Shown piece after piece: positions 1 through 64,000 of a stretch of DNA of 64,000 bases (its first letter is position 1; each line of letters opens with the position of its first letter). The notes beneath the pieces were generated by a model. That model made no database searches and was not told where the DNA came from. It saw only the letters and a program-made list of their open reading frames with translations. The stretch lies in contig NZ_RDQM01000009.1 in NCBI RefSeq assembly GCF_003703475.1, forward strand, positions 1 through 64,000. Direction: 5' to 3'. This DNA comes from Allofranklinella schreckenbergeri. GTDB lineage: Bacteria; Pseudomonadota; Gammaproteobacteria; Burkholderiales; Burkholderiaceae_C. A program made the translations under genes and the position numbers.

Positions 1-68
1 ATCAGATAAGGGGCGACAAAGCTCCATTCTTCATCGCTGACATCACTGGGGTAAGGCTTGCGAGACAT
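1..68 (-). CDS. IS5-family transposase, N-terminal fragment at window edge
   Basis: The reading frame starts with ATG at 68 on the minus strand and runs off the window. Its 22 visible residues, [20 protein letters not shown] and two more, match the start of the transposase at 53579 exactly. It is partial only because the window ends, so whether the whole copy is intact cannot be seen. Confidence 0.85.
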   Translation of the reverse strand, partial: MSRKPYPSDVSDEEWSFVAPYL

Positions 69-123
69 GCTGGCACTGTATCCAAGCTCAGCACCACCTC
101 TCGGAAAAGTGCATAACACGCTC
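1..123 (-). mobile_element. IS5-family insertion sequence, one end only
   Basis: The first 123 bases are the transposase-start end of an insertion sequence that continues beyond the window. They are the exact reverse complement of the corresponding end of the complete copy at 53524-54398. The terminal repeat CATAACACGCTC ends at 123 and is followed by TA, the probable target duplication. It sits 48 bp before the sensor-kinase start at 172, so it has probably replaced or altered that gene's native promoter region. Confidence 0.88.
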
Positions 124-171
124 TAGGGCCATATTCCAAGGGGTACAACCGATTTCGGTTCCAATGCCGCC

Positions 172-2028
172 ATGCTTCGATTCCGCTGGCGCCGCCCTTT
201 TCCTGCCGCCCTGTTTTACCCCCTTGCCCGACAGCTCTGGCTGCCCATTGCCAGTCGACTCGCTTGGGCCTGGATCAGCGCATTACTGGCTTGCACGCAA
301 GCCGCGTACGCATCTTCTCCGGCGCACGGGCAGGCCGCCGACGCCACCCCGGTACGCATTGGCGTGCTGGCGTTTCTGGGTGAAGACGCCGCCCGCCACG
401 AATGGGGGCCACTGGCCGATTACCTCAACCAGGCGCTCCCCCAGGCCCGTTTCACCATGCAGTACCTGGGGTTGGGGGCGTTGCGCCAGGCGGTGGAGCA
501 GGGGCAGGTGGATTTCGTGCTGACCAACCCCGGCCAATATGTGGAGCTGGAGGTGGCCTTTGGCGTCAGCCGCATCGTCACCCTCGCACACGGGCGCACC
601 CCCACTTCCCACCAAGGGGTGGCCGCCACCGTGGTTGCGGCGCGCGAGCGCACCGATCTGGAACGGCTGGAGGACCTGCGCGGCCAAACGCTGGCGGCCA
701 TCTCCTCCGAGGGCTTTGGCGGCTACCAAATCATTTGGCGCGAGCTGGATGGGCTAGGCATCGATCCCCAACGGGATTTGCGCATGCAATTTGTCGGCTA
801 CCCCATGCAGCAGGTGCTGCGCGCCATCGACTTGCGCCAGGCCGATGCGGGCATCGTACGCGCCTGCTTGCTGGAAACCGTGCCCAACTGGCGCCAGCAC
901 TACAAGGTGGTGGCCGGGCAGTTCGAGCCTGCGCTGGGCTGCGCCGTCTCCTCGCCGCTGTACCCCAACTGGCCCCTGGCCAGCCTGCGCCACACCTCCA
1001 GCGAGCTGGCGCGCGCGGTCGCCATCGCATTGCTGAAGATGGATCCGCAGCGGCACGGCCTGGGCTGGACGGTGCCGGCCGACTACCAATCCATTCACGA
1101 CGTCTTCCGCCAACTGCGCATCGGCTCTTACGACTACCTGCGCGCCACCAGCTTGCAGCACACCATCCAGGCCTATTGGCCTTACGTGCTGTTTTGCCTG
1201 CTGGCGCTGCTGTGCTGGGCGGCCTATACCCTGCGGGTGGAATATCTGGTGCGCAAACGCACCGCCGCGCTGGAGCAGGCCTTGTTCGAACGCGAAGCGT
1301 TGCAACAGCGCATGCGCGCACACCAGGAGCAGGTGGATCACCTCTCGCGCCTGTCCGTGCTGGGCGAGCTTTCCAGCACGCTGGCGCACGAACTCAACCA
1401 ACCGCTGGCGGGGGTGAGCAACTACGCACAAAGCCTGCTGCGCCGCCTGGACAACGGCCGCCTCAACGACGAAGCCGTGCGCGAAGCCTCCACCCAGATC
1501 GTCACCCTCTCGCACACCGCAGCGGGCATCCTCAAGCGCATCAAAGGCTTTGTGCGCAAACGCCCCAGCACGCGCGAAGATTGCGACCCCGCCGCCCTGG
1601 TGCGCGATGCCATCGCCCTCTTCAAAGGCATGCAACTGCACCCGCCGCAAATGGAAGTCGGCGGCGCGCTTGCCCCGCACACGCGCGTCAAGGTCGATCC
1701 GCTGCAAATCCAGCAAATCCTGCTCAACTTCTTCAAAAACGCGCAAGACGCCATGCAAGCCCAATCCCCCGATACGGCGCGCATCCACATTCAGTTGGAC
1801 GAGCAAGACGGCTGGCTCTGGATTCACGTGCGCGACTGGGGCGCAGGCATGAGCGACGCGCAAATGCAGCGCCTTTTCGAATCGTTTTACACCACCAAGG
1901 CAGACGGCCTGGGCCTGGGCCTGTCGATCTGCAAAAGCATTGCCGAAGCCCATGGCGGGCAACTGCAAGCCACGCGCCCAAGCAGCGGCCCAGGCATGGT
2001 CTTTTCACTGAGTTTGCCCACTGTATGA
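172..2028 (+). CDS. TtrS-like sensor histidine kinase with PhnD-like periplasmic domain
   Basis: This is a 618-residue membrane sensor kinase. A hydrophobic N-terminus (about residues 28-48) precedes a periplasmic binding-protein-like domain of the PhnD/phosphonate type (about 57-320). A second membrane segment lies near 336-358. A short coiled linker leads to the HisKA domain, with phospho-acceptor H406 in AHELNQPLAG. The HATPase domain follows, with an N-box (NFFKNAQDAM), a DWGAGMS G1 box and a GLGLGLSI G2 box. This order is that of tetrathionate sensor TtrS and relatives. The stop overlaps the start of the response regulator (ATGA), so they are one operon. No tetrathionate reductase genes are in the window, so the ligand is unknown. 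The IS end at 1-123 lies directly upstream. Confidence 0.8.
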   Translation: MLRFRWRRPFPAALFYPLARQLWLPIASRLAWAWISALLACTQAAYASSPAHGQAADATPVRIGVLAFLGEDAARHEWGPLADYLNQALPQARFTMQYLGLGALRQAVEQGQVDFVLTNPGQYVELEVAFGVSRIVTLAHGRTPTSHQGVAATVVAARERTDLERLEDLRGQTLAAISSEGFGGYQIIWRELDGLGIDPQRDLRMQFVGYPMQQVLRAIDLRQADAGIVRACLLETVPNWRQHYKVVAGQFEPALGCAVSSPLYPNWPLASLRHTSSELARAVAIALLKMDPQRHGLGWTVPADYQSIHDVFRQLRIGSYDYLRATSLQHTIQAYWPYVLFCLLALLCWAAYTLRVEYLVRKRTAALEQALFEREALQQRMRAHQEQVDHLSRLSVLGELSSTLAHELNQPLAGVSNYAQSLLRRLDNGRLNDEAVREASTQIVTLSHTAAGILKRIKGFVRKRPSTREDCDPAALVRDAIALFKGMQLHPPQMEVGGALAPHTRVKVDPLQIQQILLNFFKNAQDAMQAQSPDTARIHIQLDEQDGWLWIHVRDWGAGMSDAQMQRLFESFYTTKADGLGLGLSICKSIAEAHGGQLQATRPSSGPGMVFSLSLPTV

Positions 2029-2657
2029 ACCCTAGCGAACAACCCACGATTTACCTGGTGGACGACGACGCGGCCTTTCGCCGCTCCGTGGTCTTTCTGC
2101 TCGATTCCGTAGGCTGGCAGGTGCAGCAATACGACAGCGCACAAGCCTTTTTGCTGGCCCACGCGCAGCAGCCCGCCGACATCGGCTGCCTGCTGCTGGA
2201 TATCCGCATGCCCGTCATGAGCGGGCTGGCCTTGCAGCAGCACCTCATCACCCGCGGCTGGGCCGTGCCCATCGTGTTCATGACCGGGCACGGCGACATC
2301 GAAATGGCCGTGCAAGCCATGAAAGCGGGCGCGCACGACTTTCTGGAAAAACCCTTTAAAGACCAGGTACTGCTCGACGCCGTGGACAGCGCCGTCGAGC
2401 ACATGCGCGCCACCCGGCAAACCCACAAGCGCAAAAGCGGCGCGCAGGCGCTGCTGGAGCGCCTCTCGCCGCGCGAGCGCGAAGTGGCGCGCCTCATCGC
2501 CCAGGGCCACCCCAACAAAGCCGTGGCCCGCATGCTGGAGATCAGCGAGAAAACCGTGCACGTACACCGCCAACACGTGCTGGAGAAAACCGAAACCGCC
2601 AACGCCGCCGAACTCACCCGCCTGATCTTGCTGGCCGACGAGAATGGGCTGGACTAG
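2025..2657 (+). CDS. TtrR/FixJ-like response regulator
   Basis: A 210-residue response regulator whose ATG overlaps the kinase stop codon. The receiver domain occupies about residues 8-125, with the acidic pocket LVDDD (11-15), the phosphorylation site D59 in LLLDIRMP, and a TGHGD switch segment. A LuxR-type helix-turn-helix follows at the C-terminus (LSPREREVARLIAQG and SEKTVHVHRQHV). This is the FixJ/TtrR/NarL architecture and implies phosphorylation-dependent DNA binding. Translational coupling to the sensor supports a cognate pair. Target genes cannot be told from this window. Confidence 0.83.
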   Translation: MNPSEQPTIYLVDDDAAFRRSVVFLLDSVGWQVQQYDSAQAFLLAHAQQPADIGCLLLDIRMPVMSGLALQQHLITRGWAVPIVFMTGHGDIEMAVQAMKAGAHDFLEKPFKDQVLLDAVDSAVEHMRATRQTHKRKSGAQALLERLSPREREVARLIAQGHPNKAVARMLEISEKTVHVHRQHVLEKTETANAAELTRLILLADENGLD

Positions 2658-2660
2658 ATT

Positions 2661-2735
2661 TCACCAATCAAAAGAAATTTGACATCAATAAAATCATGCC
2701 ATAACAAGGATATTTTCCATCCTATTGATTGGTAA
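2661..2735 (-). repeat. AT-rich palindromic intergenic repeat, copy 1
   Basis: It lies between the convergent response regulator and dgt. The ends ACCAATCAAAAG and CTATTGATTGGT are inverted repeats around the core ATCATGCC. The family is described in the findings. The strand given is that on which the GTTTCGGCATGAT-type core reads forward. Confidence 0.75.
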
Positions 2736-2745
2736 AAATGCCGCA

Positions 2746-4230
2746 TCAAGCCTGTGGCTGCAAAAACGCATCCACATCAAAACGCCCCTGCACGCGCGCC
2801 AGCTCCTCGTGCAGGTGCACGGCGTAAGAGTCGGTCATGCCCGAAACCATGTCCGTGAGCAACAGGCATTCGCGGTAGCGCAGCGGCAGCTTTGCATCCT
2901 CTGGCGAGGGGTTTTCAAAAATGCGGCGGTAGTTTTCCGACATGCGCTCATACACATAGCGCGTGAACGGATGGCGGCGGCGTGAGGCGGGGTGGGCCGC
3001 CTCCTCACGATCGACGATGGCAGCCCAGAACATGCCCATCAAATCGCCGATGACGTTAAAGCCTTGCAGCTCCACCGCCAGCACCGAACGGTGGTTGTAC
3101 GCATGGGCGATGGAAAAGCGCTTGAGCGCGGCGCACAACTGGCGCGCCTCGCTCAGCTCCAGCAAAGGCTTGGGCTGCGTGCCCTCGCACAGCGCGCGCT
3201 CGTGCGCCACAAAAGCGGCGGTGACGGCGCGCACCATCGCGCCAATGGCAAAAATCCGAAAGCGCTGCATGGAGATGTCATTGAGCTCGGCGGGCGAGAG
3301 TCGATGGCGCGCGCTTTGCTGGCTTTGGTGCTGCTGGTGTTTGTGCAGGCTGTGCGCCACCACGCGCGCCGTCACGGCGTCGTCCGCAGCCTGCACGTTG
3401 AGGAAGTTCATCAGGTCGGAGAACGACGCCAGCCCTTTTTTCACCGCATCTTCGGCGTCAAGCACGACGTAGGCGATGTCGTCGCACGCCTCCATCAGAT
3501 AGGCCAGCGCGTGGCGGCGGCCTGCGCCCAGGCCGGTGGCGCGCCAGACTTGCTCGGCGGCAGCCTGTTCGGCAGCAAAAAAGCCGTGTTTTTTGCGCGC
3601 CGCGCAACTGCCGTCCGCCTGATGCGAGGCGGTGGGGTATTTCATCAGCGCGGCCAGGCTGGCGTAGGTCAGATCCAGCCCGAAGTCGTCGTCGATCAGT
3701 TGCAAGCGCGCCACGAGCCGAAACGCCTGGGCATTGCCCTCAAAGCGCAGAAAGTCCTGCCGGTGCTGGGCATCGTCCAGCCCGTGCAGCACGGCGCGCT
3801 GGTGGGTGTGGAACCAGTGCTGCATGGCGTCCTCGCCCTGGTGGCCAAAGGGCGGGTTGCCCAGATCGTGGGCCAGGCCGACGGTGGCCAGCAGCGCGGG
3901 GATGTTGCGCTGGGCATTGGGCACATCCGCCGCAATGCGGTGGTGAAAGACGAGCGCGGTGCCGATGCTGCGGCCAAGGTTGGAAACTTCGTGCGAGTGC
4001 GTCAGCCGCGTGCGCACGCTGTCGTTGCGGTCCAGCGGAAAAACCTGGGTTTTGTCGGCCAGACGGCGCACGGGGGTGGAAAAGAGGATGCGGTCGTAAT
4101 CGCGCTCGATTTCGGTGCGGGTTTCGTCGGCGGAGGCTGGCGGCTGCGCTGGCAACGGTTCCTGCCGTTGCGGTTGCAGGTTGTCTTTCTTGCGGCGGCC
4201 TTCAGCCAGGAGGGTGGCCCAGGTGGTCAT
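2746..4230 (-). CDS. dgt: Deoxyguanosinetriphosphate triphosphohydrolase (dGTPase)
   Basis: A 494-residue HD-domain phosphohydrolase that hydrolyses dGTP, or dNTPs more broadly, to the nucleoside and tripolyphosphate. The metal-binding HD motif is visible: RTRLTHSHEVSNLGR, then GLAHDLGNPPFGHQGE, and a later conserved Asp in EACDDIAYVVLD. The length suits the dGTPase family. I chose the ATG at 4230 (MTTWATLLAEGRRKK) over longer in-frame extensions, because it leaves 26 bp after the mpl stop and conserved sequence begins soon after it. Gene order mpl-dgt on the same strand suggests co-transcription. Confidence 0.9.
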   Translation of the reverse strand: MTTWATLLAEGRRKKDNLQPQRQEPLPAQPPASADETRTEIERDYDRILFSTPVRRLADKTQVFPLDRNDSVRTRLTHSHEVSNLGRSIGTALVFHHRIAADVPNAQRNIPALLATVGLAHDLGNPPFGHQGEDAMQHWFHTHQRAVLHGLDDAQHRQDFLRFEGNAQAFRLVARLQLIDDDFGLDLTYASLAALMKYPTASHQADGSCAARKKHGFFAAEQAAAEQVWRATGLGAGRRHALAYLMEACDDIAYVVLDAEDAVKKGLASFSDLMNFLNVQAADDAVTARVVAHSLHKHQQHQSQQSARHRLSPAELNDISMQRFRIFAIGAMVRAVTAAFVAHERALCEGTQPKPLLELSEARQLCAALKRFSIAHAYNHRSVLAVELQGFNVIGDLMGMFWAAIVDREEAAHPASRRRHPFTRYVYERMSENYRRIFENPSPEDAKLPLRYRECLLLTDMVSGMTDSYAVHLHEELARVQGRFDVDAFLQPQA

Positions 4231-4256
4231 TGGCGGTGTCTCCCAAGGGGCGGGTT

Positions 4257-5654
4257 TCAACCCCGCGCTGCCAGCGCGGCCAGCAGCTTGGCGTGGATGC
4301 CGCCAAAGCTGCCGTTGCTCATGCACACGATGTGGTCGCCCGCGCGGGCGTTGGCGGCAATGGCGCGCACGAGGGCGTCGATATCGCTGTGGGTGTGCGC
4401 CCGCTCGCCCAGCGGGGCCAGGGCCGCGGCCACGTCCCAACCCAGTTGGGGGTTGTAGGCCCAGACTTGATCGGCCTCTTGCAAGGCGGCGGGCAGTTGC
4501 GCGGCCATGGCGCCGAGCTTCATGGTGTTGCTGCGCGGCTCGAAGACGGCGATGACGCGCTCATGCGCCGGCAGGCGGCGGCGCAGCCCTTGCAAGGTGG
4601 TGGCGATGGCGGTGGGGTGGTGGGCGAAGTCGTCGTACACCGCCACGCCGCCGGCCACACCGCGCAGCTCCATGCGGCGGCGCACGTTTTTGAAGCGGCC
4701 CAGCGCGCGCGCGGCATCGGCGGGGCGAATGCCCGCGTGCTCGGCGGCGGCGATGGCGGCCAGGGCGTTGAGCTGGTTGTGGCGGCCGCCCAAATCCCAG
4801 CGCACTTCGCCCACGGGGGCGTCGCCATAGAGCACCTGGAAGCGCTGGTCGCTGCCGCTGGCGCTGTAGGCGCCGGGCGCGGCGATGCCGAAATGGCGCA
4901 GCTCGCTCCACACACCCTGCTCCAGCACGCGGGCGAGGTTGGCGTCCGCCCCGTTGGCGATGATGCGCCCGCGCCCGGGCACGGTGCGGATGAGGTGGTT
5001 GAACTGCCGCTCAATGGCGGCGAGGTTGTCGAAGATGTCGGCGTGGTCGAACTCCAGGTTGCCCAGCACCAACGTGCGCGGGCGGTAGTGCACGAACTTG
5101 CTGCGTTTGTCGAAAAAGGCGGTGTCGTACTCATCGGCCTCGATGACGAAGTAACTGCTGCGCTCACGCTGCACGGCGCGGCCCAGGCGCGCCGAGTGCG
5201 GGAAGTTTTGCGCCACGCCACCGATGAGAAAGCCGGGGTTGGCGCCGCAGTCCTCCAATATCCAGGCCAGCATGGCGCTGGTGGTGGTTTTGCCATGCGT
5301 GCCGGCCACGGCCAGCACGTGGCGGCCCTGCAGCACGTGCTCGGCCAGCCACTGCGGCCCGCTGGTGTAGGGCAGGCCCTGGTCGAGAATGGCCTCCATC
5401 AGCGGGTAGCGCGGCGCGCCATCGGCGGTGCGCGCACGGCTGACGACGTTGCCGATGACGTACATATCCGCGCCCAGCGCCGTCTGGTCGGCGCCATAGC
5501 CCTCAATGGGGGCGATGCCCAGCGCCTGGAGCTGCTCGCTCATCGGGGGGTAAACCTGGGCGTCGCAGCCGGTGACGGTGTGGCCCTGGGCTTTGGCCAG
5601 CGCGGCTACGCCTGCCATGAAGGTGCCGCAAATACCAAGAATGTGGATGTGCAT
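4257..5654 (-). CDS. mpl: UDP-N-acetylmuramate:L-alanyl-gamma-D-glutamyl-meso-diaminopimelate ligase
   Basis: A 465-residue Mur-ligase that recycles the cell-wall tripeptide onto UDP-MurNAc in the cytoplasm. The N-terminus MHIHILGICGTFMAGVAALA is the typical Mpl start and dinucleotide-like fold. The ATP-binding motif GTHGKTTTSAMLAW is present, followed by the central EADEYDTAFFDKRSKF segment and a C-terminal Mur-ligase domain (DDFAHHPTAI, EPRSNTMK). The chosen ATG at 5654 matches the family's length of about 460 residues; an in-frame extension to 5738 adds unconserved sequence. It is the first gene of the mpl-dgt pair. Confidence 0.92.
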   Translation of the reverse strand: MHIHILGICGTFMAGVAALAKAQGHTVTGCDAQVYPPMSEQLQALGIAPIEGYGADQTALGADMYVIGNVVSRARTADGAPRYPLMEAILDQGLPYTSGPQWLAEHVLQGRHVLAVAGTHGKTTTSAMLAWILEDCGANPGFLIGGVAQNFPHSARLGRAVQRERSSYFVIEADEYDTAFFDKRSKFVHYRPRTLVLGNLEFDHADIFDNLAAIERQFNHLIRTVPGRGRIIANGADANLARVLEQGVWSELRHFGIAAPGAYSASGSDQRFQVLYGDAPVGEVRWDLGGRHNQLNALAAIAAAEHAGIRPADAARALGRFKNVRRRMELRGVAGGVAVYDDFAHHPTAIATTLQGLRRRLPAHERVIAVFEPRSNTMKLGAMAAQLPAALQEADQVWAYNPQLGWDVAAALAPLGERAHTHSDIDALVRAIAANARAGDHIVCMSNGSFGGIHAKLLAALAARG

Positions 5655-5799
5655 GGGGTGGGATGCAGGAGGGGGAGGGGAAAACAAAGAGCGTTGCGAT
5701 GGCGGGGGCAGTGGCTGGGCGGCGGCAAGCCTGTTCAAAGGCGATTGGCGCTTGCAGAGGGGCTGCCATTGCCATGCCTGCTTTGCTTTACTGTCATTT

Positions 5800-5875
5800 A
5801 TTACAAATCAAAAAGAAATAAAATACCCTTATTTCGGCAATTTAACATTCAAACTATATTTACTTTGATTGAAAC
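5800..5875 (+). repeat. AT-rich palindromic intergenic repeat, copy 2
   Basis: It lies upstream of mpl and downstream of the Nudix gene. The left end is TTACAAATCAAAAAGAAATA, the core is TTATTTCGGCA, and the right end is TACTTTGATTGAAA. Confidence 0.8.
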
Positions 5876-5901
5876 ATTGCCGCGCAGGCTTGCCAGGCTG
5901 T

Positions 5902-6414
5902 TCAGGCGCTCAACAAGCCGCCTTGGACGTCAGGGCCGGGGAGGTAAATGCTGGGATCCACCGTAACCGCCGCTGCCGGATAGCGTCGCCCGGCCAGGTA
6001 GTCTTGCACGCAGCGCAGCACGACGGGCGAGCGGTGGCGCTCGCGGCTGGCTTGCAATTGCTCCAGGCTCAGCCACAGCGTGCGCACGATGCCGGTATCG
6101 AGCGCCTGCTCGGGGAAGTGCCGCCCGAGCTGGCCGCAAAAGGTAAAGCGCAGATAGGTCAAATCCTCACCCGCACCGCTGGGGCAAAAGCGGTTGAGGT
6201 AAATGCCCACCAGCTCCATCGGGGCGAAGTCGTAGGCCGTCTCCTCCCGCACTTCGCGTCGGCAGGCATCGAGCAAACCCTCGCCGGGGTCAAGATGGCC
6301 CGCAGGCGTATTCAGGCGCAAGCCATCGCGCGTGTCTTCTTCCACCAGCAAAAACCGCCCTTGCTGCTCAATCACAGCGGCCACGGTGACGTTGGGTTTC
6401 CATCTTGAGGACAT
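5902..6414 (-). CDS. Nudix hydrolase, NudJ-like
   Basis: A 170-residue Nudix protein predicted to hydrolyse nucleoside di- or triphosphates or thiamine pyrophosphates. The Nudix box is intact (GHLDPGEGLLDACRREVR followed by EE), and the N-terminal strand VTVAAVIEQQGRFLLVEE is typical of NudJ. NudJ in enterobacteria acts on hydroxymethylpyrimidine pyrophosphate and nucleotides; that substrate range is family knowledge, not shown here. It reads on the same strand as mpl but is separated by a repeat and about 250 bp, so a shared transcript is uncertain. Confidence 0.8.
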   Translation of the reverse strand: MSSRWKPNVTVAAVIEQQGRFLLVEEDTRDGLRLNTPAGHLDPGEGLLDACRREVREETAYDFAPMELVGIYLNRFCPSGAGEDLTYLRFTFCGQLGRHFPEQALDTGIVRTLWLSLEQLQASRERHRSPVVLRCVQDYLAGRRYPAAAVTVDPSIYLPGPDVQGGLLSA

Positions 6415-6491
6415 GGCATCGGCGCAAAATTGAAAACGCGAAGTGTAGAGCGTGTTCCCACCCGCTCGGCGCGCTCCGAACGGGATGGCTT

Positions 6492-6568
6492 ATTTACAAA
6501 TCATGGAAAAATTGATGCCTTTACCATCATGCCTAAATATGTGATTTTTATTTCCAATGATATGGAAA
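6492..6568 (-). repeat. AT-rich palindromic intergenic repeat, copy 3
   Basis: A diverged copy between the divergent Nudix and exosortase genes. The left end is TTTACAAATCATGG, the core is ACCATCATGCCTAAAT, and the right end is TTTCCAATGATATGG. Confidence 0.65.
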
Positions 6569-6687
6569 ACAAGATGTTGCGCGACAAGCCTCTCAGCCCC
6601 ATCAACGCTTTGGTACGATCCTGCGCCTGGTCGCTGCCAGCTCGCTAAACCGACTCTTGCCCTCCCCCCTTGCTTCCTTGTCTTGCC

Positions 6688-7221
6688 ATGCGTTTTTTTC
6701 TGGTTTTCATCGCGCTGGTCGCCATCCTGTTCGGGCTGAACATGCTTCAGGTGGTGCAGCAAAACGTGGTACTGCCTTGGACGGCTTTGCTGGCGCAGAT
6801 TTGCGCCTGGCTGGTCACCACGTTCGACCACACCGTCATGGCCTCGGGCAAGGTGCTGTGGGATCCAGCCACGGGCCTGGGCGTCTCCATCGAGCCTGGC
6901 TGCAACGGCGTGGAAGCCTGCCTGCTGCTGTTCTCCGCCGTGCTGGCCTACCCCTCAAGCTGGAGCGCCAAGTTCTGGGGCATGACGCTGGGGTTTGTGG
7001 CCATCCAGATCGTCAATATCGCCCGCGTCATCAGCCTGTTTTACCTGCAACTGTGGGACAAGGCCGTGTTCGACTTCGCCCATGAATACCTCTGGCAAGC
7101 GCTGATCATGCTGGATGTGTTCATCGTCTGGCTGCTGTGGGTGCGCCGCGTCAGCCTCGGCGCGCCCAGCGATGCCAACGACGATGCAGCCCTGCCGCCC
7201 CCGCCTGCCGCCCATGCCTGA
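6688..7221 (+). CDS. xrtH: Exosortase H (XrtH)
   Basis: A 177-residue multi-pass membrane protein with the exosortase/archaeosortase catalytic triad. The Cys is in EPGCNGVEACLL, the Arg in NIARVISLFYL and the His in FDFAHEYLWQ, each next to membrane segments. The small size and these contexts match exosortase H, which is thought to cleave proteins ending in an IPTLxxWG-type sorting tail before surface delivery. No protein with that tail was found in this window, so substrates must be elsewhere. The ATG at 6688 (MRFFLVFIALVA) begins the first membrane helix directly. The next gene is 30 bp downstream. Confidence 0.85.
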   Translation: MRFFLVFIALVAILFGLNMLQVVQQNVVLPWTALLAQICAWLVTTFDHTVMASGKVLWDPATGLGVSIEPGCNGVEACLLLFSAVLAYPSSWSAKFWGMTLGFVAIQIVNIARVISLFYLQLWDKAVFDFAHEYLWQALIMLDVFIVWLLWVRRVSLGAPSDANDDAALPPPPAAHA

Positions 7222-7251
7222 TTGGGCTTGTTGACCTGTTCGCCGCCGCCC

Positions 7252-7902
7252 ATGTCCAACTCCCCTACCGCCACCGTCTTGTTCGACAAACGGCAGGTGC
7301 GCCTGCCCGTCTTCGCCCTCACCGTCTTTCTGTGGCTGGCGGTGCTCATCCCCGCCTGGGTGTACGTCAAACCCTGGACCTCCTGGCCCGTCAGCGCCAT
7401 CGCCGCCGTGGCGCTGGAATCGGGCGCCTCCGGCTGGGTGCGCGAGGCCCACACCCAGCCCTATCCCCATCATCTGGAAGTCAACTCCCGCATCGACTTC
7501 CCGGTGCCCAACTCCGGCGGCCAGCGCGCTGAACTCTCGCTGGAGGCCGACCCCGCCCGCTACGCCTACGGCCTGCCCATCTTTCTGGCCTTGCTGCTGG
7601 CCGCACGCCAAAAACGCCTGCTGCTAAAGGCCCTGGCGGGCTATGCCCTGCTGCTGCCATTCCAGGCCTTCACGCTGGTGTTTTTCATCTTGCAGGAGAT
7701 CATCGTCGCCGCCCAGTTGGACCTGGGCCACTTGCGCATCAGCGCCTGGCAGATCGAAGGCATTGTGTACGGCTTTCAATTGGGCACGCTGATCGTGCCC
7801 ACGCTGGTGCCCGTTCTGATCTGGCTGTGGCTGGACAAGCAGTTCTTCCTCACCGTCGTCGCCCGCACCATCTTGCCGCCAGGCGCGCGGCGCACGCGCT
7901 GA
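7252..7902 (+). CDS. Exosortase H-associated membrane protein
   Basis: A 216-residue membrane protein with an N-terminal helix (about 19-42), a periplasmic segment of about 60-65 residues, and three further hydrophobic stretches (FLALLLAARQ, LLLPFQAFTLVFFILQEII, LGTLIVPTLVPVLIWLWL). It follows xrtH by 30 bp on the same strand, an arrangement seen for the exosortase H partner protein in other Burkholderiales. The function is not known; a role in substrate handling by XrtH is inferred from position. Confidence 0.7.
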   Translation: MSNSPTATVLFDKRQVRLPVFALTVFLWLAVLIPAWVYVKPWTSWPVSAIAAVALESGASGWVREAHTQPYPHHLEVNSRIDFPVPNSGGQRAELSLEADPARYAYGLPIFLALLLAARQKRLLLKALAGYALLLPFQAFTLVFFILQEIIVAAQLDLGHLRISAWQIEGIVYGFQLGTLIVPTLVPVLIWLWLDKQFFLTVVARTILPPGARRTR

Positions 7903-7934
7903 GCAGCGCATGAACTGTGCTACATTGCCGCCCC

Positions 7935-7991
7935 ATGTTTGCAACCCACGCTTACTTTTTCTGGTTTGACATCTCTGTCCTTGGCGGATGA
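7935..7991 (+). CDS. Aromatic leader peptide (MFATHAYFFWFDISVLGG)
   Basis: An 18-codon reading frame rich in aromatic residues, Y-F-F-W-F at positions 7-11. It ends with TGA at 7989-7991, just before the antiterminator segment. There is no clear ribosome-binding site, but the predicted transcript begins almost at the ATG, so leaderless translation is plausible. Its position between a promoter and a terminator ahead of a DAHP synthase gene is the main evidence that it is a regulatory leader peptide rather than chance. Confidence 0.68.
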   Translation: MFATHAYFFWFDISVLGG

Positions 7992-8039
7992 GAGGGATCG
8001 ACCTGCAAGCGCATAGCAAACCAGCCCCCCATACCTGAA

Positions 8040-8070
8040 CCGCCGAGGCCCCCAAGCCCGGCGGTTTTTG
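8040..8070 (+). terminator. Attenuator terminator before DAHP synthase
   Basis: The hairpin is CCGCCG-A-GGC / GCC-CGGCGG with one bulged A, followed immediately by TTTTTGTTTGG. It lies 44 bp before the synthase ATG, so it can only act as a conditional (leader) terminator. Confidence 0.75.
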
Positions 8071-8113
8071 TTTGGCCTTTTGTTTTCTTTCTCACCCAGC
8101 CAACCCCACTGCC

Positions 8114-9211
8114 ATGCCCTACCTTGACCCCGTGGAAAAAACCAGCCAGACCGACAACCAGCGCATTCAGGAGATCAACGTGCTGCCGCCTCCCGATCAC
8201 TTGATCCGCTTCTTCCCCATCAAAGGCACACGCACCGAGCGCCTGGTGAGCCAGACGCGCGAACGCATCCGCGCCATGCTGCGCGGGCAGGACGACCGCC
8301 TGCTGGTCATCATTGGCCCATGCAGCATTCACGATCCCGCCGCCGCGCTCGAATACGCCCGCAAACTCGTCCAAGTGCGCGAGCAATACGCCGATACGCT
8401 GGAAATCGTCATGCGCGTGTACTTTGAAAAACCGCGCACCACCGTGGGCTGGAAGGGCCTGATCAACGACCCGTACCTGGACGGCAGCTTTCGCATCGAT
8501 GAGGGCTTGCGCATCGCCCGCCAACTGCTCATCGAGATCAACCGCCTGGGCATGCCCGCTGCCAGCGAGTTTCTCGATGTGATCTCGCCGCAATACATCG
8601 GCGATCTCATCAGTTGGGGCGCCATCGGCGCGCGCACGACGGAAAGCCAGGTGCACCGCGAGCTGGCCTCGGGCCTGTCCTCGCCCATTGGCTTCAAAAA
8701 CGGCACGGACGGCAACATCCGCATCGCCACCGACGCCATCCTTTCCGCCAGCCGCTCGCACCACTTCCTCTCCGTGCACAAAACGGGGCAAGTCGCCATC
8801 GTCGTGACCGAGGGCAATGAGGATTGCCACGTGATTTTGCGCGGCGGCAAAACCCCCAACTACGACGCGCAACACGTGCAGGCCGCATGCGATGAAATGG
8901 CCAAGTCCGGCCTGCATGTGCCCGTGATGATCGATTGCTCGCACGCCAACAGCCTCAAAGACCACACGCGCCAAAAAGCCGTGGCGCAAGACGTGGCGGC
9001 GCAAATCGCGGGCGGCTCGCGCCACATCTTCGGCCTGATGATCGAGGGCCACCTCAAGCCCGGCGCGCAGAAGTTCACCCCCGGCCAGGATGATCCGCGC
9101 CAGCTCGAATACGGCAAAAGCATCACCGACGCCTGCGTGGACTGGGAAGAATCGCAGGAAATCCTGGCTTTGCTGGCCCAAGCGGTGCAAAAACGGCGCG
9201 GCAGCGCTTGA
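8114..9211 (+). CDS. aroG: 3-deoxy-7-phosphoheptulonate synthase (DAHP synthase, type I)
   Basis: A 365-residue class I DAHP synthase that condenses phosphoenolpyruvate and erythrose-4-phosphate, the first step of the shikimate pathway. The motifs IIGPCSIHDP, VYFEKPRTTVGWKGLINDP, GARTTESQVHRELASG, GFKNGTDGN, and the C-terminal DCSHANSLKD and EGHL segments are those of the AroF/G/H family. The ATG at 8114 follows the attenuator described above. Which E. coli paralogue it matches in feedback inhibition cannot be decided by eye, so the symbol is a family label. A candidate small-RNA promoter overlaps its stop codon. Confidence 0.93.
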   Translation: MPYLDPVEKTSQTDNQRIQEINVLPPPDHLIRFFPIKGTRTERLVSQTRERIRAMLRGQDDRLLVIIGPCSIHDPAAALEYARKLVQVREQYADTLEIVMRVYFEKPRTTVGWKGLINDPYLDGSFRIDEGLRIARQLLIEINRLGMPAASEFLDVISPQYIGDLISWGAIGARTTESQVHRELASGLSSPIGFKNGTDGNIRIATDAILSASRSHHFLSVHKTGQVAIVVTEGNEDCHVILRGGKTPNYDAQHVQAACDEMAKSGLHVPVMIDCSHANSLKDHTRQKAVAQDVAAQIAGGSRHIFGLMIEGHLKPGAQKFTPGQDDPRQLEYGKSITDACVDWEESQEILALLAQAVQKRRGSA

Positions 9212-9236
9212 CAAGCCCCGAGTTTGTCAAAATAAT
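9208..9236 (+). promoter_or_regulatory. Sigma70-like promoter overlapping the DAHP synthase stop codon
   Basis: TTGACA (9208-9213), a 17-bp spacer and AATAAT (9231-9236) form a near-consensus promoter, with a predicted start near 9243. No coding gene lies downstream on this strand before hemF on the other strand. The promoter therefore points to a non-coding transcript. Confidence 0.6.
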
Positions 9237-9242
9237 GTCTCC

Positions 9243-9452
9243 TCCTTGGCAACGGGTAACGGTTGAAGCCGATTTTTACAAGTTCCACTTGGAACCTGTA
9301 AGCAAAGGCCCAGTCGGATGCCAGTCGCCAAGACTTGGTTGGTATTTCCAGCTACGAGGCTTTCGGGCTTGCCCGGTTGACGATTCCCTAGGTGCTTCTC
9401 CTCCCTCACTCTCTAATTTCACCTTGGGTAGCCTCGTAGCTCTTTTCTTTTT
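9243..9452 (+). ncRNA. Candidate structured small RNA between DAHP synthase and hemF
   Basis: Downstream of the promoter are several hairpins: GTTCCA/TGGAAC near 9281-9294, CCAAG/CTTGG near 9328-9338, and a perfect 12-bp stem AGCTACGAGGCT (9350-9361) with AGCCTCGTAGCT (9430-9441). The large stem encloses CGGGC-TT-GCCCG and CCTAGGTG (9387-9394)/CACCTTGG (9420-9427), whose loop is the pyrimidine tract CTTCTCCTCCCTCACTCTC. The structure ends in TCTTTTCTTTTT, like an intrinsic terminator. The loop is complementary to purine-rich ribosome-binding sites. I do not recognise the family. Confidence 0.55.
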
Positions 9453-9503
9453 GGGCCGTCGGCGCCAGAGGGCGCGCCGCGTTGCGACACTTCCCCTTCC
9501 CCT

Positions 9504-10454
9504 TCAATGATCGGCCAGCCAATCGCGCCGGATCAGGAATTTCTCCGTCAACTCCGCCTCGCGCGAGCCAGGCTCGAATTGCTTTTGGTAGGCCCAGCAG
9601 GCATGCGGCGGCATGGATAGCAAGATCGATTCCGTGCGCCCGCCCGATTGCAGGCCAAAGTGCGTGCCGCGATCGAACACCAGGTTGAACTCCACATACC
9701 GCCCGCGCCGGTAGCGCTGGAACTGCTGCTCGCGCTCGCCCCAGGGCTGGGCCTGGCGGCGCTGCACGATGGGCAAATAGGCTTGCAGGAAGTGCTCGCC
9801 CACCGATTGGATGAGCGCGAAGCCGCCCTCAAAGCCCAGCTCCGAAACATCGTCGAAAAAGATGCCGCCGATGCCGCGTTGCTCGCCACGGTGTTTGAGG
9901 TAGAAGTATTCGTCGCACCAGGCTTTGTAGCGCGGGTATTTGTCGGCGCCAAAGGGCTGCACGCTGGCCTGGCAGACGCGGTGAAAGTGCTGCGCGTCTT
10001 CCTCGTAGCCGTAATAGGGCGTCAAATCCATGCCGCCGCCAAACCAGCTCACGGGCGCCGCGTCTGCCGGGCGGGCGGTGAGCATGCGCACGTTCATGTG
10101 CACGGTGGGCACGTAGGGGTTGCGCGGGTGAAAGACCAGCGACACACCCAGCGCCTCGAACGGCGCGGCGGCCAACTCGGGGCGTTTTTGCGTGGCCGAG
10201 GGCGGCAGGCTGGCGCCGCGCACATGCGAAAAGCCGATGCCGGCGCGCTCGAACACCTGGCCGTCTTCGATGATGCAGGTGATGCCATCGCCTTGCAGCG
10301 GCTCGCCCGCTGCCTTTTGCCACGGCTCGCGCACAAATTGCACGGCGCTGCCCGCTTGCACTTCCAGCGCTTGCAAGGCGTCAACGATGCGGGTTTGCAA
10401 TTCCATCAGCCAGGGGCGCACCTGGGCGCTCGGCGTCGTTTCAGTGGGGGTCAT
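9504..10454 (-). CDS. hemF: Oxygen-dependent coproporphyrinogen III oxidase
   Basis: A 316-residue HemF, which converts coproporphyrinogen III to protoporphyrinogen IX using O2 in haem synthesis. Family signatures are [55 protein letters not shown] and [11 protein letters not shown] near the C-terminus. I chose the ATG at 10454 ([11 protein letters not shown]) because the frame upstream is unconserved. It is a single gene on the minus strand, flanked downstream by the candidate small RNA on the opposite strand. Confidence 0.93.
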
Positions 10455-10535
10455 ATCCAGCAGTCCCAAAGTCCAAAGGTGCAAATGTTCAACAGTCAGA
10501 AAAATCCGGCGATCGCAACGCGATGCTGCGTTGCT

Positions 10536-10570
10536 AAAAAACCGAAACCACGCCCCAGGCGTGGTTTCGG
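10536..10570 (-). terminator. Intrinsic terminator downstream of the TerC-family gene
   Basis: A perfect 13-bp stem (CCGAAACCACGCC at 10542-10554, GGCGTGGTTTCGG at 10558-10570) with a 3-nt loop. On the minus strand it is followed by TTTTTT. It is positioned to end the transcript of the terC-like gene before hemF. Confidence 0.75.
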
Positions 10571-10593
10571 AAGTCTCAAGCCCATCTGCTTGA

Positions 10594-10670
10594 TTTACAA
10601 ATCAAAATAAAACCTATCTTATTTATACCATGCCAAAATAAGTTGATTTTGTTTCTTTTTGATTTGTAAA
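10594..10670 (-). repeat. AT-rich palindromic intergenic repeat, copy 4 (best-preserved ends)
   Basis: The terminal inverted repeat TTTACAAATCAAAA / TTTTGATTTGTAAA is perfect over 14 bp, and the core is ATACCATGCCAAAATAAG. This copy best defines the ends of the family. Confidence 0.85.
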
Positions 10671-10697
10671 ATATCTGCGCAGCGGCCCTGCCACGCA

Positions 10698-11678
10698 TCA
10701 ATGGTGCGATGGTTCCTTGCTCATCAGGCTGGCTACGGTGGCCACGACCATGGATGCCACGATCACGCCCAGCGAAGCCCAGGTGGATATCTCCGGCGCC
10801 CACTCGATGGGCTGGCCGCCGTTGATGAAGGGCAGCTCGTTGACGTGCATGGCGTGCAGCACCAGCTTGGCGCCGATGAAGGCCAGGATGAAGGCGATGC
10901 CGTAGTGCAGGTATTTGAGGCGATCGAGCAGGCCGCCGAGCAGGAAGTACAACTGGCGCAGGCCCATGAGGGCGAAGATATTGGCCGTAAAGACGATGAA
11001 CGGGCTTTGCGTGATGCCGAAGATGGCGGGGATGGAGTCGATGGCGAAGATCAAATCCGTAAAGCCCAGGGCGATGAAGACCATCAGCATGGGCGTCCAC
11101 ATCTTGCGCCCGTCCACCACGGTGCGCACTTTGGCGCCGTCGTAGTCGGGGGCGATGGCCATGTGCTTGCGGGCAAAGCGCACCACGGCAGGCTCCAGGT
11201 CTTCCTCCTGCTCATCACCGCCGGGGAAGGCTTGCTTGTAGGCGGTGTAAACCAGAAACGCGCCAAAGAGGTAGAACACCCAACTGAAGTTCTGGATCAA
11301 CGCCGCGCCCAGCAAGATGAAGATGCCGCGCAGCACCAGCGCCAGGATGATGCCCACCATCAGCACTTCCTGCTGGTATTGGCGCGGCACTTTGAACTGC
11401 GCCAGCAGCAGCACGAATACGAACAAGTTGTCGATGGAGAGCGAATACTCCGTCAGCCAGCCAGCGACGAATTGGCCCGCATATTCGCGGCCCGTGAAGA
11501 ACCACATCAGGCCCGCAAACACCAGCGCCAAGCCGACGTAAAACGTCACCCACAGCGAGGCTTCGCGCATGGAGGGGATGTGGGGCCGCTTGAGGATGAG
11601 CAACAAGTCGGCAACCAGGATCAGCGTCAGCACGACCAGCGAGCCGACTTCAAATTCAACAGGCAGAGCAAATTCCAT
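10698..11678 (-). CDS. TerC/Alx-family integral membrane transporter (probable Mn2+ exporter)
   Basis: A 326-residue TerC-family protein with about nine hydrophobic helices and the conserved acidic motifs EYSLSIDNLFVFVLL and FTDLIFAIDSIPAIFG that define the family. TerC/Alx proteins export manganese or metallate exocytosed enzymes. The upstream yybP-ykoY-type manganese riboswitch strongly supports a manganese role here. The start is ATG 11678; a TTG six bases upstream is in frame. There is no purine-rich ribosome-binding site: the 25 bases before the ATG are nearly all pyrimidine, which fits riboswitch control of initiation or of leader structure. Confidence 0.88.
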   Translation of the reverse strand: MEFALPVEFEVGSLVVLTLILVADLLLILKRPHIPSMREASLWVTFYVGLALVFAGLMWFFTGREYAGQFVAGWLTEYSLSIDNLFVFVLLLAQFKVPRQYQQEVLMVGIILALVLRGIFILLGAALIQNFSWVFYLFGAFLVYTAYKQAFPGGDEQEEDLEPAVVRFARKHMAIAPDYDGAKVRTVVDGRKMWTPMLMVFIALGFTDLIFAIDSIPAIFGITQSPFIVFTANIFALMGLRQLYFLLGGLLDRLKYLHYGIAFILAFIGAKLVLHAMHVNELPFINGGQPIEWAPEISTWASLGVIVASMVVATVASLMSKEPSHH

Positions 11679-11716
11679 AAGCAATGGGGGGAGAAAGGGA
11701 GGGGGTTCGGGTAAAT

Positions 11717-11900
11717 GGCTCGAAAGTCTCTCCCCTGCTCAGAGCGGCCTGGCCGCGCGCCCGGGCAGCGCGACGCCCGGAGCCTGCGCGAGCCTCTCCC
11801 CAAAAAAGAGGGCTTGCGCCGCTCGTACTGACGGGCGCCACATTTGGCGTTCAGCGCGCTCGGTCAAGGCGCTGCGCCGCAGGGATACTCCCCTTCGAAA
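11717..11900 (-). promoter_or_regulatory. yybP-ykoY manganese riboswitch
   Basis: Read on the minus strand, TTCGAA leads into the diagnostic GGGGAGTA (11893 down to 11886). An internal CCCGTCAGTACGAGC matches the conserved GUCA..ACG loop. GGGGAGAGAC (11733-11724) then leads into TTTCGAG, which pairs with TTCGAA to close P1. These are the conserved elements of the yybP-ykoY (Mn2+) class. Downstream TCTCCCC (near 11688-11694) can pair with GGGGAGA, giving a possible alternative helix next to the start codon. The gene it precedes, TerC/Alx, is a classic target. Confidence 0.83.
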
Positions 11901-11972
11901 TGTGAGGCGCGCATTAAACCATAGAGCGTGTTGCGCGCTCCCCAGGCGCAGCGGGTGGGGCAAAGGCCAAGC

Positions 11973-12887
11973 TCAAGCCTTCGTCTGCGCCTCTGGCTCG
12001 CCTGGGGCCTCTGGCGGATGGAACAGTGCGATGGCCCCGTTGCTATCCAGGCTGTAGAGCTGCGCGGAGATGGGGTAAGGAAAGTGCGCACACACCGTGC
12101 GCACGCGCTGCTGCATCGCCGCCAGCGCGTGGGCGTCTTGCGCGCCGCACAACAGCAGCACGTGCCGCGCGGGCACGGCCAACACGGGCGGGCCTTGCAG
12201 GGCTGGCTGGTAGGCGTCGAGGATGTCGCGCAAAAACAGAATCAGGCTGGATTCATAGACCTGATCCAACTCGAAGTAAAACAGCCCCGGCGCATCCTCG
12301 TAGGGGTGCAGGCGCGTGCGATCGTCCGCGCTGGCGTAGGCCGAAAAGTTCTCCAGCGCCAGTTGGCAAACGGCATCCTCATCGGCCAGGCCCCATTGGT
12401 CCCATTGGGCGCACTGGCTGCGGTGCAGGAGGGCGAGGGCATCGGGCTGATCGAGCACGAACGTCAAGGCCAGATCCCCAGCCAGCGGGAACACGATGGG
12501 GCCGTCCTGCCCTTGCGGGCTTTGGCCATCGGGCCAGAGCGCATGCAGATTGCGAATCACGGGAAAGATGTGCTCGGCGCTGGGGGTGCGGTGATAGTCC
12601 AGGCGCTCCACCTGGGCCGGAATAGCGGCCAGCAACACCTCCAACCGCTCAGGGGCTTGCTGGTACTGCGCAAAAGCGCCTTGCGGCGAGATGCCTACCT
12701 GGGTGCCGTCCTCCAACGCAAAGCACACCAGCGTCCGCTGGCAATCATCGGCCCAGCGCACATGCACCGCTCTCGCCAGCTTGGCCTGGCACGCCTGGGC
12801 GCAGCGCTCGGTAAACGTGCGCCAATCCAGCAGCGTCGGTTCCGCCGAAGCGGCGGCGGGCTGAATCATTTTCTTGAACCACGACAT
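11973..12887 (-). CDS. DUF1444 (YtpQ)-like protein of unknown function
   Basis: A 304-residue soluble protein with no signal peptide, starting MSWFKKMIQPAAA at the ATG at 12887. The central part (FPLAGDLALTFVLDQPDALA, then WGLADEDAVCQLALENF) resembles the DUF1444 family found in YtpQ, whose role is unknown. The remainder has no motif I recognise. It is divergent from the Kef-type antiporter with a 105-bp shared upstream region. The function is not assigned, and the family call rests on pattern memory rather than a search. Confidence 0.6.
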   Translation of the reverse strand: MSWFKKMIQPAAASAEPTLLDWRTFTERCAQACQAKLARAVHVRWADDCQRTLVCFALEDGTQVGISPQGAFAQYQQAPERLEVLLAAIPAQVERLDYHRTPSAEHIFPVIRNLHALWPDGQSPQGQDGPIVFPLAGDLALTFVLDQPDALALLHRSQCAQWDQWGLADEDAVCQLALENFSAYASADDRTRLHPYEDAPGLFYFELDQVYESSLILFLRDILDAYQPALQGPPVLAVPARHVLLLCGAQDAHALAAMQQRVRTVCAHFPYPISAQLYSLDSNGAIALFHPPEAPGEPEAQTKA

Positions 12888-12992
12888 GGCCTTGCGCCTC
12901 CTGATGGGGTTGATAGGGGAGTTGACTTGAGAGCGTTCAATACAATTTCCACTCACGCAGCCTCGCCGCCGCGCGCTTTCGGAACAGCCCCC

Positions 12993-15032
12993 ATGTCCCA
13001 GATTCTGCTTTACGCCTTCATCTACCTTTTTGCAGCCGTGGCAGCGGTCTTGATTTCCAGGCGCTTTGGCCTTGGCTCGGTGCTGGGCTATCTGGTGGCG
13101 GGCATCATCATCGGGCCGGTTCTGGGCCTGGTGGGCAAGGAGCTGGAAACCATCCAGCAAGTGGCCGAGTTTGGCGTGGTCATGATGCTGTTTCTGGTGG
13201 GCCTGGAGCTGGCGCCCAACAAGCTGTGGCAGTTGCGGCATAAATTACTGGGCCTGGGCGGGCTGCAAGTGGGGCTGACCGCCGCCCTGATTGCCGCCGC
13301 AGCCATGCTGCTGGGGCAGAGCTGGCAAATTGGCGTGGCAGCCGGTTGCATTCTGGCGCTGTCCTCCACCGCCATCGTGCTGCAAACCCTGGGGGAGAAG
13401 GGCTTGCTCTCCAGCCAAGGGGGGCAATCGGGCTTCATGGTGCTGCTGTTTCAGGACGTGGCTGCTATCCCCATGCTGGCACTGTTGCCGCTGCTGGGGG
13501 CCGCAGGCGCTGCGGCCAAGGCCGAAGGGGTCGATCACTCCATCAACTTGCTCGCGGGCGAGCCGGTGTGGCTTCAGGCCATCGCCACTGCGCTGATGCT
13601 GCTCACCATCGTGTTCGGGGTGCGCCGCATCGTGCCGCCGATGTTTCACCACATTGGCCGCACGCATTTGCGCGAGATGTTCACCATCTTCACCTTGATG
13701 CTGGTGGTCGGGATTGCCGAGTTGATGTCGGTCATCGGCCTGTCGCCCGCGCTGGGTACCTTCATTGCCGGCGTGGCCCTGGCCGAAAGCGCGTACCGAC
13801 ACGAACTGGAAAGCTATCTGGAGCCCTTCAAGGGCCTGCTGCTGGGGCTGTTTTTCATCACCGTAGGCGCGGGCATCAACTTCCGGCTTCTGGGCGCAGA
13901 GTTTTGGCCCATCCTGGGCCTTACCGCTGGCTTGATCGTGCTGAAAATGCTGGTGCTGTACGTGCTGGGACGGGCCTTCAAGCTCTCTGGCCCGGCCAAT
14001 AAGCTGTTCGTTTTCAGCCTGGCCCAGGCAGGCGAGTTCGGCTTTGTGCTGCTGTCCATCAGCGAGCAAAGCCATTTGCTGCCGCCGCTGATCGCCGACC
14101 GCATGCTGCTGGTGATTGCCTTGTCGATGGTTGCCACGCCCTTGCTGTTTGTCATGCACGACAAACTGGCCGCCCGCGTCAAAGAGGAGGAGGCGCAAGA
14201 GCGCCCCCACGACGACATCGCCGCCAGCAAACCCATTATCTTGCTCGGGCATGGCCGATTCGGCGTGCAAATCAACAGCATGCTGGCCGCCTGCGGCTTC
14301 CAATCGACGGTGATCGACTACCACGCCGAAACCGTGGAAGGGTTGACCAAATTCGGCCTGAAAACCTATTACGGCGATGCCAATCGCCCGGAGCTGCTGG
14401 CCTCGGCCGGCCTGCAAGACGCCAAACTGCTCATCGTGGCCATCGACGACCAGCACCGCGCCCTGGAGATCATCCAGTTCGTGCGGCGGCACTACCCCAA
14501 GCTGCCCATCATTGCCCGCGCCTACGACCAGCGCAACGGCTACGAACTGCACCGCGCTGGCGCCGATCACGTCATCCGCGAAACCTTCGACGCCGCCATG
14601 CGCAGCGCCCGCCTGGCTTTGGAGGCCCTGGGCATCGCGCCGGAAAAAGCGCGCGAGCTGGCCGAGCTATACACCCGCCGCAGCGACCACCGCATGCACG
14701 TGCTGGCCGACATGCACGACCCCGACTTGCCCGCCTACGCCAACGAAAAACTCACGGCGCGCCTGCGCGAAATGGAGGCGGAAACCGCCACGCTGATGCA
14801 GCAGGTGCTGCGCGCCTCCCCCTCCGAAGCGCCCGCGCCGCCTGAACCACCTGAACCACCCGCACCGCCCGCAGAGGCAGATTCCATCGAAGATCCGCCA
14901 GCAACCGGCCACGCCCGCGCCGCCCGAGCCGCAAAACGGCTTGGGCTGAGCGAGGCATCCCCCTTGGCACACCAGATGGGTCAGCGCCGTGCGCCCTACA
15001 CTCCCCCGCCTCGCATACCCCAAAAAATCTGA
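12993..15032 (+). CDS. Kef-type K+/H+ antiporter with RCK/TrkA-N domain (CPA2 family)
   Basis: A 679-residue protein. About twelve membrane segments (roughly residues 1-390) form a Na+/H+-exchanger-type pore, with conserved GYLVAGIIIGP, LVGLELAP, LSSTAIVLQTL and the QAGEFGFVL segment. A cytoplasmic TrkA-N (Rossmann) domain follows, with GHGRFGVQ and a YGDANRPELL nucleotide pocket (about 413-530). The Pro/Glu/Ala-rich tail (PPEPPEPPAPPAE) is disordered. The architecture is that of KefB/KefC-like potassium efflux systems protecting against electrophiles; the regulation (glutathione, nucleotide) is not evident. ung follows 9 bp later and may be co-transcribed. Confidence 0.87.
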   Translation: MSQILLYAFIYLFAAVAAVLISRRFGLGSVLGYLVAGIIIGPVLGLVGKELETIQQVAEFGVVMMLFLVGLELAPNKLWQLRHKLLGLGGLQVGLTAALIAAAAMLLGQSWQIGVAAGCILALSSTAIVLQTLGEKGLLSSQGGQSGFMVLLFQDVAAIPMLALLPLLGAAGAAAKAEGVDHSINLLAGEPVWLQAIATALMLLTIVFGVRRIVPPMFHHIGRTHLREMFTIFTLMLVVGIAELMSVIGLSPALGTFIAGVALAESAYRHELESYLEPFKGLLLGLFFITVGAGINFRLLGAEFWPILGLTAGLIVLKMLVLYVLGRAFKLSGPANKLFVFSLAQAGEFGFVLLSISEQSHLLPPLIADRMLLVIALSMVATPLLFVMHDKLAARVKEEEAQERPHDDIAASKPIILLGHGRFGVQINSMLAACGFQSTVIDYHAETVEGLTKFGLKTYYGDANRPELLASAGLQDAKLLIVAIDDQHRALEIIQFVRRHYPKLPIIARAYDQRNGYELHRAGADHVIRETFDAAMRSARLALEALGIAPEKARELAELYTRRSDHRMHVLADMHDPDLPAYANEKLTARLREMEAETATLMQQVLRASPSEAPAPPEPPEPPAPPAEADSIEDPPATGHARAARAAKRLGLSEASPLAHQMGQRRAPYTPPPRIPQKI

Positions 15033-15041
15033 AAGGACTCC

Positions 15042-15743
15042 ATGCGCGCCGACCAACTCCTCAGCGCCGACCCCGTCGATTGGCCCGTAGCCCCGGGCTG
15101 GATGGCCGCCACAGACCAGTTTTTCGGCAGCCCCACGGGTCAGCGGCTGTTGCAATTTCTCCAGCAACGCCTGGATGCGGGCGCAAGCATCTTCCCGCCC
15201 CAGCCGCTGCGTGCGCTGGAGCTGACCGCGCCACAGGACGTGCGCATCGTCATCCTCGGCCAGGACCCCTACCACGGCCGCGGCCAGGCCGAGGGGCTGG
15301 CCTTCTCCGTCGCGCCGGGCGTGCCGCTGCCGCCTTCGCTGCGCAATATTTTTGAAGAGATGCAACGCGATTTGGGCGCTGCGCCCCCGGCGTTTCCCCA
15401 GCCTGGCGGCAGCCTGGTTGGCTGGGCGCAAAACGGCGTGCTGCTGCTCAACACCTGCCTGACGGTGGAAGAAGGCCAGGCCGCCAGCCATGCCGGCAAG
15501 GGCTGGGAGGCGCTGACCGATGCCCTTATCGCCCAGGTAGCGCAAGGTCCGCGGCCAGTGGTCTTCATGCTCTGGGGGGCGCATGCGCAATCCAAGCAGG
15601 CCCTGATCCCGCCCGATCGCGGCCATCTGGTGCTGCTGGCCAACCACCCCTCGCCGCTGTCGGCACGGCGCGGGCCGCGGCCTTTTATCGGCTGCGGCCA
15701 TTTCAGCGCGGCCAAAGCCTTTCGCGCCCAGCAGGGGCTGTAA
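15042..15743 (+). CDS. ung: Uracil-DNA glycosylase (family 1)
   Basis: A 233-residue Ung that excises uracil from DNA in base-excision repair. The catalytic water-activating motif GQDPYHGRGQAEGLAFS is present with D75, and the leucine/His loop HPSPLSA lies near residue 201. PPSLRNIFEEM and GCGHFSAA are also typical. The start is the ATG 9 bp after the antiporter stop. The downstream flank carries IS-like and palindromic repeats rather than a clear terminator. Confidence 0.94.
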   Translation: MRADQLLSADPVDWPVAPGWMAATDQFFGSPTGQRLLQFLQQRLDAGASIFPPQPLRALELTAPQDVRIVILGQDPYHGRGQAEGLAFSVAPGVPLPPSLRNIFEEMQRDLGAAPPAFPQPGGSLVGWAQNGVLLLNTCLTVEEGQAASHAGKGWEALTDALIAQVAQGPRPVVFMLWGAHAQSKQALIPPDRGHLVLLANHPSPLSARRGPRPFIGCGHFSAAKAFRAQQGL

Positions 15744-15752
15744 GCCTGTTTA

Positions 15753-15792
15753 GAGCGTGTGATGCACTTTTCGCCCCCCGCAAGAGCGCCCC
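15753..15792 (+). mobile_element. Solo end of an IS5-related MITE
   Basis: TA then GAGCGTGTGATGCACTTTTC and the following GC-rich stretch to about 15792 closely match the left end of the MITE at 63287-63385. No matching right end follows. It is probably a decayed or truncated insertion just after ung. Confidence 0.55.
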
Positions 15793-15845
15793 GGCGGGTG
15801 CAGAGCAAGGCGCCCTGCCCGCCATCCACAACAACCGTGCACAAA

Positions 15846-15916
15846 CTTGTGGATAAGTCGTGGGTGGCCGTGGGATGGCCCTATGGGGACAGGTGGCTTG
15901 CTGCTTTTTTAGGCAG
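15846..15916 (+). repeat. DnaA-box-bearing interspersed repeat, copy A
   Basis: A roughly 70-bp sequence that begins with TGTGGATAAGTCGTGGG, contains CGTGGGATGGCCCTATG, and ends TTTTTTAGGCAG. It recurs in inverse orientation at 43048-43118. TGTGGATAA (15848-15856) is the reverse complement of a consensus DnaA box. It abuts copy 5 of the AT-rich palindrome. Confidence 0.7.
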
Positions 15917-15925
15917 ATTTTTAAA

Positions 15926-16012
15926 TTTACATTTCAAAAATCATTAATATTTGATATTTTTCAATACAGACTTGCCTAAACAGGTTTTTTGCTTTTCTTT
16001 TTGATTGGTAAT
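15926..16012 (-). repeat. AT-rich palindromic intergenic repeat, copy 5, overlapping the sbcC 3' end
   Basis: The left end is TTTACATTTCAAAAATC, the core is ACTTGCCTAAACAGG, and the right end is CTTTTTGATTGGTAA. The right half encodes the last dozen residues and stop codon of sbcC, so the insertion altered or replaced that protein's C-terminus. Confidence 0.7.
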
Positions 16013-19000
16013 TTTCCTGTACTGCGCGGCGCCTTGGCATCGCTCAGCCGCTGCACGCCGGGGCCTTGCAGTGCGCTGCGCCCGCCGCTTTGGGGGGTGA
16101 CTTCGATTTGGGTGGCGATGCGGTCTTTGAGCGCGGCGACGTGGGAGATGACGCCAATGAGCTTGCCGCTGCGTTGCAGGGTGCCCAGGGCGTCGAGGGC
16201 GACGTCCAGCGTTTGTTCATCCAGCGTGCCAAAGCCTTCGTCGAGAAACAGCGAGTCCACGCGCACGTTGCGGCTGGCCATGTGCGAAAGGCCCAGCGCC
16301 AGCGCCAGGCTGACGAGAAAGCTCTCGCCGCCAGAGAGGTTTTTGGTGGTGCGGATTTCGCCGCCCTGGTAGTGGTCCATGACGTTGAGCGCCAGCGGCT
16401 GCGCCGTATCGCGCACCAGCAGGTAGCGGTCGGTCATTCTTTGCAATTGCACGTTGGCGTGGGCGATGACGGCCTCAAAGCCCAAACCTTGCACGAAGTT
16501 GCGGTACTTCTTGCCATCGGCCGAGCCGATGAGCTGGTGCAGCAGCGCCCAACGCTGGCATTGGCGCTGCTGGCGCTGGATGTGGGCGAGCTGGGCGGCG
16601 TGGCGCTGGCGCAGGCGGGAGTCGTCGTCCAGACGCTGCTGGAGCGCGCCTTGGGCCTGGGCCAGCTTGGCTTGCGCATCGCTGCGCTGCTGCTGGAGGG
16701 CGCGCAGGATTTCCAGCGCGGCGGCCCATTGCGGCGCATCCCACGGCAAGGGCGCAGGCGCTGGCACCGCGGTGCGAGGGGAGATCGCATCGCCCAGATC
16801 CGCTTGCCCACTGTCCGCCTGAACGCCCGGATCTTCTGCGCCCAAGGGCGTTGTTTCGGCCTGCGCTGGCTGGGCGCAGGCGTTGGCGGCTTGCTGCCAT
16901 TGGGCGTACACGGGGTTGGGCTGGCTTTGCAGCGCGGCCAGTTGCGCGGCGGTGTCACGCTGCTGCTGCTCCCACAGGGCCTGGCGCTGGGCCAGGGCTT
17001 GGGCTTGCTGGCCCAAATGGTGGCGTTCGTGCTCGGGCAGGCAGGCGGCGTGCCACTCGGCCTCGCTGGCAAAGCCTTGGGCGTGCAGGCGCTGGGCCAA
17101 TGCGGTTTCGCCGTCCTGCAAGCGCGGGGCGCGTTCGGCCAGGGCTTGGGCGAGGTCTTGCTGGCGCTGGTGCAGTTGCTCCAGAGCTTGCTGGGCTGCC
17201 TGCCAATCTTGGCGGGCGGCGGCGCTGGCGGCTTCGGTCTGTTGCATCCGGGCGAGCAGGGCCGCTTCGCAGGCGTCCGCGGCTTGGCCCTCGAGCAGGC
17301 GCTGGCGCTCGTCCACGAGGGTTTGCCAGCTTTGGCGGGCGGTGGTTTCTTCGGCAGCGTGGCGGGCGGTTTGCGCTTGCAAATGGGCCAGTTCCTGCTG
17401 GTGCAGGGCCAGGCGCTGGGCGCTGTCCTGCAGCTGCTGGCGGGCGTCAGCGGCTTGTTGCTCCTGCCGCTGGCGCTGGGCGTGGCGCTGGCCGAGCTGG
17501 GCCAGCAGGGGCTGGGGCGCTTGCACGTCGGCCAGTTGGGCCTTGGGGGCGAAGCGGCGCACCTGCTCCAGCAAGGTTTGGCTTTGCTGTTGCCAATGGG
17601 CGTCGGGGGCCTGGGCGGCTTCTTGCAAGGCGTGCAGGCGGGCCTGGGCTTGGCTGTGCTGTTGGGCCTGGGTGAGGGCGTCGCGCTCGGCTTGATGGGC
17701 GGCGGCAAGGGCGGCGTCCAGCTCGGCGCGCAAGGGGGCGAGAGCGGCTTGCAGGGTGTCGGCCTGGGCCAGGCGCTCGCTGCATTGGCGCAGGTGTTGG
17801 GCCTGCCGATCCTGGGCTTGCGCCAGCCAATCGGCCAGGGTGGCGCTGGGGCCGAGCGGCTCGGGCGGGAGGGAGTCCGGCAGCGCCTGGGCGAACAGGG
17901 CTTCCCACTGCGTTTGGGCGGCCTGGAGGGCTTGTTGCTGGCTTTGGATTTGGGCGCGGGCGTGGGCGTCTGCTTCGCTCAGGCGGGCTTCTTCCAACTG
18001 GGCCTGGGTGGCTTGTTCGCGCCAGTGCTCCAGTTGCTGGCGGGCCTGGTCGATGGCTTGCCGGGTGCCTTCGGGGGCGATGTCGGGGCGGTGCGCGGCG
18101 TAGGGGTGCTGCTCGGCGCCGCACAGGGGGCAGGGCTGGCCGGGGCTGAGGGTGTGGCGCAGTTCTTCCAGGTTCTGGATGTGCAGCTCCAATTGCCATT
18201 GGCGCTCGCGTTGTTCGAGCGCGGCCTTTTGGGTTTGGGTGTGCAGCGCGGCCAGCTCGCGGGCGTGGCGGGCGCTGGTCAGGGCGGTTTGCAGGTGTTG
18301 GCGCTGGGTTTGGGCCTCGGCGTGGGCCTGCTCGGCGGCCAGCCAGGTTTGGTGCAGGGCGATGGCCTCACGCCAGGCATCGGCGTGGCGTTGGGCGGTG
18401 GTCAGGTCGGCGCGCCAGTCGGCCAGCGGGCGGTGGTGCAGCCATTGGGCCAAGGCGGCTTGTTGCTGCGTCCATTGCGTTTGCAGTTGCTGGGCGTGGG
18501 CTTGCTGGGCGGCGGCTTGTTGCTGGCTGGCCTGAAGGGTCTGGGCGTGTTGCTCCAGGGCGTGCCGGGCTTGCTGGATGTGCTGCTGGCGCTCTTGCGC
18601 GGCGCGCTGGGCCTGGGCGGCGTCTTGCAGGCGGGGGCGCAGTTCGGGCCAGGCGCTGATGAGGTCGGCGTCAGACTGGGTGCGCTGCAAATCGGCCTGG
18701 GCTTGGGCCAGCGCGGCCTGGGCTTGGGCGTGCTGGGTGTGCTGCTGCTCCAGCGTGGCGCGCTGGGTGTGCTCGCGCTGGGCGCTGGCTTGGGCGCTGG
18801 CGGCGGCTTCGTCCAGTGCGTGGCGTTTGTCGCGGATTTGCACGTCCAGCGCGCGGGCCTGGCGCAGCGCGGGCTGGGCCTGTTGCCATTGCTGCCGGGC
18901 GCTGTGGTGCTGGCGCTGGGCGGCGTCGGCCTGGCTTTGGGCTTGCGCCAGCGCGGCTTCGCGGGCGGGACGCTGGTGGTGCAGGCGCTCGGCGGCGGCG

Positions 19001-19929
19001 GCGTCGTTTTGCTGGGCCTGGCGCAGGGCGGCCAGGGCGCTGTGCTGGGCGGCCAGTTCGAGCGCGCGCAAGGCGGCGGCTAGCTGGGTTTGCCGGGGGG
19101 CGAAGGCGGCGACATCCGCATCCAGTGCGTGGCGGGTTTGGGCGAGCCGGGCTTGCCGCTCGTGCAGTTGCAGCAGGTTTTGGCCCCATTGCAGGGCGCG
19201 CTCGCCTGCGGCGCGCTGCTGCTCCAGCTCGGCGGCGGCACGGGCGTGGGCGGCGCGCTGGGCCTCCAGGGCGTGGCGCTGGGCTTCGTCCAGCGGGGCG
19301 AAGTGGTGCAACTGGGCTTGCAGTTCGGCCAGGGTGTGCTGTTCCTGGCTGTGGCGCTCGTGCACGCGCATGGAGATGTGGCTGTAGAGGGCGGTGCCGG
19401 TGAGCTGCTCCAGCAGCGGGGCGCGTTTGTCGGGCGGGGCGTTCAGAAAAGCGTCGAATGCGCCCTGCGATAGCAGCATGGCGCGGGTGAAGCGTTCGTA
19501 GTCCAGGCCGGTGAGGCGCTCGACTTCGGCGGCGACGTCGCGCACGGAGCTGGCGAGGATGCGCCCGTCGTCGGCGCTGGAGAGTTCGTGCCGGGGCGCT
19601 TGCAGCTCGCCGTCGGGTTTGCGGTGGGCGCGGCGCTGGCTCCAGTGGCAGCGCCAGCGCCCGGCAGGGGTTTCGAAGGTGACTTCGGCAAAGCATTCGC
19701 CGGTGTGGCGGGCCATGACGTCGTTGCTGCCTTTGGTGATTTTGTCCAGGCGCGGAGTTTGGCCGTACAGGGCCAGGCAGATGGCGTCCAGCAGCGTGCT
19801 TTTGCCCGCGCCGGTGGGGCCGGTGATGGCGAACAGGCCTTCGTTGATATAGGCGTCGCCGCTTAAATCCACCAGCCAGCGCCCTGCCAGGGCGTTGAGG
19901 TTTTGCAGGCGAATCTGAAGAATGCGCAT
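15976..19929 (-). CDS. sbcC: Exonuclease subunit SbcC (Rad50-like ATPase)
   Basis: A 1317-residue SMC/Rad50-type ATPase, the partner of nuclease SbcD in processing hairpins and DNA ends. Walker A GPTGAGKST is at residues 37-45. A very long Gln/Ala/His-rich coiled coil is broken by the zinc-hook CPLCG near residue 600. The ABC signature LSGGESFLVSLALALG (about 1195) and Walker B SLFLDEGFGTLD (about 1228) are intact. It is longer than E. coli SbcC (1048 residues), mostly in the coiled coil. No sbcD lies beside it, which is unusual. The C-terminal tail (about LPIKKKSKKPV) is encoded by a palindromic repeat. Confidence 0.92.
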   Translation of the reverse strand: MRILQIRLQNLNALAGRWLVDLSGDAYINEGLFAITGPTGAGKSTLLDAICLALYGQTPRLDKITKGSNDVMARHTGECFAEVTFETPAGRWRCHWSQRRAHRKPDGELQAPRHELSSADDGRILASSVRDVAAEVERLTGLDYERFTRAMLLSQGAFDAFLNAPPDKRAPLLEQLTGTALYSHISMRVHERHSQEQHTLAELQAQLHHFAPLDEAQRHALEAQRAAHARAAAELEQQRAAGERALQWGQNLLQLHERQARLAQTRHALDADVAAFAPRQTQLAAALRALELAAQHSALAALRQAQQNDAAAAERLHHQRPAREAALAQAQSQADAAQRQHHSARQQWQQAQPALRQARALDVQIRDKRHALDEAAASAQASAQREHTQRATLEQQHTQHAQAQAALAQAQADLQRTQSDADLISAWPELRPRLQDAAQAQRAAQERQQHIQQARHALEQHAQTLQASQQQAAAQQAHAQQLQTQWTQQQAALAQWLHHRPLADWRADLTTAQRHADAWREAIALHQTWLAAEQAHAEAQTQRQHLQTALTSARHARELAALHTQTQKAALEQRERQWQLELHIQNLEELRHTLSPGQPCPLCGAEQHPYAAHRPDIAPEGTRQAIDQARQQLEHWREQATQAQLEEARLSEADAHARAQIQSQQQALQAAQTQWEALFAQALPDSLPPEPLGPSATLADWLAQAQDRQAQHLRQCSERLAQADTLQAALAPLRAELDAALAAAHQAERDALTQAQQHSQAQARLHALQEAAQAPDAHWQQQSQTLLEQVRRFAPKAQLADVQAPQPLLAQLGQRHAQRQRQEQQAADARQQLQDSAQRLALHQQELAHLQAQTARHAAEETTARQSWQTLVDERQRLLEGQAADACEAALLARMQQTEAASAAARQDWQAAQQALEQLHQRQQDLAQALAERAPRLQDGETALAQRLHAQGFASEAEWHAACLPEHERHHLGQQAQALAQRQALWEQQQRDTAAQLAALQSQPNPVYAQWQQAANACAQPAQAETTPLGAEDPGVQADSGQADLGDAISPRTAVPAPAPLPWDAPQWAAALEILRALQQQRSDAQAKLAQAQGALQQRLDDDSRLRQRHAAQLAHIQRQQRQCQRWALLHQLIGSADGKKYRNFVQGLGFEAVIAHANVQLQRMTDRYLLVRDTAQPLALNVMDHYQGGEIRTTKNLSGGESFLVSLALALGLSHMASRNVRVDSLFLDEGFGTLDEQTLDVALDALGTLQRSGKLIGVISHVAALKDRIATQIEVTPQSGGRSALQGPGVQRLSDAKAPRSTGKLPIKKKSKKPV

Positions 19930-19983
19930 GGGGGTGTGGGGTGCTTGGAGGTGGCAGGACGGCGGGATGGCCCCTTTTTCATT

Positions 19984-20058
19984 ATTCCAATCAAAGTAAA
20001 AATGATTTCAATGCTATCATGCCGAAAAAGCATTATTTATTTTCCTTTTGATTTGTAA
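19984..20058 (-). repeat. AT-rich palindromic intergenic repeat, copy 6
   Basis: It lies between sbcC and the YhdP-like gene. The left end is TTCCAATCAAAG, the core is GCTATCATGCCGAAAAAG, and the right end is TTTTCCTTTTGATTTGTAAA. Confidence 0.82.
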
Positions 20059-20069
20059 AACAAAGGCCA

Positions 20070-23000
20070 TCAAGGCCCATCGCCCGCCTCCGGCATGGTG
20101 GTTTGGCGGGGCTCGGCGCGGCGTTGCACGCGCTCGACGATGGGGGCGCTCCAGGCGCCGTGGATGTGAAATTCCCGCGCGGCCGATTGGGCCAGGGGCT
20201 TGCCCAGAAAGAGCTGGGCCAGGAAGGTGCCCGCGCCCACGGCGGGGTTGATGGCGGTGGCCACGAGCGAGGCGGTCATGGCGTCCAGCTCGGGCACGAC
20301 GGTGACTTTGATGTCCTGCGTCTCGCCCAGCACATCGGCCTGGCCTTCGAGCACGACACCGGCGTTGACGCCTTGCATTTGCACGTTGTTGGTGCTGGCC
20401 TTGCCTTCTTGCAGTTGCACGTCGCCGCGCACGAAGTCGAAGGCAAAGCCGTCGCTGAAGATGTCGCGAAAGTCCAGACTGAGCCGCCGGGGCAGCGCTT
20501 GCAGGCTCAAGACGCCCAGCAGGCGGGCAGCGCCGGCATCGACTTGCAGGAACTGGCCTTTTTGCATGTCCAGATGAAAGCTGCCGCCCAGCGTGGGCAG
20601 GTCGAGCTTGAAGGGCGAGCCGCGCCAGCCCAGGCGACCATGCAGCGTGCCTTTGCCCGCATGCAGCACGCCGGGCCAGCCCAGGCGCGAGAGCAGGCGG
20701 CCTGCGTCGTCCACCTCCAGGGTGAAGCGCATGTCCATGACTTTGTGGCCGTCCAGCAAGTGGGCGACGGGCTGGGCCTGGCGGGCGGCGCGCCAACTGC
20801 CCTGGGCATGCAGGCGCGCTTCGGGCACGTGCAAGGTGAGGTAGTTGATGCGCCATTCGTGCGGCAGCAGGCCGCCGGGCATGTGGTTGACGGCTTGCAA
20901 GGCGGCCTGGCCCCAGTCGCGCCCGGCAAACAGCAGGCGGTCGATCTCCAGATCGACCGTGGGCAGGCGGCGCACGCTGGCCCAGTCTGCGCTGGCGCTG
21001 CTGCTGGCCTTGGCATGGGCGGCATTGGCGTCGGGCGCGGGCGTTTGGCCAAAGTCGGCTGGCAGCTCCACGCGCGCGAATTTGCCGCGCAGCAGGCCCG
21101 TGTCGTCCAGATAGTGGGGGTGGTATTCCAGCTGGCCCTGCATTTCGGCCGCATGGATGTTGGCCACCCAGAACGGGCGTTGCGCGCCGCCGTTTTGGTA
21201 GGCCTGCACGGCCACGTCGTGCAGCGTCATCTCGCCCCATTGCAGGCGCTGGAACTGGCCGTACCACACGCTGGGAATCAGGGCGCCAAGGGCCGCAGGC
21301 CATACCGAGGGGGCCGATGAGGGGTTCGACGCCGGGGCCGCTGGGGTGGGCGGGTGAGCCTGGGGCACGCCGTCAGGGCGGGGGGTGGAGCGGGCCGAGG
21401 GGCTGCTGTGGGCGTCTGCACTGGCGGCGGCTTTTTCGGGGGCTTTTGCGGCGTCTTGCTCGGTGGGCTGGGGGGCGTTGGATGCAGCAGCGCCTGTTTG
21501 CGGGCCTTGCAGCCAGGGCAACCAGGCGGAGGCGTCCCAGCCCTCCCAGGCGATAGTGGCGCGCACATGGCCGGGCACGGGAGCGGGGGCGAAGCGGTGG
21601 GGGATGAAGCGGCTGAGACGCCGCTCGTCATCGCTGAACGCGCCAATCAGCACCGCGCCCTCGCGCACTTGCCAATCTGGCGCGGCAGGGGCGGCGGTTG
21701 TTGTCGTTTTCGCTGTTGCCTTCGCCTTGGCCTCTGGAGCGTTGGCCGTTGGCGTTGGGGGCGATGCGCTGGGCGCGCTGCGGCGCAGGCGGTAGCGCGC
21801 ATACAGGCGCTCGCCCCAATCGAGCTGCACCCATTCATCGCCTTCGGCATTGGGCGGGGTATGGGTTAAGCGCAGGGGCTGGACGGCATCGGCCGCTTTG
21901 TGCAGCGGGGCAGGCAGGCGGCTACCCAAGCCCTGGGTGCTGCTGGCGAAGTCGATGAAAGCGCGCGCGCCAAGGGTGTGCACATCCAGCGTGTAATCGC
22001 TCGCGCCGTGCAGCCCGGCCAGCAGGCGATCGGCCAGCCCCTGGCCCGCGCCCAGCGCCTGGCGGGCGTAGCGCTGCACGCCTTCGGCGCTGAAGCGCCC
22101 GCGCGCCTGCACCTGCACGCGTGCGGGCGCGTCGCGCCCCTCCAGATCAGGCATGTGCACCTCCAGTTGCACGGGGCCGCCCAAGGCCTGCGCGGTGATG
22201 CCTTTGGCGGTAAAGCCTTTTTCGCTGAAGCGCACCGTGCCTTGTGCGCCGTACAGGCTGGGCATGTGCGCCTGACCGTGGATGTCGTTGCCTTGCAAGC
22301 GCACTTGGCCTGCCACGGTGTAACCCTGCTGTGTCCCAGACGGCTGGGCATCCAGAGGAATGCCCAGCGCCAGTTGCAAACCAATCTCGCCCGTGCCGCG
22401 CCAGTCGTCGAGCGCGTGGCCGGTCATGCGCGCAGCGGGCGTGGTGGCCAGCAATTGCAGTTGCGGCTGCAACGGCCCTTGCGCCGTGGCCTGCACCTGC
22501 AAATGGGCGCGGCGAAAGTCCTCGATACGGGCCTGGCTGGGGCCTATGCGCACTTGCGGGACGGCCTGCAAGCGCCCTTCGTGCACATCGATGTGCATGC
22601 CATAGCCCTCAAACAGCAGCCGGGCTTTGACATCGGCCAGATCGGGCCAGACGGCTTGGGCAGGTGTTTGGGGAGGGGCCTGGGAAGAAGCCTGGGCAGA
22701 GGCTTGCGCCTGGCCTTGCACGCCCCCTTCCTGCTCGGCCAGCAGCGCATGGGGCACGTAGCGGTAGGCGATTTGATCGGCCTCGGCCTCAATGCGAAAC
22801 CGCCCCGGCGCCGCTGCGCCCGCGCTGCGCGCGCCGTCAAAGGGAAAGTCGCGCAGCAGTCCGCGCACCTCGAATGCCACCTTTTGCCCGAGCCCCTGGC
22901 GCACGCTGTCGCGCACATAGTGGCGCGCGGCTTCGGGGATGGACAAGGGCAGATAGCGCCATGTTTGGGCCGCATCGGCCCGCGTGAGTTGGGCTTGCAA

Positions 23001-24752
23001 ATCCAGATGGCCGGGCCAGCGGCCCAGCCCTGGGTGGCGGGCCATTTCCTCCTGCGTCGCCGTGCGCCAGCGCACCGTGGCGCTGCCTTGGGCATGGGCG
23101 TTGCGCACCTGGGGCGCTTGCACTTGCACGGCGAGGTGGCCATCGGCACTGTGCTGCCATTGCACTTGCGCCCGCAGCGTTTGCACGGGGATCAGCGCCT
23201 GCTCGAACACCGTGGGCAGGTGCACCGCACCATCGTCCATGTGCAATTGGGCCTGGCCGCCGCCGTCCTGCGCCTGCACCGCGCCGCTGAGCTGGCGCAC
23301 ACCCAGGGGAGCGCCCGCAACAGGCCCCATGCCCCAGCCCACGCCTTCCAGCGTGGCAGTCAGCGCCCATTGCGATGGCTCAGCGCCTGCCGACGATGGC
23401 TCGCGTTGCCAGTGCCCGCGCACATCACGCAACACGCCGGTGGGTTGCCAGCGCGCCAGATGTTGCTGCACCTGGGCCAGCGCGGCCTGCCAACGTGGCG
23501 GCTCGGGCCAAGCCGGGCCGGGGCGAGCCGGGGGATGCGGGGCGGCAGGCGCACCCAGCGCGGCGAGGAAAGCCAAATCCCACTGCGGCGCGTGCAGCTC
23601 CAGGCGGCGCCAATGGCCAGGCGCGGTGGGCGTGGCCGGGCGGTAATCCAGCACGGCTGAAAGAGGGCCGCTGCGCCATTGCTGGCGGCCGCGCCGCGCC
23701 TCCAGTTGCGCCTGCGTCACCTGCCATGCCGGCCGATGCGGCTGCGGCCCGTTGGCATGCAGTTGCAGGCGCGCCTCATCCCAGGCCAGCAAGGGTTGGG
23801 CAGCCGGGCCGGGCACCTGAAGGGCATGCCAGCGTGCATCGAGATCCGCCTCGCGCACATGCTGTTGCCCGCGCGTGGCCTCCAATTGCACCTGGAGATG
23901 GGCATCCATTCGACCCTGCGGCACGGCCCCCGGCCAAGTTGCCGCCAGCGCGGGCCAATGCGCCAGGGCAGCAGCAAAACCCGCCTGCACATCGGCCCCG
24001 TGCACCTGCAAATGCACAGGGCCTTGCAGCAGCGGCCAATCGTGGGGATGGTGGCCGAGGCGCACGGCCCATTCAGCCTGCAAATCAACCTGCAAATCGG
24101 GCTGCAATTGCACCGTCCCCATGGCATGCGGTTGCAGGCGCAGCGCCAGCGTGTGGCGGCCCAGCAGCGTGCGCTCCAGGGCGAGGTCGATGGCCTCCAA
24201 AACCAGTGGCTCGGCTTGGCCGTCGGGCGGGTGCACGGTCAGGCGGCCTTGCTCCATCAGCACCTGCGGTTGATCCAGCAGCCAGTGCACGGCGGCCCAC
24301 GGCAGGGCTGCGGGCGCGTCCCCGCCATCGGCCCAGCTCACCACCATGTGCGGCGCATGCAGGCGCAGCGAATCCCAGCCCAGCCGCGCCAACGATGGCA
24401 GCGACACGCCCAGCTCCACCTGCGCCACCTGCACATGCAGCGCGTCGCCTGCCTGGCCGACGTGCACGTCATGCGCTATCAATGTGGGCAGCAGGGCCCA
24501 GCCCTGCGGGGGGGATTCGGCGCGCAAAGCGCCAATGCGCACAGGCAGGCCGCTGGCGCGGCTGACGGCGCGCTCCAGCTCAGGCCGCCATTGGTCTAGC
24601 TGCGGCAACAGCCAGCCATGCAGCGCCGCCAGCGCAGCCGCTGCCAGCAGCGCCAGTGCCAGCAGTGCGCGCATGCCCCAGCGCCAGCTCCAACGCAACC
24701 GCCTGCGCCAAGGCGCAGGCCGGGGGGATGGCTCGGGGCCAGCGGAGTGCAC
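20070..24752 (-). CDS. YhdP-family AsmA-like envelope protein
   Basis: A 1560-residue protein with one N-terminal membrane anchor (about residues 27-47) and a huge periplasmic part made of repeated beta-rich AsmA/DUF3971-type segments. The N-terminus (LERAVSRASGLPVRIGALRA) and C-terminus (QEGKASTNNVQMQGVNAGVV, VTVVPELDAMTASLVATA, NPAVGAGTFLAQLFLGKP) are typical of YhdP. In E. coli, YhdP, TamB and YdbH form bridges that carry phospholipids to the outer membrane. A low-complexity Pro/Ala/Ser insertion lies near 1080-1150. The first start is GTG at 24752; a later ATG at residue 27 is possible but would remove the Arg-rich lead before the helix. Confidence 0.85.
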   Translation of the reverse strand: MHSAGPEPSPRPAPWRRRLRWSWRWGMRALLALALLAAAALAALHGWLLPQLDQWRPELERAVSRASGLPVRIGALRAESPPQGWALLPTLIAHDVHVGQAGDALHVQVAQVELGVSLPSLARLGWDSLRLHAPHMVVSWADGGDAPAALPWAAVHWLLDQPQVLMEQGRLTVHPPDGQAEPLVLEAIDLALERTLLGRHTLALRLQPHAMGTVQLQPDLQVDLQAEWAVRLGHHPHDWPLLQGPVHLQVHGADVQAGFAAALAHWPALAATWPGAVPQGRMDAHLQVQLEATRGQQHVREADLDARWHALQVPGPAAQPLLAWDEARLQLHANGPQPHRPAWQVTQAQLEARRGRQQWRSGPLSAVLDYRPATPTAPGHWRRLELHAPQWDLAFLAALGAPAAPHPPARPGPAWPEPPRWQAALAQVQQHLARWQPTGVLRDVRGHWQREPSSAGAEPSQWALTATLEGVGWGMGPVAGAPLGVRQLSGAVQAQDGGGQAQLHMDDGAVHLPTVFEQALIPVQTLRAQVQWQHSADGHLAVQVQAPQVRNAHAQGSATVRWRTATQEEMARHPGLGRWPGHLDLQAQLTRADAAQTWRYLPLSIPEAARHYVRDSVRQGLGQKVAFEVRGLLRDFPFDGARSAGAAAPGRFRIEAEADQIAYRYVPHALLAEQEGGVQGQAQASAQASSQAPPQTPAQAVWPDLADVKARLLFEGYGMHIDVHEGRLQAVPQVRIGPSQARIEDFRRAHLQVQATAQGPLQPQLQLLATTPAARMTGHALDDWRGTGEIGLQLALGIPLDAQPSGTQQGYTVAGQVRLQGNDIHGQAHMPSLYGAQGTVRFSEKGFTAKGITAQALGGPVQLEVHMPDLEGRDAPARVQVQARGRFSAEGVQRYARQALGAGQGLADRLLAGLHGASDYTLDVHTLGARAFIDFASSTQGLGSRLPAPLHKAADAVQPLRLTHTPPNAEGDEWVQLDWGERLYARYRLRRSAPSASPPTPTANAPEAKAKATAKTTTTAAPAAPDWQVREGAVLIGAFSDDERRLSRFIPHRFAPAPVPGHVRATIAWEGWDASAWLPWLQGPQTGAAASNAPQPTEQDAAKAPEKAAASADAHSSPSARSTPRPDGVPQAHPPTPAAPASNPSSAPSVWPAALGALIPSVWYGQFQRLQWGEMTLHDVAVQAYQNGGAQRPFWVANIHAAEMQGQLEYHPHYLDDTGLLRGKFARVELPADFGQTPAPDANAAHAKASSSASADWASVRRLPTVDLEIDRLLFAGRDWGQAALQAVNHMPGGLLPHEWRINYLTLHVPEARLHAQGSWRAARQAQPVAHLLDGHKVMDMRFTLEVDDAGRLLSRLGWPGVLHAGKGTLHGRLGWRGSPFKLDLPTLGGSFHLDMQKGQFLQVDAGAARLLGVLSLQALPRRLSLDFRDIFSDGFAFDFVRGDVQLQEGKASTNNVQMQGVNAGVVLEGQADVLGETQDIKVTVVPELDAMTASLVATAINPAVGAGTFLAQLFLGKPLAQSAAREFHIHGAWSAPIVERVQRRAEPRQTTMPEAGDGP

Positions 24753-24791
24753 GGCGACCCCTGCTTGATGTATCGCGCCCGCGCGGGCGGC

Positions 24792-26312
24792 TCAGGCCGC
24801 CACAGGCGATGCCGCTTCCAGATGGTGGGGCTTCTCTTTCACGTCGCGCATGAATTGCGGCATCAGCGAGCCGACCACCATGGCCACGATCGCCCCGGCT
24901 ACGCCTGCAAGCTGTTGCGGCACCAGTTCGCCAAAGACCGCCAGTGCCGCCACCACGCCATTGACACCCCAGGTGTCGGGGTAGCTGGCGGCCAGCAGGC
25001 CCGACAGGCCCACCATGCCCCACACCAGAATGCCGAAAATCACCGACAGCACCGCCCCTTGCGTGGTGGCGCGCTGCCAGTACAGGCCGAACACCAGCGG
25101 CACAAAGGCGCCCACCAGGGGCAGTTGGTAGGCCTCGGCCACCAGTTCATAAATCGACTTGCCTTCCATGTTGATGGCATAGACCAGCACCATGACGGTA
25201 AACACCGGCACGGCAATGCGCATGGCCTTGAGGGTTTGCGCATCGCTCATGCCCGGCTTGATGTTGCGCAGGATGTTTTCCACGAAGGTGGTGGAAGGCG
25301 CCAGCAGCGTGGAGGCCGTGGTGGAGGTAATGGCCGAAAGCAGTGCGCCGAAAAATGCCACCTGCAGCAGCAGCGGCATGTGTTTGAGCACCAGCGTGGG
25401 CAGCACGTGCTGCACGTCCTTGTCGATGATGGTTTGCACATCGGGCAGGATCAGCACTGCCGCCGTGGCGATGAACATGGGCACAAAGCCGAAGACGATG
25501 TAGAAGGTGCCGCCGATGATGGGGCCGCGCGCGGCGGCATCGGCGCTGTTGGCGGCCATGACGCGCTGGAACACGTCCTGCTGCGGAATGGAGCCCAGCA
25601 TCATGGTGATGAGCGAGGCAACGAAAAACAGCCAGCCACGCCCGTCGCCCCAATCGGGGAACATCTTGAATTTGCCCTCGGTGGCGGCGTAATCAATCAC
25701 GCGCGCCGCGCCGCCGGCCAGATCGGCGGCGTACCAAGCCACAGCCAGCAGGCCAGCTACGATGACGATCATCTGAATGGTGTCGGTCAGCGCCACCGAC
25801 CACATGCCGCCATACATGGTGTAAATCAGCACCACGACCGTGCCGATGACCATGCCCCAGAAGAAGCTGATCGAGCCTTCGGAGAGCATATTGAACACCA
25901 GCCCCAGCGCCGTGATCTGCGCCGCCACCCAGCCCAGGTAGCTGAAGATGATGATGAGCGAGCAAATCACCTCAATGCCCTTGCCAAAGCGCTGGCGGTA
26001 GTAATCGGCCAGCGTCAGCAGGGTTTTCTGGTAGAGCTTGCGGGCGAAGAACATGCCCACCAGCACCAGGCACAGGCCGGCGCCAAACGGGTCTTTCACC
26101 ACGGCGGCCAGGCCACCATCGACGAACTCGGCCGACACGCCCAGCACCAGCTCCGAGCCGAACCAGGTGGCAAAGGTCACGATGGCCACCATGCTCAGCG
26201 GCAAATGGCGCCCGGCCAGGGCGTAATCGGTCGTGTTGTGGACACGGCGGGCCGCCAACAGGCCAATGGCCACGGAGACGAGCAGGTAGAGGACGATGAA
26301 GGTAATCAGCAT
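24792..26312 (-). CDS. Sodium:solute symporter family (SSS) transporter
   Basis: A 506-residue transporter with about thirteen membrane helices of the SSS (SLC5-like) family. It starts MLITFIVLYLLVSVAIGLLA, with the RRVHNTTDYALAGRHLP loop typical of the family, ATWFGSELVLGVSAEF in helix 2-3, and the SSS helix segment TMYGGMWSVALTDTIQM. The ATG at 26312 has a strong ribosome-binding site, AGGAGGT, 5 bases upstream. The substrate cannot be read from the sequence. Its 5' leader is long and structured (26313-26520), suggesting riboregulation. It is separated from ubiB by a terminator, so it is probably its own transcription unit. Confidence 0.85.
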   Translation of the reverse strand: MLITFIVLYLLVSVAIGLLAARRVHNTTDYALAGRHLPLSMVAIVTFATWFGSELVLGVSAEFVDGGLAAVVKDPFGAGLCLVLVGMFFARKLYQKTLLTLADYYRQRFGKGIEVICSLIIIFSYLGWVAAQITALGLVFNMLSEGSISFFWGMVIGTVVVLIYTMYGGMWSVALTDTIQMIVIVAGLLAVAWYAADLAGGAARVIDYAATEGKFKMFPDWGDGRGWLFFVASLITMMLGSIPQQDVFQRVMAANSADAAARGPIIGGTFYIVFGFVPMFIATAAVLILPDVQTIIDKDVQHVLPTLVLKHMPLLLQVAFFGALLSAITSTTASTLLAPSTTFVENILRNIKPGMSDAQTLKAMRIAVPVFTVMVLVYAINMEGKSIYELVAEAYQLPLVGAFVPLVFGLYWQRATTQGAVLSVIFGILVWGMVGLSGLLAASYPDTWGVNGVVAALAVFGELVPQQLAGVAGAIVAMVVGSLMPQFMRDVKEKPHHLEAASPVAA

Positions 26313-26520
26313 GAAAGACCTCCTGCGGCCGCGGCATGGGAAAACGCGGGCGCTTTCTTTGGCGTTTGCGACTGCCGCCTCGCGCCGGGCCGACGGTGAT
26401 GCGCAAACTCTCAGGACAAGAAAAAGCCGGAGCCTTGAAGCAAGCTGCCTTGCCCAAGGGATGCTCCGACCCACCTCACAAGAAGCGCCTATGGTCAGCC
26501 CGCCGCGCTTCTCTTGCACT
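26313..26520 (-). promoter_or_regulatory. Structured 5' leader of the SSS transporter, unassigned
   Basis: This gene-free stretch reads on the minus strand toward the transporter. A stem GTCGGAGC / GCTCCGGC (26470-26463 with 26433-26426) encloses a small hairpin and is followed by TTTTTC. Next, GCTTTTTCTTG (26427-26417) can pair with CAAAGAAAGC (26361-26352), enclosing TCCTGAGAG and a perfect GTTTGCG / CGCAAAC stem (26408-26402 with 26370-26364). The shape resembles a riboswitch aptamer, but I cannot match it to a known class. Confidence 0.45.
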
Positions 26521-26526
26521 GCATGC

Positions 26527-26562
26527 AAAGGGGCCTGTGCCATGAACCACACAGACCCCTTT
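26527..26562 (-). terminator. Terminator downstream of ubiB
   Basis: The stem AAAGGGG-T-CTGTG / CACAG-G-CCCCTTT on the minus strand has a U-G wobble that would be a C-A mismatch on the plus strand. That favours a minus-strand RNA ending the ubiJ-ubiB transcript. Only three U residues follow on the minus strand, while the plus strand has six, so it may work in both directions. Confidence 0.55.
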
Positions 26563-26623
26563 TTTGCAGAGCGCGGATTATCTTTATTTTTTGTTTCCGC
26601 GCAGGCCAAAAATCATGCCAATT

Positions 26624-28195
26624 TCATCCGAAAAAGTACCAACGCAGGTACAGCTGTAGCGCCAGCGCACCAAACACGAATCCCAGGCCGCCCGCCACCA
26701 TCAGGCGCAAGATGCGGTTGGTGCGCTTTTGCTCCTCCAGAAGCTGGCGCAGCTCAGCCTGTTCGGTGCGGCTTTGCGCCGCCAGATAGTCCTTGAGCAA
26801 GCGCGGCAGCGCCGGGAAGATTTGCGCGTAACGCGGCGCTTCGTTGCGCAGCTCGCTCCAAAAGCGTTTGGGGCCGACTTGATCGACCATCCACTGCTCC
26901 AGAAACGGCTTGGCCGTGCGCCACAAATCCAGGTCGGGGTCAAGCTGGCGGCCCAGGCCCTCGATATTGAGCAGGGTTTTTTGCAGCAGCACCAACTGGG
27001 GCTGGATCTCCACATGAAAGCGCCGCGAGGTCTGGAACAGCCGCATCAGCACAATGCCCAGCGAAATTTCCTTGAGCGGGCGGTCGAAATACGGCTCGCA
27101 CACCGTGCGCACGGCCGCCTCCAGCTCGGCAATGCGCGTATCGGCGGGCACCCAGCCGCTTTCCACATGCAGCTCGGCAATGCGCTTGTAGTCACGGCGG
27201 AAAAAAGCGGTGAAGTTTTGCGCCAGGTATTCCTTGTCGAAATCGGTGAGCGTGCCCACGATGCCGAAATCCAGCGAGATATAACGCCCAAAGCTCTGCG
27301 GATCGACGCTGACCTGGATATTGCCCGGGTGCATGTCGCCGTGGAAAAAGCCATCGCGAAACACCTGGGTAAAGAAAATCGTCACGCCGTCTTGCGCCAG
27401 GCGGCGCAAATCGACCCCGCGCTGGCGCAGCTCGTCGGCCTGGCTGATGGGGATGCCCTTCATGCGCTGCATCACCATCACCTCGGTGCGGCAAAAATCC
27501 CAGAACACCTCGGGGATGAGCACCAGATCCAGCCCGTCCATGTTGCGGCGCAACTGCGCGGCATTGGCCGCCTCGCGCATCAAATCCAGCTCGTCGTGCA
27601 AATAGGTGTCGAATTCGGCCACCACCTGCTTGGGCTTGAGGCGCTTGCCATCGGCCGAGAGCTTCTCCATCCAGCCCGCGAGCATGTGCATCAGCGCCAA
27701 ATCCTTTTCGATCACGGGCAGCATGCCCGGGCGCAGTACCTTGACGGCCACTTCATGCGGCTGGCCCTGGCGATCGACGATGGTGGCGAAATGCACCTGG
27801 GCGATGGAGGCGCTGGCCACCGGCTCGCGCTCGAAGGAGGTAAAGATGCTGTCGATGGGCTTGCCAAAGGCTTTCTCGATGATGGACACCGCCACCGCGC
27901 TGTCAAAGGGCGGCACGCGGTCTTGCAAATGGGCCAGTTCCTCGGCGATATCGGGCGGCAGCAAATCCCGCCGGGTGGACAGCACCTGGCCGAATTTGAC
28001 GAAGATCGGCCCCAACTGCTCCAGCGCCTGGCGCAAGCGCACGCCGCGCGGCGCGCTCAGATCGCGCCCCATCGACAGCATGCGCACCAGCCAGGCAACG
28101 CCGCCCCGGTGGCGAAACTGGCTCAGCGCCATCTCGTCCAGGCCGTAGCGCCACACGACCCACAAAATGCTCCATCCGCGCAGAAATTGCTTCAT
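26624..28195 (-). CDS. ubiB: Ubiquinone biosynthesis regulatory protein kinase-like UbiB
   Basis: A 523-residue member of the ABC1/UbiB atypical kinase family needed for ubiquinone synthesis at the inner membrane. It shows the Ala-rich/KxGQ element [17 protein letters not shown], the lysine strand [26 protein letters not shown], the catalytic-like loop [11 protein letters not shown] and the metal-binding SLDFGIVG. Two C-terminal hydrophobic segments (about 498-518) anchor it. The ATG at 28195 gives [20 protein letters not shown], the usual N-terminus. ubiJ lies immediately upstream with a 23-bp gap, forming a ubiJ-ubiB operon. Confidence 0.93.
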
Positions 28196-28218
28196 GGCAG
28201 GCAATCCCGTTCTGCCGC

Positions 28219-28761
28219 TCAGGGCCGTGGCGCGCCGCTGCGCCCTGCGCCCTGCGCAAACTTGCGCAACTCCTGCGCCAGCCGGCTGCCGACCTGCGCC
28301 AGCTTGTGCGCAGGCACATCGCCGATGAGGCGCGCCAAATCCTCCTCCAGATCCCAGCGCACGTTGTCGATCACCCAATTGAGCGCGCTGGCCAAATCCA
28401 CATCGCCCGCGATGCGAATGGGCGGGCGCTGCCCGCGCACCGCGCCTTGCAGCAGCCGGGTCACGGAAGGCTCGGCCACCTCCAGCAGCAAATCGCTGCT
28501 GCCAGTGGCTTCATCCAAATCCAGCAGCCCGGCGGGCGTGATGCGCACCTGGGCGTTGAACTGCCGCCAACTGACGTACACGCTTTTGCCCTGTTGCGGC
28601 GCCAGCCGCTGCTGCGCTTGCGGCTCCTGCTGCAACACGTGGTTGACCAGCAGCACCATGCGGCGCTGGATTTCCTGCACTAGCCAGCCAGGCAAGGCAA
28701 TGCCTTGGCCCAGGCCTGAGAGCATGTTGTTCAAAAAAGGGAAAGGGGACTGTATTGACAT
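28219..28761 (-). CDS. ubiJ: Ubiquinone biosynthesis accessory factor UbiJ (SCP2 domain)
   Basis: A 180-residue protein with an SCP2-like lipid-binding domain (about residues 15-115) and a C-terminal amphipathic helix with [16 protein letters not shown], the pattern of UbiJ. UbiJ scaffolds the soluble ubiquinone-biosynthesis complex with UbiK. Its place directly before ubiB is the usual arrangement, although ubiE is not adjacent here. The ATG at 28761 ([14 protein letters not shown]) was chosen; an in-frame TTG nine bases upstream is less likely. Confidence 0.85.
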
Positions 28762-28835
28762 AGCGGGCAATTGTCGTCGAAGCAGGCGCAGGGCGGCGCA
28801 AGCCGCGCCAGATCGCGCCAGATAATGCGCACCCC

Positions 28836-30101
28836 ATGCACGCTACGACCCCTTGCTCACCCCCCTCCCCCTGGCGCATCGCCCTGGCTGGCGCCGTGGC
28901 GCTGGCTGCCGTCATGGGGCTGGGGCGTTTTGCGTTCACGCCCATGCTGGCGCTGATGGTGGAGGGCGGCCTGCTGGATTTGCACGAAGGCAGTTGGCTG
29001 GCCACGCTCAACTACATCGGCTATTTGCTCGGCGCGCTGCTGTGCATGGCGCTGCCCTGGCTGCTGCGCCGCCACGGCCAGGGCCGCGTGCGAGCGCTCA
29101 GCCCGGCGCTGATGCTGACGGCCTTGCTGACGACGGCGGCGCTGCTGGCGGCGATGGCCTGGCCAGCGCCGTGGCTGTGGCGCATCGCGCGCGCCTTGGC
29201 GGGGGTGGCCTCGGGCATTAGCTTTGTGCATACCGCCGGGTGGTGCCTGGAGCAATTGGCGCTGCGCCAAGCGCCCAAGCTGGGCGGGCTGATTTTTACC
29301 GGCCCGGGCCTGGGCATCGTGGCCTCGGGCCTGGTGGCTTCGCTGCTGGCGCGCCTGGCCTGGCCCCCTTGGGCGATTTGGGCCGCGCTGGCGGCGCTGG
29401 GCCTGGCGATGGCCGCCTGGGTGGCGCAGGTGGTGCGCCAAAGCCTGCTTTGGCCGCCCGCCCCTGCCTCGGCCGCCGCGCCCGATGCCGAATCTGCTGC
29501 CCCGCATACTCCCGATGCGCCGTGGCGCTGGGAGCATGGCTTGCTGGCAGCGGCCTATGGCCTGGCCGGTTTGGGTTACATCATCACGGCCACGTATTTG
29601 CCGGTGATTGCGCAGTTGGCCATCCCCGGCTCGCCCTGGATCGGGTTGTTCTGGCCCGTGTTTGGCGTATGCGTAGCCATCGGTGCGGCCAGCACGGGAT
29701 GGATTTCGCCGCAAGCCGATCGGCGCTGGCTGCTTATGGCCTGCTATCTGGTACAGGCGCTGGGCGTGGCGCTGCCGCTGTGGTGGCCGCACAGCCTGGG
29801 CTTTGTGCTGGGCAGCGTACTGCTGGGCCTGCCCTTTACCGTCATCACCTTGTTCGGCATGCAGGAGGCGCGCCGCTTGCGGCCCGGGCAGGCCACGGCC
29901 TTCATGGGGGCGCTGACGATGCTGTACGGCCTGGGGCAGATCGCCGGGCCGCCGCTGGTGGTGCGGCTGATGGGTTGGGCGGGCGATGCCCAGCGCGGCT
30001 TTGCTCTGGCGTTGGGCGCAGCGGCGCTCAGCCTGCTGGTGGGCGCGGCGCTGTACGGCGTCATGCTGGGGCTTGAGCGCGCCAAGCGGAAAAATACATG
30101 A
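28836..30101 (+). CDS. YbfB/YjiJ-family MFS transporter
   Basis: A 421-residue protein with twelve predicted membrane helices. Its first helix carries the signature GLGRFAFTPMLALMV seen in YbfB/YjiJ-family major facilitator proteins, followed by NYIGYLLGALL and HTAGWCLEQL. A soluble loop rich in Ala and Pro (about 205-235) separates the two six-helix bundles. The substrate is unknown. It starts 74 bp from the divergent ubiJ gene. Its TGA stop directly abuts copy 7 of the AT-rich repeat. Confidence 0.82.
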   Translation: MHATTPCSPPSPWRIALAGAVALAAVMGLGRFAFTPMLALMVEGGLLDLHEGSWLATLNYIGYLLGALLCMALPWLLRRHGQGRVRALSPALMLTALLTTAALLAAMAWPAPWLWRIARALAGVASGISFVHTAGWCLEQLALRQAPKLGGLIFTGPGLGIVASGLVASLLARLAWPPWAIWAALAALGLAMAAWVAQVVRQSLLWPPAPASAAAPDAESAAPHTPDAPWRWEHGLLAAAYGLAGLGYIITATYLPVIAQLAIPGSPWIGLFWPVFGVCVAIGAASTGWISPQADRRWLLMACYLVQALGVALPLWWPHSLGFVLGSVLLGLPFTVITLFGMQEARRLRPGQATAFMGALTMLYGLGQIAGPPLVVRLMGWAGDAQRGFALALGAAALSLLVGAALYGVMLGLERAKRKNT

Positions 30102-30102
30102 A

Positions 30103-30176
30103 TTCAAATCAAAGGAAAATTTAATCAATATATAGCATGCCAAAACAAGGTAATTTTGTTTCTTTTGATTTATAAT
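30103..30176 (-). repeat. AT-rich palindromic intergenic repeat, copy 7
   Basis: It starts within two bases of the MFS stop codon. The left end is ATTCAAATCAAAGGAAAAT, the core is TAGCATGCCAAAACAAGG, and the right end is TTTCTTTTGATTTATAA. Confidence 0.82.
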
Positions 30177-30223
30177 AAAAAATGCCTTACCAGACTTTTT
30201 CACCCTTTTGCACGAGCAAAACC

Positions 30224-30237
30224 TAGGGACAACCCTA
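30224..30237 (+). promoter_or_regulatory. Palindrome TAGGG-ACAA-CCCTA upstream of livJ
   Basis: A short perfect inverted repeat 86 bp before the livJ start, in a leader that carries no gene. Its symmetry suggests a dimeric regulator site, for example of a LuxR-type response regulator, but no regulator can be named from this window. Confidence 0.35.
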
Positions 30238-30322
30238 ATGGCGTTCGACGCGATTTCGGCTACCTTCGCGCGCGCTTTTGTTGCCGTATGTTTCACTCAT
30301 TTCACTTTCCGGGAGTCCATCC

Positions 30323-31423
30323 ATGATGAAGAAGACTTTGCTGAGCACCGTCGCTTTGGCCGCATTGGGCGGCTTTTCCACGGCTGCGCTGGCCGATCAC
30401 GCCGTGGCCATTGCCGGGCCGATGACGGGCCAATACGCCTCGGCAGGCGACCAGATCCGCAAGGGCGCGGAAATGGCCGTGGCCGACATCAACGCGCGCG
30501 GCGGCGTGTTGGGCGAGAAGATCAAGCTGGAAGTGGGCGACGATGCCTGCGATCCCAAGCAAGCCGTCTCGGTCGCCAACACGATGGTGAACAAGAACAT
30601 CGTGTTCATGCACGGCCACTGGTGCTCCAGCTCCACCATCCCCGCCTCGGATGTGTACGCCGAAGCCGGTATTCCGATGGCCACTGTCTCGACCAACCCG
30701 CAGGTGACGGCGCGCGGCCTGACCAACCTGGTGCGCATCATGGGCAGCGACGACCAGCAAGGCGTGGTCTCCGGCGGCTACATCGCCGAGCACTTCAAGG
30801 ACAAGAAAGTGGCCGTGGTGGACGACAAGAGCGCCTACGGCAAGGGCCTGGCCGATGAAATGGCCAAAGCCATGAAGGCCAAGGGCAAGGAGCCGACGCT
30901 GCGCGAGTCCATCACCGCAGGCGAGAAGGACTACTCCGGCCTGGTGACCAAGCTCAAGCAAGCGGGCGTGGAAGTGATGGCCTACGGCGGCTACCACACC
31001 GAGGTGGCCTTGATCTTGCGCCAGGCGCAAGCGGCCGGGCTGAAACTGCTGGTGATGGGCAGCGACACCATGACCAACTCCGAGCTGATTACCGCTGCTG
31101 GCCCCGCTGCGGACAACGTGTTCTTCACCTTCTCGCCCGATCCGCGCAAAAACCCCCAGGCCGCGCCCGTGGTGGAGAAGTTCCGCGCCGCCAAGATCGA
31201 GCCTGAAGGCTACGTGCTGGTGGCCTACGCCGCCATGCAGTTGTTCGAGCAAGCAGCCACCGCCGCCAAGAGCACCAAGGCCGCTGCGCTGGAAAAAGCC
31301 ATGCGCGAAGGCACGTTCAACACCGTCATCGGCGAGCTGTCCTTTGACGACAAGGGCAACCTCAAGGCCCCTGGCTTTGTGGTTTATCGCTGGCAAGGCG
31401 GCAAGTACGATTACGCGCAATAA
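30323..31423 (+). CDS. livJ: Branched-chain amino-acid ABC transporter substrate-binding protein
   Basis: A 366-residue periplasmic binding protein. A signal peptide of about 23 residues (MMKKTLLSTVALAALGGFST then AALA) ends before DHAVAIAGPMTGQYA, the canonical start of the mature LivJ/LivK fold. GAEMAVADINARGGVLGEK, DDACDPKQAVSVAN and VDDKSAYGKGLADEM are typical of the family. It binds Leu/Ile/Val or related amino acids for the permease encoded downstream. Two adjacent ATG codons can serve as start (30323 or 30326). A hairpin region separates it from livH, which likely sets higher expression of the binding protein than of the membrane genes. Confidence 0.93.
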   Translation: MMKKTLLSTVALAALGGFSTAALADHAVAIAGPMTGQYASAGDQIRKGAEMAVADINARGGVLGEKIKLEVGDDACDPKQAVSVANTMVNKNIVFMHGHWCSSSTIPASDVYAEAGIPMATVSTNPQVTARGLTNLVRIMGSDDQQGVVSGGYIAEHFKDKKVAVVDDKSAYGKGLADEMAKAMKAKGKEPTLRESITAGEKDYSGLVTKLKQAGVEVMAYGGYHTEVALILRQAQAAGLKLLVMGSDTMTNSELITAAGPAADNVFFTFSPDPRKNPQAAPVVEKFRAAKIEPEGYVLVAYAAMQLFEQAATAAKSTKAAALEKAMREGTFNTVIGELSFDDKGNLKAPGFVVYRWQGGKYDYAQ

Positions 31424-31430
31424 GCCCTTC

Positions 31431-31470
31431 GGGCAAGAGCCTGCGCAAAGAACTTGCCCCAACGGTTTTT
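31431..31470 (+). terminator. Partial terminator after livJ
   Basis: The stem GGGCAAG (31431-31437) / CTTGCCC (31453-31459) is followed a few bases later by GGTTTTTTG. It probably ends a fraction of transcripts so that livJ is made in excess over livHMGF. Confidence 0.45.
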
Positions 31471-31485
31471 TGCACAGGCTTTGAG

Positions 31486-31511
31486 CTACGGCCCCGCCCT
31501 CGGGGCCGTAG
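31486..31511 (+). other. Stable hairpin in the livJ-livH intergenic region
   Basis: A perfect 11-bp stem CTACGGCCCCG / CGGGGCCGTAG with a 4-nt loop and no U-run. Hairpins in this position commonly protect the 3' end of the binding-protein mRNA; that role is inferred here. Confidence 0.55.
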
Positions 31512-31578
31512 GCCGTGTTACGGGCAACAGCGGCGCATGCGCGCGGCTGCCCGGCCCATCCCCCCCAGGAGTTTCCCC

Positions 31579-32492
<914 letters not shown>

Positions 32493-32493
<1 letters not shown>

Positions 32494-33836
32494 TGGCTAC
32501 CGTTGTTTTCGCCCGCCACGCCATGACGGCGCAAGAGCGCCTGCGCGATGCGAGCTGGATCGCCTTCGTGGCCCTGATTCTGGGCATTCCGCTCATTGGC
32601 TTTACCACGGTGGATGTGGGCGGCAAGTTGGCCGTGCAAACCCGCTTTGGCCTGCTGGCCGTGGCCGTGGCCGTGGTGTTTGCCGGGCGGCTGCTGCTGC
32701 GCTGGCTGCTGGATATGCGCGCCAACGCCCAACGCGCGCGCGCCCAGGCAGCACAGACGGCCCCAACCGCCTCATCGGCGCAAGTCGCTGCCAGCGCTCC
32801 GGCCCATGCAGGCGGGGGCGCGCGGCGCGTCATCTACTGGCTGGGCTGGCTGGCGCTGGGCCTGGCCGTGGCGCTGCCGCTGGCGTTTTCGGACAACCGC
32901 TACGTCGTCGATACCGCCACCACCGTGCTGATTTACGTCATGCTCGGCTGGGGCCTGAACGTGGTGGTGGGCCTGGCGGGCCTGCTGGATTTGGGCTATG
33001 TGGCCTTTTACGCCGTGGGCGCGTATTCGTATGCGCTGCTGTCCACCCAGTTTGGCTGGAGCTTTTGGGCCGCGCTGCCCGTCTCGGGCCTGCTGGCGGC
33101 CACCTTTGGCATTTTGCTGGGCTACCCCATCTTGCGCCTGCGCGGCGATTACCTGGCCATCGTCACGCTGGGCTTTGGCGAGATCATCCGCATCGTGCTG
33201 CTGAACTGGACGAGCTTTTCCGGCGGCCCCAACGGCATCGCCTCCATCCCCCGGCCCAGCTTTTTCGGCCTGAGCTTCGCCGCCCGCGCGCCCGAGGGGC
33301 AGCACACCTTTGCCAGCTTCTTCGGGCTGGAGTTCTCGGCCATGCACCGGCTGATTTTTCTCTACTACCTGATTCTGGCGCTGGCGCTGCTGACCCACGT
33401 TTTCATCGCGCGGCTACGCCGCCTGCCCGTGGGCCGCGCCTGGGAGGCGCTGCGCGAGGACGAAATCGCCTGCCAGGCCATGGGCATGAACACCACCAAC
33501 ATCAAGCTCTCGGCCTTTGCCATCGGCGCCATGCTCGGCGGCTTTGCGGGCGTGTTCTTCGCCGCGCGGCAAGGCTTTATCTCGCCCGAGAGTTTCGTGT
33601 TCACCGAGTCGGCCATCATCCTGGCCATCGTGGTGCTGGGTGGCATGGGCTCGCAAATGGGCGTGGTACTGGCGGCTACGCTGCTGGTGCTCATCCCCGA
33701 GCTGGGGCGCAATTTTTCCGAATACCGCATGCTGCTGTTTGGTCTGGCAATGGTGCTCATCATGGTGTGGAAACCCGGCGGCCTGCTGGCGCACCGCGAA
33801 CCGACGCTGCGGCTGCACAAGGAGGGCGCACGATGA
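32493..33836 (+). CDS. livM: Branched-chain amino-acid ABC transporter permease LivM
   Basis: A 447-residue permease. LivM core motifs are [40 protein letters not shown], the loop [18 protein letters not shown], and [20 protein letters not shown]. The N-terminal part carries two extra hydrophobic segments and an Ala-rich linker (about 80-105) before the family domain. It overlaps livH at its start and livG at its end (ATGA), placing it in the middle of a tight livHMGF operon. Confidence 0.93.
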
Positions 33837-34732
33837 CGGCACCGCAACCCACCCCCTCAACCCCCACCGCTGCGGCCCCGTTGCCGCCCACGCTGCTGTC
33901 CGTGCGCAATCTGACCATGCGCTTTGGCGGGTTGACGGCGATCGACGACTTGTCGCTGGAAGTGCCCGCACGCAGCATCACCGGCATCATCGGCCCCAAC
34001 GGCGCGGGCAAGACCACGCTGTTCAACTGCCTGACCGGCTTTTACAAGCCCACCAGCGGCACGCTGCTGCTCAACCACCCCGTGCGCGGCGCCATGCGGC
34101 TGGAGGCCCTGCCCGGCCACCGCGTGGCGCGCGATGCCCAGGTGGTGCGCACCTTCCAGAACATCCGCCTGTTCCCGAAGATGACGGTGCTGGAAAACCT
34201 CATCGTGGCCCAGCACAACGTGTTGCAGCGCGCCTCGCGCTTTTCCATTGCCGGGCTGTTTGGCCTGCCCGCTTACCGCCAGGCCGAGCGAGAAGCCGTA
34301 GAGCGCGCCGCCATGTGGCTGGAGCGCCTGCAACTGCAACACCTGGCCGACGATGCCGCTGGCGCGCTGCCCTACGGCATCCAGCGCCGCATCGAAATCG
34401 CCCGCGCGCTGTGCGTGGACCCCGTGCTGCTGTGTCTGGACGAACCCGCCGCCGGCCTCAACCCGCGCGAATCGGCCCAGCTCAACGAGCTGCTGCTGTA
34501 CCTGTGCGACGAGCTGGGCATCGCCATCTTGCTCATCGAGCACGACATGAGCGTGGTCATGGGCGTGAGCGACCACATCGGCGTCATCAGCTACGGCCGC
34601 AAAATCGCCGAAGGCACGCCCGAGCAGGTGCAAAACGACCCGCAGGTCATCAAAGCCTATCTGGGCGAGGACGACGACGAAGAACCGGACAGCGCCGCTG
34701 CCGCTGCCACCACAGAAAAGGCCCGCACATGA
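33833..34732 (+). CDS. livG: Branched-chain amino-acid ABC transporter ATP-binding protein LivG
   Basis: A 299-residue ATPase subunit. Walker A is GPNGAGKTT (about 54-62), the Q-loop is TFQNIRLF, the ABC signature-like segment is [15 protein letters not shown], Walker B is [13 protein letters not shown], and the switch His is in [11 protein letters not shown]. The signature LPYG in place of LSGG is the LivG-specific form. The acidic/Ala-rich C-terminal tail ([13 protein letters not shown]) is extra. The start overlaps the livM stop, and its stop overlaps the livF start. Confidence 0.94.
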
Positions 34733-35445
34733 TGCTGACAATGGAGGGCGTGCACGCCCATTACGGCCACATCCACGCCCTGCGCGGCATCGACGTGCAG
34801 GTGCAGGTGGGCGAGGTCGTCACCCTCATCGGCGCCAACGGCGCGGGCAAATCCACGCTGATGATGAGCCTGTTCGGCCAGCCGCGCGCCAGCGCCGGAC
34901 GCATCGTCTTTGACGGCGAGGACATCACCGCCGTGCCCATGCACGAAATCGCCCGCCGCGGCATCGCCCTGGTGCCCGAAGGACGGCGCATTTTCGGGCG
35001 CATGACCGTGATGGAGAACCTGCAAATGGGCGCAGGCTTTGCCGATGCGGCCAACTACGACGCCGACATCGCCCGCGTCTTCGCCATGTTCCCCATCCTG
35101 CAAGAGCGCCAAAGCCAGCGCGCAGGCACCCTCTCGGGCGGCGAGCAGCAAATGCTGGCCATTGGCCGCGCCCTCATGAGCCGCCCCAAGCTGCTGCTGC
35201 TCGACGAGCCCTCGCTGGGCCTGGCGCCCATCTACATCCGCAAAATCTTCCAGATCGTGCGCGAACTCAACCGCAGCCACGGCATCACCATCTTGCTGGT
35301 CGAGCAAAACGCCAACCAGGCCCTGCGCGTGGCCGACCGCGCCTACGTGCTGCAACACGGCCAAATCACCCTCAGCGGCACCGGCGCCGAGCTGCTGGCC
35401 AGCCCCGAGGTACGCGCCGCCTACCTGGAGGGCGGGCACGGCTGA
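34729..35445 (+). CDS. livF: Branched-chain amino-acid ABC transporter ATP-binding protein LivF
   Basis: A 238-residue ATPase subunit and the last gene of livJHMGF. Walker A is GANGAGKST (35-43), the Q-loop region is [12 protein letters not shown], the signature is [15 protein letters not shown], Walker B is [11 protein letters not shown], and the switch His position is occupied as VEQNANQAL, the normal LivF form. The start overlaps the livG stop codon (ATGA). With LivG it forms the nucleotide-binding heterodimer that drives LivHM. Confidence 0.94.
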
Positions 35446-35500
35446 TGGCCCGCCCGCGCCCCCCGCTGCCTCGCCCACTCGCCCACTCGCCCGCCGCACG

Positions 35501-36571
35501 ATGCACACGCCAGTCCCTGCACCAGCCGCCTCCCCAGCGCCAGCGGCCTGGCTGGAGCTGCCTTTTCTCGTGCTCACCGGGCCAACGGCCTGCGGCAAAT
35601 CCGCCCTGGCGCTGGCCCTGGCGCAAATGCTCGCGCCGCAGTGCCCGGTGGAAATCATCAGCATGGATTCGGCCCTGGTCTATCGCGGCATGGACATCGG
35701 CACCGCCAAGCCCAGCGCCGCCGAGCTGGCGCAAGCGCCGCACCATTTGATCGACATCCTGGAGCCGCACGAAAGCTACAGCGCCGCCGCCTTTGTGCGC
35801 GATTGCGGCGCGCTGGTGCAAGCCATCGTGGCGCGCGGGGCCTTGCCGCTCATCGTCGGCGGCACGCTGCTGTACCTGCACGCCATGCTGCACGGGCTGG
35901 ATCCGCTGCCGCAGGCCGACCCCGCCGTGCGCGCCAGGCTGGACGCCCAAGCCCGCCAGCAAGGCTGGCCCGCCCTGCACGCCTGGCTGACGCAAATCGA
36001 CCCGGCCAGCGCCGCGCGCCTGGCCCCGCACGACGCCCAGCGCATCCAGCGCGCGCTGGAGGTCTGGCTCATCAGCGGCCAAACCCTCTCCAGCCTGCAA
36101 ACGCGCGGCCAAACCACCGCTGAAACCACCGCCGAAAGCACTGCCCAAGCGGCCGACGCCTGGCGCGCCAACTGGGTGCGCCAGCGCGTGCTCTCGCTCG
36201 AACCCGCCGCGCGCGCCTGGCTGCACGCGCGCGCCAACCAGCGCCTCGACGCCATGGTGCAAGCGGGCTTTCTGGACGAAGTGCGCCGCCTGCGCGCCAA
36301 CCCCGCCTTGCACGCGCAACTGCCCGCCATCCGCGCCGTGGGCTATCGCCAAGCCTGGCTCATGCTCGACGGCCAACTGCCGCCCGGGCAATGGCTGGAG
36401 CAAGCCAAAGCCGCCACGCGCCAACTGGCCAAGCGCCAGCTCACCTGGCTGCGCAGCATGCCCACGCGCCGCGTGCTGCCCTGCGACACCCTCAGCCCCG
36501 CCCAACTGCTGGCGCAAGCCCTGCCGCTGGCGCAGCAACTGGCTGGAGCGCTACCGCGCCAAGCCCATTAG
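35501..36571 (+). CDS. miaA: tRNA dimethylallyltransferase
   Basis: A 356-residue MiaA that prenylates A37 of tRNAs reading UNN codons. The P-loop [15 protein letters not shown], the substrate motif [29 protein letters not shown] and the [11 protein letters not shown] segment are present, along with [13 protein letters not shown] and a C-terminal [12 protein letters not shown]. An insertion containing the repetitive [12 protein letters not shown] (about 206-217) makes it somewhat longer than the E. coli enzyme (316 residues). It follows livF by 55 bp on the same strand and may share its transcript. Confidence 0.93.
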
Positions 36572-36597
36572 GCAACGCTGCCCGCATCGCATTCCAA

Positions 36598-36676
36598 ATG
36601 CAAATCAAAGGAAATTAGACCCATTGATATAATTGCCGAAACAGGCAGTTTTTATTTCCTTTTTGATTTGCAAAAT
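36598..36676 (-). repeat. AT-rich palindromic intergenic repeat, copy 8
   Basis: It lies just after miaA. The left end is ATGCAAATCAAAGGAAAT, the core is TAATTGCCGAAACAGGCAG, and the right end is TTTCCTTTTTGATTTGCAAA. Confidence 0.85.
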
Positions 36677-36796
36677 TAACCAGAGACATCACCAGGCGCC
36701 TGTTCAAAGTCGCGGCGCGAGTGGACAAGCCCCGCCAGGCCCCGCCCGCGCGTGCGCCCAGACGATGGCCGCCCCCTCTGCCCACACACACTCCCC

Positions 36797-39412
36797 ATGC
36801 ATCGAAACGGCTCTGACCCCGCCTCGCCGGGGCGCAACTCCCCCGCATCCGCGCCCGATGCGCCCCCCGCCTACGACAGCGAAGACCGCGCCGCCTTGCA
36901 CGCCCTGGCCGCCATCGCGCCGGGCCTGCGGCTGGCCAGCGCGCTGGTCACTGCCGGGGCCATCATCGCCGCGCTGTACTTCGGGCGCGATTTGCTCATC
37001 CCGCTGGCGCTGGCGGTGCTGCTGGGCTTTTTGCTCGACCCCGTGGTGCGCCGCCTCAAACGCTGGGGCCTGCCGCGCATGGCGGCCATTTTCGTGACCG
37101 TGGCGCTGGCCCTGGGCGCGCTCACCGGCCTGGGCTTTTACCTGGGCGGCCAGCTCGCCAGCCTGGCCGAAAGCCTGCCGCGCTACCAGCACACCATGAT
37201 CGTCAAGCTGCAAACGCTGCGCAACTCCATCGAAAGCCCGGGCGCGCTGGAGGGGCTGACTGCCACGTTCGGGCGCTTGCGCGAAGAAATCTCCGGCAGC
37301 CTGGAGGAGCGCGACGACGCCACGCCATCCGCCTCCAACGACGCGGGCGCCGAAGTACAAACCGTGCAACTGGCCCCGCAGCAGCTCTCGCCCGCACAGC
37401 AGGCGGGCATTTGGCTGCTGCACATCAGCGAGCCGCTGTTCACCGCAGGCATCGTGCTGCTGTTCGTCATCCTGGTGCTGCTGGACCGCGATGGCCTGCG
37501 CGAGCGCCTGCTGCGCCTGGTGGGCGGCAACATCCACCTGGCCACCGATGCGCTGGACGAAGCCGCCCAGCGCATCGGCAAATACCTGCGCATGCAGCTC
37601 ATCGTCAACATCGCCTACGGCTTCCCGCTGGCCATCGGCCTGTGGCTGATCGGCGTGCCCGGCGCGCCGCTATGGGGCGTGGTGGCCGCGCTGATGCGCT
37701 ATATCCCCTACGTCGGGCCGGCGCTGGCCGCCATCTTTCCGCTGGCCCTGTCTTTCGCCGTCGGCCACGGCTGGGACATGCTGCTGTGGACGCTGGCGCT
37801 GATCGTGGCGCTGGAGCTGATCAGCAACAACCTCATCGAGCCGTGGCTGTACGGCGAAAGCACGGGCCTGTCCACCCTGGCCATCATCGTCTCGGCCACG
37901 TTCTGGACGGCCCTGTGGGGCCCCATCGGCCTGATCCTGGCCACCCCCCTGACCGTGTGCCTGCTGGTGCTCGGGCGCAGCATCGAAGCGCTGAACTTTC
38001 TCGAAGTCCTGCTCGGCAGCGACCCCGTGCTCACGCCGCCGCAGCGCCTGTACCAGCGCCTGCTGGTGGAAGACGTGGACAGCGCCATGGACCTGGCGCG
38101 CAGCACCATCAAGCAACACATGGCCGACAGCCCGGGCGAATCCGGCCCGCCCTCGGCCGTCACCCACCTCTACGACGCCGTCGCCCTGCCCGCCCTGCGC
38201 CTGTCCAGCCAGGCCCACAGCAGCCTGGCCACCGCCGAGCAGCGTTTTCGCTTCAACAACGGCATGGACGAATGGCTGGCCGAGCTGGCCGACGCCTACC
38301 CGCCCGAGCCAGCCACCCTCCCCGCCGCAGGCGAATACGCGCGCGTGCACTGCCTGGGCGCGCGCTGGGAAGTCGATGGCATGGCCGCCGCCGCCATGGC
38401 CCACAGCCTGCGCCTGTTTGGCCACCGCGCCAGCTACAGCGAGCACGCGCTGGGCGCGCGCATGCACTTGCACACGCTGCCCGATCTCTCCAGCACCGCC
38501 GTGCTGTGCCTGGCCGTGTTCAGCCCCTCGCCGCAAGCGCAAATCCGCTATCTGGCCCGCCACATCCGCCAGCACTGGCCGCACGTGCGCATCGTCGCAG
38601 GCATCTGGAACGCCCCCTCGCTGGCCCTGACGCCCGAGCTGGCCGGGCGCGTGCTGGCCGACCACCTCGTGGGCCGCCTGCATGAAATGGTGATGCGCGT
38701 GGACCACCTGCTGCACGCCGAAGGCGCACTGGACTACCACCCCGCCCCGCCCCCCGCCAACGAAGCCCAACGCCTGCAAGCCCTGCACGACAGCGGCCTG
38801 CTGCACGCCCCGCAAGCGCAAGAGCTCTACCAGGACTGCGTGCGCCGCGCCATCAACGCCTTCGACATGAAGCACGCGCAAATCGCCCTGATCGACGCCC
38901 AGTGGATCCACACCCCCGCCACCAGCCTCATCACCCCCAAGGAAAGCGCCCCGCTGGCCGGGCTGCCACGCGCGCAATCCATCAGCGCCCACATCGCCAG
39001 CCAGGCCGCGCCGCTGGTCATTGAAGACACCCAGGCCGACCTGCGCTTTGCCAACAACCCCCACGTGCTGGCGCACGGCATGCGCTTCTACGCCGGCGTG
39101 CCCCTGCTCGACCGGCACGGCCACACCCTGGGCGCGCTCTCCATCATGGACGACCAGCCCCACGCCGAAGCCGATATCGACATGGCCCTGCTGCAATACA
39201 TGGCCTCCGAACTCATGGCCGCCCTGCACAAACTGCTGCGCCCGCGCAAACCCTCGCTGAAAGAAGCCGTGCTCAAAGCCACCCGCAGCAATGCCGAAAG
39301 CGATGGCGAAAGTGATGGCGCGGACGAGGACAAGAGCCAGAGCAACGGCAACGGCAACGACCAGAACGGGGGCCAGCCCCTCAGCAGCGACACGCCCCCC
39401 AAAGACCACTGA
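36797..39412 (+). CDS. AI-2E/PerM-family transporter fused to a large cytosolic region with a C-terminal GAF domain
   Basis: An 871-residue protein. Residues about 40-410 form the PerM/YdiK (AI-2E transporter) fold with about eight helices, including LIPLALAVLLGFLLDPVVRR, MRYIPYVGPALAAIFPLAL and ATPLTVCLLVLGRSIE. A soluble region of roughly 250 residues with no family I recognise follows. A GAF-like domain then lies near 690-830 (FANNPHVLAHGMRFYAGVPL and LGALSIMDDQPH). The tail is Asp/Asn/Ser-rich. Most PerM proteins stop after about 350-400 residues, so the attached sensor-like part is noteworthy. The ATG at 36797 was chosen over an in-frame GTG at 36752. The transported compound is unknown; the AI-2 role of some members is not assumed. 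Confidence 0.78.
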   Translation: MHRNGSDPASPGRNSPASAPDAPPAYDSEDRAALHALAAIAPGLRLASALVTAGAIIAALYFGRDLLIPLALAVLLGFLLDPVVRRLKRWGLPRMAAIFVTVALALGALTGLGFYLGGQLASLAESLPRYQHTMIVKLQTLRNSIESPGALEGLTATFGRLREEISGSLEERDDATPSASNDAGAEVQTVQLAPQQLSPAQQAGIWLLHISEPLFTAGIVLLFVILVLLDRDGLRERLLRLVGGNIHLATDALDEAAQRIGKYLRMQLIVNIAYGFPLAIGLWLIGVPGAPLWGVVAALMRYIPYVGPALAAIFPLALSFAVGHGWDMLLWTLALIVALELISNNLIEPWLYGESTGLSTLAIIVSATFWTALWGPIGLILATPLTVCLLVLGRSIEALNFLEVLLGSDPVLTPPQRLYQRLLVEDVDSAMDLARSTIKQHMADSPGESGPPSAVTHLYDAVALPALRLSSQAHSSLATAEQRFRFNNGMDEWLAELADAYPPEPATLPAAGEYARVHCLGARWEVDGMAAAAMAHSLRLFGHRASYSEHALGARMHLHTLPDLSSTAVLCLAVFSPSPQAQIRYLARHIRQHWPHVRIVAGIWNAPSLALTPELAGRVLADHLVGRLHEMVMRVDHLLHAEGALDYHPAPPPANEAQRLQALHDSGLLHAPQAQELYQDCVRRAINAFDMKHAQIALIDAQWIHTPATSLITPKESAPLAGLPRAQSISAHIASQAAPLVIEDTQADLRFANNPHVLAHGMRFYAGVPLLDRHGHTLGALSIMDDQPHAEADIDMALLQYMASELMAALHKLLRPRKPSLKEAVLKATRSNAESDGESDGADEDKSQSNGNGNDQNGGQPLSSDTPPKDH

Positions 39413-39519
39413 CAACCACTGACGCCCGCACAAACAGCACCACCATCCTTGCTACATTCGCCCGCGCCCTGCCCATCTGCCCGGGCATGGCGCCCGTATT
39501 CACAAAGCTTTTTCCCCTC

Positions 39520-40071
39520 ATGGACGTTATCCCCACCCCCATCCCCGAAGTCCTGCTGCTCAAGCCCCGCGTGTTTGGCGATGCGCGCGGCTTTTTCAGC
39601 GAGAGCTTCAACCAGCGCGTGTTCGATGCCGCCGTGGGCGGCCACACCACCTTCGTGCAAGACAACCACAGCCGCAGCAGCTACGGCGTGCTGCGCGGCC
39701 TGCACTACCAAATCCGCCAGCCCCAAGGCAAGCTGGTGCGCGTGGCGCGCGGCCAAGCCTTTGACGTGGCGGTGGACTTGCGCCGCAGCTCGCCCACCTT
39801 CGGCCAATGGGCCGGCGCGCTGCTCACCGACGCTGGCGCCGAACAACTCTGGGTGCCGCCAGGCTTTGCGCACGGCTTTCTGGCGCTATCCGAAACGGTG
39901 GACTTCCTCTACAAAACCACCGACTACTACGCCCCCGAGCACGAGCGCAGCATCGCCTGGAACGACCCCACCCTGGCCATCCAATGGCCCGCACTGACCG
40001 TAGCCGCGCCCACCATCTCCGCCAAAGACGCCCAAGCCTGCGCCTTTGCCGATGCGGCGTATTTCGATTAA
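39520..40071 (+). CDS. rfbC: dTDP-4-dehydrorhamnose 3,5-epimerase
   Basis: A 183-residue RmlC/RfbC cupin enzyme in dTDP-L-rhamnose synthesis. PRVFGDARGFFSESFNQ, FVQDNHSRSSYGVLRGLHYQ (catalytic His in RGLHYQ), GKLVRVARGQAFDVAVDLR and WVPPGFAHGFLALSE are diagnostic. The start MDVIPTPIPEVLLLKPRVFG at 39520 gives the standard family length. The other rhamnose genes rfbA, rfbB and rfbD are not next to it, so it stands alone here, which is uncommon. Confidence 0.92.
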   Translation: MDVIPTPIPEVLLLKPRVFGDARGFFSESFNQRVFDAAVGGHTTFVQDNHSRSSYGVLRGLHYQIRQPQGKLVRVARGQAFDVAVDLRRSSPTFGQWAGALLTDAGAEQLWVPPGFAHGFLALSETVDFLYKTTDYYAPEHERSIAWNDPTLAIQWPALTVAAPTISAKDAQACAFADAAYFD

Positions 40072-40126
40072 GCCAGCGCACCCCGCGCGCGCCCATTTGC
40101 ATTCGCAGGCGAACCACGCCCTCTCC

Positions 40127-40195
40127 AGCAAAGCAAAAAAACCACCCTGTTTCGGCTTGATGGTCAATAGGATTATTTTCCTTTGATATGCAAAA
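40127..40195 (+). repeat. AT-rich palindromic intergenic repeat, copy 9 (degenerate left end)
   Basis: The core CACCCTGTTTCGGCTTGATGG and right end TTTTCCTTTGATATGCAAAA are clear. The left arm is poorly preserved. It is followed after about 20 bp by another copy in the same orientation. Confidence 0.65.
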
Positions 40196-40216
40196 CCATC
40201 CGCGCAAACCCCGTCA

Positions 40217-40290
40217 AATTACCAATCAAAGGAACAAAAATCACCCTGTTTCGGCAAAATAGGCAATCACCCACATTTCCTTTGATTGAA
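40217..40290 (+). repeat. AT-rich palindromic intergenic repeat, copy 10 (tandem with copy 9)
   Basis: The left end is TTACCAATCAAAGGAACAAA, the core is CACCCTGTTTCGGCAAAAT, and the right end is CATTTCCTTTGATTGAAA. Copies 9 and 10 make the only tandem pair in the window. Confidence 0.82.
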
Positions 40291-40354
40291 ACAAAGCACC
40301 GCCCGCCCCCACCGCATTACCATCGCCGCCTGTTTTGCCCCCTGCCCGCACGCC

Positions 40355-40951
40355 ATGACCGCCATCCCCATCCTGCCCCGCTTCGCCCCACCGCTGCTGA
40401 ACCAAGCCCAGCCCGTGCGCGTGGTGTTCTTCGACGTCGATGGCGTGCTCACCGACGGCGGCCTGTACTTCGGCCCCGAAGGCGAGCAACTCAAGCGCTT
40501 TCACACCCTTGATGGGCACGGCATCAAACTGCTCCAGCGCGCCGGCATCACCCCCGCCGTCATCACCGGGCGCGACAGCGCCGCCCTGCGCCTGCGCCTG
40601 CAAGCCCTGGGCGTGCAACACGCCATCTACGGCACAGAGGACAAACTCCCCGCCGCCCAAACCCTGCTGGCGCAACTGAACCTCAGCTGGGCACAAGCCG
40701 CCGCCATGGGCGACGACTGGCCCGATCTGCCCGTGCTGCGCGCCTGCGCCCTGGCCATCGCCCCGCCCGGCGCCCACGCCGAAGTGCGCGCCTGCGCCCA
40801 CTACATCACCCAGGCAGGCGGCGGCCAAGGCGCCGTGCGCGAATGCTGCGACCTGCTGCTCATGGCCCAAGGCCACTACGGCGCGCTGCTGCAACAAGCC
40901 CCAGGCCCCGTCGCCCAGGCCACACCTCAGAGCGAAGGGGCGCAGCCATGA
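40355..40951 (+). CDS. kdsC: 3-deoxy-D-manno-octulosonate 8-phosphate phosphatase
   Basis: A 198-residue HAD phosphatase that makes KDO for lipopolysaccharide. The nucleophile motif FFDVDGVLTDGGLYFG, FHTLDGHGIKLLQRAGI, the TGRDSAALRLR motif and MGDDWPDLPVL complete the HAD set in KdsC form. The ATG at 40355 (MTAIPILPRF) fits the family length. The stop overlaps the lptC start (ATGA), so kdsC-lptC is one operon, as in other Gram-negatives. The usual upstream partner kdsD is missing, replaced by two palindromic repeats. Confidence 0.92.
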   Translation: MTAIPILPRFAPPLLNQAQPVRVVFFDVDGVLTDGGLYFGPEGEQLKRFHTLDGHGIKLLQRAGITPAVITGRDSAALRLRLQALGVQHAIYGTEDKLPAAQTLLAQLNLSWAQAAAMGDDWPDLPVLRACALAIAPPGAHAEVRACAHYITQAGGGQGAVRECCDLLLMAQGHYGALLQQAPGPVAQATPQSEGAQP

Positions 40952-41604
40952 CCTCGCCCACAGCGCCCCAGCCCTACGACCCGCGCCGCAAACCCCGGCG
41001 CAGCCTGCGCTACCGGCTCGACAAACTCTCCGTTTACGCCCCCATGCTCGTCATGGCCGCGCTCGCCCTGGCCACCTACTGGCTCTCGCGCAGCATGCCC
41101 GAGCCCATCGCGCCACAAACCATCGCCCTGACCGAGCGCGAGCCAGACTACCGCCTGCACGGCTTTGCCGTGCGCAGCTACCGCCCCGATGGACAACTGA
41201 CGGCGGAAATCTTCGGCAGCAACGGCCAGCACTTCCCCGCCAGCGACACCCTGGAAGTGCACAACCTGCGCCTGCGCGCCATCACCGAAGACGGCCGCGT
41301 GCTCTCCGCCACCGCCGACACCGGCGCCAGCAATGGCCAAGGCACCTATGCGCGCCTGGACGGCCAGGCCGTCGTCATCCAGCAAGCCAGCGCCAGCGCC
41401 CCGCGCATGGAATTTCGCAGCGCCCAACTGCAAGTCTGGCCCGAAGAAGGCCGCGTACACAGCGACACCCCCGTGCAATTGCTGCGCGGCCCCGACCGCC
41501 TCAGCGGCCACAACCTGCGCTACGACAAACAGCGCCACCTCACCGAAATCGGCGGCCCGGTGCAAGCCACGTTTCTCAGCCTGCCACGCACCATGCAAAA
41601 GTAA
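40948..41604 (+). CDS. lptC: LPS export ABC transporter periplasmic protein LptC
   Basis: A 218-residue single-pass protein that hands LPS from LptBFG to LptA. A basic N-terminus leads into one membrane helix (about 29-48, VYAPMLVMAALALATYWLSR), followed by a beta-jellyroll periplasmic domain (LHGFAVRSYRPDGQLTAEIF, LSGHNLRYDKQRHLTEIGG). It is translationally coupled to kdsC. lptA, lptB and rpoN, which normally follow, are absent here. The next gene is an unrelated lipoprotein. Confidence 0.88.
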   Translation: MTSPTAPQPYDPRRKPRRSLRYRLDKLSVYAPMLVMAALALATYWLSRSMPEPIAPQTIALTEREPDYRLHGFAVRSYRPDGQLTAEIFGSNGQHFPASDTLEVHNLRLRAITEDGRVLSATADTGASNGQGTYARLDGQAVVIQQASASAPRMEFRSAQLQVWPEEGRVHSDTPVQLLRGPDRLSGHNLRYDKQRHLTEIGGPVQATFLSLPRTMQK

Positions 41605-41698
41605 CCCGCGCGCCTGATGCGCGGCGTTATCCCGCATGGATACGCCCGCCAAAGTTGGCGATCATGCGCGCCTAATCCACTTTGAGGAGCCTGGAGAT

Positions 41699-43000
41699 AT
41701 GCGCAGCCGACTTTTCCCCTTGGCCTGTCTTGCCACGCTGCTGGCCGCCTGTGGCGGTGGGGGCGACTCCCCCCTGCCACCAGAGCCGCCGGCAAACCCC
41801 AATCCGCCGCCTGCACAGCCCGAACCCGCCAAGCCCCTGCCCAAGCCGGTGCCAAACGCCTTGACCGTCATGGCCGGTTCGGCTGATTTTTCGGATCGGC
41901 ACTGCACGCCGGCCAGCCATTTACCCATCGCGGAAAAATCAATCGATTGGCATGCCGTACGGTTTTATGCCGTGGAGCGGATTTATCACCAGACCGAGCA
42001 AATATATTTGCTCTCCGATGGCGGAGTTTCACAATGTGCGGGTTTGGCCCACCCCCGTTCGCACGTGCACAGAATGGACGCAAATGGCCGGGTTTTTGAA
42101 TTCATACACGGCAGAATTCCGGAGATTTTGGCCCCTTTGCCAGAAAATCGTTTAAGCGGCTTGTTTTTCAATAACGGCAAGATTTACGCCACCACCATTG
42201 CAAAAACAAATGCCGATCAAGGCTATGCACTCCATTCCGGATTTGGGATGCCATATGCAGATTATTCGCGTAATGGGCCGCTGCTGATTGCCTTTACCCG
42301 CTCCGATCGAAATCCATTATTTGTTTCCGGTTTTGATCACCGAATGGCGGGCTTGCCTGATTCTGAATCAGGAAACACTTTTATCCCCTTCGATGCCATC
42401 GACGGCCCGCCCGGCCAGGCGCGTTTTTACGCCCCCCACAGCCTGGTCACAGGCGGCGATGGCGTGCAGTACTTTGTGGACAAGGGGCAGGTGCGCAGCA
42501 TCGATAGGCATCTGCATGTGCGCACGCTGACGCTGCCCAGCATGGCCGAGGGCGACGTGGCGCTGGATTTGGATGTGGATGCCCAAGGGCAGGTGCATTT
42601 GATCAGCCAGAACGCCGCCGGGGCCTACGCCTGGCACCAGCTTGCCAGCGGGCAGCGGCGCGACTTCCGCATCGAAGGGTACGGCCTGCCGCATATCAGC
42701 ATGGCCGTGCGCGCAGGTGCGCAAGGCCAGACTTTGGCGCTGGCGGTGCGCGACGATGCGTTGCCTGAGAAATGGTCCAGCGTGTACCGCGTGGATTGGG
42801 CCGCCAACCCGGCCGGGGCGGCCACGGGTTCAGCCCAGCCCCGCCTGCTGCTGGGCGGCGCCGAGCTTCCCGCCACGGCGCAAGACTATCTGCAAGCGCC
42901 CAGCCGCTACCGCCTGCCCAATGTGCGCGATGTGCATTTCGTGGGCCAGACGCTGTGGCTGTCGGTGGCGCAGGCGGTGCTGGCGATGGAGCTGGAATAA
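41699..43000 (+). CDS. Secreted lipoprotein with beta-propeller-like repeats, unknown function
   Basis: A 433-residue protein with a lipoprotein signal peptide (MRSRLFPLACLATLLAACGG; lipobox LLAAC, Cys18) and a Pro-rich spacer (about 27-57). The body resembles a loose NHL/beta-propeller, with recurring short strands such as HSLVTGGDGVQYFVDKGQVR and VDAQGQVHLISQNA. I do not recognise the family. The middle of the gene (about 41880-42390) is visibly lower in GC and uses A/T-ending codons, while the 3' part returns to the GC-rich host style, suggesting a mosaic gene. The start follows the GAGGAG-like ribosome-binding site near 41682-41688. Confidence 0.7.
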   Translation: MRSRLFPLACLATLLAACGGGGDSPLPPEPPANPNPPPAQPEPAKPLPKPVPNALTVMAGSADFSDRHCTPASHLPIAEKSIDWHAVRFYAVERIYHQTEQIYLLSDGGVSQCAGLAHPRSHVHRMDANGRVFEFIHGRIPEILAPLPENRLSGLFFNNGKIYATTIAKTNADQGYALHSGFGMPYADYSRNGPLLIAFTRSDRNPLFVSGFDHRMAGLPDSESGNTFIPFDAIDGPPGQARFYAPHSLVTGGDGVQYFVDKGQVRSIDRHLHVRTLTLPSMAEGDVALDLDVDAQGQVHLISQNAAGAYAWHQLASGQRRDFRIEGYGLPHISMAVRAGAQGQTLALAVRDDALPEKWSSVYRVDWAANPAGAATGSAQPRLLLGGAELPATAQDYLQAPSRYRLPNVRDVHFVGQTLWLSVAQAVLAMELE

Positions 43001-43047
43001 AGCGCGCACGCCACAGCCTTGACCCCGATCGGGCAAAGCAAAACAAG

Positions 43048-43118
43048 CTGCCTAAAAAACAGGCACGCTCAGGCCCTTCATAGGGCCATCCCACGCTCGC
43101 CCACGACTTATCCACAGC
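43048..43118 (-). repeat. DnaA-box-bearing interspersed repeat, copy B
   Basis: The inverse copy of 15846-15916. Read on the minus strand it gives TGTGGATAAGTCGTGGGC, CGTGGGATGGCCCTATG and TTTTTTAGGCAG. TTATCCACA at 43108-43116 is a consensus DnaA box. It lies between the lipoprotein and the SDR gene. Confidence 0.7.
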
Positions 43119-43216
43119 TTTTTGCACCGCCAATGTGGATGTCTCGGGCTGGGAGCCTGTGCAAAGCGTGCGATAAAGCGCGTTTTGTCCGGATTTTGTC
43201 CAAGAGCCTGTTTGCC

Positions 43217-44068
43217 ATGCCTTCTGCCGCCACATCTTCTGCTGCGCCCGCTTCCTCCTCCCCTGCTTCTTCCCGCACGGCCGTGACGCTCACGCCCCGG
43301 CCGCTGGTATTCATCACGGGCGCTTCCAGCGGCTTGGGGCAGGCGTTGGCGGCGCACTATGCGCAAAAGGGCTGGCGGCTGGCTTTGGTGGCGCGGCGGC
43401 TGGAGGTGATGCAGCAGTGGCGGCAGGCGTTGAATTTGAGTGAGGAGGTATGCCGCCTGTATGCGGCCGATGTCTCCCGGCCCGAGCGCATCCGCGCCGT
43501 GGCCGAGCAATGCCTGGCCGAGCAGGGCTTGCCCGATGTGGTGATTGCCAGCGCGGGCATCAGTTGGGGCGTGGATACCGCCGAGTGGGAGGATTTGGAG
43601 GGCATGCAGCGCATTTGGCAGACCAACAACCTGGGCATGGCGGCCAGCTTCATCCCTTTTATCAAGCCCATGCGCCAGCGCGGCAGCGGCACGCTGGTGG
43701 GCATTGCCAGCGTGGCCGGGGTGCGGGGTTTGCCCGGCCATGCGGGCTATTGCGCCAGCAAGGCGGCGGCCATCGCCTATTGCGAGAGTTTGCGCGGAGA
43801 TTTGCGCGGCAGCGGCGTGGGGGTGGTGACGATCAGCCCGGGCTTTATCCGCACGCCGATGACGGCGGACAACCCGTTTCCCATGCCGTTTCTCACCGAT
43901 GCGCAGGTGTTTGCCGCGCGCGCTTTCGAGGCGATTGAGCGCCAGCGCAGCTACGTCGTCATCCCCTGGCAAATGGCCTGGGTGGCACGGCTGCTGCGCA
44001 TCTTGCCCAACGGGCTGTTCGATGCGGCCCTGGCCGGGCGCGAGCGCAAGCCCAGACAGCCGCATTGA
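43217..44068 (+). CDS. Short-chain dehydrogenase/reductase (SDR)
   Basis: A 283-residue classical SDR. After an Ala/Ser-rich lead of about 30 residues comes the NAD(P)-binding TGASSGLGQALA, the ADVSRPE loop, a variant N-A-G motif (ASAGISWG), the catalytic Ser in VGIASVAGVRG, and YCASKAAA with the catalytic Tyr and Lys. A C-terminal extension (VVIPWQMAWVARLLRILPNG) may be membrane-associated. The substrate is unknown. The start at 43217 (MPSAATSSAAP) was chosen; the longer in-frame extension runs through repeat DNA. The stop codon lies inside the first unit of a 9-bp tandem repeat. Confidence 0.82.
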   Translation: MPSAATSSAAPASSSPASSRTAVTLTPRPLVFITGASSGLGQALAAHYAQKGWRLALVARRLEVMQQWRQALNLSEEVCRLYAADVSRPERIRAVAEQCLAEQGLPDVVIASAGISWGVDTAEWEDLEGMQRIWQTNNLGMAASFIPFIKPMRQRGSGTLVGIASVAGVRGLPGHAGYCASKAAAIAYCESLRGDLRGSGVGVVTISPGFIRTPMTADNPFPMPFLTDAQVFAARAFEAIERQRSYVVIPWQMAWVARLLRILPNGLFDAALAGRERKPRQPH

Positions 44069-44151
44069 GCACATTGAGCACATTGAGCACATTGAGCACA
44101 TTGAGCACATTGAGCACATTGAGCGCATTGAGCGCATTGAACGCCCTGAAC
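44062..44151 (+). repeat. 9-bp tandem repeat at the SDR stop codon
   Basis: About ten units of (A/G)CATTGAGC, the first beginning at 44062 and containing the TGA stop of the SDR gene (CAT TGA). Six central units are identical (ACATTGAGC, 44071-44124); the last two or three are diverged. The unit length is a multiple of three. It is a likely variable-number tandem repeat. Confidence 0.92.
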
Positions 44152-44180
44152 CCACTGGGCGCCTGCGCGCAGGGCATGAA

Positions 44181-44206
44181 AAAAGGGCGCTGGAATGCGC
44201 CCTTTT
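44181..44206. terminator. Bidirectional terminator between the SDR and M20 genes
   Basis: A perfect 10-bp stem AAAAGGGCGC / GCGCCCTTTT with a 6-nt loop, symmetric with A-runs and T-runs on both sides. It can end both converging transcripts. Confidence 0.82.
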
Positions 44207-44207
44207 G

Positions 44208-44279
44208 TTTCAATCAAAGAAAAATTGATTTTTTACACATCATGCCAAAACAAGGCAGTTTTATTTCCTTTGATTGATC
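44208..44279 (-). repeat. AT-rich palindromic intergenic repeat, copy 11
   Basis: The left end is TTTCAATCAAAGAAAAATTG, the core is CATCATGCCAAAACAAGGCAG, and the right end is TTTCCTTTGATTGA. It directly follows the bidirectional terminator. Confidence 0.85.
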
Positions 44280-44304
44280 ATTCCAACCTCTTTCAACATC
44301 TTGC

Positions 44305-45516
44305 CTACGCCTGCCCTGCCTGCTCGGCAAACCAGCGCTGGGCCAGGCGCACCCAGTAGGTGCCGCCCAGGGGGATGAGGGCGTCGTTGAAGTCGTAGCT
44401 GGGGTTGTGCAGCGTGCAGGGGCCGCCCGCGTGGCCTTGCGGACGGTGCGCGCCGTCGCCGTTGCCGATGAAGCAGTAGGCACCGGGCTTTTCCAGCAGC
44501 ATGAAGGAGAAATCCTCCGCACCCATGGAGGGGATTTGCTCCAGCGCGCGCGCCTGCATGTCGCCCATGACGCGGCGCGCCAGGGCCACTTCGGCGCTGC
44601 TGTTGACGGTGGCGGGGTAGTTGCGCTCGAACACGAAATCCGCCTCGCACTCGAAGGCGCTGGCGATGTCGCGGGCGACTTTTTCCATGCGCGCCTGCAC
44701 CAGATCGAGCACTTCGGTCTTGAAGGTGCGCACGGTGCCGTCGATGCGGCAGGCGTTGGGCACGACGTTGTTGGCCTCGCCACCGTGGATCATGGTCACG
44801 GAGATGACGGCCGCCTCCACCGGGCTGACGTTGCGGCTGACAATGGTTTGAAAGCCCATCACCATCTGGCAGGCCACGGGCATGGGATCGATGGTGACGT
44901 GGGGCATGGCGGCGTGGCCGCCTTTGCCGCGGATGGTGATGTGAAACTCGTTGGACGAAGCCATCACCGGCCCGTCGGCCACGGCCATTTCGCCGGGGGC
45001 CATGCCGGGCCAGTTGTGCATGCCGAAAACGGCGTCCATGGGAAATTGCCGGAACAGCCCGTCCTCGATCATGGCGCGCGCGCCGCCGCCGCCTTCCTCG
45101 GCGGGCTGGAAGATGAGGTAGACGGTGCCGTCAAAGTCGCGGTTGGCGCCGTGGCCCCAGTGCTGGGCGGCGGCCAGCAGCATGGTGGTGTGGCCGTCGT
45201 GGCCGCAGGCGTGCATCTTGCCGGGGGTGCGGCTGGCGTGGGCGAAGGTGTTGGCCTCTTGCATGGGCAGCGCGTCCATGTCGGCGCGCAGGCCGATGGC
45301 TTTACCGCTGGCGCCGCCGTCGCGCCCGTGCACGATGCCGACAACGCCGGTTTTGCCCAGCCCGCGGTGCACTTCAATGCCCCATTGCTGCAAGAGCGAG
45401 GCGACCAGATCGGCCGTGCGGTGTTCTTCATAGCCCAGCTCGGGGTGGGCGTGGATGTCTTGGCGGATGGCGCTGAGGGCCTCGGCCTGGCGGACAATGG
45501 AGTCGATCAATTTCAT
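44305..45516 (-). CDS. M20-family amidohydrolase (hippurate hydrolase/aminoacylase-like)
   Basis: A 403-residue M20D metallopeptidase. The zinc and catalytic motifs are RADMDALPMQE, the Cys/His of KMHACGHDGHTTMLL, the catalytic glutamates in QPAEEGGGGA, MHNWPGMAPGE, and the C-terminal metal His in HNPSYDFND. Members remove acyl groups from amino acids (hippurate, N-acetyl amino acids) or act on IAA conjugates; which one cannot be told here. The dimerisation domain (HITIRGKGGHAAMPHVTIDP) is present. It is a single gene on the minus strand between two palindromic repeats. Confidence 0.88.
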   Translation of the reverse strand: MKLIDSIVRQAEALSAIRQDIHAHPELGYEEHRTADLVASLLQQWGIEVHRGLGKTGVVGIVHGRDGGASGKAIGLRADMDALPMQEANTFAHASRTPGKMHACGHDGHTTMLLAAAQHWGHGANRDFDGTVYLIFQPAEEGGGGARAMIEDGLFRQFPMDAVFGMHNWPGMAPGEMAVADGPVMASSNEFHITIRGKGGHAAMPHVTIDPMPVACQMVMGFQTIVSRNVSPVEAAVISVTMIHGGEANNVVPNACRIDGTVRTFKTEVLDLVQARMEKVARDIASAFECEADFVFERNYPATVNSSAEVALARRVMGDMQARALEQIPSMGAEDFSFMLLEKPGAYCFIGNGDGAHRPQGHAGGPCTLHNPSYDFNDALIPLGGTYWVRLAQRWFAEQAGQA

Positions 45517-45620
45517 AACGTGGTCATGCTGTGCGTAGTGCCAATGTGGCGGCCAGTGTAGCGGCAGGCCTGCGCGCCCGCATGCGCCCTGGGCTTTGGG
45601 CCAGGCTGGCGAATGTTTTT

Positions 45621-45697
45621 ATTACAAATCATTGAGAAATAAAACAACCATATTTCGGCATGATAGATATAAAAATTAATTTACTTTGATTTGAAAT
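45621..45697 (+). repeat. AT-rich palindromic intergenic repeat, copy 12
   Basis: It lies between the divergent M20 and DUF445 genes. The left end is ATTACAAATCATTGAGAAAT, the core is CATATTTCGGCATGATA, and the right end is TTTACTTTGATTTGAAAT. Confidence 0.85.
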
Positions 45698-45757
45698 CTC
45701 TTGCATCCCTTCCTTCCCCCTCACGAGGCGCGCTTGCTGCGCAGAAAGACTTTGCCT

Positions 45758-46993
45758 ATGCGACATCCCCTGGCCCTTTCGCTGCTGTTGGCGGCGACGG
45801 TTCTCTACATCGTGGCCACTGCGCTGCATGCGCAGCACCCCGTCTGGCCGTATGTGGCGGCATTTGCGGAGGCGGCGATGGTCGGCGCGCTGGCCGATTG
45901 GTTTGCCGTGGTGGCGCTGTTTCGCCATCCCCTGGGCTTGCCCATTGCGCACACGGCGGTGCTGGCGCGCAACCAGCAGCGGCTGGGGCAGGGGCTGGCC
46001 GATTTCATCGACCGCAATTTTTTGAGCGCCAGCCACGTGCGCGAGCGCCTGGCGCAGTTCAACGCCGCGCCGTGGCTGGCGCAATGGTTGCAACAGCCGC
46101 ACAACGTGCGTGCGCTGATGCAGCCGCTGACGGCGGCGGTGGATTTCGGCGTGCATGCGATGGACGATGCGCGCGTGCGCGCTTTCTTCATCCGCAACGT
46201 GCGCCAGGCGCTGGGCAAGCTCGATGTTTCGGGCAGCACGGCGGCGGTGCTCAACGGCCTGACCGCCGAGGGCCGCCATCAGGCGCTGCTGGACGACATC
46301 CTGGCCCAACTGGCGCGCGTGGTGGAGAGCGAGAGCGCCCAGCAGCACATCACGCAGGCGATTGCGCGCGAACTCAAGGCCCTGCGCTATCTGGCGCTGG
46401 ATCAGGTCACGGCCCGCGCGGGCACGCGCCAAATCGTGCGTGCGCTGGCGCGCAACCTCAAGGACATGGGCGAGTCGCCCGATCACCCGCTGCGCCAGCG
46501 TTTCGATGCGGCGGTGCAGGGCTGGATCGAGCGCTTGCAGCAAGATGAGCAGGTGCAGCTCAAGGCCAGCACGCTGCGCGACCAGTTGCTGGCGCATCCG
46601 GCGCTGGGCGCGTATCTGGAGCAAGTTTGGGGCGATGTGCTGGCCTGGCTGGCGCGCGATGTGAACGATCCGGCCTCCAGCCTGCACCAGCGGCTGGAGG
46701 CGGCCATCACCCACCTGGGCCGGGAGCTGGAGGCGCAACCGGCCATGCAGCAGTGGGTGAACGCGCAGGTGCAGCAGATCGGCCCGCAGATCGTCGAGCG
46801 CTACCGCAGCGCCATCCACCGCTACATCACCGACCGCGTGGGCCAGTGGGATACGCGCGAGCTGATCGAGGAGGTGGAGGGCCACCTGGGCCGCGATTTG
46901 CAGTACATCCGCATCAACGGCACGCTGGTGGGCGGCATCGTGGGGCTGGCCATTCACACGCTGACGCAGTGGGTGATGGCGCTGGCGGCCTGA
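45758..46993 (+). CDS. DUF445-family membrane protein
   Basis: A 411-residue protein with an N-terminal membrane helix (about 3-23), the DUF445 hallmark EAAMVGALADWFAVVALFRHPLG, and a long alpha-helical middle. A C-terminal hydrophobic segment contains INGTLVGGIVGLAIHTLTQW. The family is widespread (E. coli YjiN) and its function unknown, probably an envelope protein. The ATG at 45758 (MRHPLALSLLLAATVLY) begins the membrane helix; a longer in-frame start would overlap repeat DNA. Confidence 0.85.
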   Translation: MRHPLALSLLLAATVLYIVATALHAQHPVWPYVAAFAEAAMVGALADWFAVVALFRHPLGLPIAHTAVLARNQQRLGQGLADFIDRNFLSASHVRERLAQFNAAPWLAQWLQQPHNVRALMQPLTAAVDFGVHAMDDARVRAFFIRNVRQALGKLDVSGSTAAVLNGLTAEGRHQALLDDILAQLARVVESESAQQHITQAIARELKALRYLALDQVTARAGTRQIVRALARNLKDMGESPDHPLRQRFDAAVQGWIERLQQDEQVQLKASTLRDQLLAHPALGAYLEQVWGDVLAWLARDVNDPASSLHQRLEAAITHLGRELEAQPAMQQWVNAQVQQIGPQIVERYRSAIHRYITDRVGQWDTRELIEEVEGHLGRDLQYIRINGTLVGGIVGLAIHTLTQWVMALAA

Positions 46994-46999
46994 TGGTTT

Positions 47000-47072
47000 T
47001 ATTCAATTCAAGGGAAAATTGACTTGATACCTGTTTTGCCGAAATAGGCATATATTCTTTCTCATTGAAATA
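47000..47072 (-). repeat. AT-rich palindromic intergenic repeat, copy 13 (diverged)
   Basis: The left end is TATTCAATTCAAGGGAAAAT, the core is TTTTGCCGAAATAGGCA, and the right end is TTCTTTCTCATTGAAATA. It abuts the terminator at 47072-47099. Confidence 0.65.
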
Positions 47073-47099
47073 AAAAAGCGCCTTCAGAGGCGCTTTTTT
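47072..47099. terminator. Bidirectional terminator between DUF445 and DUF4139 genes
   Basis: The stem AAAAAAGCGCC / GGCGCTTTTTT has a 6-nt loop, flanked by T-runs on both strands, between two converging genes. Confidence 0.85.
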
Positions 47100-47155
47100 T
47101 CAGGCATCGGGCAGGTGCGCGGCGCAAGCCGAACACCCCATCCAGCGCCCTGCCA

Positions 47156-48676
47156 TCAGTACTGCACGCGCACGGTGTAATGCAGTTGCGCCTTGCCCTC
47201 GGCGGGCACTTGCAGCTCCCACTGCGCCAGGTTGGCTGCGGGCTTGGTGTGCGGGTGGCTTTCCTTGAGCATGCTCCAGTCGCCGGGGATGGGCTCGACG
47301 ATTTTGACGGTGGCCGGCTCGCTCTTGGCGTTGCGCAGCTCGACGGTGAAGCTCATCTCATGGACGCGCTCGCTGATTTTTTGCCGATCCGTGTTCTTCC
47401 ACGTGCCGTTGAGATCAAAGGCTTCGCCGAGCTTGAGGCGCACGGTTTCGTTCCTGGCCGTGTGGTCGATGCGGTCCTCGCCCACAAACAGCGCCTGGCC
47501 TTTGCGATCGGCCTTGTACACGCGCACCACGCCGCGCGGCAGCGGCATGCCCATGTCGCCGCCTTTGTTGTCGAACTCGACGAACACGCTGACCTTGCGT
47601 TTATCGCCCAGCTCGGGGAGGCTGTCACGGCCATGGGTGAGCAGGTGGTACCAATGCTCGGCGCCTTGCAGGCGGTATTCCTTTTGCACCGGCACCTGGC
47701 TGGCCGAGAGCAGCGCCACCTGCTTGCTTTGGTTTTGCGCAATCGTCGTCGGCCTGGGCAGGGTGTAGAGGTGGTATTCGAACAGCTCCTCCTGCTGCAT
47801 GGCCTCGCTGGCCAGGGCCATGGGGGCCGTGGCGGTTTTGAGCATCACGCGATCGCGCTGCTGCTGCACGCGCGCCACATCGCCGGCCACCAGTTGCAGC
47901 GTGGCGTTGTCGTAACGCGCGCCGCTTTCGTTGGTCAGCGTGACCCAGCCGGCCAGATCAAGCGTTTTCTCATCGGCCGCGAGCGTGGCGACGTAATCGG
48001 CCGCCCAGCCCATGCCGCTGGTGAGGTAGGAGAGATCGAGCGGCTGCGCGCCCGCTTGCGGCGCTTGCAGGGTGACGCTGAGCGTGGGGCGGTCGCGCAG
48101 GTTGGCGGGCACGGCGCCAAAGGCCATGCGGCCATCTTTGGGCAGGCCGGTTTCGATGCGGTCGGCGTACTGGAGCACGGGCTGGCCGCCGTTGTTGGCC
48201 AGCACCTTGGCCGGCTCGCTGTGCTCCTGCCCCGTGGCCGGGTTGGCGCGGATGACGGTGATGCTCTGGCCGACGTATTTCTCCAGCAGCGACTGGCCGC
48301 TGAGCAGGTCGAAATCGAAGTTCTGCTCCAGCAGCGTCAGCGGCGCGCCGGTGGCGCTGCGCAGGCTGACGGTCTGCGGCATGATTTGAGCGGCCACATC
48401 GCGCAAGGCGAGCTGGTTGAGCCCCTGGCGCAGCGGCACCTGGCGCTGCTCGCGCACCAGCGCCAGGCCATCGTTGTAGATGGTGACGGCCACGCCCTGG
48501 CGGTCGCTGGCCTGGCTGACGGTTTCCTGCGCAGCGGCAGCGGCGCTCTCGCCCGCGCTGCCCGAACTGCCCACGCCGTCCACACTGGCGCCAGCGGCAT
48601 AGGCCACGGCGCACAGGCTCAAGCCCGACAGACCGGACAGCCCCAGCCAGCGGCGGGAAAAACGAAAACGGAACAT
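47156..48676 (-). CDS. DUF4139-family secreted protein
   Basis: A 506-residue protein with a signal peptide (about 28 residues ending AYAAGA) and a DUF4139 domain over most of the rest. Typical segments are VTIYNDGLALVREQRQVPL, SYLTSGMGWAADYVATL, TNESGARYDNATLQLVAGDV and the C-terminal LPRGVVRVYKADRKGQALFV. The family is mucoidy-inhibitor-like and uncharacterised. It is probably exported to the periplasm. The ribosome-binding site AAGGAGGG precedes the ATG at 48676. It is alone on its strand here, ending at the convergent terminator. Confidence 0.82.
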   Translation of the reverse strand: MFRFRFSRRWLGLSGLSGLSLCAVAYAAGASVDGVGSSGSAGESAAAAAQETVSQASDRQGVAVTIYNDGLALVREQRQVPLRQGLNQLALRDVAAQIMPQTVSLRSATGAPLTLLEQNFDFDLLSGQSLLEKYVGQSITVIRANPATGQEHSEPAKVLANNGGQPVLQYADRIETGLPKDGRMAFGAVPANLRDRPTLSVTLQAPQAGAQPLDLSYLTSGMGWAADYVATLAADEKTLDLAGWVTLTNESGARYDNATLQLVAGDVARVQQQRDRVMLKTATAPMALASEAMQQEELFEYHLYTLPRPTTIAQNQSKQVALLSASQVPVQKEYRLQGAEHWYHLLTHGRDSLPELGDKRKVSVFVEFDNKGGDMGMPLPRGVVRVYKADRKGQALFVGEDRIDHTARNETVRLKLGEAFDLNGTWKNTDRQKISERVHEMSFTVELRNAKSEPATVKIVEPIPGDWSMLKESHPHTKPAANLAQWELQVPAEGKAQLHYTVRVQY

Positions 48677-48787
48677 GGCAAACCCTCCTTGTCATCCACT
48701 TGCTGTTATCGACTTGCTGTCATCCACATGTCGCCCGCTGCATGGGGCGGCCTCCGTGTTGAACGATGAAATTGTGCGCTCAAGCTC

Positions 48788-49873
<1,086 letters not shown>

Positions 49874-49925
49874 GGGCGCTATTGTAGGTTTGCCCGCCGT
49901 CTGCATGCGGCTTTGGGGGCTTTGA

Positions 49926-50003
49926 TTTACAAATCAACAGGAAATAAAATATGCCATTTTCGGCATGATATGTAACACCCGTGTTTTTCTTTGAAGTGCA
50001 ATA
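49926..50003 (+). repeat. AT-rich palindromic intergenic repeat, copy 14
   Basis: It lies between rsmD and the metH module. The left end is TTTACAAATCAACAGGAAAT, the core is CCATTTTCGGCATGATA, and the right end is TTTTTCTTTGAAGTGCAAT. It ends 2 bp from the rsmD stop codon. Confidence 0.78.
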
Positions 50004-50005
50004 CA

Positions 50006-50668
50006 TCAAGCGGCCGCCAGGCGCAGCACATGGGCATGCACCGCCCCGGCCTTGAGGTAATGCAGGCGCTGCCAGCCCAGGGGCTGGAGCGCGGCATCGT
50101 CCCAGCGCTGGCTGCTCTCCAGATACAGCAGGCCGTGCGGCGCCAGGCTTTGGCGCGCGAGCTGCAAGGCCGGGCGCTCCAGCTCGGCGGCGTAGGGCGG
50201 GTCGAGAAAAATCACATCCCAGCCCGCCGCGCCATCCGTCGTGGCCGCCACCGGGCGGGTTTGCAAGGCATGCAGGCCGTCGCCCTGGCGCACGGTGATG
50301 GTGCGGGCCTGAAGCTGGCGGGCGTTGGCTTGCAGTTGCGCGCAAAGCTGGCGGTCGCGCTCGACCAGCGTGACGTGGGCGGCGTGGCGCGAAGCGGCCT
50401 CAAAGCCCAGAGCGCCACTGCCTGCAAAGGCATCCAGGCAGTACAGACCACTCAAATCCTGCCCCAGCCAGTTGAACAGGGTTTCGCGCACGCGATCGGG
50501 CGTGGGGCGCAAACCCGGCTTGGGCGCAACGGCTAGGCGCGTGCGCTTCCACTGCCCGCCGATGATGCGCACATGGCCGGGGCCGCCTGCGCGGGTGCGG
50601 GCGGCATCGCGGGCGTTGCGCTCGGTGCGCACAGGCGAAGCAGGGGCAACAGGGCGGCGTGCAGCCAT
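50006..50668 (-). CDS. rsmD: 16S rRNA (guanine(966)-N2)-methyltransferase
   Basis: A 220-residue Rossmann-fold methyltransferase. Motifs are VRIIGGQWKRTRLAVAP, GLRPTPDRVRETLFNWLG, the SAM motif LDAFAGSGALGFEAASR, and the catalytic DPPY in WDVIFLDPPYAAELE. It modifies G966 of 16S rRNA during 30S assembly. The ATG at 50668 gives a basic lead of about 30 residues. rpiA ends 13 bp upstream on the same strand, suggesting an rpiA-rsmD operon. The usual partner coaD is not adjacent. Confidence 0.9.
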   Translation of the reverse strand: MAARRPVAPASPVRTERNARDAARTRAGGPGHVRIIGGQWKRTRLAVAPKPGLRPTPDRVRETLFNWLGQDLSGLYCLDAFAGSGALGFEAASRHAAHVTLVERDRQLCAQLQANARQLQARTITVRQGDGLHALQTRPVAATTDGAAGWDVIFLDPPYAAELERPALQLARQSLAPHGLLYLESSQRWDDAALQPLGWQRLHYLKAGAVHAHVLRLAAA

Positions 50669-50681
50669 CACAACAGCCCCA

Positions 50682-51356
50682 TCAATCCCATTGCAAGGTT
50701 TGCACGCCCTCGGCCGTGCCCAGCAGGCACACGCTGGCGCGGTGGCGGGCAAAAATGCCCACGGTGACAACGCCAGGCCAGGCGCTGATCTCGTTTTCCA
50801 GCGCCAGCGGCTCGGTGATGCGCAGGCCGCGCACATCGACGATGTGCATGCCGTTGTCGGTAACCAGCGGCTGCCCCTCGCGCAGGCGCACGCTGGCCTG
50901 CCCGCCCAGCGCGGCAAAACGGCGCACGATTTGCGCTGCGGCCATGGGCACCACCTCCACCGGCAGCGGGAAGGCGCCCAACGTCTGCACGCGTTTGCTG
51001 CCATCGGCAATGCAGAGAAAGCGCGCGGCCAAATCGGCCACGATTTTTTCGCGCGTCAGCGCCGCGCCGCCGCCTTTGATCATGCAGCCGTTGGCGTCGA
51101 TCTCATCGGCGCCGTCGATATACCAATCCAGCGCCTGCACCTCGCTGGCGGGCAGCACGGCAATGCCCGCCTGTTGCAGCAGCGCGGTGCTGGCCTCGGA
51201 GCTGGACACCGCCCCTTGCAAGGGAATGGCCGCCTGGGCCAGCGCTTCAATGAATTTGTTGACGGTTGAGCCAGTGCCCACGCCAAGAATGCTGTGGGGT
51301 TTGACGTATGCGAGAGCGGCTTGGCCGACGAGGGCCTTGAGGGCGTCCTGGTCCAT
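50682..51356 (-). CDS. rpiA: Ribose-5-phosphate isomerase A
   Basis: A 224-residue RpiA interconverting ribose-5-phosphate and ribulose-5-phosphate. [15 protein letters not shown], the [20 protein letters not shown] active-site segment (catalytic Asp and Lys), and the [15 protein letters not shown] motif are present and intact. The ATG at 51356 is the standard start. It is divergent from pyrD, with about 180 bp between that hold the promoters. Confidence 0.94.
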
Positions 51357-51519
51357 GATGGAGGGGGCGGGTGAGAAAAAGAAGGAAAAGAGCGGACGGC
51401 GACTTGGCCGCCGCGCCTTGTGAAATCAACAGCCCCACATTATCCCCGTTGCCCCAAGCAGGGCATGTGAGGCGCTTGCCGCTCCCGGCCGGCGCACCTT
51501 GAGCCTTGCAACGTTCCTT

Positions 51520-51525
51520 TACACT
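51520..51525 (+). promoter_or_regulatory. Candidate -10 box of pyrD, giving a near-leaderless mRNA
   Basis: TACACT lies 8 bp before the ATG at 51534, so initiation about 7 bp downstream would leave 1-2 bases before the start codon. No ribosome-binding site is visible. The -35 is weak. The same arrangement is proposed for the aromatic leader peptide at 7935. Confidence 0.35.
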
Positions 51526-51533
51526 CGCGCCCC

Positions 51534-52616
51534 ATGGATTTCTACCCGCTGATACGCCCGTTTCTGTTCGCCATGGATGCCGAGAAGGCGCATGAATTCG
51601 CCTTGGATTGGATCAAGAGAACGCAATCGAGCGGCTGGCTGCGCCGCCTTTATGCGCAGCGCCGCGTGGACGACCCCGTTACCGTGGCGGGGCTGGAGTT
51701 TCCCAACCGCGTGGGCCTGGCCGCCGGGCTGGACAAAAACGCGCGCTGCATCGATGGGCTGGCGGCCATGGGCTTTGGCTTTGTGGAAGTGGGCACCGTC
51801 ACGCCCCTGGCGCAGGGAGGCAACTCCAAGCCGCGCATGTTCCGCATCCGCGAGGCCGGCGCCATCATCAACCGCATGGGTTTTAACAACCAGGGGCTGG
51901 AGGCGTTTTTGAAGAACGTGCAAAAGTCCACCGCCCGCCAGGGCCAGCACCCCATGCGGCTGGGCCTGAACATCGGCAAAAACGCGGCCACGCCCATTGA
52001 GCGCGCCGCCGATGACTATGTGAGCTGCTTGCGCGCGGTCTATCCGCATGCCGATTACGTCACCATCAACATCAGCTCGCCCAACACCAAAAATCTGCGC
52101 GATTTGCAGTCGAATTCCTCGCTCGACGCCTTGCTCAAGGCGCTGACCGATTGCCGCGAGGAGCTCAAGCAGACGCATGCGCACAAGCCCATGTTCCTCA
52201 AGATCGCGCCCGATCTCTCCACCGACCAGGTGGCGTTGATTGCCCACATCGTGCAGCAGCACCAGGTGGACGGGGTGATTGCCACCAACACCACCATCAA
52301 CCACGACGAGGTGGCCCCGTATCCGCACGGCGATGAAGTCGGTGGCGTCAGCGGCGCGCCAGTGCGCCAGGTCAGCACCGAGGTGATTCGCCAGTTGCGC
52401 CAGGCCGTTGGCCCCGCCCTGCCCATCATTGGCGCAGGCGGCATCATGGATACGGAGGACGCGCTCGAGAAAATCGACGCAGGCGCCGATCTGGTGCAGA
52501 TCTACACCGGCCTGATTTACCGTGGCCCGGCGCTGGTGCCGCAACTGGCGCAGGCGATCAAAGAGTACAAGGCCAAGGCGTGCCAGGCCCTGCCGCCCCA
52601 GACCGCCGCGCGGTGA
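51534..52616 (+). CDS. pyrD: Dihydroorotate dehydrogenase (quinone), class 2
   Basis: A 360-residue membrane-associated flavoprotein of pyrimidine synthesis that passes electrons to ubiquinone. The class 2 N-terminal amphipathic helix ([20 protein letters not shown]) is followed by [32 protein letters not shown], the catalytic-Ser region [18 protein letters not shown], and the FMN-binding [15 protein letters not shown]. The length is slightly above E. coli PyrD (336). A near-leaderless promoter is proposed. trpC follows 81 bp later on the same strand. Confidence 0.94.
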
Positions 52617-52697
52617 AGTGGCGGCCCCAATGACCTGAACCAATGGCCTGAAGCCTTGCGTTTTTTGCGCTTTTCTTTTTTGTGAGTGGAGCCGCCC

Positions 52698-53498
52698 ATG
52701 TCCGACATTCTGGAAAAAATCATTGCCGTCAAGCGCGAAGAAATCGCCGCAGCGCAGAAAAAAGCCCCGCTCGCAGCCGTGCGCGCCGATGCCGAGAGCC
52801 GCGTGCTCACGCGCGACTTTGAGGCCGCCTTGCGCGCCAAAATCGCACACGGCCAGGCCGCAGTGATTGCCGAGGTGAAAAAAGCCAGCCCCAGCAAGGG
52901 CCTGTTGCGCGAGCCGTTTTACCCCGCCGACATCGCGCAAAGCTATGCCGAAGGCGACGGCCAGACCAGCGCGGCGTGCCTGTCGGTGCTGACCGACAGG
53001 CAATTCTTCCAAGGCAGCGTCGATTACCTCAAACAAGCGCGCGCCAGTGTGGATTTGCCTGTGCTGCGCAAAGACTTCATGGTGGACCCCTACCACATCT
53101 ACGAATCGCGCGCGATGGGGGCGGACGCCGTACTGCTCATCGCCGCCGCGCTGGACGATGCGCAGATGGCCGACTTCGAGGCCATCGCCCACGGGCTGGA
53201 TATGGCGGTGCTGGTGGAAGTGCACGACCGGGCCGAGCTGGAGCGCGCCCTGCGGCTGAAAACCCCGCTGCTGGGCATCAACAACCGCAACCTGCGCACC
53301 TTTGAAACCCGCTTGCAAACAACGCTGGACTTGCAACGCGAAGTGCCCGCCGACCGCCTGCTGGTGACCGAATCGGGCATCGCCACGCCGCAAGATGTGC
53401 AGCGGCTGCGCGATGCAGGCGTGCATGCCTTTTTGGTGGGCGAGGCCTTCATGCGCGCCCAAGAGCCGGGGCTGGCGCTGGCGCAGTTGTTTGGCTGA
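52698..53498 (+). CDS. trpC: Indole-3-glycerol phosphate synthase
   Basis: A 266-residue TIM-barrel TrpC without the TrpF fusion seen in enterobacteria. It starts [39 protein letters not shown] carries the catalytic Lys and Glu, [18 protein letters not shown] and [13 protein letters not shown] are typical, and [12 protein letters not shown] and [15 protein letters not shown] complete the active site. The ATG at 52698 was chosen over a GTG at 52686. trpD and trpG, its usual partners in this order, are absent. An IS element is inserted 25 bp after its stop. Confidence 0.94.
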
Positions 53499-53523
53499 AG
53501 AACTGGCCTGAAAGACGGGCCTA

Positions 53524-54398
53524 GAGCGTGTTATGCACTTTTCCGAGAGGTGGTGCTGAGCTTGGATACAGTGCCAGCATGTCTCGCAAGCCTTACCCCA
53601 GTGATGTCAGCGATGAAGAATGGAGCTTTGTCGCCCCTTATCTGATCTTGATGGATCAAGAGGCACCGCAGCGTCAGCACGATCTGCGAGAAGTCTTCAA
53701 CGCGTTGCGCTGGCTGGTGCGTGCAGGCGCCCCCTGGCGCATGCTGCCCAATGACTTGCCACCGTGGGAGGCTGTGTATCAGCAAAGCAGGCGCTGGCTG
53801 GATGCAGGTTGTTTCGAAGCCATCGTCTCGGACCTGCGCTCCATCATCCGGCTCGCTCAAGGTCGGCAGGGGCAGCCAAGCGCTATAGCCATCGATAGCC
53901 GCACCCTGCAATCGAGTTGCGAGAGTGGAACGCGGGCTGGCTATGACGGCTACAAGCGCCGCAACGGCTCCAAGGTGCATATGGCTGTGGATACGCTGGG
54001 GCATTTGCTGGCCTTGCATGTCACGCCCGCCAACGAGCAAGAGCGCGATCAAGTCGATGCGCTGTGCCAGGCGGTGCAACAGGCAACGGGAAAGAGCGTG
54101 CGCAAGGCTTGGGTCGATCAAGGCTACACGGGGCAAAGGGCGCGGGATGCGGCGGCGCAAAACGGCATTGCCCTGGAGGTGGTGAAGTTGCGCGAAGCAA
54201 AAAAGGGCTTCGTTTTGCTGCCAAGGCGCTGGGTGGTGGAACGCAGCTTCGGCTGGCTTGCGCGCTTTAGACGCTTGTCTCGTGATTACGAGCGATTGCC
54301 AGACGTACTGGGGGGATTGCACTTCGTGGTCTTTGCCATTCTCATGCTGCCCAATGCCATGCCGTTGATTCGGTTGGCTCAAAGTTCATAACACGCTC
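53524..54398 (+). mobile_element. Complete IS5-family insertion sequence (875 bp)
   Basis: The inverted ends GAGCGTGTTATG (53524-53535) and CATAACACGCTC (54387-54398) are perfect over 12 bp. TA directly abuts each end as a probable target duplication, within a larger CTAG at both junctions. One intact transposase gene fills it. It matches the IS end at 1-123 base for base over the shared part, so both copies are recent. It separates trpC from the mdh promoter region. Confidence 0.93.
53579..54391 (+). CDS. IS5-family transposase
   Basis: A 270-residue DDE transposase. A tetra-helical N-terminal DUF4096-like region ([39 protein letters not shown]) is followed by the first catalytic Asp in [10 protein letters not shown] and [19 protein letters not shown]. 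The second Asp is in [11 protein letters not shown], and the C-terminal Glu-containing motif is [26 protein letters not shown]. This matches the IS427/IS1031-like groups of the IS5 family. The frame is intact, so the copy may be active. The start ATG at 53579 is preferred; an upstream in-frame TTG-type start would lie in the terminal repeat. Confidence 0.93.
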
Positions 54399-54411
54399 TA
54401 GGGTTTTCCGC

Positions 54412-54429
54412 ATGTCTTATATAAGACAT
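54412..54429 (+). promoter_or_regulatory. Perfect 18-bp palindrome upstream of mdh (probable operator)
   Basis: ATGTCTTAT-ATAAGACAT is symmetric over 18 bp. It lies just before a TAAAAT -10-like box (54444-54449). Similar TCTTATATAAGA sites near TCA-cycle genes in betaproteobacteria are bound by GntR-type regulators; that identity is inferred. The IS ends only 13 bp upstream, so a divergently read regulator gene may have been displaced. Confidence 0.6.
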
Positions 54430-54576
54430 AAGAAAAAGAAGGGTAAAATCCCGCGCCGCCATTGCCAGCGCGCGCCGCTACGCCCAGTGCGCCGCAGGCC
54501 GCTTTCTTCTTTTTCTCTCGATAGAACGGGGGCAATGCGCGCCATTTTCTCTCTTAACCCACAGTGGAGTCTTTGT

Positions 54577-55566
54577 ATGAGCAAAAAAGCCGCACGCGTC
54601 GCGGTGACCGGTGCCGCCGGCCAGATTGGTTACGCCCTGTTGTTCCGTATCGCTTCTGGCGAGATGCTGGGCAAGGATCAGCCCGTGATCCTGCAACTGC
54701 TGGAAATTCCCGACGAAAAAGCCCAGAAAGCGCTGCAAGGCGTGATCATGGAGCTGCAAGACTGCGCCTTCCCACTGCTCGAAGGCATTGTGGCTACGGG
54801 TGACCCTGAAGTGGCCTTCAAGGATGCCGACTACGCCCTGCTGGTGGGCGCCCGTCCGCGCGGCCCCGGCATGGAGCGCGCCGACCTGCTGGCCGCCAAC
54901 GCCCAGATCTTCACTGCCCAGGGCAAGGCCCTGAACAAAGTCGCCAGCCGCGACGTGAAAGTGCTGGTGGTGGGCAACCCGGCCAACACCAACGCCTACA
55001 TCGCCATGAAGAGCGCGCCCGACCTGCCGCGCGAGAACTTCACCGCCATGCTGCGCCTGGATCACAACCGCGCCGCCAGCCAGATCGCCGAGAAAACCGG
55101 CGGCAAAGTCGGCGAGATCGAAAAACTCACCGTCTGGGGCAACCACTCGCCCACCATGTACGCCGATTACCGCTTTGCCACCATCGGCGGCAAATCCGTC
55201 AAGGACACCATTAACGATCAGGAATGGAACGCCAACGTGTTCCTGCCCACCGTGGGCAAGCGCGGCGCTGCCATCATTGAGGCGCGTGGCCTGTCCTCGG
55301 CCGCATCGGCCGCCAACGCCGCCATCGACCACATGCGCGACTGGGCGCTGGGCTCCAAGGGCCAGTGGGTCACCATGGGTGTGCCTTCCAACGGCGAATA
55401 CGGCATTCCCAAAGATGTGATCTTCGGCTTCCCCGTGACCACCGAGAACGGCAAGTACAAGATCGTCGAAGGTCTGGAAATCGACGCCTTCAGTCAGGAG
55501 CGCTTGGACAAGACCCTGGCTGAGTTGCAAGGTGAGCAAGACGGCGTCAAGCACCTGCTGCCGTAA
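54577..55566 (+). CDS. mdh: Malate dehydrogenase
   Basis: A 329-residue NAD-dependent malate dehydrogenase of the LDH-like type common in Burkholderiales. The Rossmann motif is [19 protein letters not shown], the mobile loop [14 protein letters not shown] carries the substrate Arg residues, [10 protein letters not shown] follows, and the catalytic His is in [14 protein letters not shown]. It interconverts malate and oxaloacetate in the TCA cycle. The start [12 protein letters not shown] follows GTGGAGTC. A leader of about 130 bp separates it from the palindromic operator. Strong hairpins follow the stop. Confidence 0.95.
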
Positions 55567-55576
55567 GCCGACGTTG

Positions 55577-55658
55577 GCTACGCCCCGCTCGGTTGCGTGC
55601 GAGTGGGGCGTAGCGCGCTTTTGCCTTGATTTGTCTTAAGCCGCTGCTTGGCAGCGGC
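55577..55658 (+). terminator. Two successive hairpins after mdh
   Basis: The first is a 15-position stem GCTACGCCCCGCTCG (55577-55591) with CGAGTGGGGCGTAGC (55600-55614), one mismatch, followed by GCGCTTTT. The second is GCCGCTGC / GCAGCGGC (55640-55647, 55651-55658), followed by CCCTTCTTG. They likely end most mdh transcripts before the lyase gene. Confidence 0.65.
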
Positions 55659-55692
55659 CCCTTCTTGTTGCGCCATTCTTTACCTGCCCTTC

Positions 55693-56694
55693 ATGTCTGC
55701 CGCATCTGCCCATCCCCGCGACGTTCTCCTTGGCGCCCAGGCGTCGGCTTGGTTGTTGCCTGTGTGCGACCACTACAGCGGTGTGGAGGCGCGCATGCGC
55801 AAAAGCCTGCAATTGCAGGCCGAGATGGCGCAGGAATTTGGCGCGTGTGTGTTTGATGTCACGCTGGACTGTGAAGATGGCGCGCCAGTAGGCGGCGAGC
55901 GCGAACATGCTGCACTGGTTGTGGCGTTGGCGCAGGAGGCAGCGCCGGGCATGCGCGTGGCCGTGCGCGTGCATGCCATCGATCACCCCGCGTTCGCCGA
56001 AGATGTGCACACCATCGTGTCGCAGGCTGGAGAGCGCCTGTGCCATGTGATGATCCCCAAGGTCGATACTTTGGCCGATGTGGAGCGCGCTGTGCGTGAG
56101 GTCGATGCCGCTGGCGGCGCACATCTGCCCCTGCACGTTTTGATTGAATCATCGCTGGGGGTGCATAACGCCTTTGCCATCGCGGCGCATGCGCGCATCC
56201 AGTCCATCAGCTTTGGCTTGATGGATTTTGTCTCTGCCCACGGCGGCGCCATTGGCGCGGATGCGCTGGGCATGCCGGGGCAGTTCCAGCATCCGTTGGT
56301 GCTGCGTGCCAAATTGGAGTTGGCGGCCGCCTGCCACGCCTTTGGCAAAACGCCCTCGCATTGCGTGGTGACGGAGTTTTCGGATACCTCCGCTTTGCAC
56401 GCCGCTGCGCGCAAGGCCAGCCGAGAGTTGGGCTATACGCGGATGTGGAGCATCCATCCGTCGCAAATTCGCCCCATCGTGCAGGCTTTCTCCCCCGAGC
56501 CGGCCGAGCTGGATGCCGCAGTGCAAATCCTGGAAAAGGCGCTTGCTGCACAATGGGCGCCCATCAGCCACCAGGGCGTCTTGCACGACCGCGCCAGCTA
56601 CCGTTATTACTGGCAAGTCATTGAGCGGGCGCACCACACGGGGCAAGCCTTGCCCGATTTCTTGAAAGCGTGGCTGCTGCCTGAAGGTGGTTGA
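55693..56694 (+). CDS. HpcH/HpaI aldolase / CitE-like CoA-ester lyase
   Basis: A 333-residue TIM-barrel protein of the HpcH/HpaI aldolase-citrate lyase family. Metal- and substrate-binding segments are VFDVTLDCEDGAPVGGEREH, VMIPKVDTLADVE, PLHVLIESSLGVHNAFAIA, and MWSIHPSQIRPIVQAFSPEP. Members cleave malyl-CoA, citramalyl-CoA or similar esters. A CitE-like gene beside mdh is common in Comamonadaceae and is thought to relate to TCA-cycle metabolism, but the exact substrate is not shown here. The start at 55693 (MSAASAHPRDVLLG) is preferred to the longer frame. Confidence 0.85.
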   Translation: MSAASAHPRDVLLGAQASAWLLPVCDHYSGVEARMRKSLQLQAEMAQEFGACVFDVTLDCEDGAPVGGEREHAALVVALAQEAAPGMRVAVRVHAIDHPAFAEDVHTIVSQAGERLCHVMIPKVDTLADVERAVREVDAAGGAHLPLHVLIESSLGVHNAFAIAAHARIQSISFGLMDFVSAHGGAIGADALGMPGQFQHPLVLRAKLELAAACHAFGKTPSHCVVTEFSDTSALHAAARKASRELGYTRMWSIHPSQIRPIVQAFSPEPAELDAAVQILEKALAAQWAPISHQGVLHDRASYRYYWQVIERAHHTGQALPDFLKAWLLPEGG

Positions 56695-56736
56695 GCCAAT
56701 CCAACTATTAATTTCACGCCAACCATTGACTCTGCC

Positions 56737-57357
56737 ATGCGCGCCTTTTTGCATTTTTCTTCCATGATCCTGGCCAGCGCCGTTTTGGCCGGCTGTAATT
56801 TCGCCACGCTTTCGGCCAAGCCTGGTGATGCCCCGCAAGACAAAGCCACTGCCTATCCGCCCGCGCCTGGACAGGCCGCTGCTCAGGCGCCTGCGGCAAC
56901 CCATTTGACGGGGGTGGACTACGTGATCAGCCGGGTCATTAAGGAGGACTTCCAGTGCCGCGATTCGCTGGTGCTCAACGTCAGCGAAGCCCCGGGCAAT
57001 CCGCGTGAATTCATCATCAAGGGTAAAAACTTTACCTACCACATGGTGCCCACCGTGGTGCCCAGTGGTGCCATCCGGCTGGAGAACATGGCGCAAAAAG
57101 TCATTTGGCTGCAAGTCTCTGGTCGCGCCATGCTGATCGACCAGGCCAAGAGCAAACGCCTGGCCAATGAATGCATCCCCGTGTCCAGGTTGGCTGCGCA
57201 CGAGGCGGAACAAGCCCGCGCGCAAGCTGCAGCCCAGGCTAAAGCTCAGGCGGCGCAACCAACCAAGAAGGTAGCCGCCAAGGCCAAAGCCGCTACGGCC
57301 AAGGCCAAGGCGTCCGCCAAGGCCAAGACCTCTGCCAAATCCCAAGCCAAGAAGTAA
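56737..57357 (+). CDS. Small lipoprotein with Lys/Ala-rich tail, possible MliC-like domain
   Basis: A 206-residue lipoprotein. The signal peptide ends at the lipobox LAGC (about Cys20). A short Ala/Pro spacer leads to a compact domain of about 75 residues framed by two Cys (DFQCRDSLV and LANECIPV), reminiscent of the beta-barrel MliC lysozyme inhibitors; this is inference. The last 60 residues are repetitive Ala/Lys (AKAKAATAKAKASAKAKTSA), like histone-tail or peptidoglycan-contacting stretches. It lies between the CitE-like lyase and acnB on the same strand. Confidence 0.65.
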   Translation: MRAFLHFSSMILASAVLAGCNFATLSAKPGDAPQDKATAYPPAPGQAAAQAPAATHLTGVDYVISRVIKEDFQCRDSLVLNVSEAPGNPREFIIKGKNFTYHMVPTVVPSGAIRLENMAQKVIWLQVSGRAMLIDQAKSKRLANECIPVSRLAAHEAEQARAQAAAQAKAQAAQPTKKVAAKAKAATAKAKASAKAKTSAKSQAKK

Positions 57358-57460
57358 CCCATTCCCGCAGCGCTATTGGGGCGCTGCCCCTCACCGAGCG
57401 TCGGGCACAGAGACCCGGTGATTCGTGAACCTTATAACCATCAGCCCCAGGAGAAAAAAC

Positions 57461-60058
57461 ATGCTCAATGAGTACCGCCAACACGCCGCCGAGCGCGCCG
57501 CGCTCGGCATCCCGCCGCTGCCGCTGGACGCCAAGCAGACCGCCGAGCTGATCGAGCTCATCAAGAACCCGCCCGCAGGTGAAGAAGAGTTCCTGATGGA
57601 ACTGCTCACGCACCGCGTGCCGCCGGGCGTGGACGATGCGGCCAAGGTCAAGGCATCTTTTCTGGCAGCCGTGGCGCATGGCGACATCCAGGTTGGCCTG
57701 ATCTCCAAGGCCAAGGCCACCGAGCTGCTGGGCACCATGGTGGGCGGCTACAACGTGCATCCGCTGATCGAGCTGCTGGACGACGCCGACGTGGCCGACG
57801 TGGCCGCCGAGGCGCTGAAGAAGACGCTCTTGATGTTCGACTTCTTCAACGACGTGGCCGAAAAAGCCAAGGCCGGCAACGCCAAGGCCAAGGAAGTCAT
57901 GCAAAGCTGGGCCGATGCCGAGTGGTTCACCAGCCGCCCCAAGGTGGAGGAGAAGATCACCGTCACCGTGTTCAAGGTGCCCGGCGAGACCAACACCGAC
58001 GACCTCTCCCCCGCGCCCGACGCCTGGAGCCGCCCGGACATCCCGCTGCACTACCTGGCCATGCTGAAAAACACCCGGCCTGACGCGGCCTTCAAGCCCG
58101 AGGAAGACGGCAAGCGCGGCCCCATCCAGTTCATCGAGGACCTGAAGAAAAAAGGCCACTTGGTCGCCTACGTGGGCGACGTGGTGGGCACCGGCTCGTC
58201 GCGCAAGTCCGCCACCAACAGCGTGATCTGGGCCACGGGTCAGGACATCCCCTTCGTGCCCAACAAGCGTTTTGGCGGCGTCACGCTGGGCGGCAAGATC
58301 GCGCCCATCTTCTTCAACACGCAGGAAGACTCCGGCGCGCTGCCCATCGAGGTGGACGTGAGCCAGATGGAAATGGGCGACGTGATCGACATCTTCCCCT
58401 ACGAGGGCAAGATCGAGAAAAACGGCCAGAAGATTGCCGACTTCCAGCTCAAGAGCGAAGTGCTGCTGGACGAAGTGCAGGCCGGCGGCCGCATTAACCT
58501 CATCATCGGCCGCTCCCTCACGGCCAAGGCGCGCGAGGAACTGGGCCTGCCCGCCTCCACCGAATTCCGCCTGCCCAAGGCCCCGGTCGATACCGGCAAG
58601 GGCTTTACGCTGGCGCAGAAAATGGTTGGCCGCGCCTGCGGCCTGCCTGAAGGTCAGGGCATCCGCCCCGGCACCTACTGCGAGCCGCGCATGACCACCG
58701 TAGGCAGCCAGGACACCACCGGCCCCATGACGCGCGACGAGCTGAAAGACCTGGCCTGCCTGGGCTTTTCCGCCGACATGGTGATGCAGTCCTTCTGCCA
58801 CACCGCTGCCTATCCCAAGCCTGTGGACGTGAAAACCCACCGCGAGCTGCCCGCCTTCATCAGCAACCGCGGCGGCGTGGCCCTGCGCCCGGGCGATGGC
58901 GTGATCCACTCCTGGCTCAACCGCCTGCTGCTGCCTGACACCGTGGGCACGGGCGGCGACAGCCACACGCGCTTCCCGATCGGCATCAGCTTCCCTGCCG
59001 GCTCCGGCCTGGTTGCCTTTGGCGCCGCCACCGGCGTGATGCCGCTGGACATGCCCGAGAGCGTGCTCGTGCGCTTCAAGGGCGAGCTGCAACCAGGCGT
59101 CACCCTGCGCGACCTGGTGCACGCCATCCCGCTGTACGCCATCAAGGCCGGGCTGCTGACGGTTGCCAAGGCCGGCAAGAAAAACATCTTCTCCGGCCGC
59201 ATCCTGGAAATTGAAGGTCTGCCCGACCTGAAGGTGGAACAAGCCTTTGAACTCTCCGACGCCAGCGCCGAGCGCTCGGCCGCCGGCTGCACCATCAAGC
59301 TCAACAAAGAGCCGATCATCGAGTACCTGACCTCCAACATCGTGCTCATGAAAAACATGATCGCCGATGGCTACGAGGACGCCAAAACCCTGGCGCGCCG
59401 CATCGAGAAAGTGGAGCAATGGCTGGCCAACCCGCAACTGCTGGAGGCCGACGCCGACGCCGAATACGCCGCCGTGATCGAGATCGACATGAACGAGATC
59501 AAGGAGCCCATCGTCTGCTGTCCCAACGACCCGGACGACGCCAAGTTCCTCTCCGAAGTGGCGGGCGAGAAGATCGACGAAGCCTTCATCGGCTCGTGCA
59601 TGACCAACATCGGCCACTTCCGCGCCGCAGCCAAGCTGCTGGGCGGCCAGCGCGACATCCCCGTCAAGCTGTGGGTGGCCCCGCCCACCAAGATGGACCA
59701 GAACGAGCTCATCAAGGAAGGCCACTACGCCGCCTTCGGCACCGCTGGCGCGCGCACCGAAATGCCCGGCTGCTCGCTGTGCATGGGCAACCAGGCGCAG
59801 GTGCGCGAGGGCGCGACGGTGATCTCCACCAGCACGCGCAACTTCCCCAACCGCCTGGGCAAGAACACCAACGTCTACCTGGGCAGCGCCGAGCTGGCCG
59901 CCATCGCCTCGCGCCTGGGCTACCTGCCCACGCCCGAGGAATACCTCAAGGAAATGGGCATCATCGACGCCGACAAGGCCAGCGTGTACCGCTACATGAA
60001 CTTCGACCAGATCCCCGAGTACGCGGAAGTGGCCGAAGGCGTGAAAGCTGCGCAGTAA
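57461..60058 (+). CDS. acnB: Aconitate hydratase B
   Basis: An 865-residue AcnB, isomerising citrate and isocitrate in the TCA cycle. The AcnB-specific N-terminal HEAT-like domain ([20 protein letters not shown]) precedes the swivelling domain and the 4Fe-4S aconitase core. The cluster Cys are in [16 protein letters not shown] and [20 protein letters not shown] (about residues 711, 770 and 773). [14 protein letters not shown] is the canonical substrate segment. AGGAG lies 8 bases before the ATG at 57461. AcnB can also act as an RNA-binding iron sensor in other bacteria. A strong terminator follows. Confidence 0.96.
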
Positions 60059-60086
60059 CAGCCAGCCTCTGTCTTTGACGCAACGG

Positions 60087-60118
60087 AAACCGGCCTGCGC
60101 TTTGCGTGGCCGGTTTTT
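60087..60118 (+). terminator. Intrinsic terminator of acnB
   Basis: The stem AAACCGGCC / GGCCGGTTT (60087-60095, 60108-60116) is followed by TTTT, 29 bp after the acnB stop. A very similar hairpin recurs at 60395-60426. Confidence 0.85.
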
Positions 60119-60194
60119 TTATAAATCATTAGGCAATAAAATCGCCCTGTTTCGGCAAGTTGGATATGGGTAAATATTTATTTTGATATGTAAT
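60117..60194 (+). repeat. AT-rich palindromic intergenic repeat, copy 15
   Basis: It abuts the acnB terminator. The left end is TTTATAAATCATTAGGCAAT, the core is CGCCCTGTTTCGGCAAGTT, and the right end is TTTATTTTGATATGTAAT. Confidence 0.8.
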
Positions 60195-60394
60195 GTGGTG
60201 AGTGCAGATCTATCCGGCACACGCACTTCTTGCAACAAGCGGGCATTGCCGTGGGCTGCATCGAAGATGACGGGGTCGTGCAAGTCTGCGACACGCGCGG
60301 CCCGCACGGCAACAGTCTCTCGTTGGCGTTGCTTATGAAACCTGCCGCCGCGTTACCTTGTTGAACCAAAGCACTCTTCGCTAAGCGCCATCTC
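60195..60394. other. Gene-free stretch after acnB, possible gene remnant
   Basis: With its flanking terminators and repeat this is a 454-bp gap without a confident gene. One plus-strand frame from about 60217 to 60363 reads without stops as a protein-like stretch ([19 protein letters not shown], then about 29 more residues) ending in TGA. It has no good start and I recognise no family. It may be the tail of a degraded gene left between duplicated terminators. Confidence 0.3.
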
Positions 60395-60428
60395 AAAACC
60401 GGCCTCGCACACGCGGCGCCGGTTTTTT
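60395..60428 (+). terminator. Second terminator-like hairpin, related to that of acnB
   Basis: The stem AAAACCGGC / GCCGGTTTT (60395-60403, 60418-60426) is followed by more T. It shares the AAAACCGGCCT start and GCCGGTTTTTTT end with the acnB terminator, suggesting duplication. Confidence 0.7.
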
Positions 60429-60512
60429 TTCTGCAAATCCACGCTTAAGACGCCCCTCGTCGGATTCTTCCCTGCGGCAGTGCGTCCGCAGCAATTGATT
60501 GAAAGGATGAAT

Positions 60513-60935
60513 ATGAAAAACGATCGATCCAAGCAAGGCTCAGCCAAGGATTTATTGAGCAAATTGCAGATAGATGTCGAATCTTCCATGCCGTTGGCGG
60601 ATGAAGACTTGCCTTACGGGTGCAGTCATGAGGAGTTGGTCCAGGCCCTGCAAACGCGCTTTCAGGCCCTGCGGCGCAGGCAGTGTTTTCAGCCGGGCGA
60701 TTTGGTGACCTGGAAACCCGGCTTGCGCAACCGCCGCTACCCCGTGGATGGCCGCCCCGCCATTGTCTTGCAGGTGCTGACAGAACCTGTCTTCGATGAG
60801 GAGCTCAACTCAGGCTCGAACTACTTCCGCGAACCGCTGGATTTGGTGCTGGGCCTGGTGCTGGAGGAGGGGGAGCAGCGGGGCAATTTGTTGGCCTGGC
60901 ACTTCGACAGCCGCCGTTTTGGGCACTGGAAATGA
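60513..60935 (+). CDS. Small protein of unknown function, partner of the double AAA+ ATPase
   Basis: A 140-residue soluble protein. A charged N-terminus (MKNDRSKQGSAKDLLSKLQI) precedes an acidic helix and a compact beta-rich part (FQPGDLVTWKPGLRNRRYPV, PAIVLQVLTEPVFDEEL). The latter looks SH3-like, as found in proteins that present substrates or bind partners. I do not recognise the family. The ATG at 60513 has AAGGA seven bases upstream; an ATG at 60507 is too close to it. It is 21 bp before the AAA+ gene, so they form an operon and probably act together. Confidence 0.7.
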   Translation: MKNDRSKQGSAKDLLSKLQIDVESSMPLADEDLPYGCSHEELVQALQTRFQALRRRQCFQPGDLVTWKPGLRNRRYPVDGRPAIVLQVLTEPVFDEELNSGSNYFREPLDLVLGLVLEEGEQRGNLLAWHFDSRRFGHWK

Positions 60936-60956
60936 ATGGAATGGAAGGATTTTTAA

Positions 60957-63233
60957 ATGACAAAAAATGGAACAAATAAGCGTATTTTGCGTGCTGATAT
61001 GGACAAAATCGATCCAGTCGAGTTGCGCGCTGCCCACTTGGCGCTGCGTTTTTGGATGTGCCAGGACGAGCTGGATTTGTCTCGAAATCACGACCTGGTG
61101 CGCCATCTGTGGTGTGTATGCCTGCCCCTGTGGGAGCGCGATGTGCTGATCGCTGAGATGGCGCCCAGGCTCCAGCGACTATCCACGGGCGAAGGCATGT
61201 ATTCGGACATCCTGAGGGCCAGCGTCATGCGTATCCGCCAAGGGGGCGATGCAGCCCAGGAGGCCGCGCGGCTGATGGCGTACAAGCAGCTGAGTGGCCG
61301 TCAATGTGGGGATTTGATGGATTTGCTCGTAGACATGTTGGGCCTGATGCGCGAGCAGCTTTCGAGCGCCGATTGGCAAGCGTTGGCCTTGGCCGATGGC
61401 CAGGAGCCTACGCACCCCAGCGTTCGGCTGCTGGCTGAGCAGGCGGGGTTTAACCGGGTGGAGCAGTGCTTGCTGGACATGGCCGAAAAAAGGCATGCCG
61501 TGCTTGCCTTCGACGGGCTGCTGCGAGGGATCGATTGCAACGGCATGGATACCGCCATGTTCTTGCTGGCCAAGGTGCTGGCTTGCAAGCCCCTGCAAGT
61601 CATGCAGGCCGTCAGCGCCCAGTCGCCCTTGGTGACGATGAAGCTGCTGAAATTCCGCAAATACTCCCGCGACCTGGATGACATGCTGGAGAGTGGCGAT
61701 GAGCTGCACATGGTGCTGGTGGCCGAGCCTGCCACGCGGGAGGAACTGCTGGACGTCTTTCTGGAGCCTGCCAGCGCCAGCCCGTGGCAGTTGCAGGATT
61801 TCCCGCACCTGCTGGACCAAGCACAGCGTGCGGCGCAGGCGCTGCGGCAAGCCGCCACTATGGCCGAGCCCGGCGTCAACGCCTTGCTCTACGGGCCGCC
61901 GGGCACCGGCAAGACAGAGCTGGCCTACAGTCTGGCCGCTGCCGCAGGCCTGCGGGCCTGCCGCGTGCGCACCGAAACCGACGAGGGCGAGCTCATGGAT
62001 CGCTCGGAAAGGCTGTCGGCCTACGTGCTGCTGCAACGCCTGTTGCGCCACGATCGGCAATGTGTATTGGTATTTGATGAGGTGGAAGACGTGTTCGATG
62101 ACGCAGCAGGCATGCTGGCCGCATTGCTGGGCAATGGCGAGCGGGCCGGCAGCAACAAAGGCTGGATCAACCGCACGCTGGAGGAAAACCTCGTGCCTGC
62201 CATCTGGATCACCAACCAGGTGCGCGGCATGGATCAGGCCTTTCTGCGCCGCTTCATGCTGCCCATGGCCGTGGGCACGCCGCCGCTGGTCGTGCGCCAG
62301 CGCATTGCCCAGGTGCACCTGCCCGACGACCGCGTGCCCCAGGCGCTGCGCGAGCAACTGGCGCGCGACGACAAGCTGCAACCGGCCCAGTTCGGCATGG
62401 CCAGCCGCCTGCTCAAGCTGCTGCCCGGCGCCGACGCCGCTGATGCGGTGCGCCAAGGCATTGCCGCCAGTCGTCGCTTGCTGCATGGCAGCGGCCAGCC
62501 GCACCTGCGCCAGTCGGCCACGGAATTCGATCTGGAATTCTTGAACCTGGCCGGCGAACTGGCGCCGGGCCGGATCATGGCGGCCTTGCAGCGCAGCGGC
62601 CAGGGGCGGCTGTGCTTCTTCGGCCCGCCAGGCACTGGCAAGACGGAGTTTGCGCACGTGCTGGCCGAGGCGCTGGAGCGCGAGCTGATCGTGCGCACCA
62701 GCGCCGAGCTGATGTCCAAATGGGTGGGCGAGACAGAACAAAACATCGCCCGCCTGTTCGACAGCATCGACCCGCAGCGCAGCATCCTGCTGCTCGACGA
62801 GATCGACAGCCTGCTGCGCAGCCGCACGCTGGCAGAAAAAAGCTGGGAAGCCACGCAGGTCAACCAGTTGCTGCAATGCATGGAAAGCTTTCCCGGCATC
62901 CTGATTGCCGCCACCAACCTGGCCGACAAGCTGGACGCCGCCGCATTGCGGCGCTTTGACTTCAAGCTGGAGTTCCGCCCGCTCAAGCCCGAGCAGCGCC
63001 TGCGCCTGCTCGCCCGCGAAACCCTGGGCGACGCCGACCGCGCCAGCGAGCTGCCCGCGCCCGTGGCCGAGCGGCTGCTGCACATGCCAGGGCTGACGGC
63101 AGGCGACTTCGCCAACGTGGCGCGGCAGCGCCAGTTGTTGGGTGAAAGCCTGAGCGCAGAGCAATACCTGCGCCGCCTGATGGTGGAACTGCGCTTCAAG
63201 GCCGCAGAGCAGGGCGGTGTAAGCGGGGTGTAA
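60957..63233 (+). CDS. Double AAA+ ATPase of unknown function
   Basis: A 758-residue protein. Residues 1-270 are alpha-helical with no family I recognise. The first AAA+ module has Walker A YGPPGTGKTELAYSL (about 312-326), Walker B CVLVFDEVEDVFDD (about 367) and the sensor/arginine region WITNQVRGMDQAFLRRF. The second has Walker A FGPPGTGKTEFAHVLAEAL (about 556), Walker B SILLLDEIDSLLRSR (about 611), sensor 1 LIAATNLADKLDAAALRRFD, and pore-loop-like KWVGETEQNIARLF. Both sites look catalytic. This is Cdc48/SpoVK-like architecture without a known substrate domain. It forms an operon with the small protein before it, followed by a strong terminator. Confidence 0.8.
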   Translation: MTKNGTNKRILRADMDKIDPVELRAAHLALRFWMCQDELDLSRNHDLVRHLWCVCLPLWERDVLIAEMAPRLQRLSTGEGMYSDILRASVMRIRQGGDAAQEAARLMAYKQLSGRQCGDLMDLLVDMLGLMREQLSSADWQALALADGQEPTHPSVRLLAEQAGFNRVEQCLLDMAEKRHAVLAFDGLLRGIDCNGMDTAMFLLAKVLACKPLQVMQAVSAQSPLVTMKLLKFRKYSRDLDDMLESGDELHMVLVAEPATREELLDVFLEPASASPWQLQDFPHLLDQAQRAAQALRQAATMAEPGVNALLYGPPGTGKTELAYSLAAAAGLRACRVRTETDEGELMDRSERLSAYVLLQRLLRHDRQCVLVFDEVEDVFDDAAGMLAALLGNGERAGSNKGWINRTLEENLVPAIWITNQVRGMDQAFLRRFMLPMAVGTPPLVVRQRIAQVHLPDDRVPQALREQLARDDKLQPAQFGMASRLLKLLPGADAADAVRQGIAASRRLLHGSGQPHLRQSATEFDLEFLNLAGELAPGRIMAALQRSGQGRLCFFGPPGTGKTEFAHVLAEALERELIVRTSAELMSKWVGETEQNIARLFDSIDPQRSILLLDEIDSLLRSRTLAEKSWEATQVNQLLQCMESFPGILIAATNLADKLDAAALRRFDFKLEFRPLKPEQRLRLLARETLGDADRASELPAPVAERLLHMPGLTAGDFANVARQRQLLGESLSAEQYLRRLMVELRFKAAEQGGVSGV

Positions 63234-63238
63234 GAAAC

Positions 63239-63270
63239 AAAAAAGCAGCGCAGAGATGCGCTGCTTTTTT
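63239..63270 (+). terminator. Terminator of the AAA+ operon
   Basis: A perfect 14-bp stem AAAAAAGCAGCGCA / TGCGCTGCTTTTTT with a GAGA loop, 5 bp after the stop codon. It could work in both directions. Confidence 0.9.
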
Positions 63271-63286
63271 GAATTAATTATTGTTA

Positions 63287-63385
63287 GAGTGTGTTATGCA
63301 CTTTTCGCCCCCTGCGAGAGCGCCCCGCCTTGCGATTAAACGGTTTTGCGGCCAGCGCGGGGGAGCACAAGGTGCATATATACTC
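63287..63385. mobile_element. 99-bp MITE with IS5-type ends
   Basis: The left end GAGTGTGTTATGCACTTTTC matches the IS end GAGCGTGTTATGCACTTTTC at 19 of 20 positions. The right end GTGCATATATACTC is its imperfect inverse, and TTA/TAA flank the element. The interior is GC-rich and non-coding. It looks like a non-autonomous element that the resident IS5 transposase could move. A related left end lies at 15753-15792. Confidence 0.75.
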
Positions 63386-63437
63386 TAACGCTGGTTTGGT
63401 TTTTTATGGCGCCTATTTTTTATGAAAGGATGATGCC

Positions 63438-64000
63438 GTGAACGATGGAGTGGATAGGGACTTTGCAAACTGGGCGCTGAATTACTCTGGCTGTGATGGC
63501 GGGGATTGGGGTGATCCGGGAAATCCATCTATTTGGGTGTGTGGCATAGAGTGGGGTAGCCCGAGGAATATTGATGGCAATCTGGATGTGGATGCAATGA
63601 GGGAGTGCTTCAGGAGTCCCGTAAATGCGGAAGGCTATGATAATGTCGAGGAGCAATGGGTGTATTCATACAATAGGGCCTGCTTCAAAATTTTTTCTGC
63701 AATTCATGCTCTCGATGAGAGAGGTAATGGTTTCCGTGAGGTTGGAAGGGCTGAACAATACAAAGATTTCGCTCATAGGGTTCGCCCTTTTGTCAAGGGG
63801 TGCAGAGGTTATGCCAAGATCAATCTTTACCCTCTTGCTTTCAGGAATATAGGAAAAGAGTTGTGGACTGAAGTTCATAGGCAGGCAACAAAATTCAGCA
63901 ACAAGAATGATTATGTTGAGTGGGTTGCGAAGAATAGGTTTCCTGTAATGAGATCCTGGGTGCAGGAAAAGAGGCCAAGGCTGATTATTTGTTTCGGTGT
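63438..64000 (+). CDS. Accessory gene, 5' part only; possible uracil-DNA-glycosylase-fold protein
   Basis: An open frame from GTG 63438 (MNDGVDRDFANWALNYSGCD) runs 187 codons to the window edge. GAAAGGA lies seven bases upstream, and no other in-frame start exists before an upstream stop at 63423. Segments PSIWVCGIEWGSPRN, AKINLYPLAFRN and PRLIICFG recall the strand and motif order of the uracil-DNA glycosylase superfamily, but this is pattern inference. The composition is much lower in GC than its neighbours, with frequent A/T-ending codons and AGG arginines, a sign of recent transfer. It lies just beyond a MITE. Confidence 0.65.
   Translation, partial: MNDGVDRDFANWALNYSGCDGGDWGDPGNPSIWVCGIEWGSPRNIDGNLDVDAMRECFRSPVNAEGYDNVEEQWVYSYNRACFKIFSAIHALDERGNGFREVGRAEQYKDFAHRVRPFVKGCRGYAKINLYPLAFRNIGKELWTEVHRQATKFSNKNDYVEWVAKNRFPVMRSWVQEKRPRLIICFG

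Follow-up and report, generated by a model that had tools for sequence, protein, structure and literature searches.

The window, a stretch of 64,000 nucleotides of Allofranklinella schreckenbergeri DNA, carries at 8114-9211 a gene for a DAHP synthase (DAHPS) of the AroF/G/H type, 365 amino acids long (TIGR00034, 524.3 bits against a cut-off of 173.2), and the leader elements described here lie, like this gene, on the + strand. Directly upstream, at 6670-7902, lie exosortase H (XrtH) and its associated membrane protein, a gene pair whose end at 7902 is 32 nt 5' of the ATG of a short, aromatic-rich reading frame at 7935-7991. Between this frame and the DAHPS gene, the DNA holds several segments that can pair in alternative ways and an intrinsic terminator at 8038-8069. 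Farther along, at 10698-11684, a TerC/Alx-family metal homeostasis protein is matched by the NCBIfam model R_switched_Alx.

A PF00793 search of the genome returned two places besides the gene at 8114-9211. One is a second DAHPS on contig C12, 55.6% identical to P0001, upstream of which we looked for an aromatic leader and found none; the other is KdsA, which has this Pfam domain in common with DAHPS. A scan of the whole window against Rfam gave no family at the gathering score, and a scan of 7800-8150 gave nothing at E ≤ 1, with the Rfam amino acid leader families unmatched.

An aromatic reading frame and its start

The short frame, MFATHAYFFWFDISVLGG, with its stop at 7989-7991, is the 18-codon leader frame with a Tyr-Phe-Phe-Trp-Phe run that an initial annotation of this DNA had pointed out. 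The run occupies 7953-7967 and is the predicted site of ribosome stalling. When the 180 nt upstream of the window's gene were shuffled, an equally aromatic-rich ORF arose in 10 of 1000 cases; the fold of the whole window leader was more stable than that of shuffled sequences (z = -2.26; 4 of 200 as stable).

We then compared the DNA upstream of DAHPS genes, 80 of them in named genomes and 30 in the window's family (its own gene included), counting as a leader any short ORF with at least five aromatic codons among eight. Such an ORF preceded DAHPS at 90 of the 110 loci (60/80 in the named genomes, 30/30 in the family), while the controls, run on 109 loci, produced one in 5 of 1090 shuffled upstream regions, in 0/109 regions farther upstream and on 1/109 reverse strands. 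Examples are the leaders of Comamonas L007 (MQVRSAFYFYFWFSVPGG), Variovorax L026 (MSALRAYFFAYFWFPVSGGREASA), Burkholderia L064 (MSAKFYFYFFWHLKPLADREG) and Rugamonas L075 (MHSFIFFTGYFYFSDSNPKAVE). Across 89 leaders, the aromatic fraction was 0.31 in frame and 0.13 and 0.10 in the remaining frames, and Phe, Tyr and Trp were all present in 76. Both synonymous codons were in use for Phe (254 TTT, 134 TTC) and for Tyr (100 TAC, 53 TAT), and exchanges among Phe, Tyr and Trp occurred between the leaders of relatives. At locus L058, the leader script had picked the wrong ORF, and this row was dropped after failing the terminator pattern described below.

The distance from the last aromatic codon to the GGCGG motif downstream was 8-17 nt in 88 of the 89 leaders (15 nt in the window) and 3 nt in L013. 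Taking the ribosome footprint from general knowledge, this spacing fits an antiterminator arm left free by a stalled ribosome. The window has Asp-Ile where most relatives have the Trp-Phe codons nearest to that arm. The position of the stop varies: it falls 6 nt after the start of GGCGG, at the antiterminator arm, in 18/89 leaders and 10-37 nt downstream in 71, and GAGAGG together with the nucleotides that follow it is alike in early-stop and late-stop leaders.

The sequence ahead of the ATG is conserved as well. An extended -10 element, TGCTACATT, lies at 7918-7926, with 8 nt between it and the ATG, and its position is kept in relatives: TAnnnT ends 6-9 nt 5' of the leader ATG in 71/89 loci (59 of these 71 reading TACATT), and TGnTAnnnT is found within 25 nt of the ATG in 70/89. 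A consensus scan for a full sigma-70 promoter at the leader found none. A Shine-Dalgarno-like motif was present before the leader start in 0 of 89 loci; 79 of 89 loci had a corresponding tetramer before an in-frame start of DAHPS, the window's DAHPS being among the ten without one. Since the conserved -10 element lies so close to the ATG and no Shine-Dalgarno motif is found, the leader mRNA of the window is probably leaderless or almost leaderless, with an RNA start that we infer at about 7933-7935, 0-2 nt before the ATG. The near-leaderless leader ORF proposed in the initial annotation fits these comparisons. TAnnnT was missing from the 5-9 nt before the ATG in 18/89 loci, namely 17 of the Burkholderia/Oxalobacteraceae type and L048, and 17 of these 18 carry TATAAA or TATAGT farther out instead, 25-47 nt 5' of the ATG.

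Alternative pairings and their spread among relatives

The antiterminator previously annotated as pairing 7980-7987 with 8040-8047 is present: CTTGGCGG at 7980-7987 pairs with CCGCCGAG at 8040-8047, including one G-U pair, and the helix reaches 9 bp when C7979-G8048 is added. Its 5' arm (region 2; 7979-7987, CCUUGGCGG) lies over the Leu-Gly-Gly codons of the leader, and its 3' arm (8040-8048) is part of the 5' side of the terminator (region 3), as covariation and folds indicate. The terminator itself (8038-8069; -19.3 kcal/mol) pairs 8038-8045 with 8059-8066 and, further in, 8047-8049 with 8056-8058, and has its U tract (TTTTT) at 8065-8069. The annotated sharing of 8040-8047 between the two structures is thus borne out, and the terminator is conserved: a pattern for it matched 89 of 90 leaders, the sole miss being L058, where the covariance model R1 (see below) does match.

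We scored the stems on A1, an alignment of 64 of the 71 Comamonadaceae-type leaders (L047, L090, L092, L094, L100, L110 and L111 were omitted, thinning close relatives), and on A3, a mixed alignment of 57 rows taken from the 82 that A1 and A2 contain. For the antiterminator, A1 had 92.6% of cells paired and 10 cells changed on both sides, neither figure being reached in any of 500 shuffles, and A3 had 93.9% paired and 17 changed on both sides, again with none of 500 shuffles as high. Compensation can be followed by name, with GACGG/CCGUC replacing GGCGG/CCGCC in one clade (L097, L103, L107, L109, L112) and CUGGCGG/CCGCCAG in Burkholderia-type leaders. The count of double-changed antiterminator pairs was not above that of shuffles (165/500 as high for A1, 61/500 for A3). 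The terminator had 96.2% of cells paired in the 64 sequences; its covariation on A1 was near the shuffle level (45/500 as high) and is uninformative because the stem hardly varies.

Folding agreed with the two states. In stretches trimmed to leave region 2 free and to lack the 3' arm of the terminator (arm 4), the minimum-energy fold contained the antiterminator in 89/89 leaders; with region 2 cut off, it contained the terminator in 89/89. When 7979-8075 of the window is folded whole, the terminator is energetically preferred although region 2 is available, and antitermination must therefore be kinetic.

As a first stem, the initial annotation had named an 8-bp pairing of the sensor codons, CTGGTTTG at 7961-7968, with CAAACCAG at 8017-8024. 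This complementarity is indeed perfect, but relatives do not keep the stem, and a complement of this length turns up in 5% of shuffled versions of the downstream sequence; we therefore rejected it as a general feature. In a search of 89 loci for the longest uninterrupted complementarity of the leader to the sequence downstream, 11 reached 8-9 bp, the letters differing from locus to locus and the shuffle frequencies being 0.025-0.125 (0.05 for the window's stem); L086 and L087 have GGTTTGC:GCAAACC in common, over other codons. A weak tendency toward an outer stem was seen across the 89 loci (mean z = -0.93, s.e. 0.13; 29 below -1.5; window -1.02), and the pairing first noted in the window is possible as a lineage-specific outer stem, at most one particular to the window.

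The alignments instead identify the conserved competitor as a predicted local hairpin (1:2) at about 7970-7995, found as the consensus fold of four same-genus leaders. It pairs UCUC 7972-7975 with GAGA 7990-7993, C7970 with G7995 and GUCC 7977-7980 with GGAU 7986-7989, and in the window it occupies part of GGCGG. The TTCTC:GAGAG helix was paired in 95.6% of A1 cells, with a covariation of 0.076; sliding it by +1 or +2 gave higher scores (0.131 and 0.100) but fewer paired cells. The pairings of the inner closure vary by clade. At least two of the five GGCGG bases were paired upstream in 88/89 leaders and at least three in 58/89, and the hairpin is weak in the window (local z about 0). The comparison of upstream regions that the initial annotation had suggested as a check thus found the aromatic codons, the compensatory changes in the antiterminator and the terminator kept, whereas the first stem was not kept and the terminator hardly varied.

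A covariance model of the leader, R1, was trained partly on groups on which it was then run, the window's family included. In the window's own genome it found one convincing site (E = 1.6e-16; next best 0.15). It matched 289/299 genomes of the family at E ≤ 0.001 (with adjacency to DAHPS read at fetched loci only), 72/250 of the order at E ≤ 0.01, leaving 178/250 without a match, and 8/229 of the class at E ≤ 0.001. By these matches, almost every genome of the family has the leader, and its occurrence in the order is patchy. Besides the window's own, we fetched 29 order loci (L122-L150; ten families by the numbering used), and in 29/29 the match has the DAHPS gene next to it, with an aromatic leader peptide encoded 149-255 nt ahead of the matched start. 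Of the eight class genomes, three belong to the window's family and two (L151, L152) have both leader and DAHPS. The remaining class matches, L153-L155, were set aside as chance, there being no DAHPS in the fetched stretch (the leader scan was unoriented, and L153 alone was inspected). The leader was absent from the Polynucleobacter, Cupriavidus and Rhodocyclaceae/Zoogloeaceae loci examined.

Further R1 matches were found at L018 and L062; L058 was confirmed, and L027 was weak (E = 0.0013). In L062, from Candidatus Burkholderia humilis, the leader RNA at 1298-1447 scores strongly (E = 9.8e-19), yet no ORF of 8-40 codons with an aromatic run was found, and the frame after the aromatic codons appears shifted.

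Because R1 had been trained on groups it was run on, we built a held-out model, R2, from A1 (the Comamonadaceae type) only. The test set, which we chose ourselves, comprised 40 leader loci (20 from named genomes, 18 of the 29 from the order and 2 from the class) and 15 loci lacking the attenuator leader. At E ≤ 0.1, R2 recovered 40/40 leader loci outside its training set (E from 2.2e-15 to 0.0075) and 0/15 loci without a leader. It is on the paired cells, the two-sided changes, the compensations named above and this held-out model that the case for the predicted attenuator stems rests.

A proposed attenuation mechanism and its rivals

Taken together, the conserved frame, its aromatic codons, the covarying antiterminator and the terminator make it very probable that 7918-8069 is a ribosome-mediated transcription attenuator of the DAHPS gene, and they support the aromatic attenuator that the initial annotation had proposed from the window's sequence. 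We infer that it senses the charging of the tRNAs for Phe, Tyr and Trp, the codons being what suggests that all three matter; leader translation, ribosome stalling and the effect of each amino acid are likewise read from sequence. RNA polymerase would start some 0-2 nt 5' of the leader ATG, and a ribosome would initiate on the leaderless or nearly leaderless RNA. A shortage of charged tRNA for Phe, Tyr or Trp would stall the ribosome on the codons at 7953-7967, where it would cover the local hairpin's 5' arm (~7970-7976), such that 7979-7987 stays free and can pair with 8040-8048 before the terminator's 3' arm at 8059-8066 is made; with the antiterminator formed, transcription would continue into the DAHPS gene. 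When all three are plentiful, a ribosome at the stop codon (7989-7991) would cover 7979-7987, the terminator would form, and transcription would end near 8065-8069. If no ribosome is present, the local hairpin would hold part of GGCGG, making termination the default.

The terminator could instead merely end the exosortase transcript, with the DAHPS promoter downstream of it and the leader ORF a product of chance. The upstream gene does end at 7902 on the same strand, but the conserved -10 element stands between it and the leader, leader frame and model match occur together before DAHPS in 29/29 order loci, and such an ORF arose in just 5/1090 shuffles; that no promoter-like site was found at 8070-8114 counts little, the scan missing the conserved -10 element too. 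We consider this reading extremely improbable. Hardly more credit goes to a leader that binds a small molecule or protein (a riboswitch or an RNA-binding repressor) to control the terminator, with the peptide incidental. GAGAGG and the nucleotides after it are kept even behind the stop codon, so that part of the constraint must act on the RNA; hairpin 1:2 and the antiterminator nevertheless account for that constraint, no Rfam family matches, and the aromatic codons are kept in frame, with both synonymous codons in use and with Phe/Tyr/Trp exchanges, all of which makes such control very improbable.

A different doubt concerns the start of the RNA within an attenuator. The window's leader could be leadered, its RNA beginning farther upstream and the conserved TACATT not being the promoter used, much as the 18/89 leaders without a close TAnnnT might suggest, 17 of which have TATAAA/TATAGT 25-47 nt upstream. 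Against this stand the fixed 6-9 nt spacing of the element in 71/89 leaders, the window's among them, the extended -10 in 70/89 and the Shine-Dalgarno-like motif in 0/89; a leadered window transcript is thus unlikely, though we give it appreciable weight.

The attenuator proposed here follows the same working principle as the E. coli pheA, pheST and trp leaders, in which sensor codons are combined with alternative 1:2, 2:3 and 3:4 pairings. Those leaders each sense one amino acid and serve a terminal branch or a tRNA synthetase. An aromatic-codon leader peptide before a DAHPS gene also has a counterpart in Corynebacterium glutamicum, in the aroR leader peptide of the aroF operon, reportedly from the work of Neshat et al. 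in 2014. That system belongs to an actinomycete and has Phe-Tyr-Phe only, whereas the leaders here are from Burkholderiales and have longer mixed runs, with Trp in 76/89. In the accessible text of PMC11802643 and PMC4046766, the aroR-aroF leader is described as a case of attenuation by stalling on Phe-Tyr-Phe, with transcription rising on Phe limitation and Tyr availability reported to be without effect, and the E. coli DAHPS genes are placed under the repressors TyrR and TrpR.

Other candidates are predictions. The uORFC-13-1 motif before aroF, as excerpts of PMC8632094 describe it, likewise combines a predicted Phe-coding uORF (a U run coding for at least one Phe) and a terminator ahead of a DAHPS gene; it comprises 24 sequences from Acholeplasma and environmental DNA and, unlike the window's leader type, has a ribosome binding site. 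Predicted 5' regulatory RNAs are also given for DAHPS genes of other Pseudomonadota, namely an attenuator before a DAHPS-tyrA operon in Vibrio (PMC1173090, in part) and candidates at aroF/aroH in Shewanella (PMC2659441, in part); the Vibrio operon differs from the window in including tyrA, and those of Shewanella are single candidates. In the tyrA table of PMC1173090, within the accessible portion, the sole Burkholderiales entry is Bordetella parapertussis, with an attenuator before the gyrA-to-himD row and not before DAHPS. The terms aroG, aroF, aroH and DAHP do not occur in PMC2965389. In Sinorhizobium meliloti, the trpL attenuator RNA is described as leaderless, beginning at the AUG of the leader peptide, and additional action in trans is reported for this rnTrpL RNA and its peptide (PMC10117765, in part); unlike the window's leader, it precedes trpE, concerns Trp and comes from an alphaproteobacterium.

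Our literature searches, which left most subscription journals outside their coverage and so do not show absence from print, found no DAHPS leader in Burkholderiales or Comamonadaceae. This agrees with the initial annotation, which knew of no characterised case in the group, DAHPS attenuation itself being known in Corynebacterium glutamicum. The kind, ribosome-mediated DAHPS attenuation, is thus known, and the Burkholderiales RNA family is undescribed as far as we searched. DAHPS being the gate of aromatic amino acid synthesis, a large bacterial group appears to read tRNA charging directly at a point where E. coli uses TyrR/TrpR. The leader family, with its model, stems and spacing, is defined well enough for annotating hundreds of genomes, and the probably leaderless window type and the leadered, Shine-Dalgarno-free Burkholderia/Oxalobacteraceae type offer a natural comparison of how translation of an attenuator is initiated.

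The enzymes behind the leader

We placed 108 DAHPS proteins on a midpoint-rooted tree with long branches, of which 91 rows were leader-bearing (L001, L003, L041, L078 and L080 were omitted as duplicate, KdsA, truncated or short). The leader-bearing enzymes fall into two clades, as seen with the window's leader and gene (7918-9211), L056-L081 and L084-L113, and the branch that separates them has a length of 0.62 and a support of 100/100. Members without a leader occur on both sides: those of Planctomycetota, Verrucomicrobiota, Cupriavidus and Polynucleobacter on one, and those of Rhodocyclaceae, Zoogloeaceae, Methylotenera, Vibrionaceae and Chitinibacteraceae on the other. Five changes in leader presence are needed on the tree, the starred branches forcing at least three.

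The leaders of both clades are taken to be homologous because R2 recognises both, and the two clades would be explained either by an old paralogy or by an exchange of the enzyme while the leader stayed in place. More tentatively, and on balance rather doubtfully, one may picture a leaderless RNA that integrates the charging of all three aromatic tRNAs as the gate of shikimate entry across much of the Burkholderiales, a module that outlived its enzyme and whose terminated RNA of ~135 nt, together with the peptide, may act in trans.

The Cupriavidus and Polynucleobacter DAHPS genes (L040, L044, L028, L033, L036) are without a leader and yet sit among leader-bearing genes in the tree; this gap may reflect either loss of the leader or the acquisition of genes that came without one.
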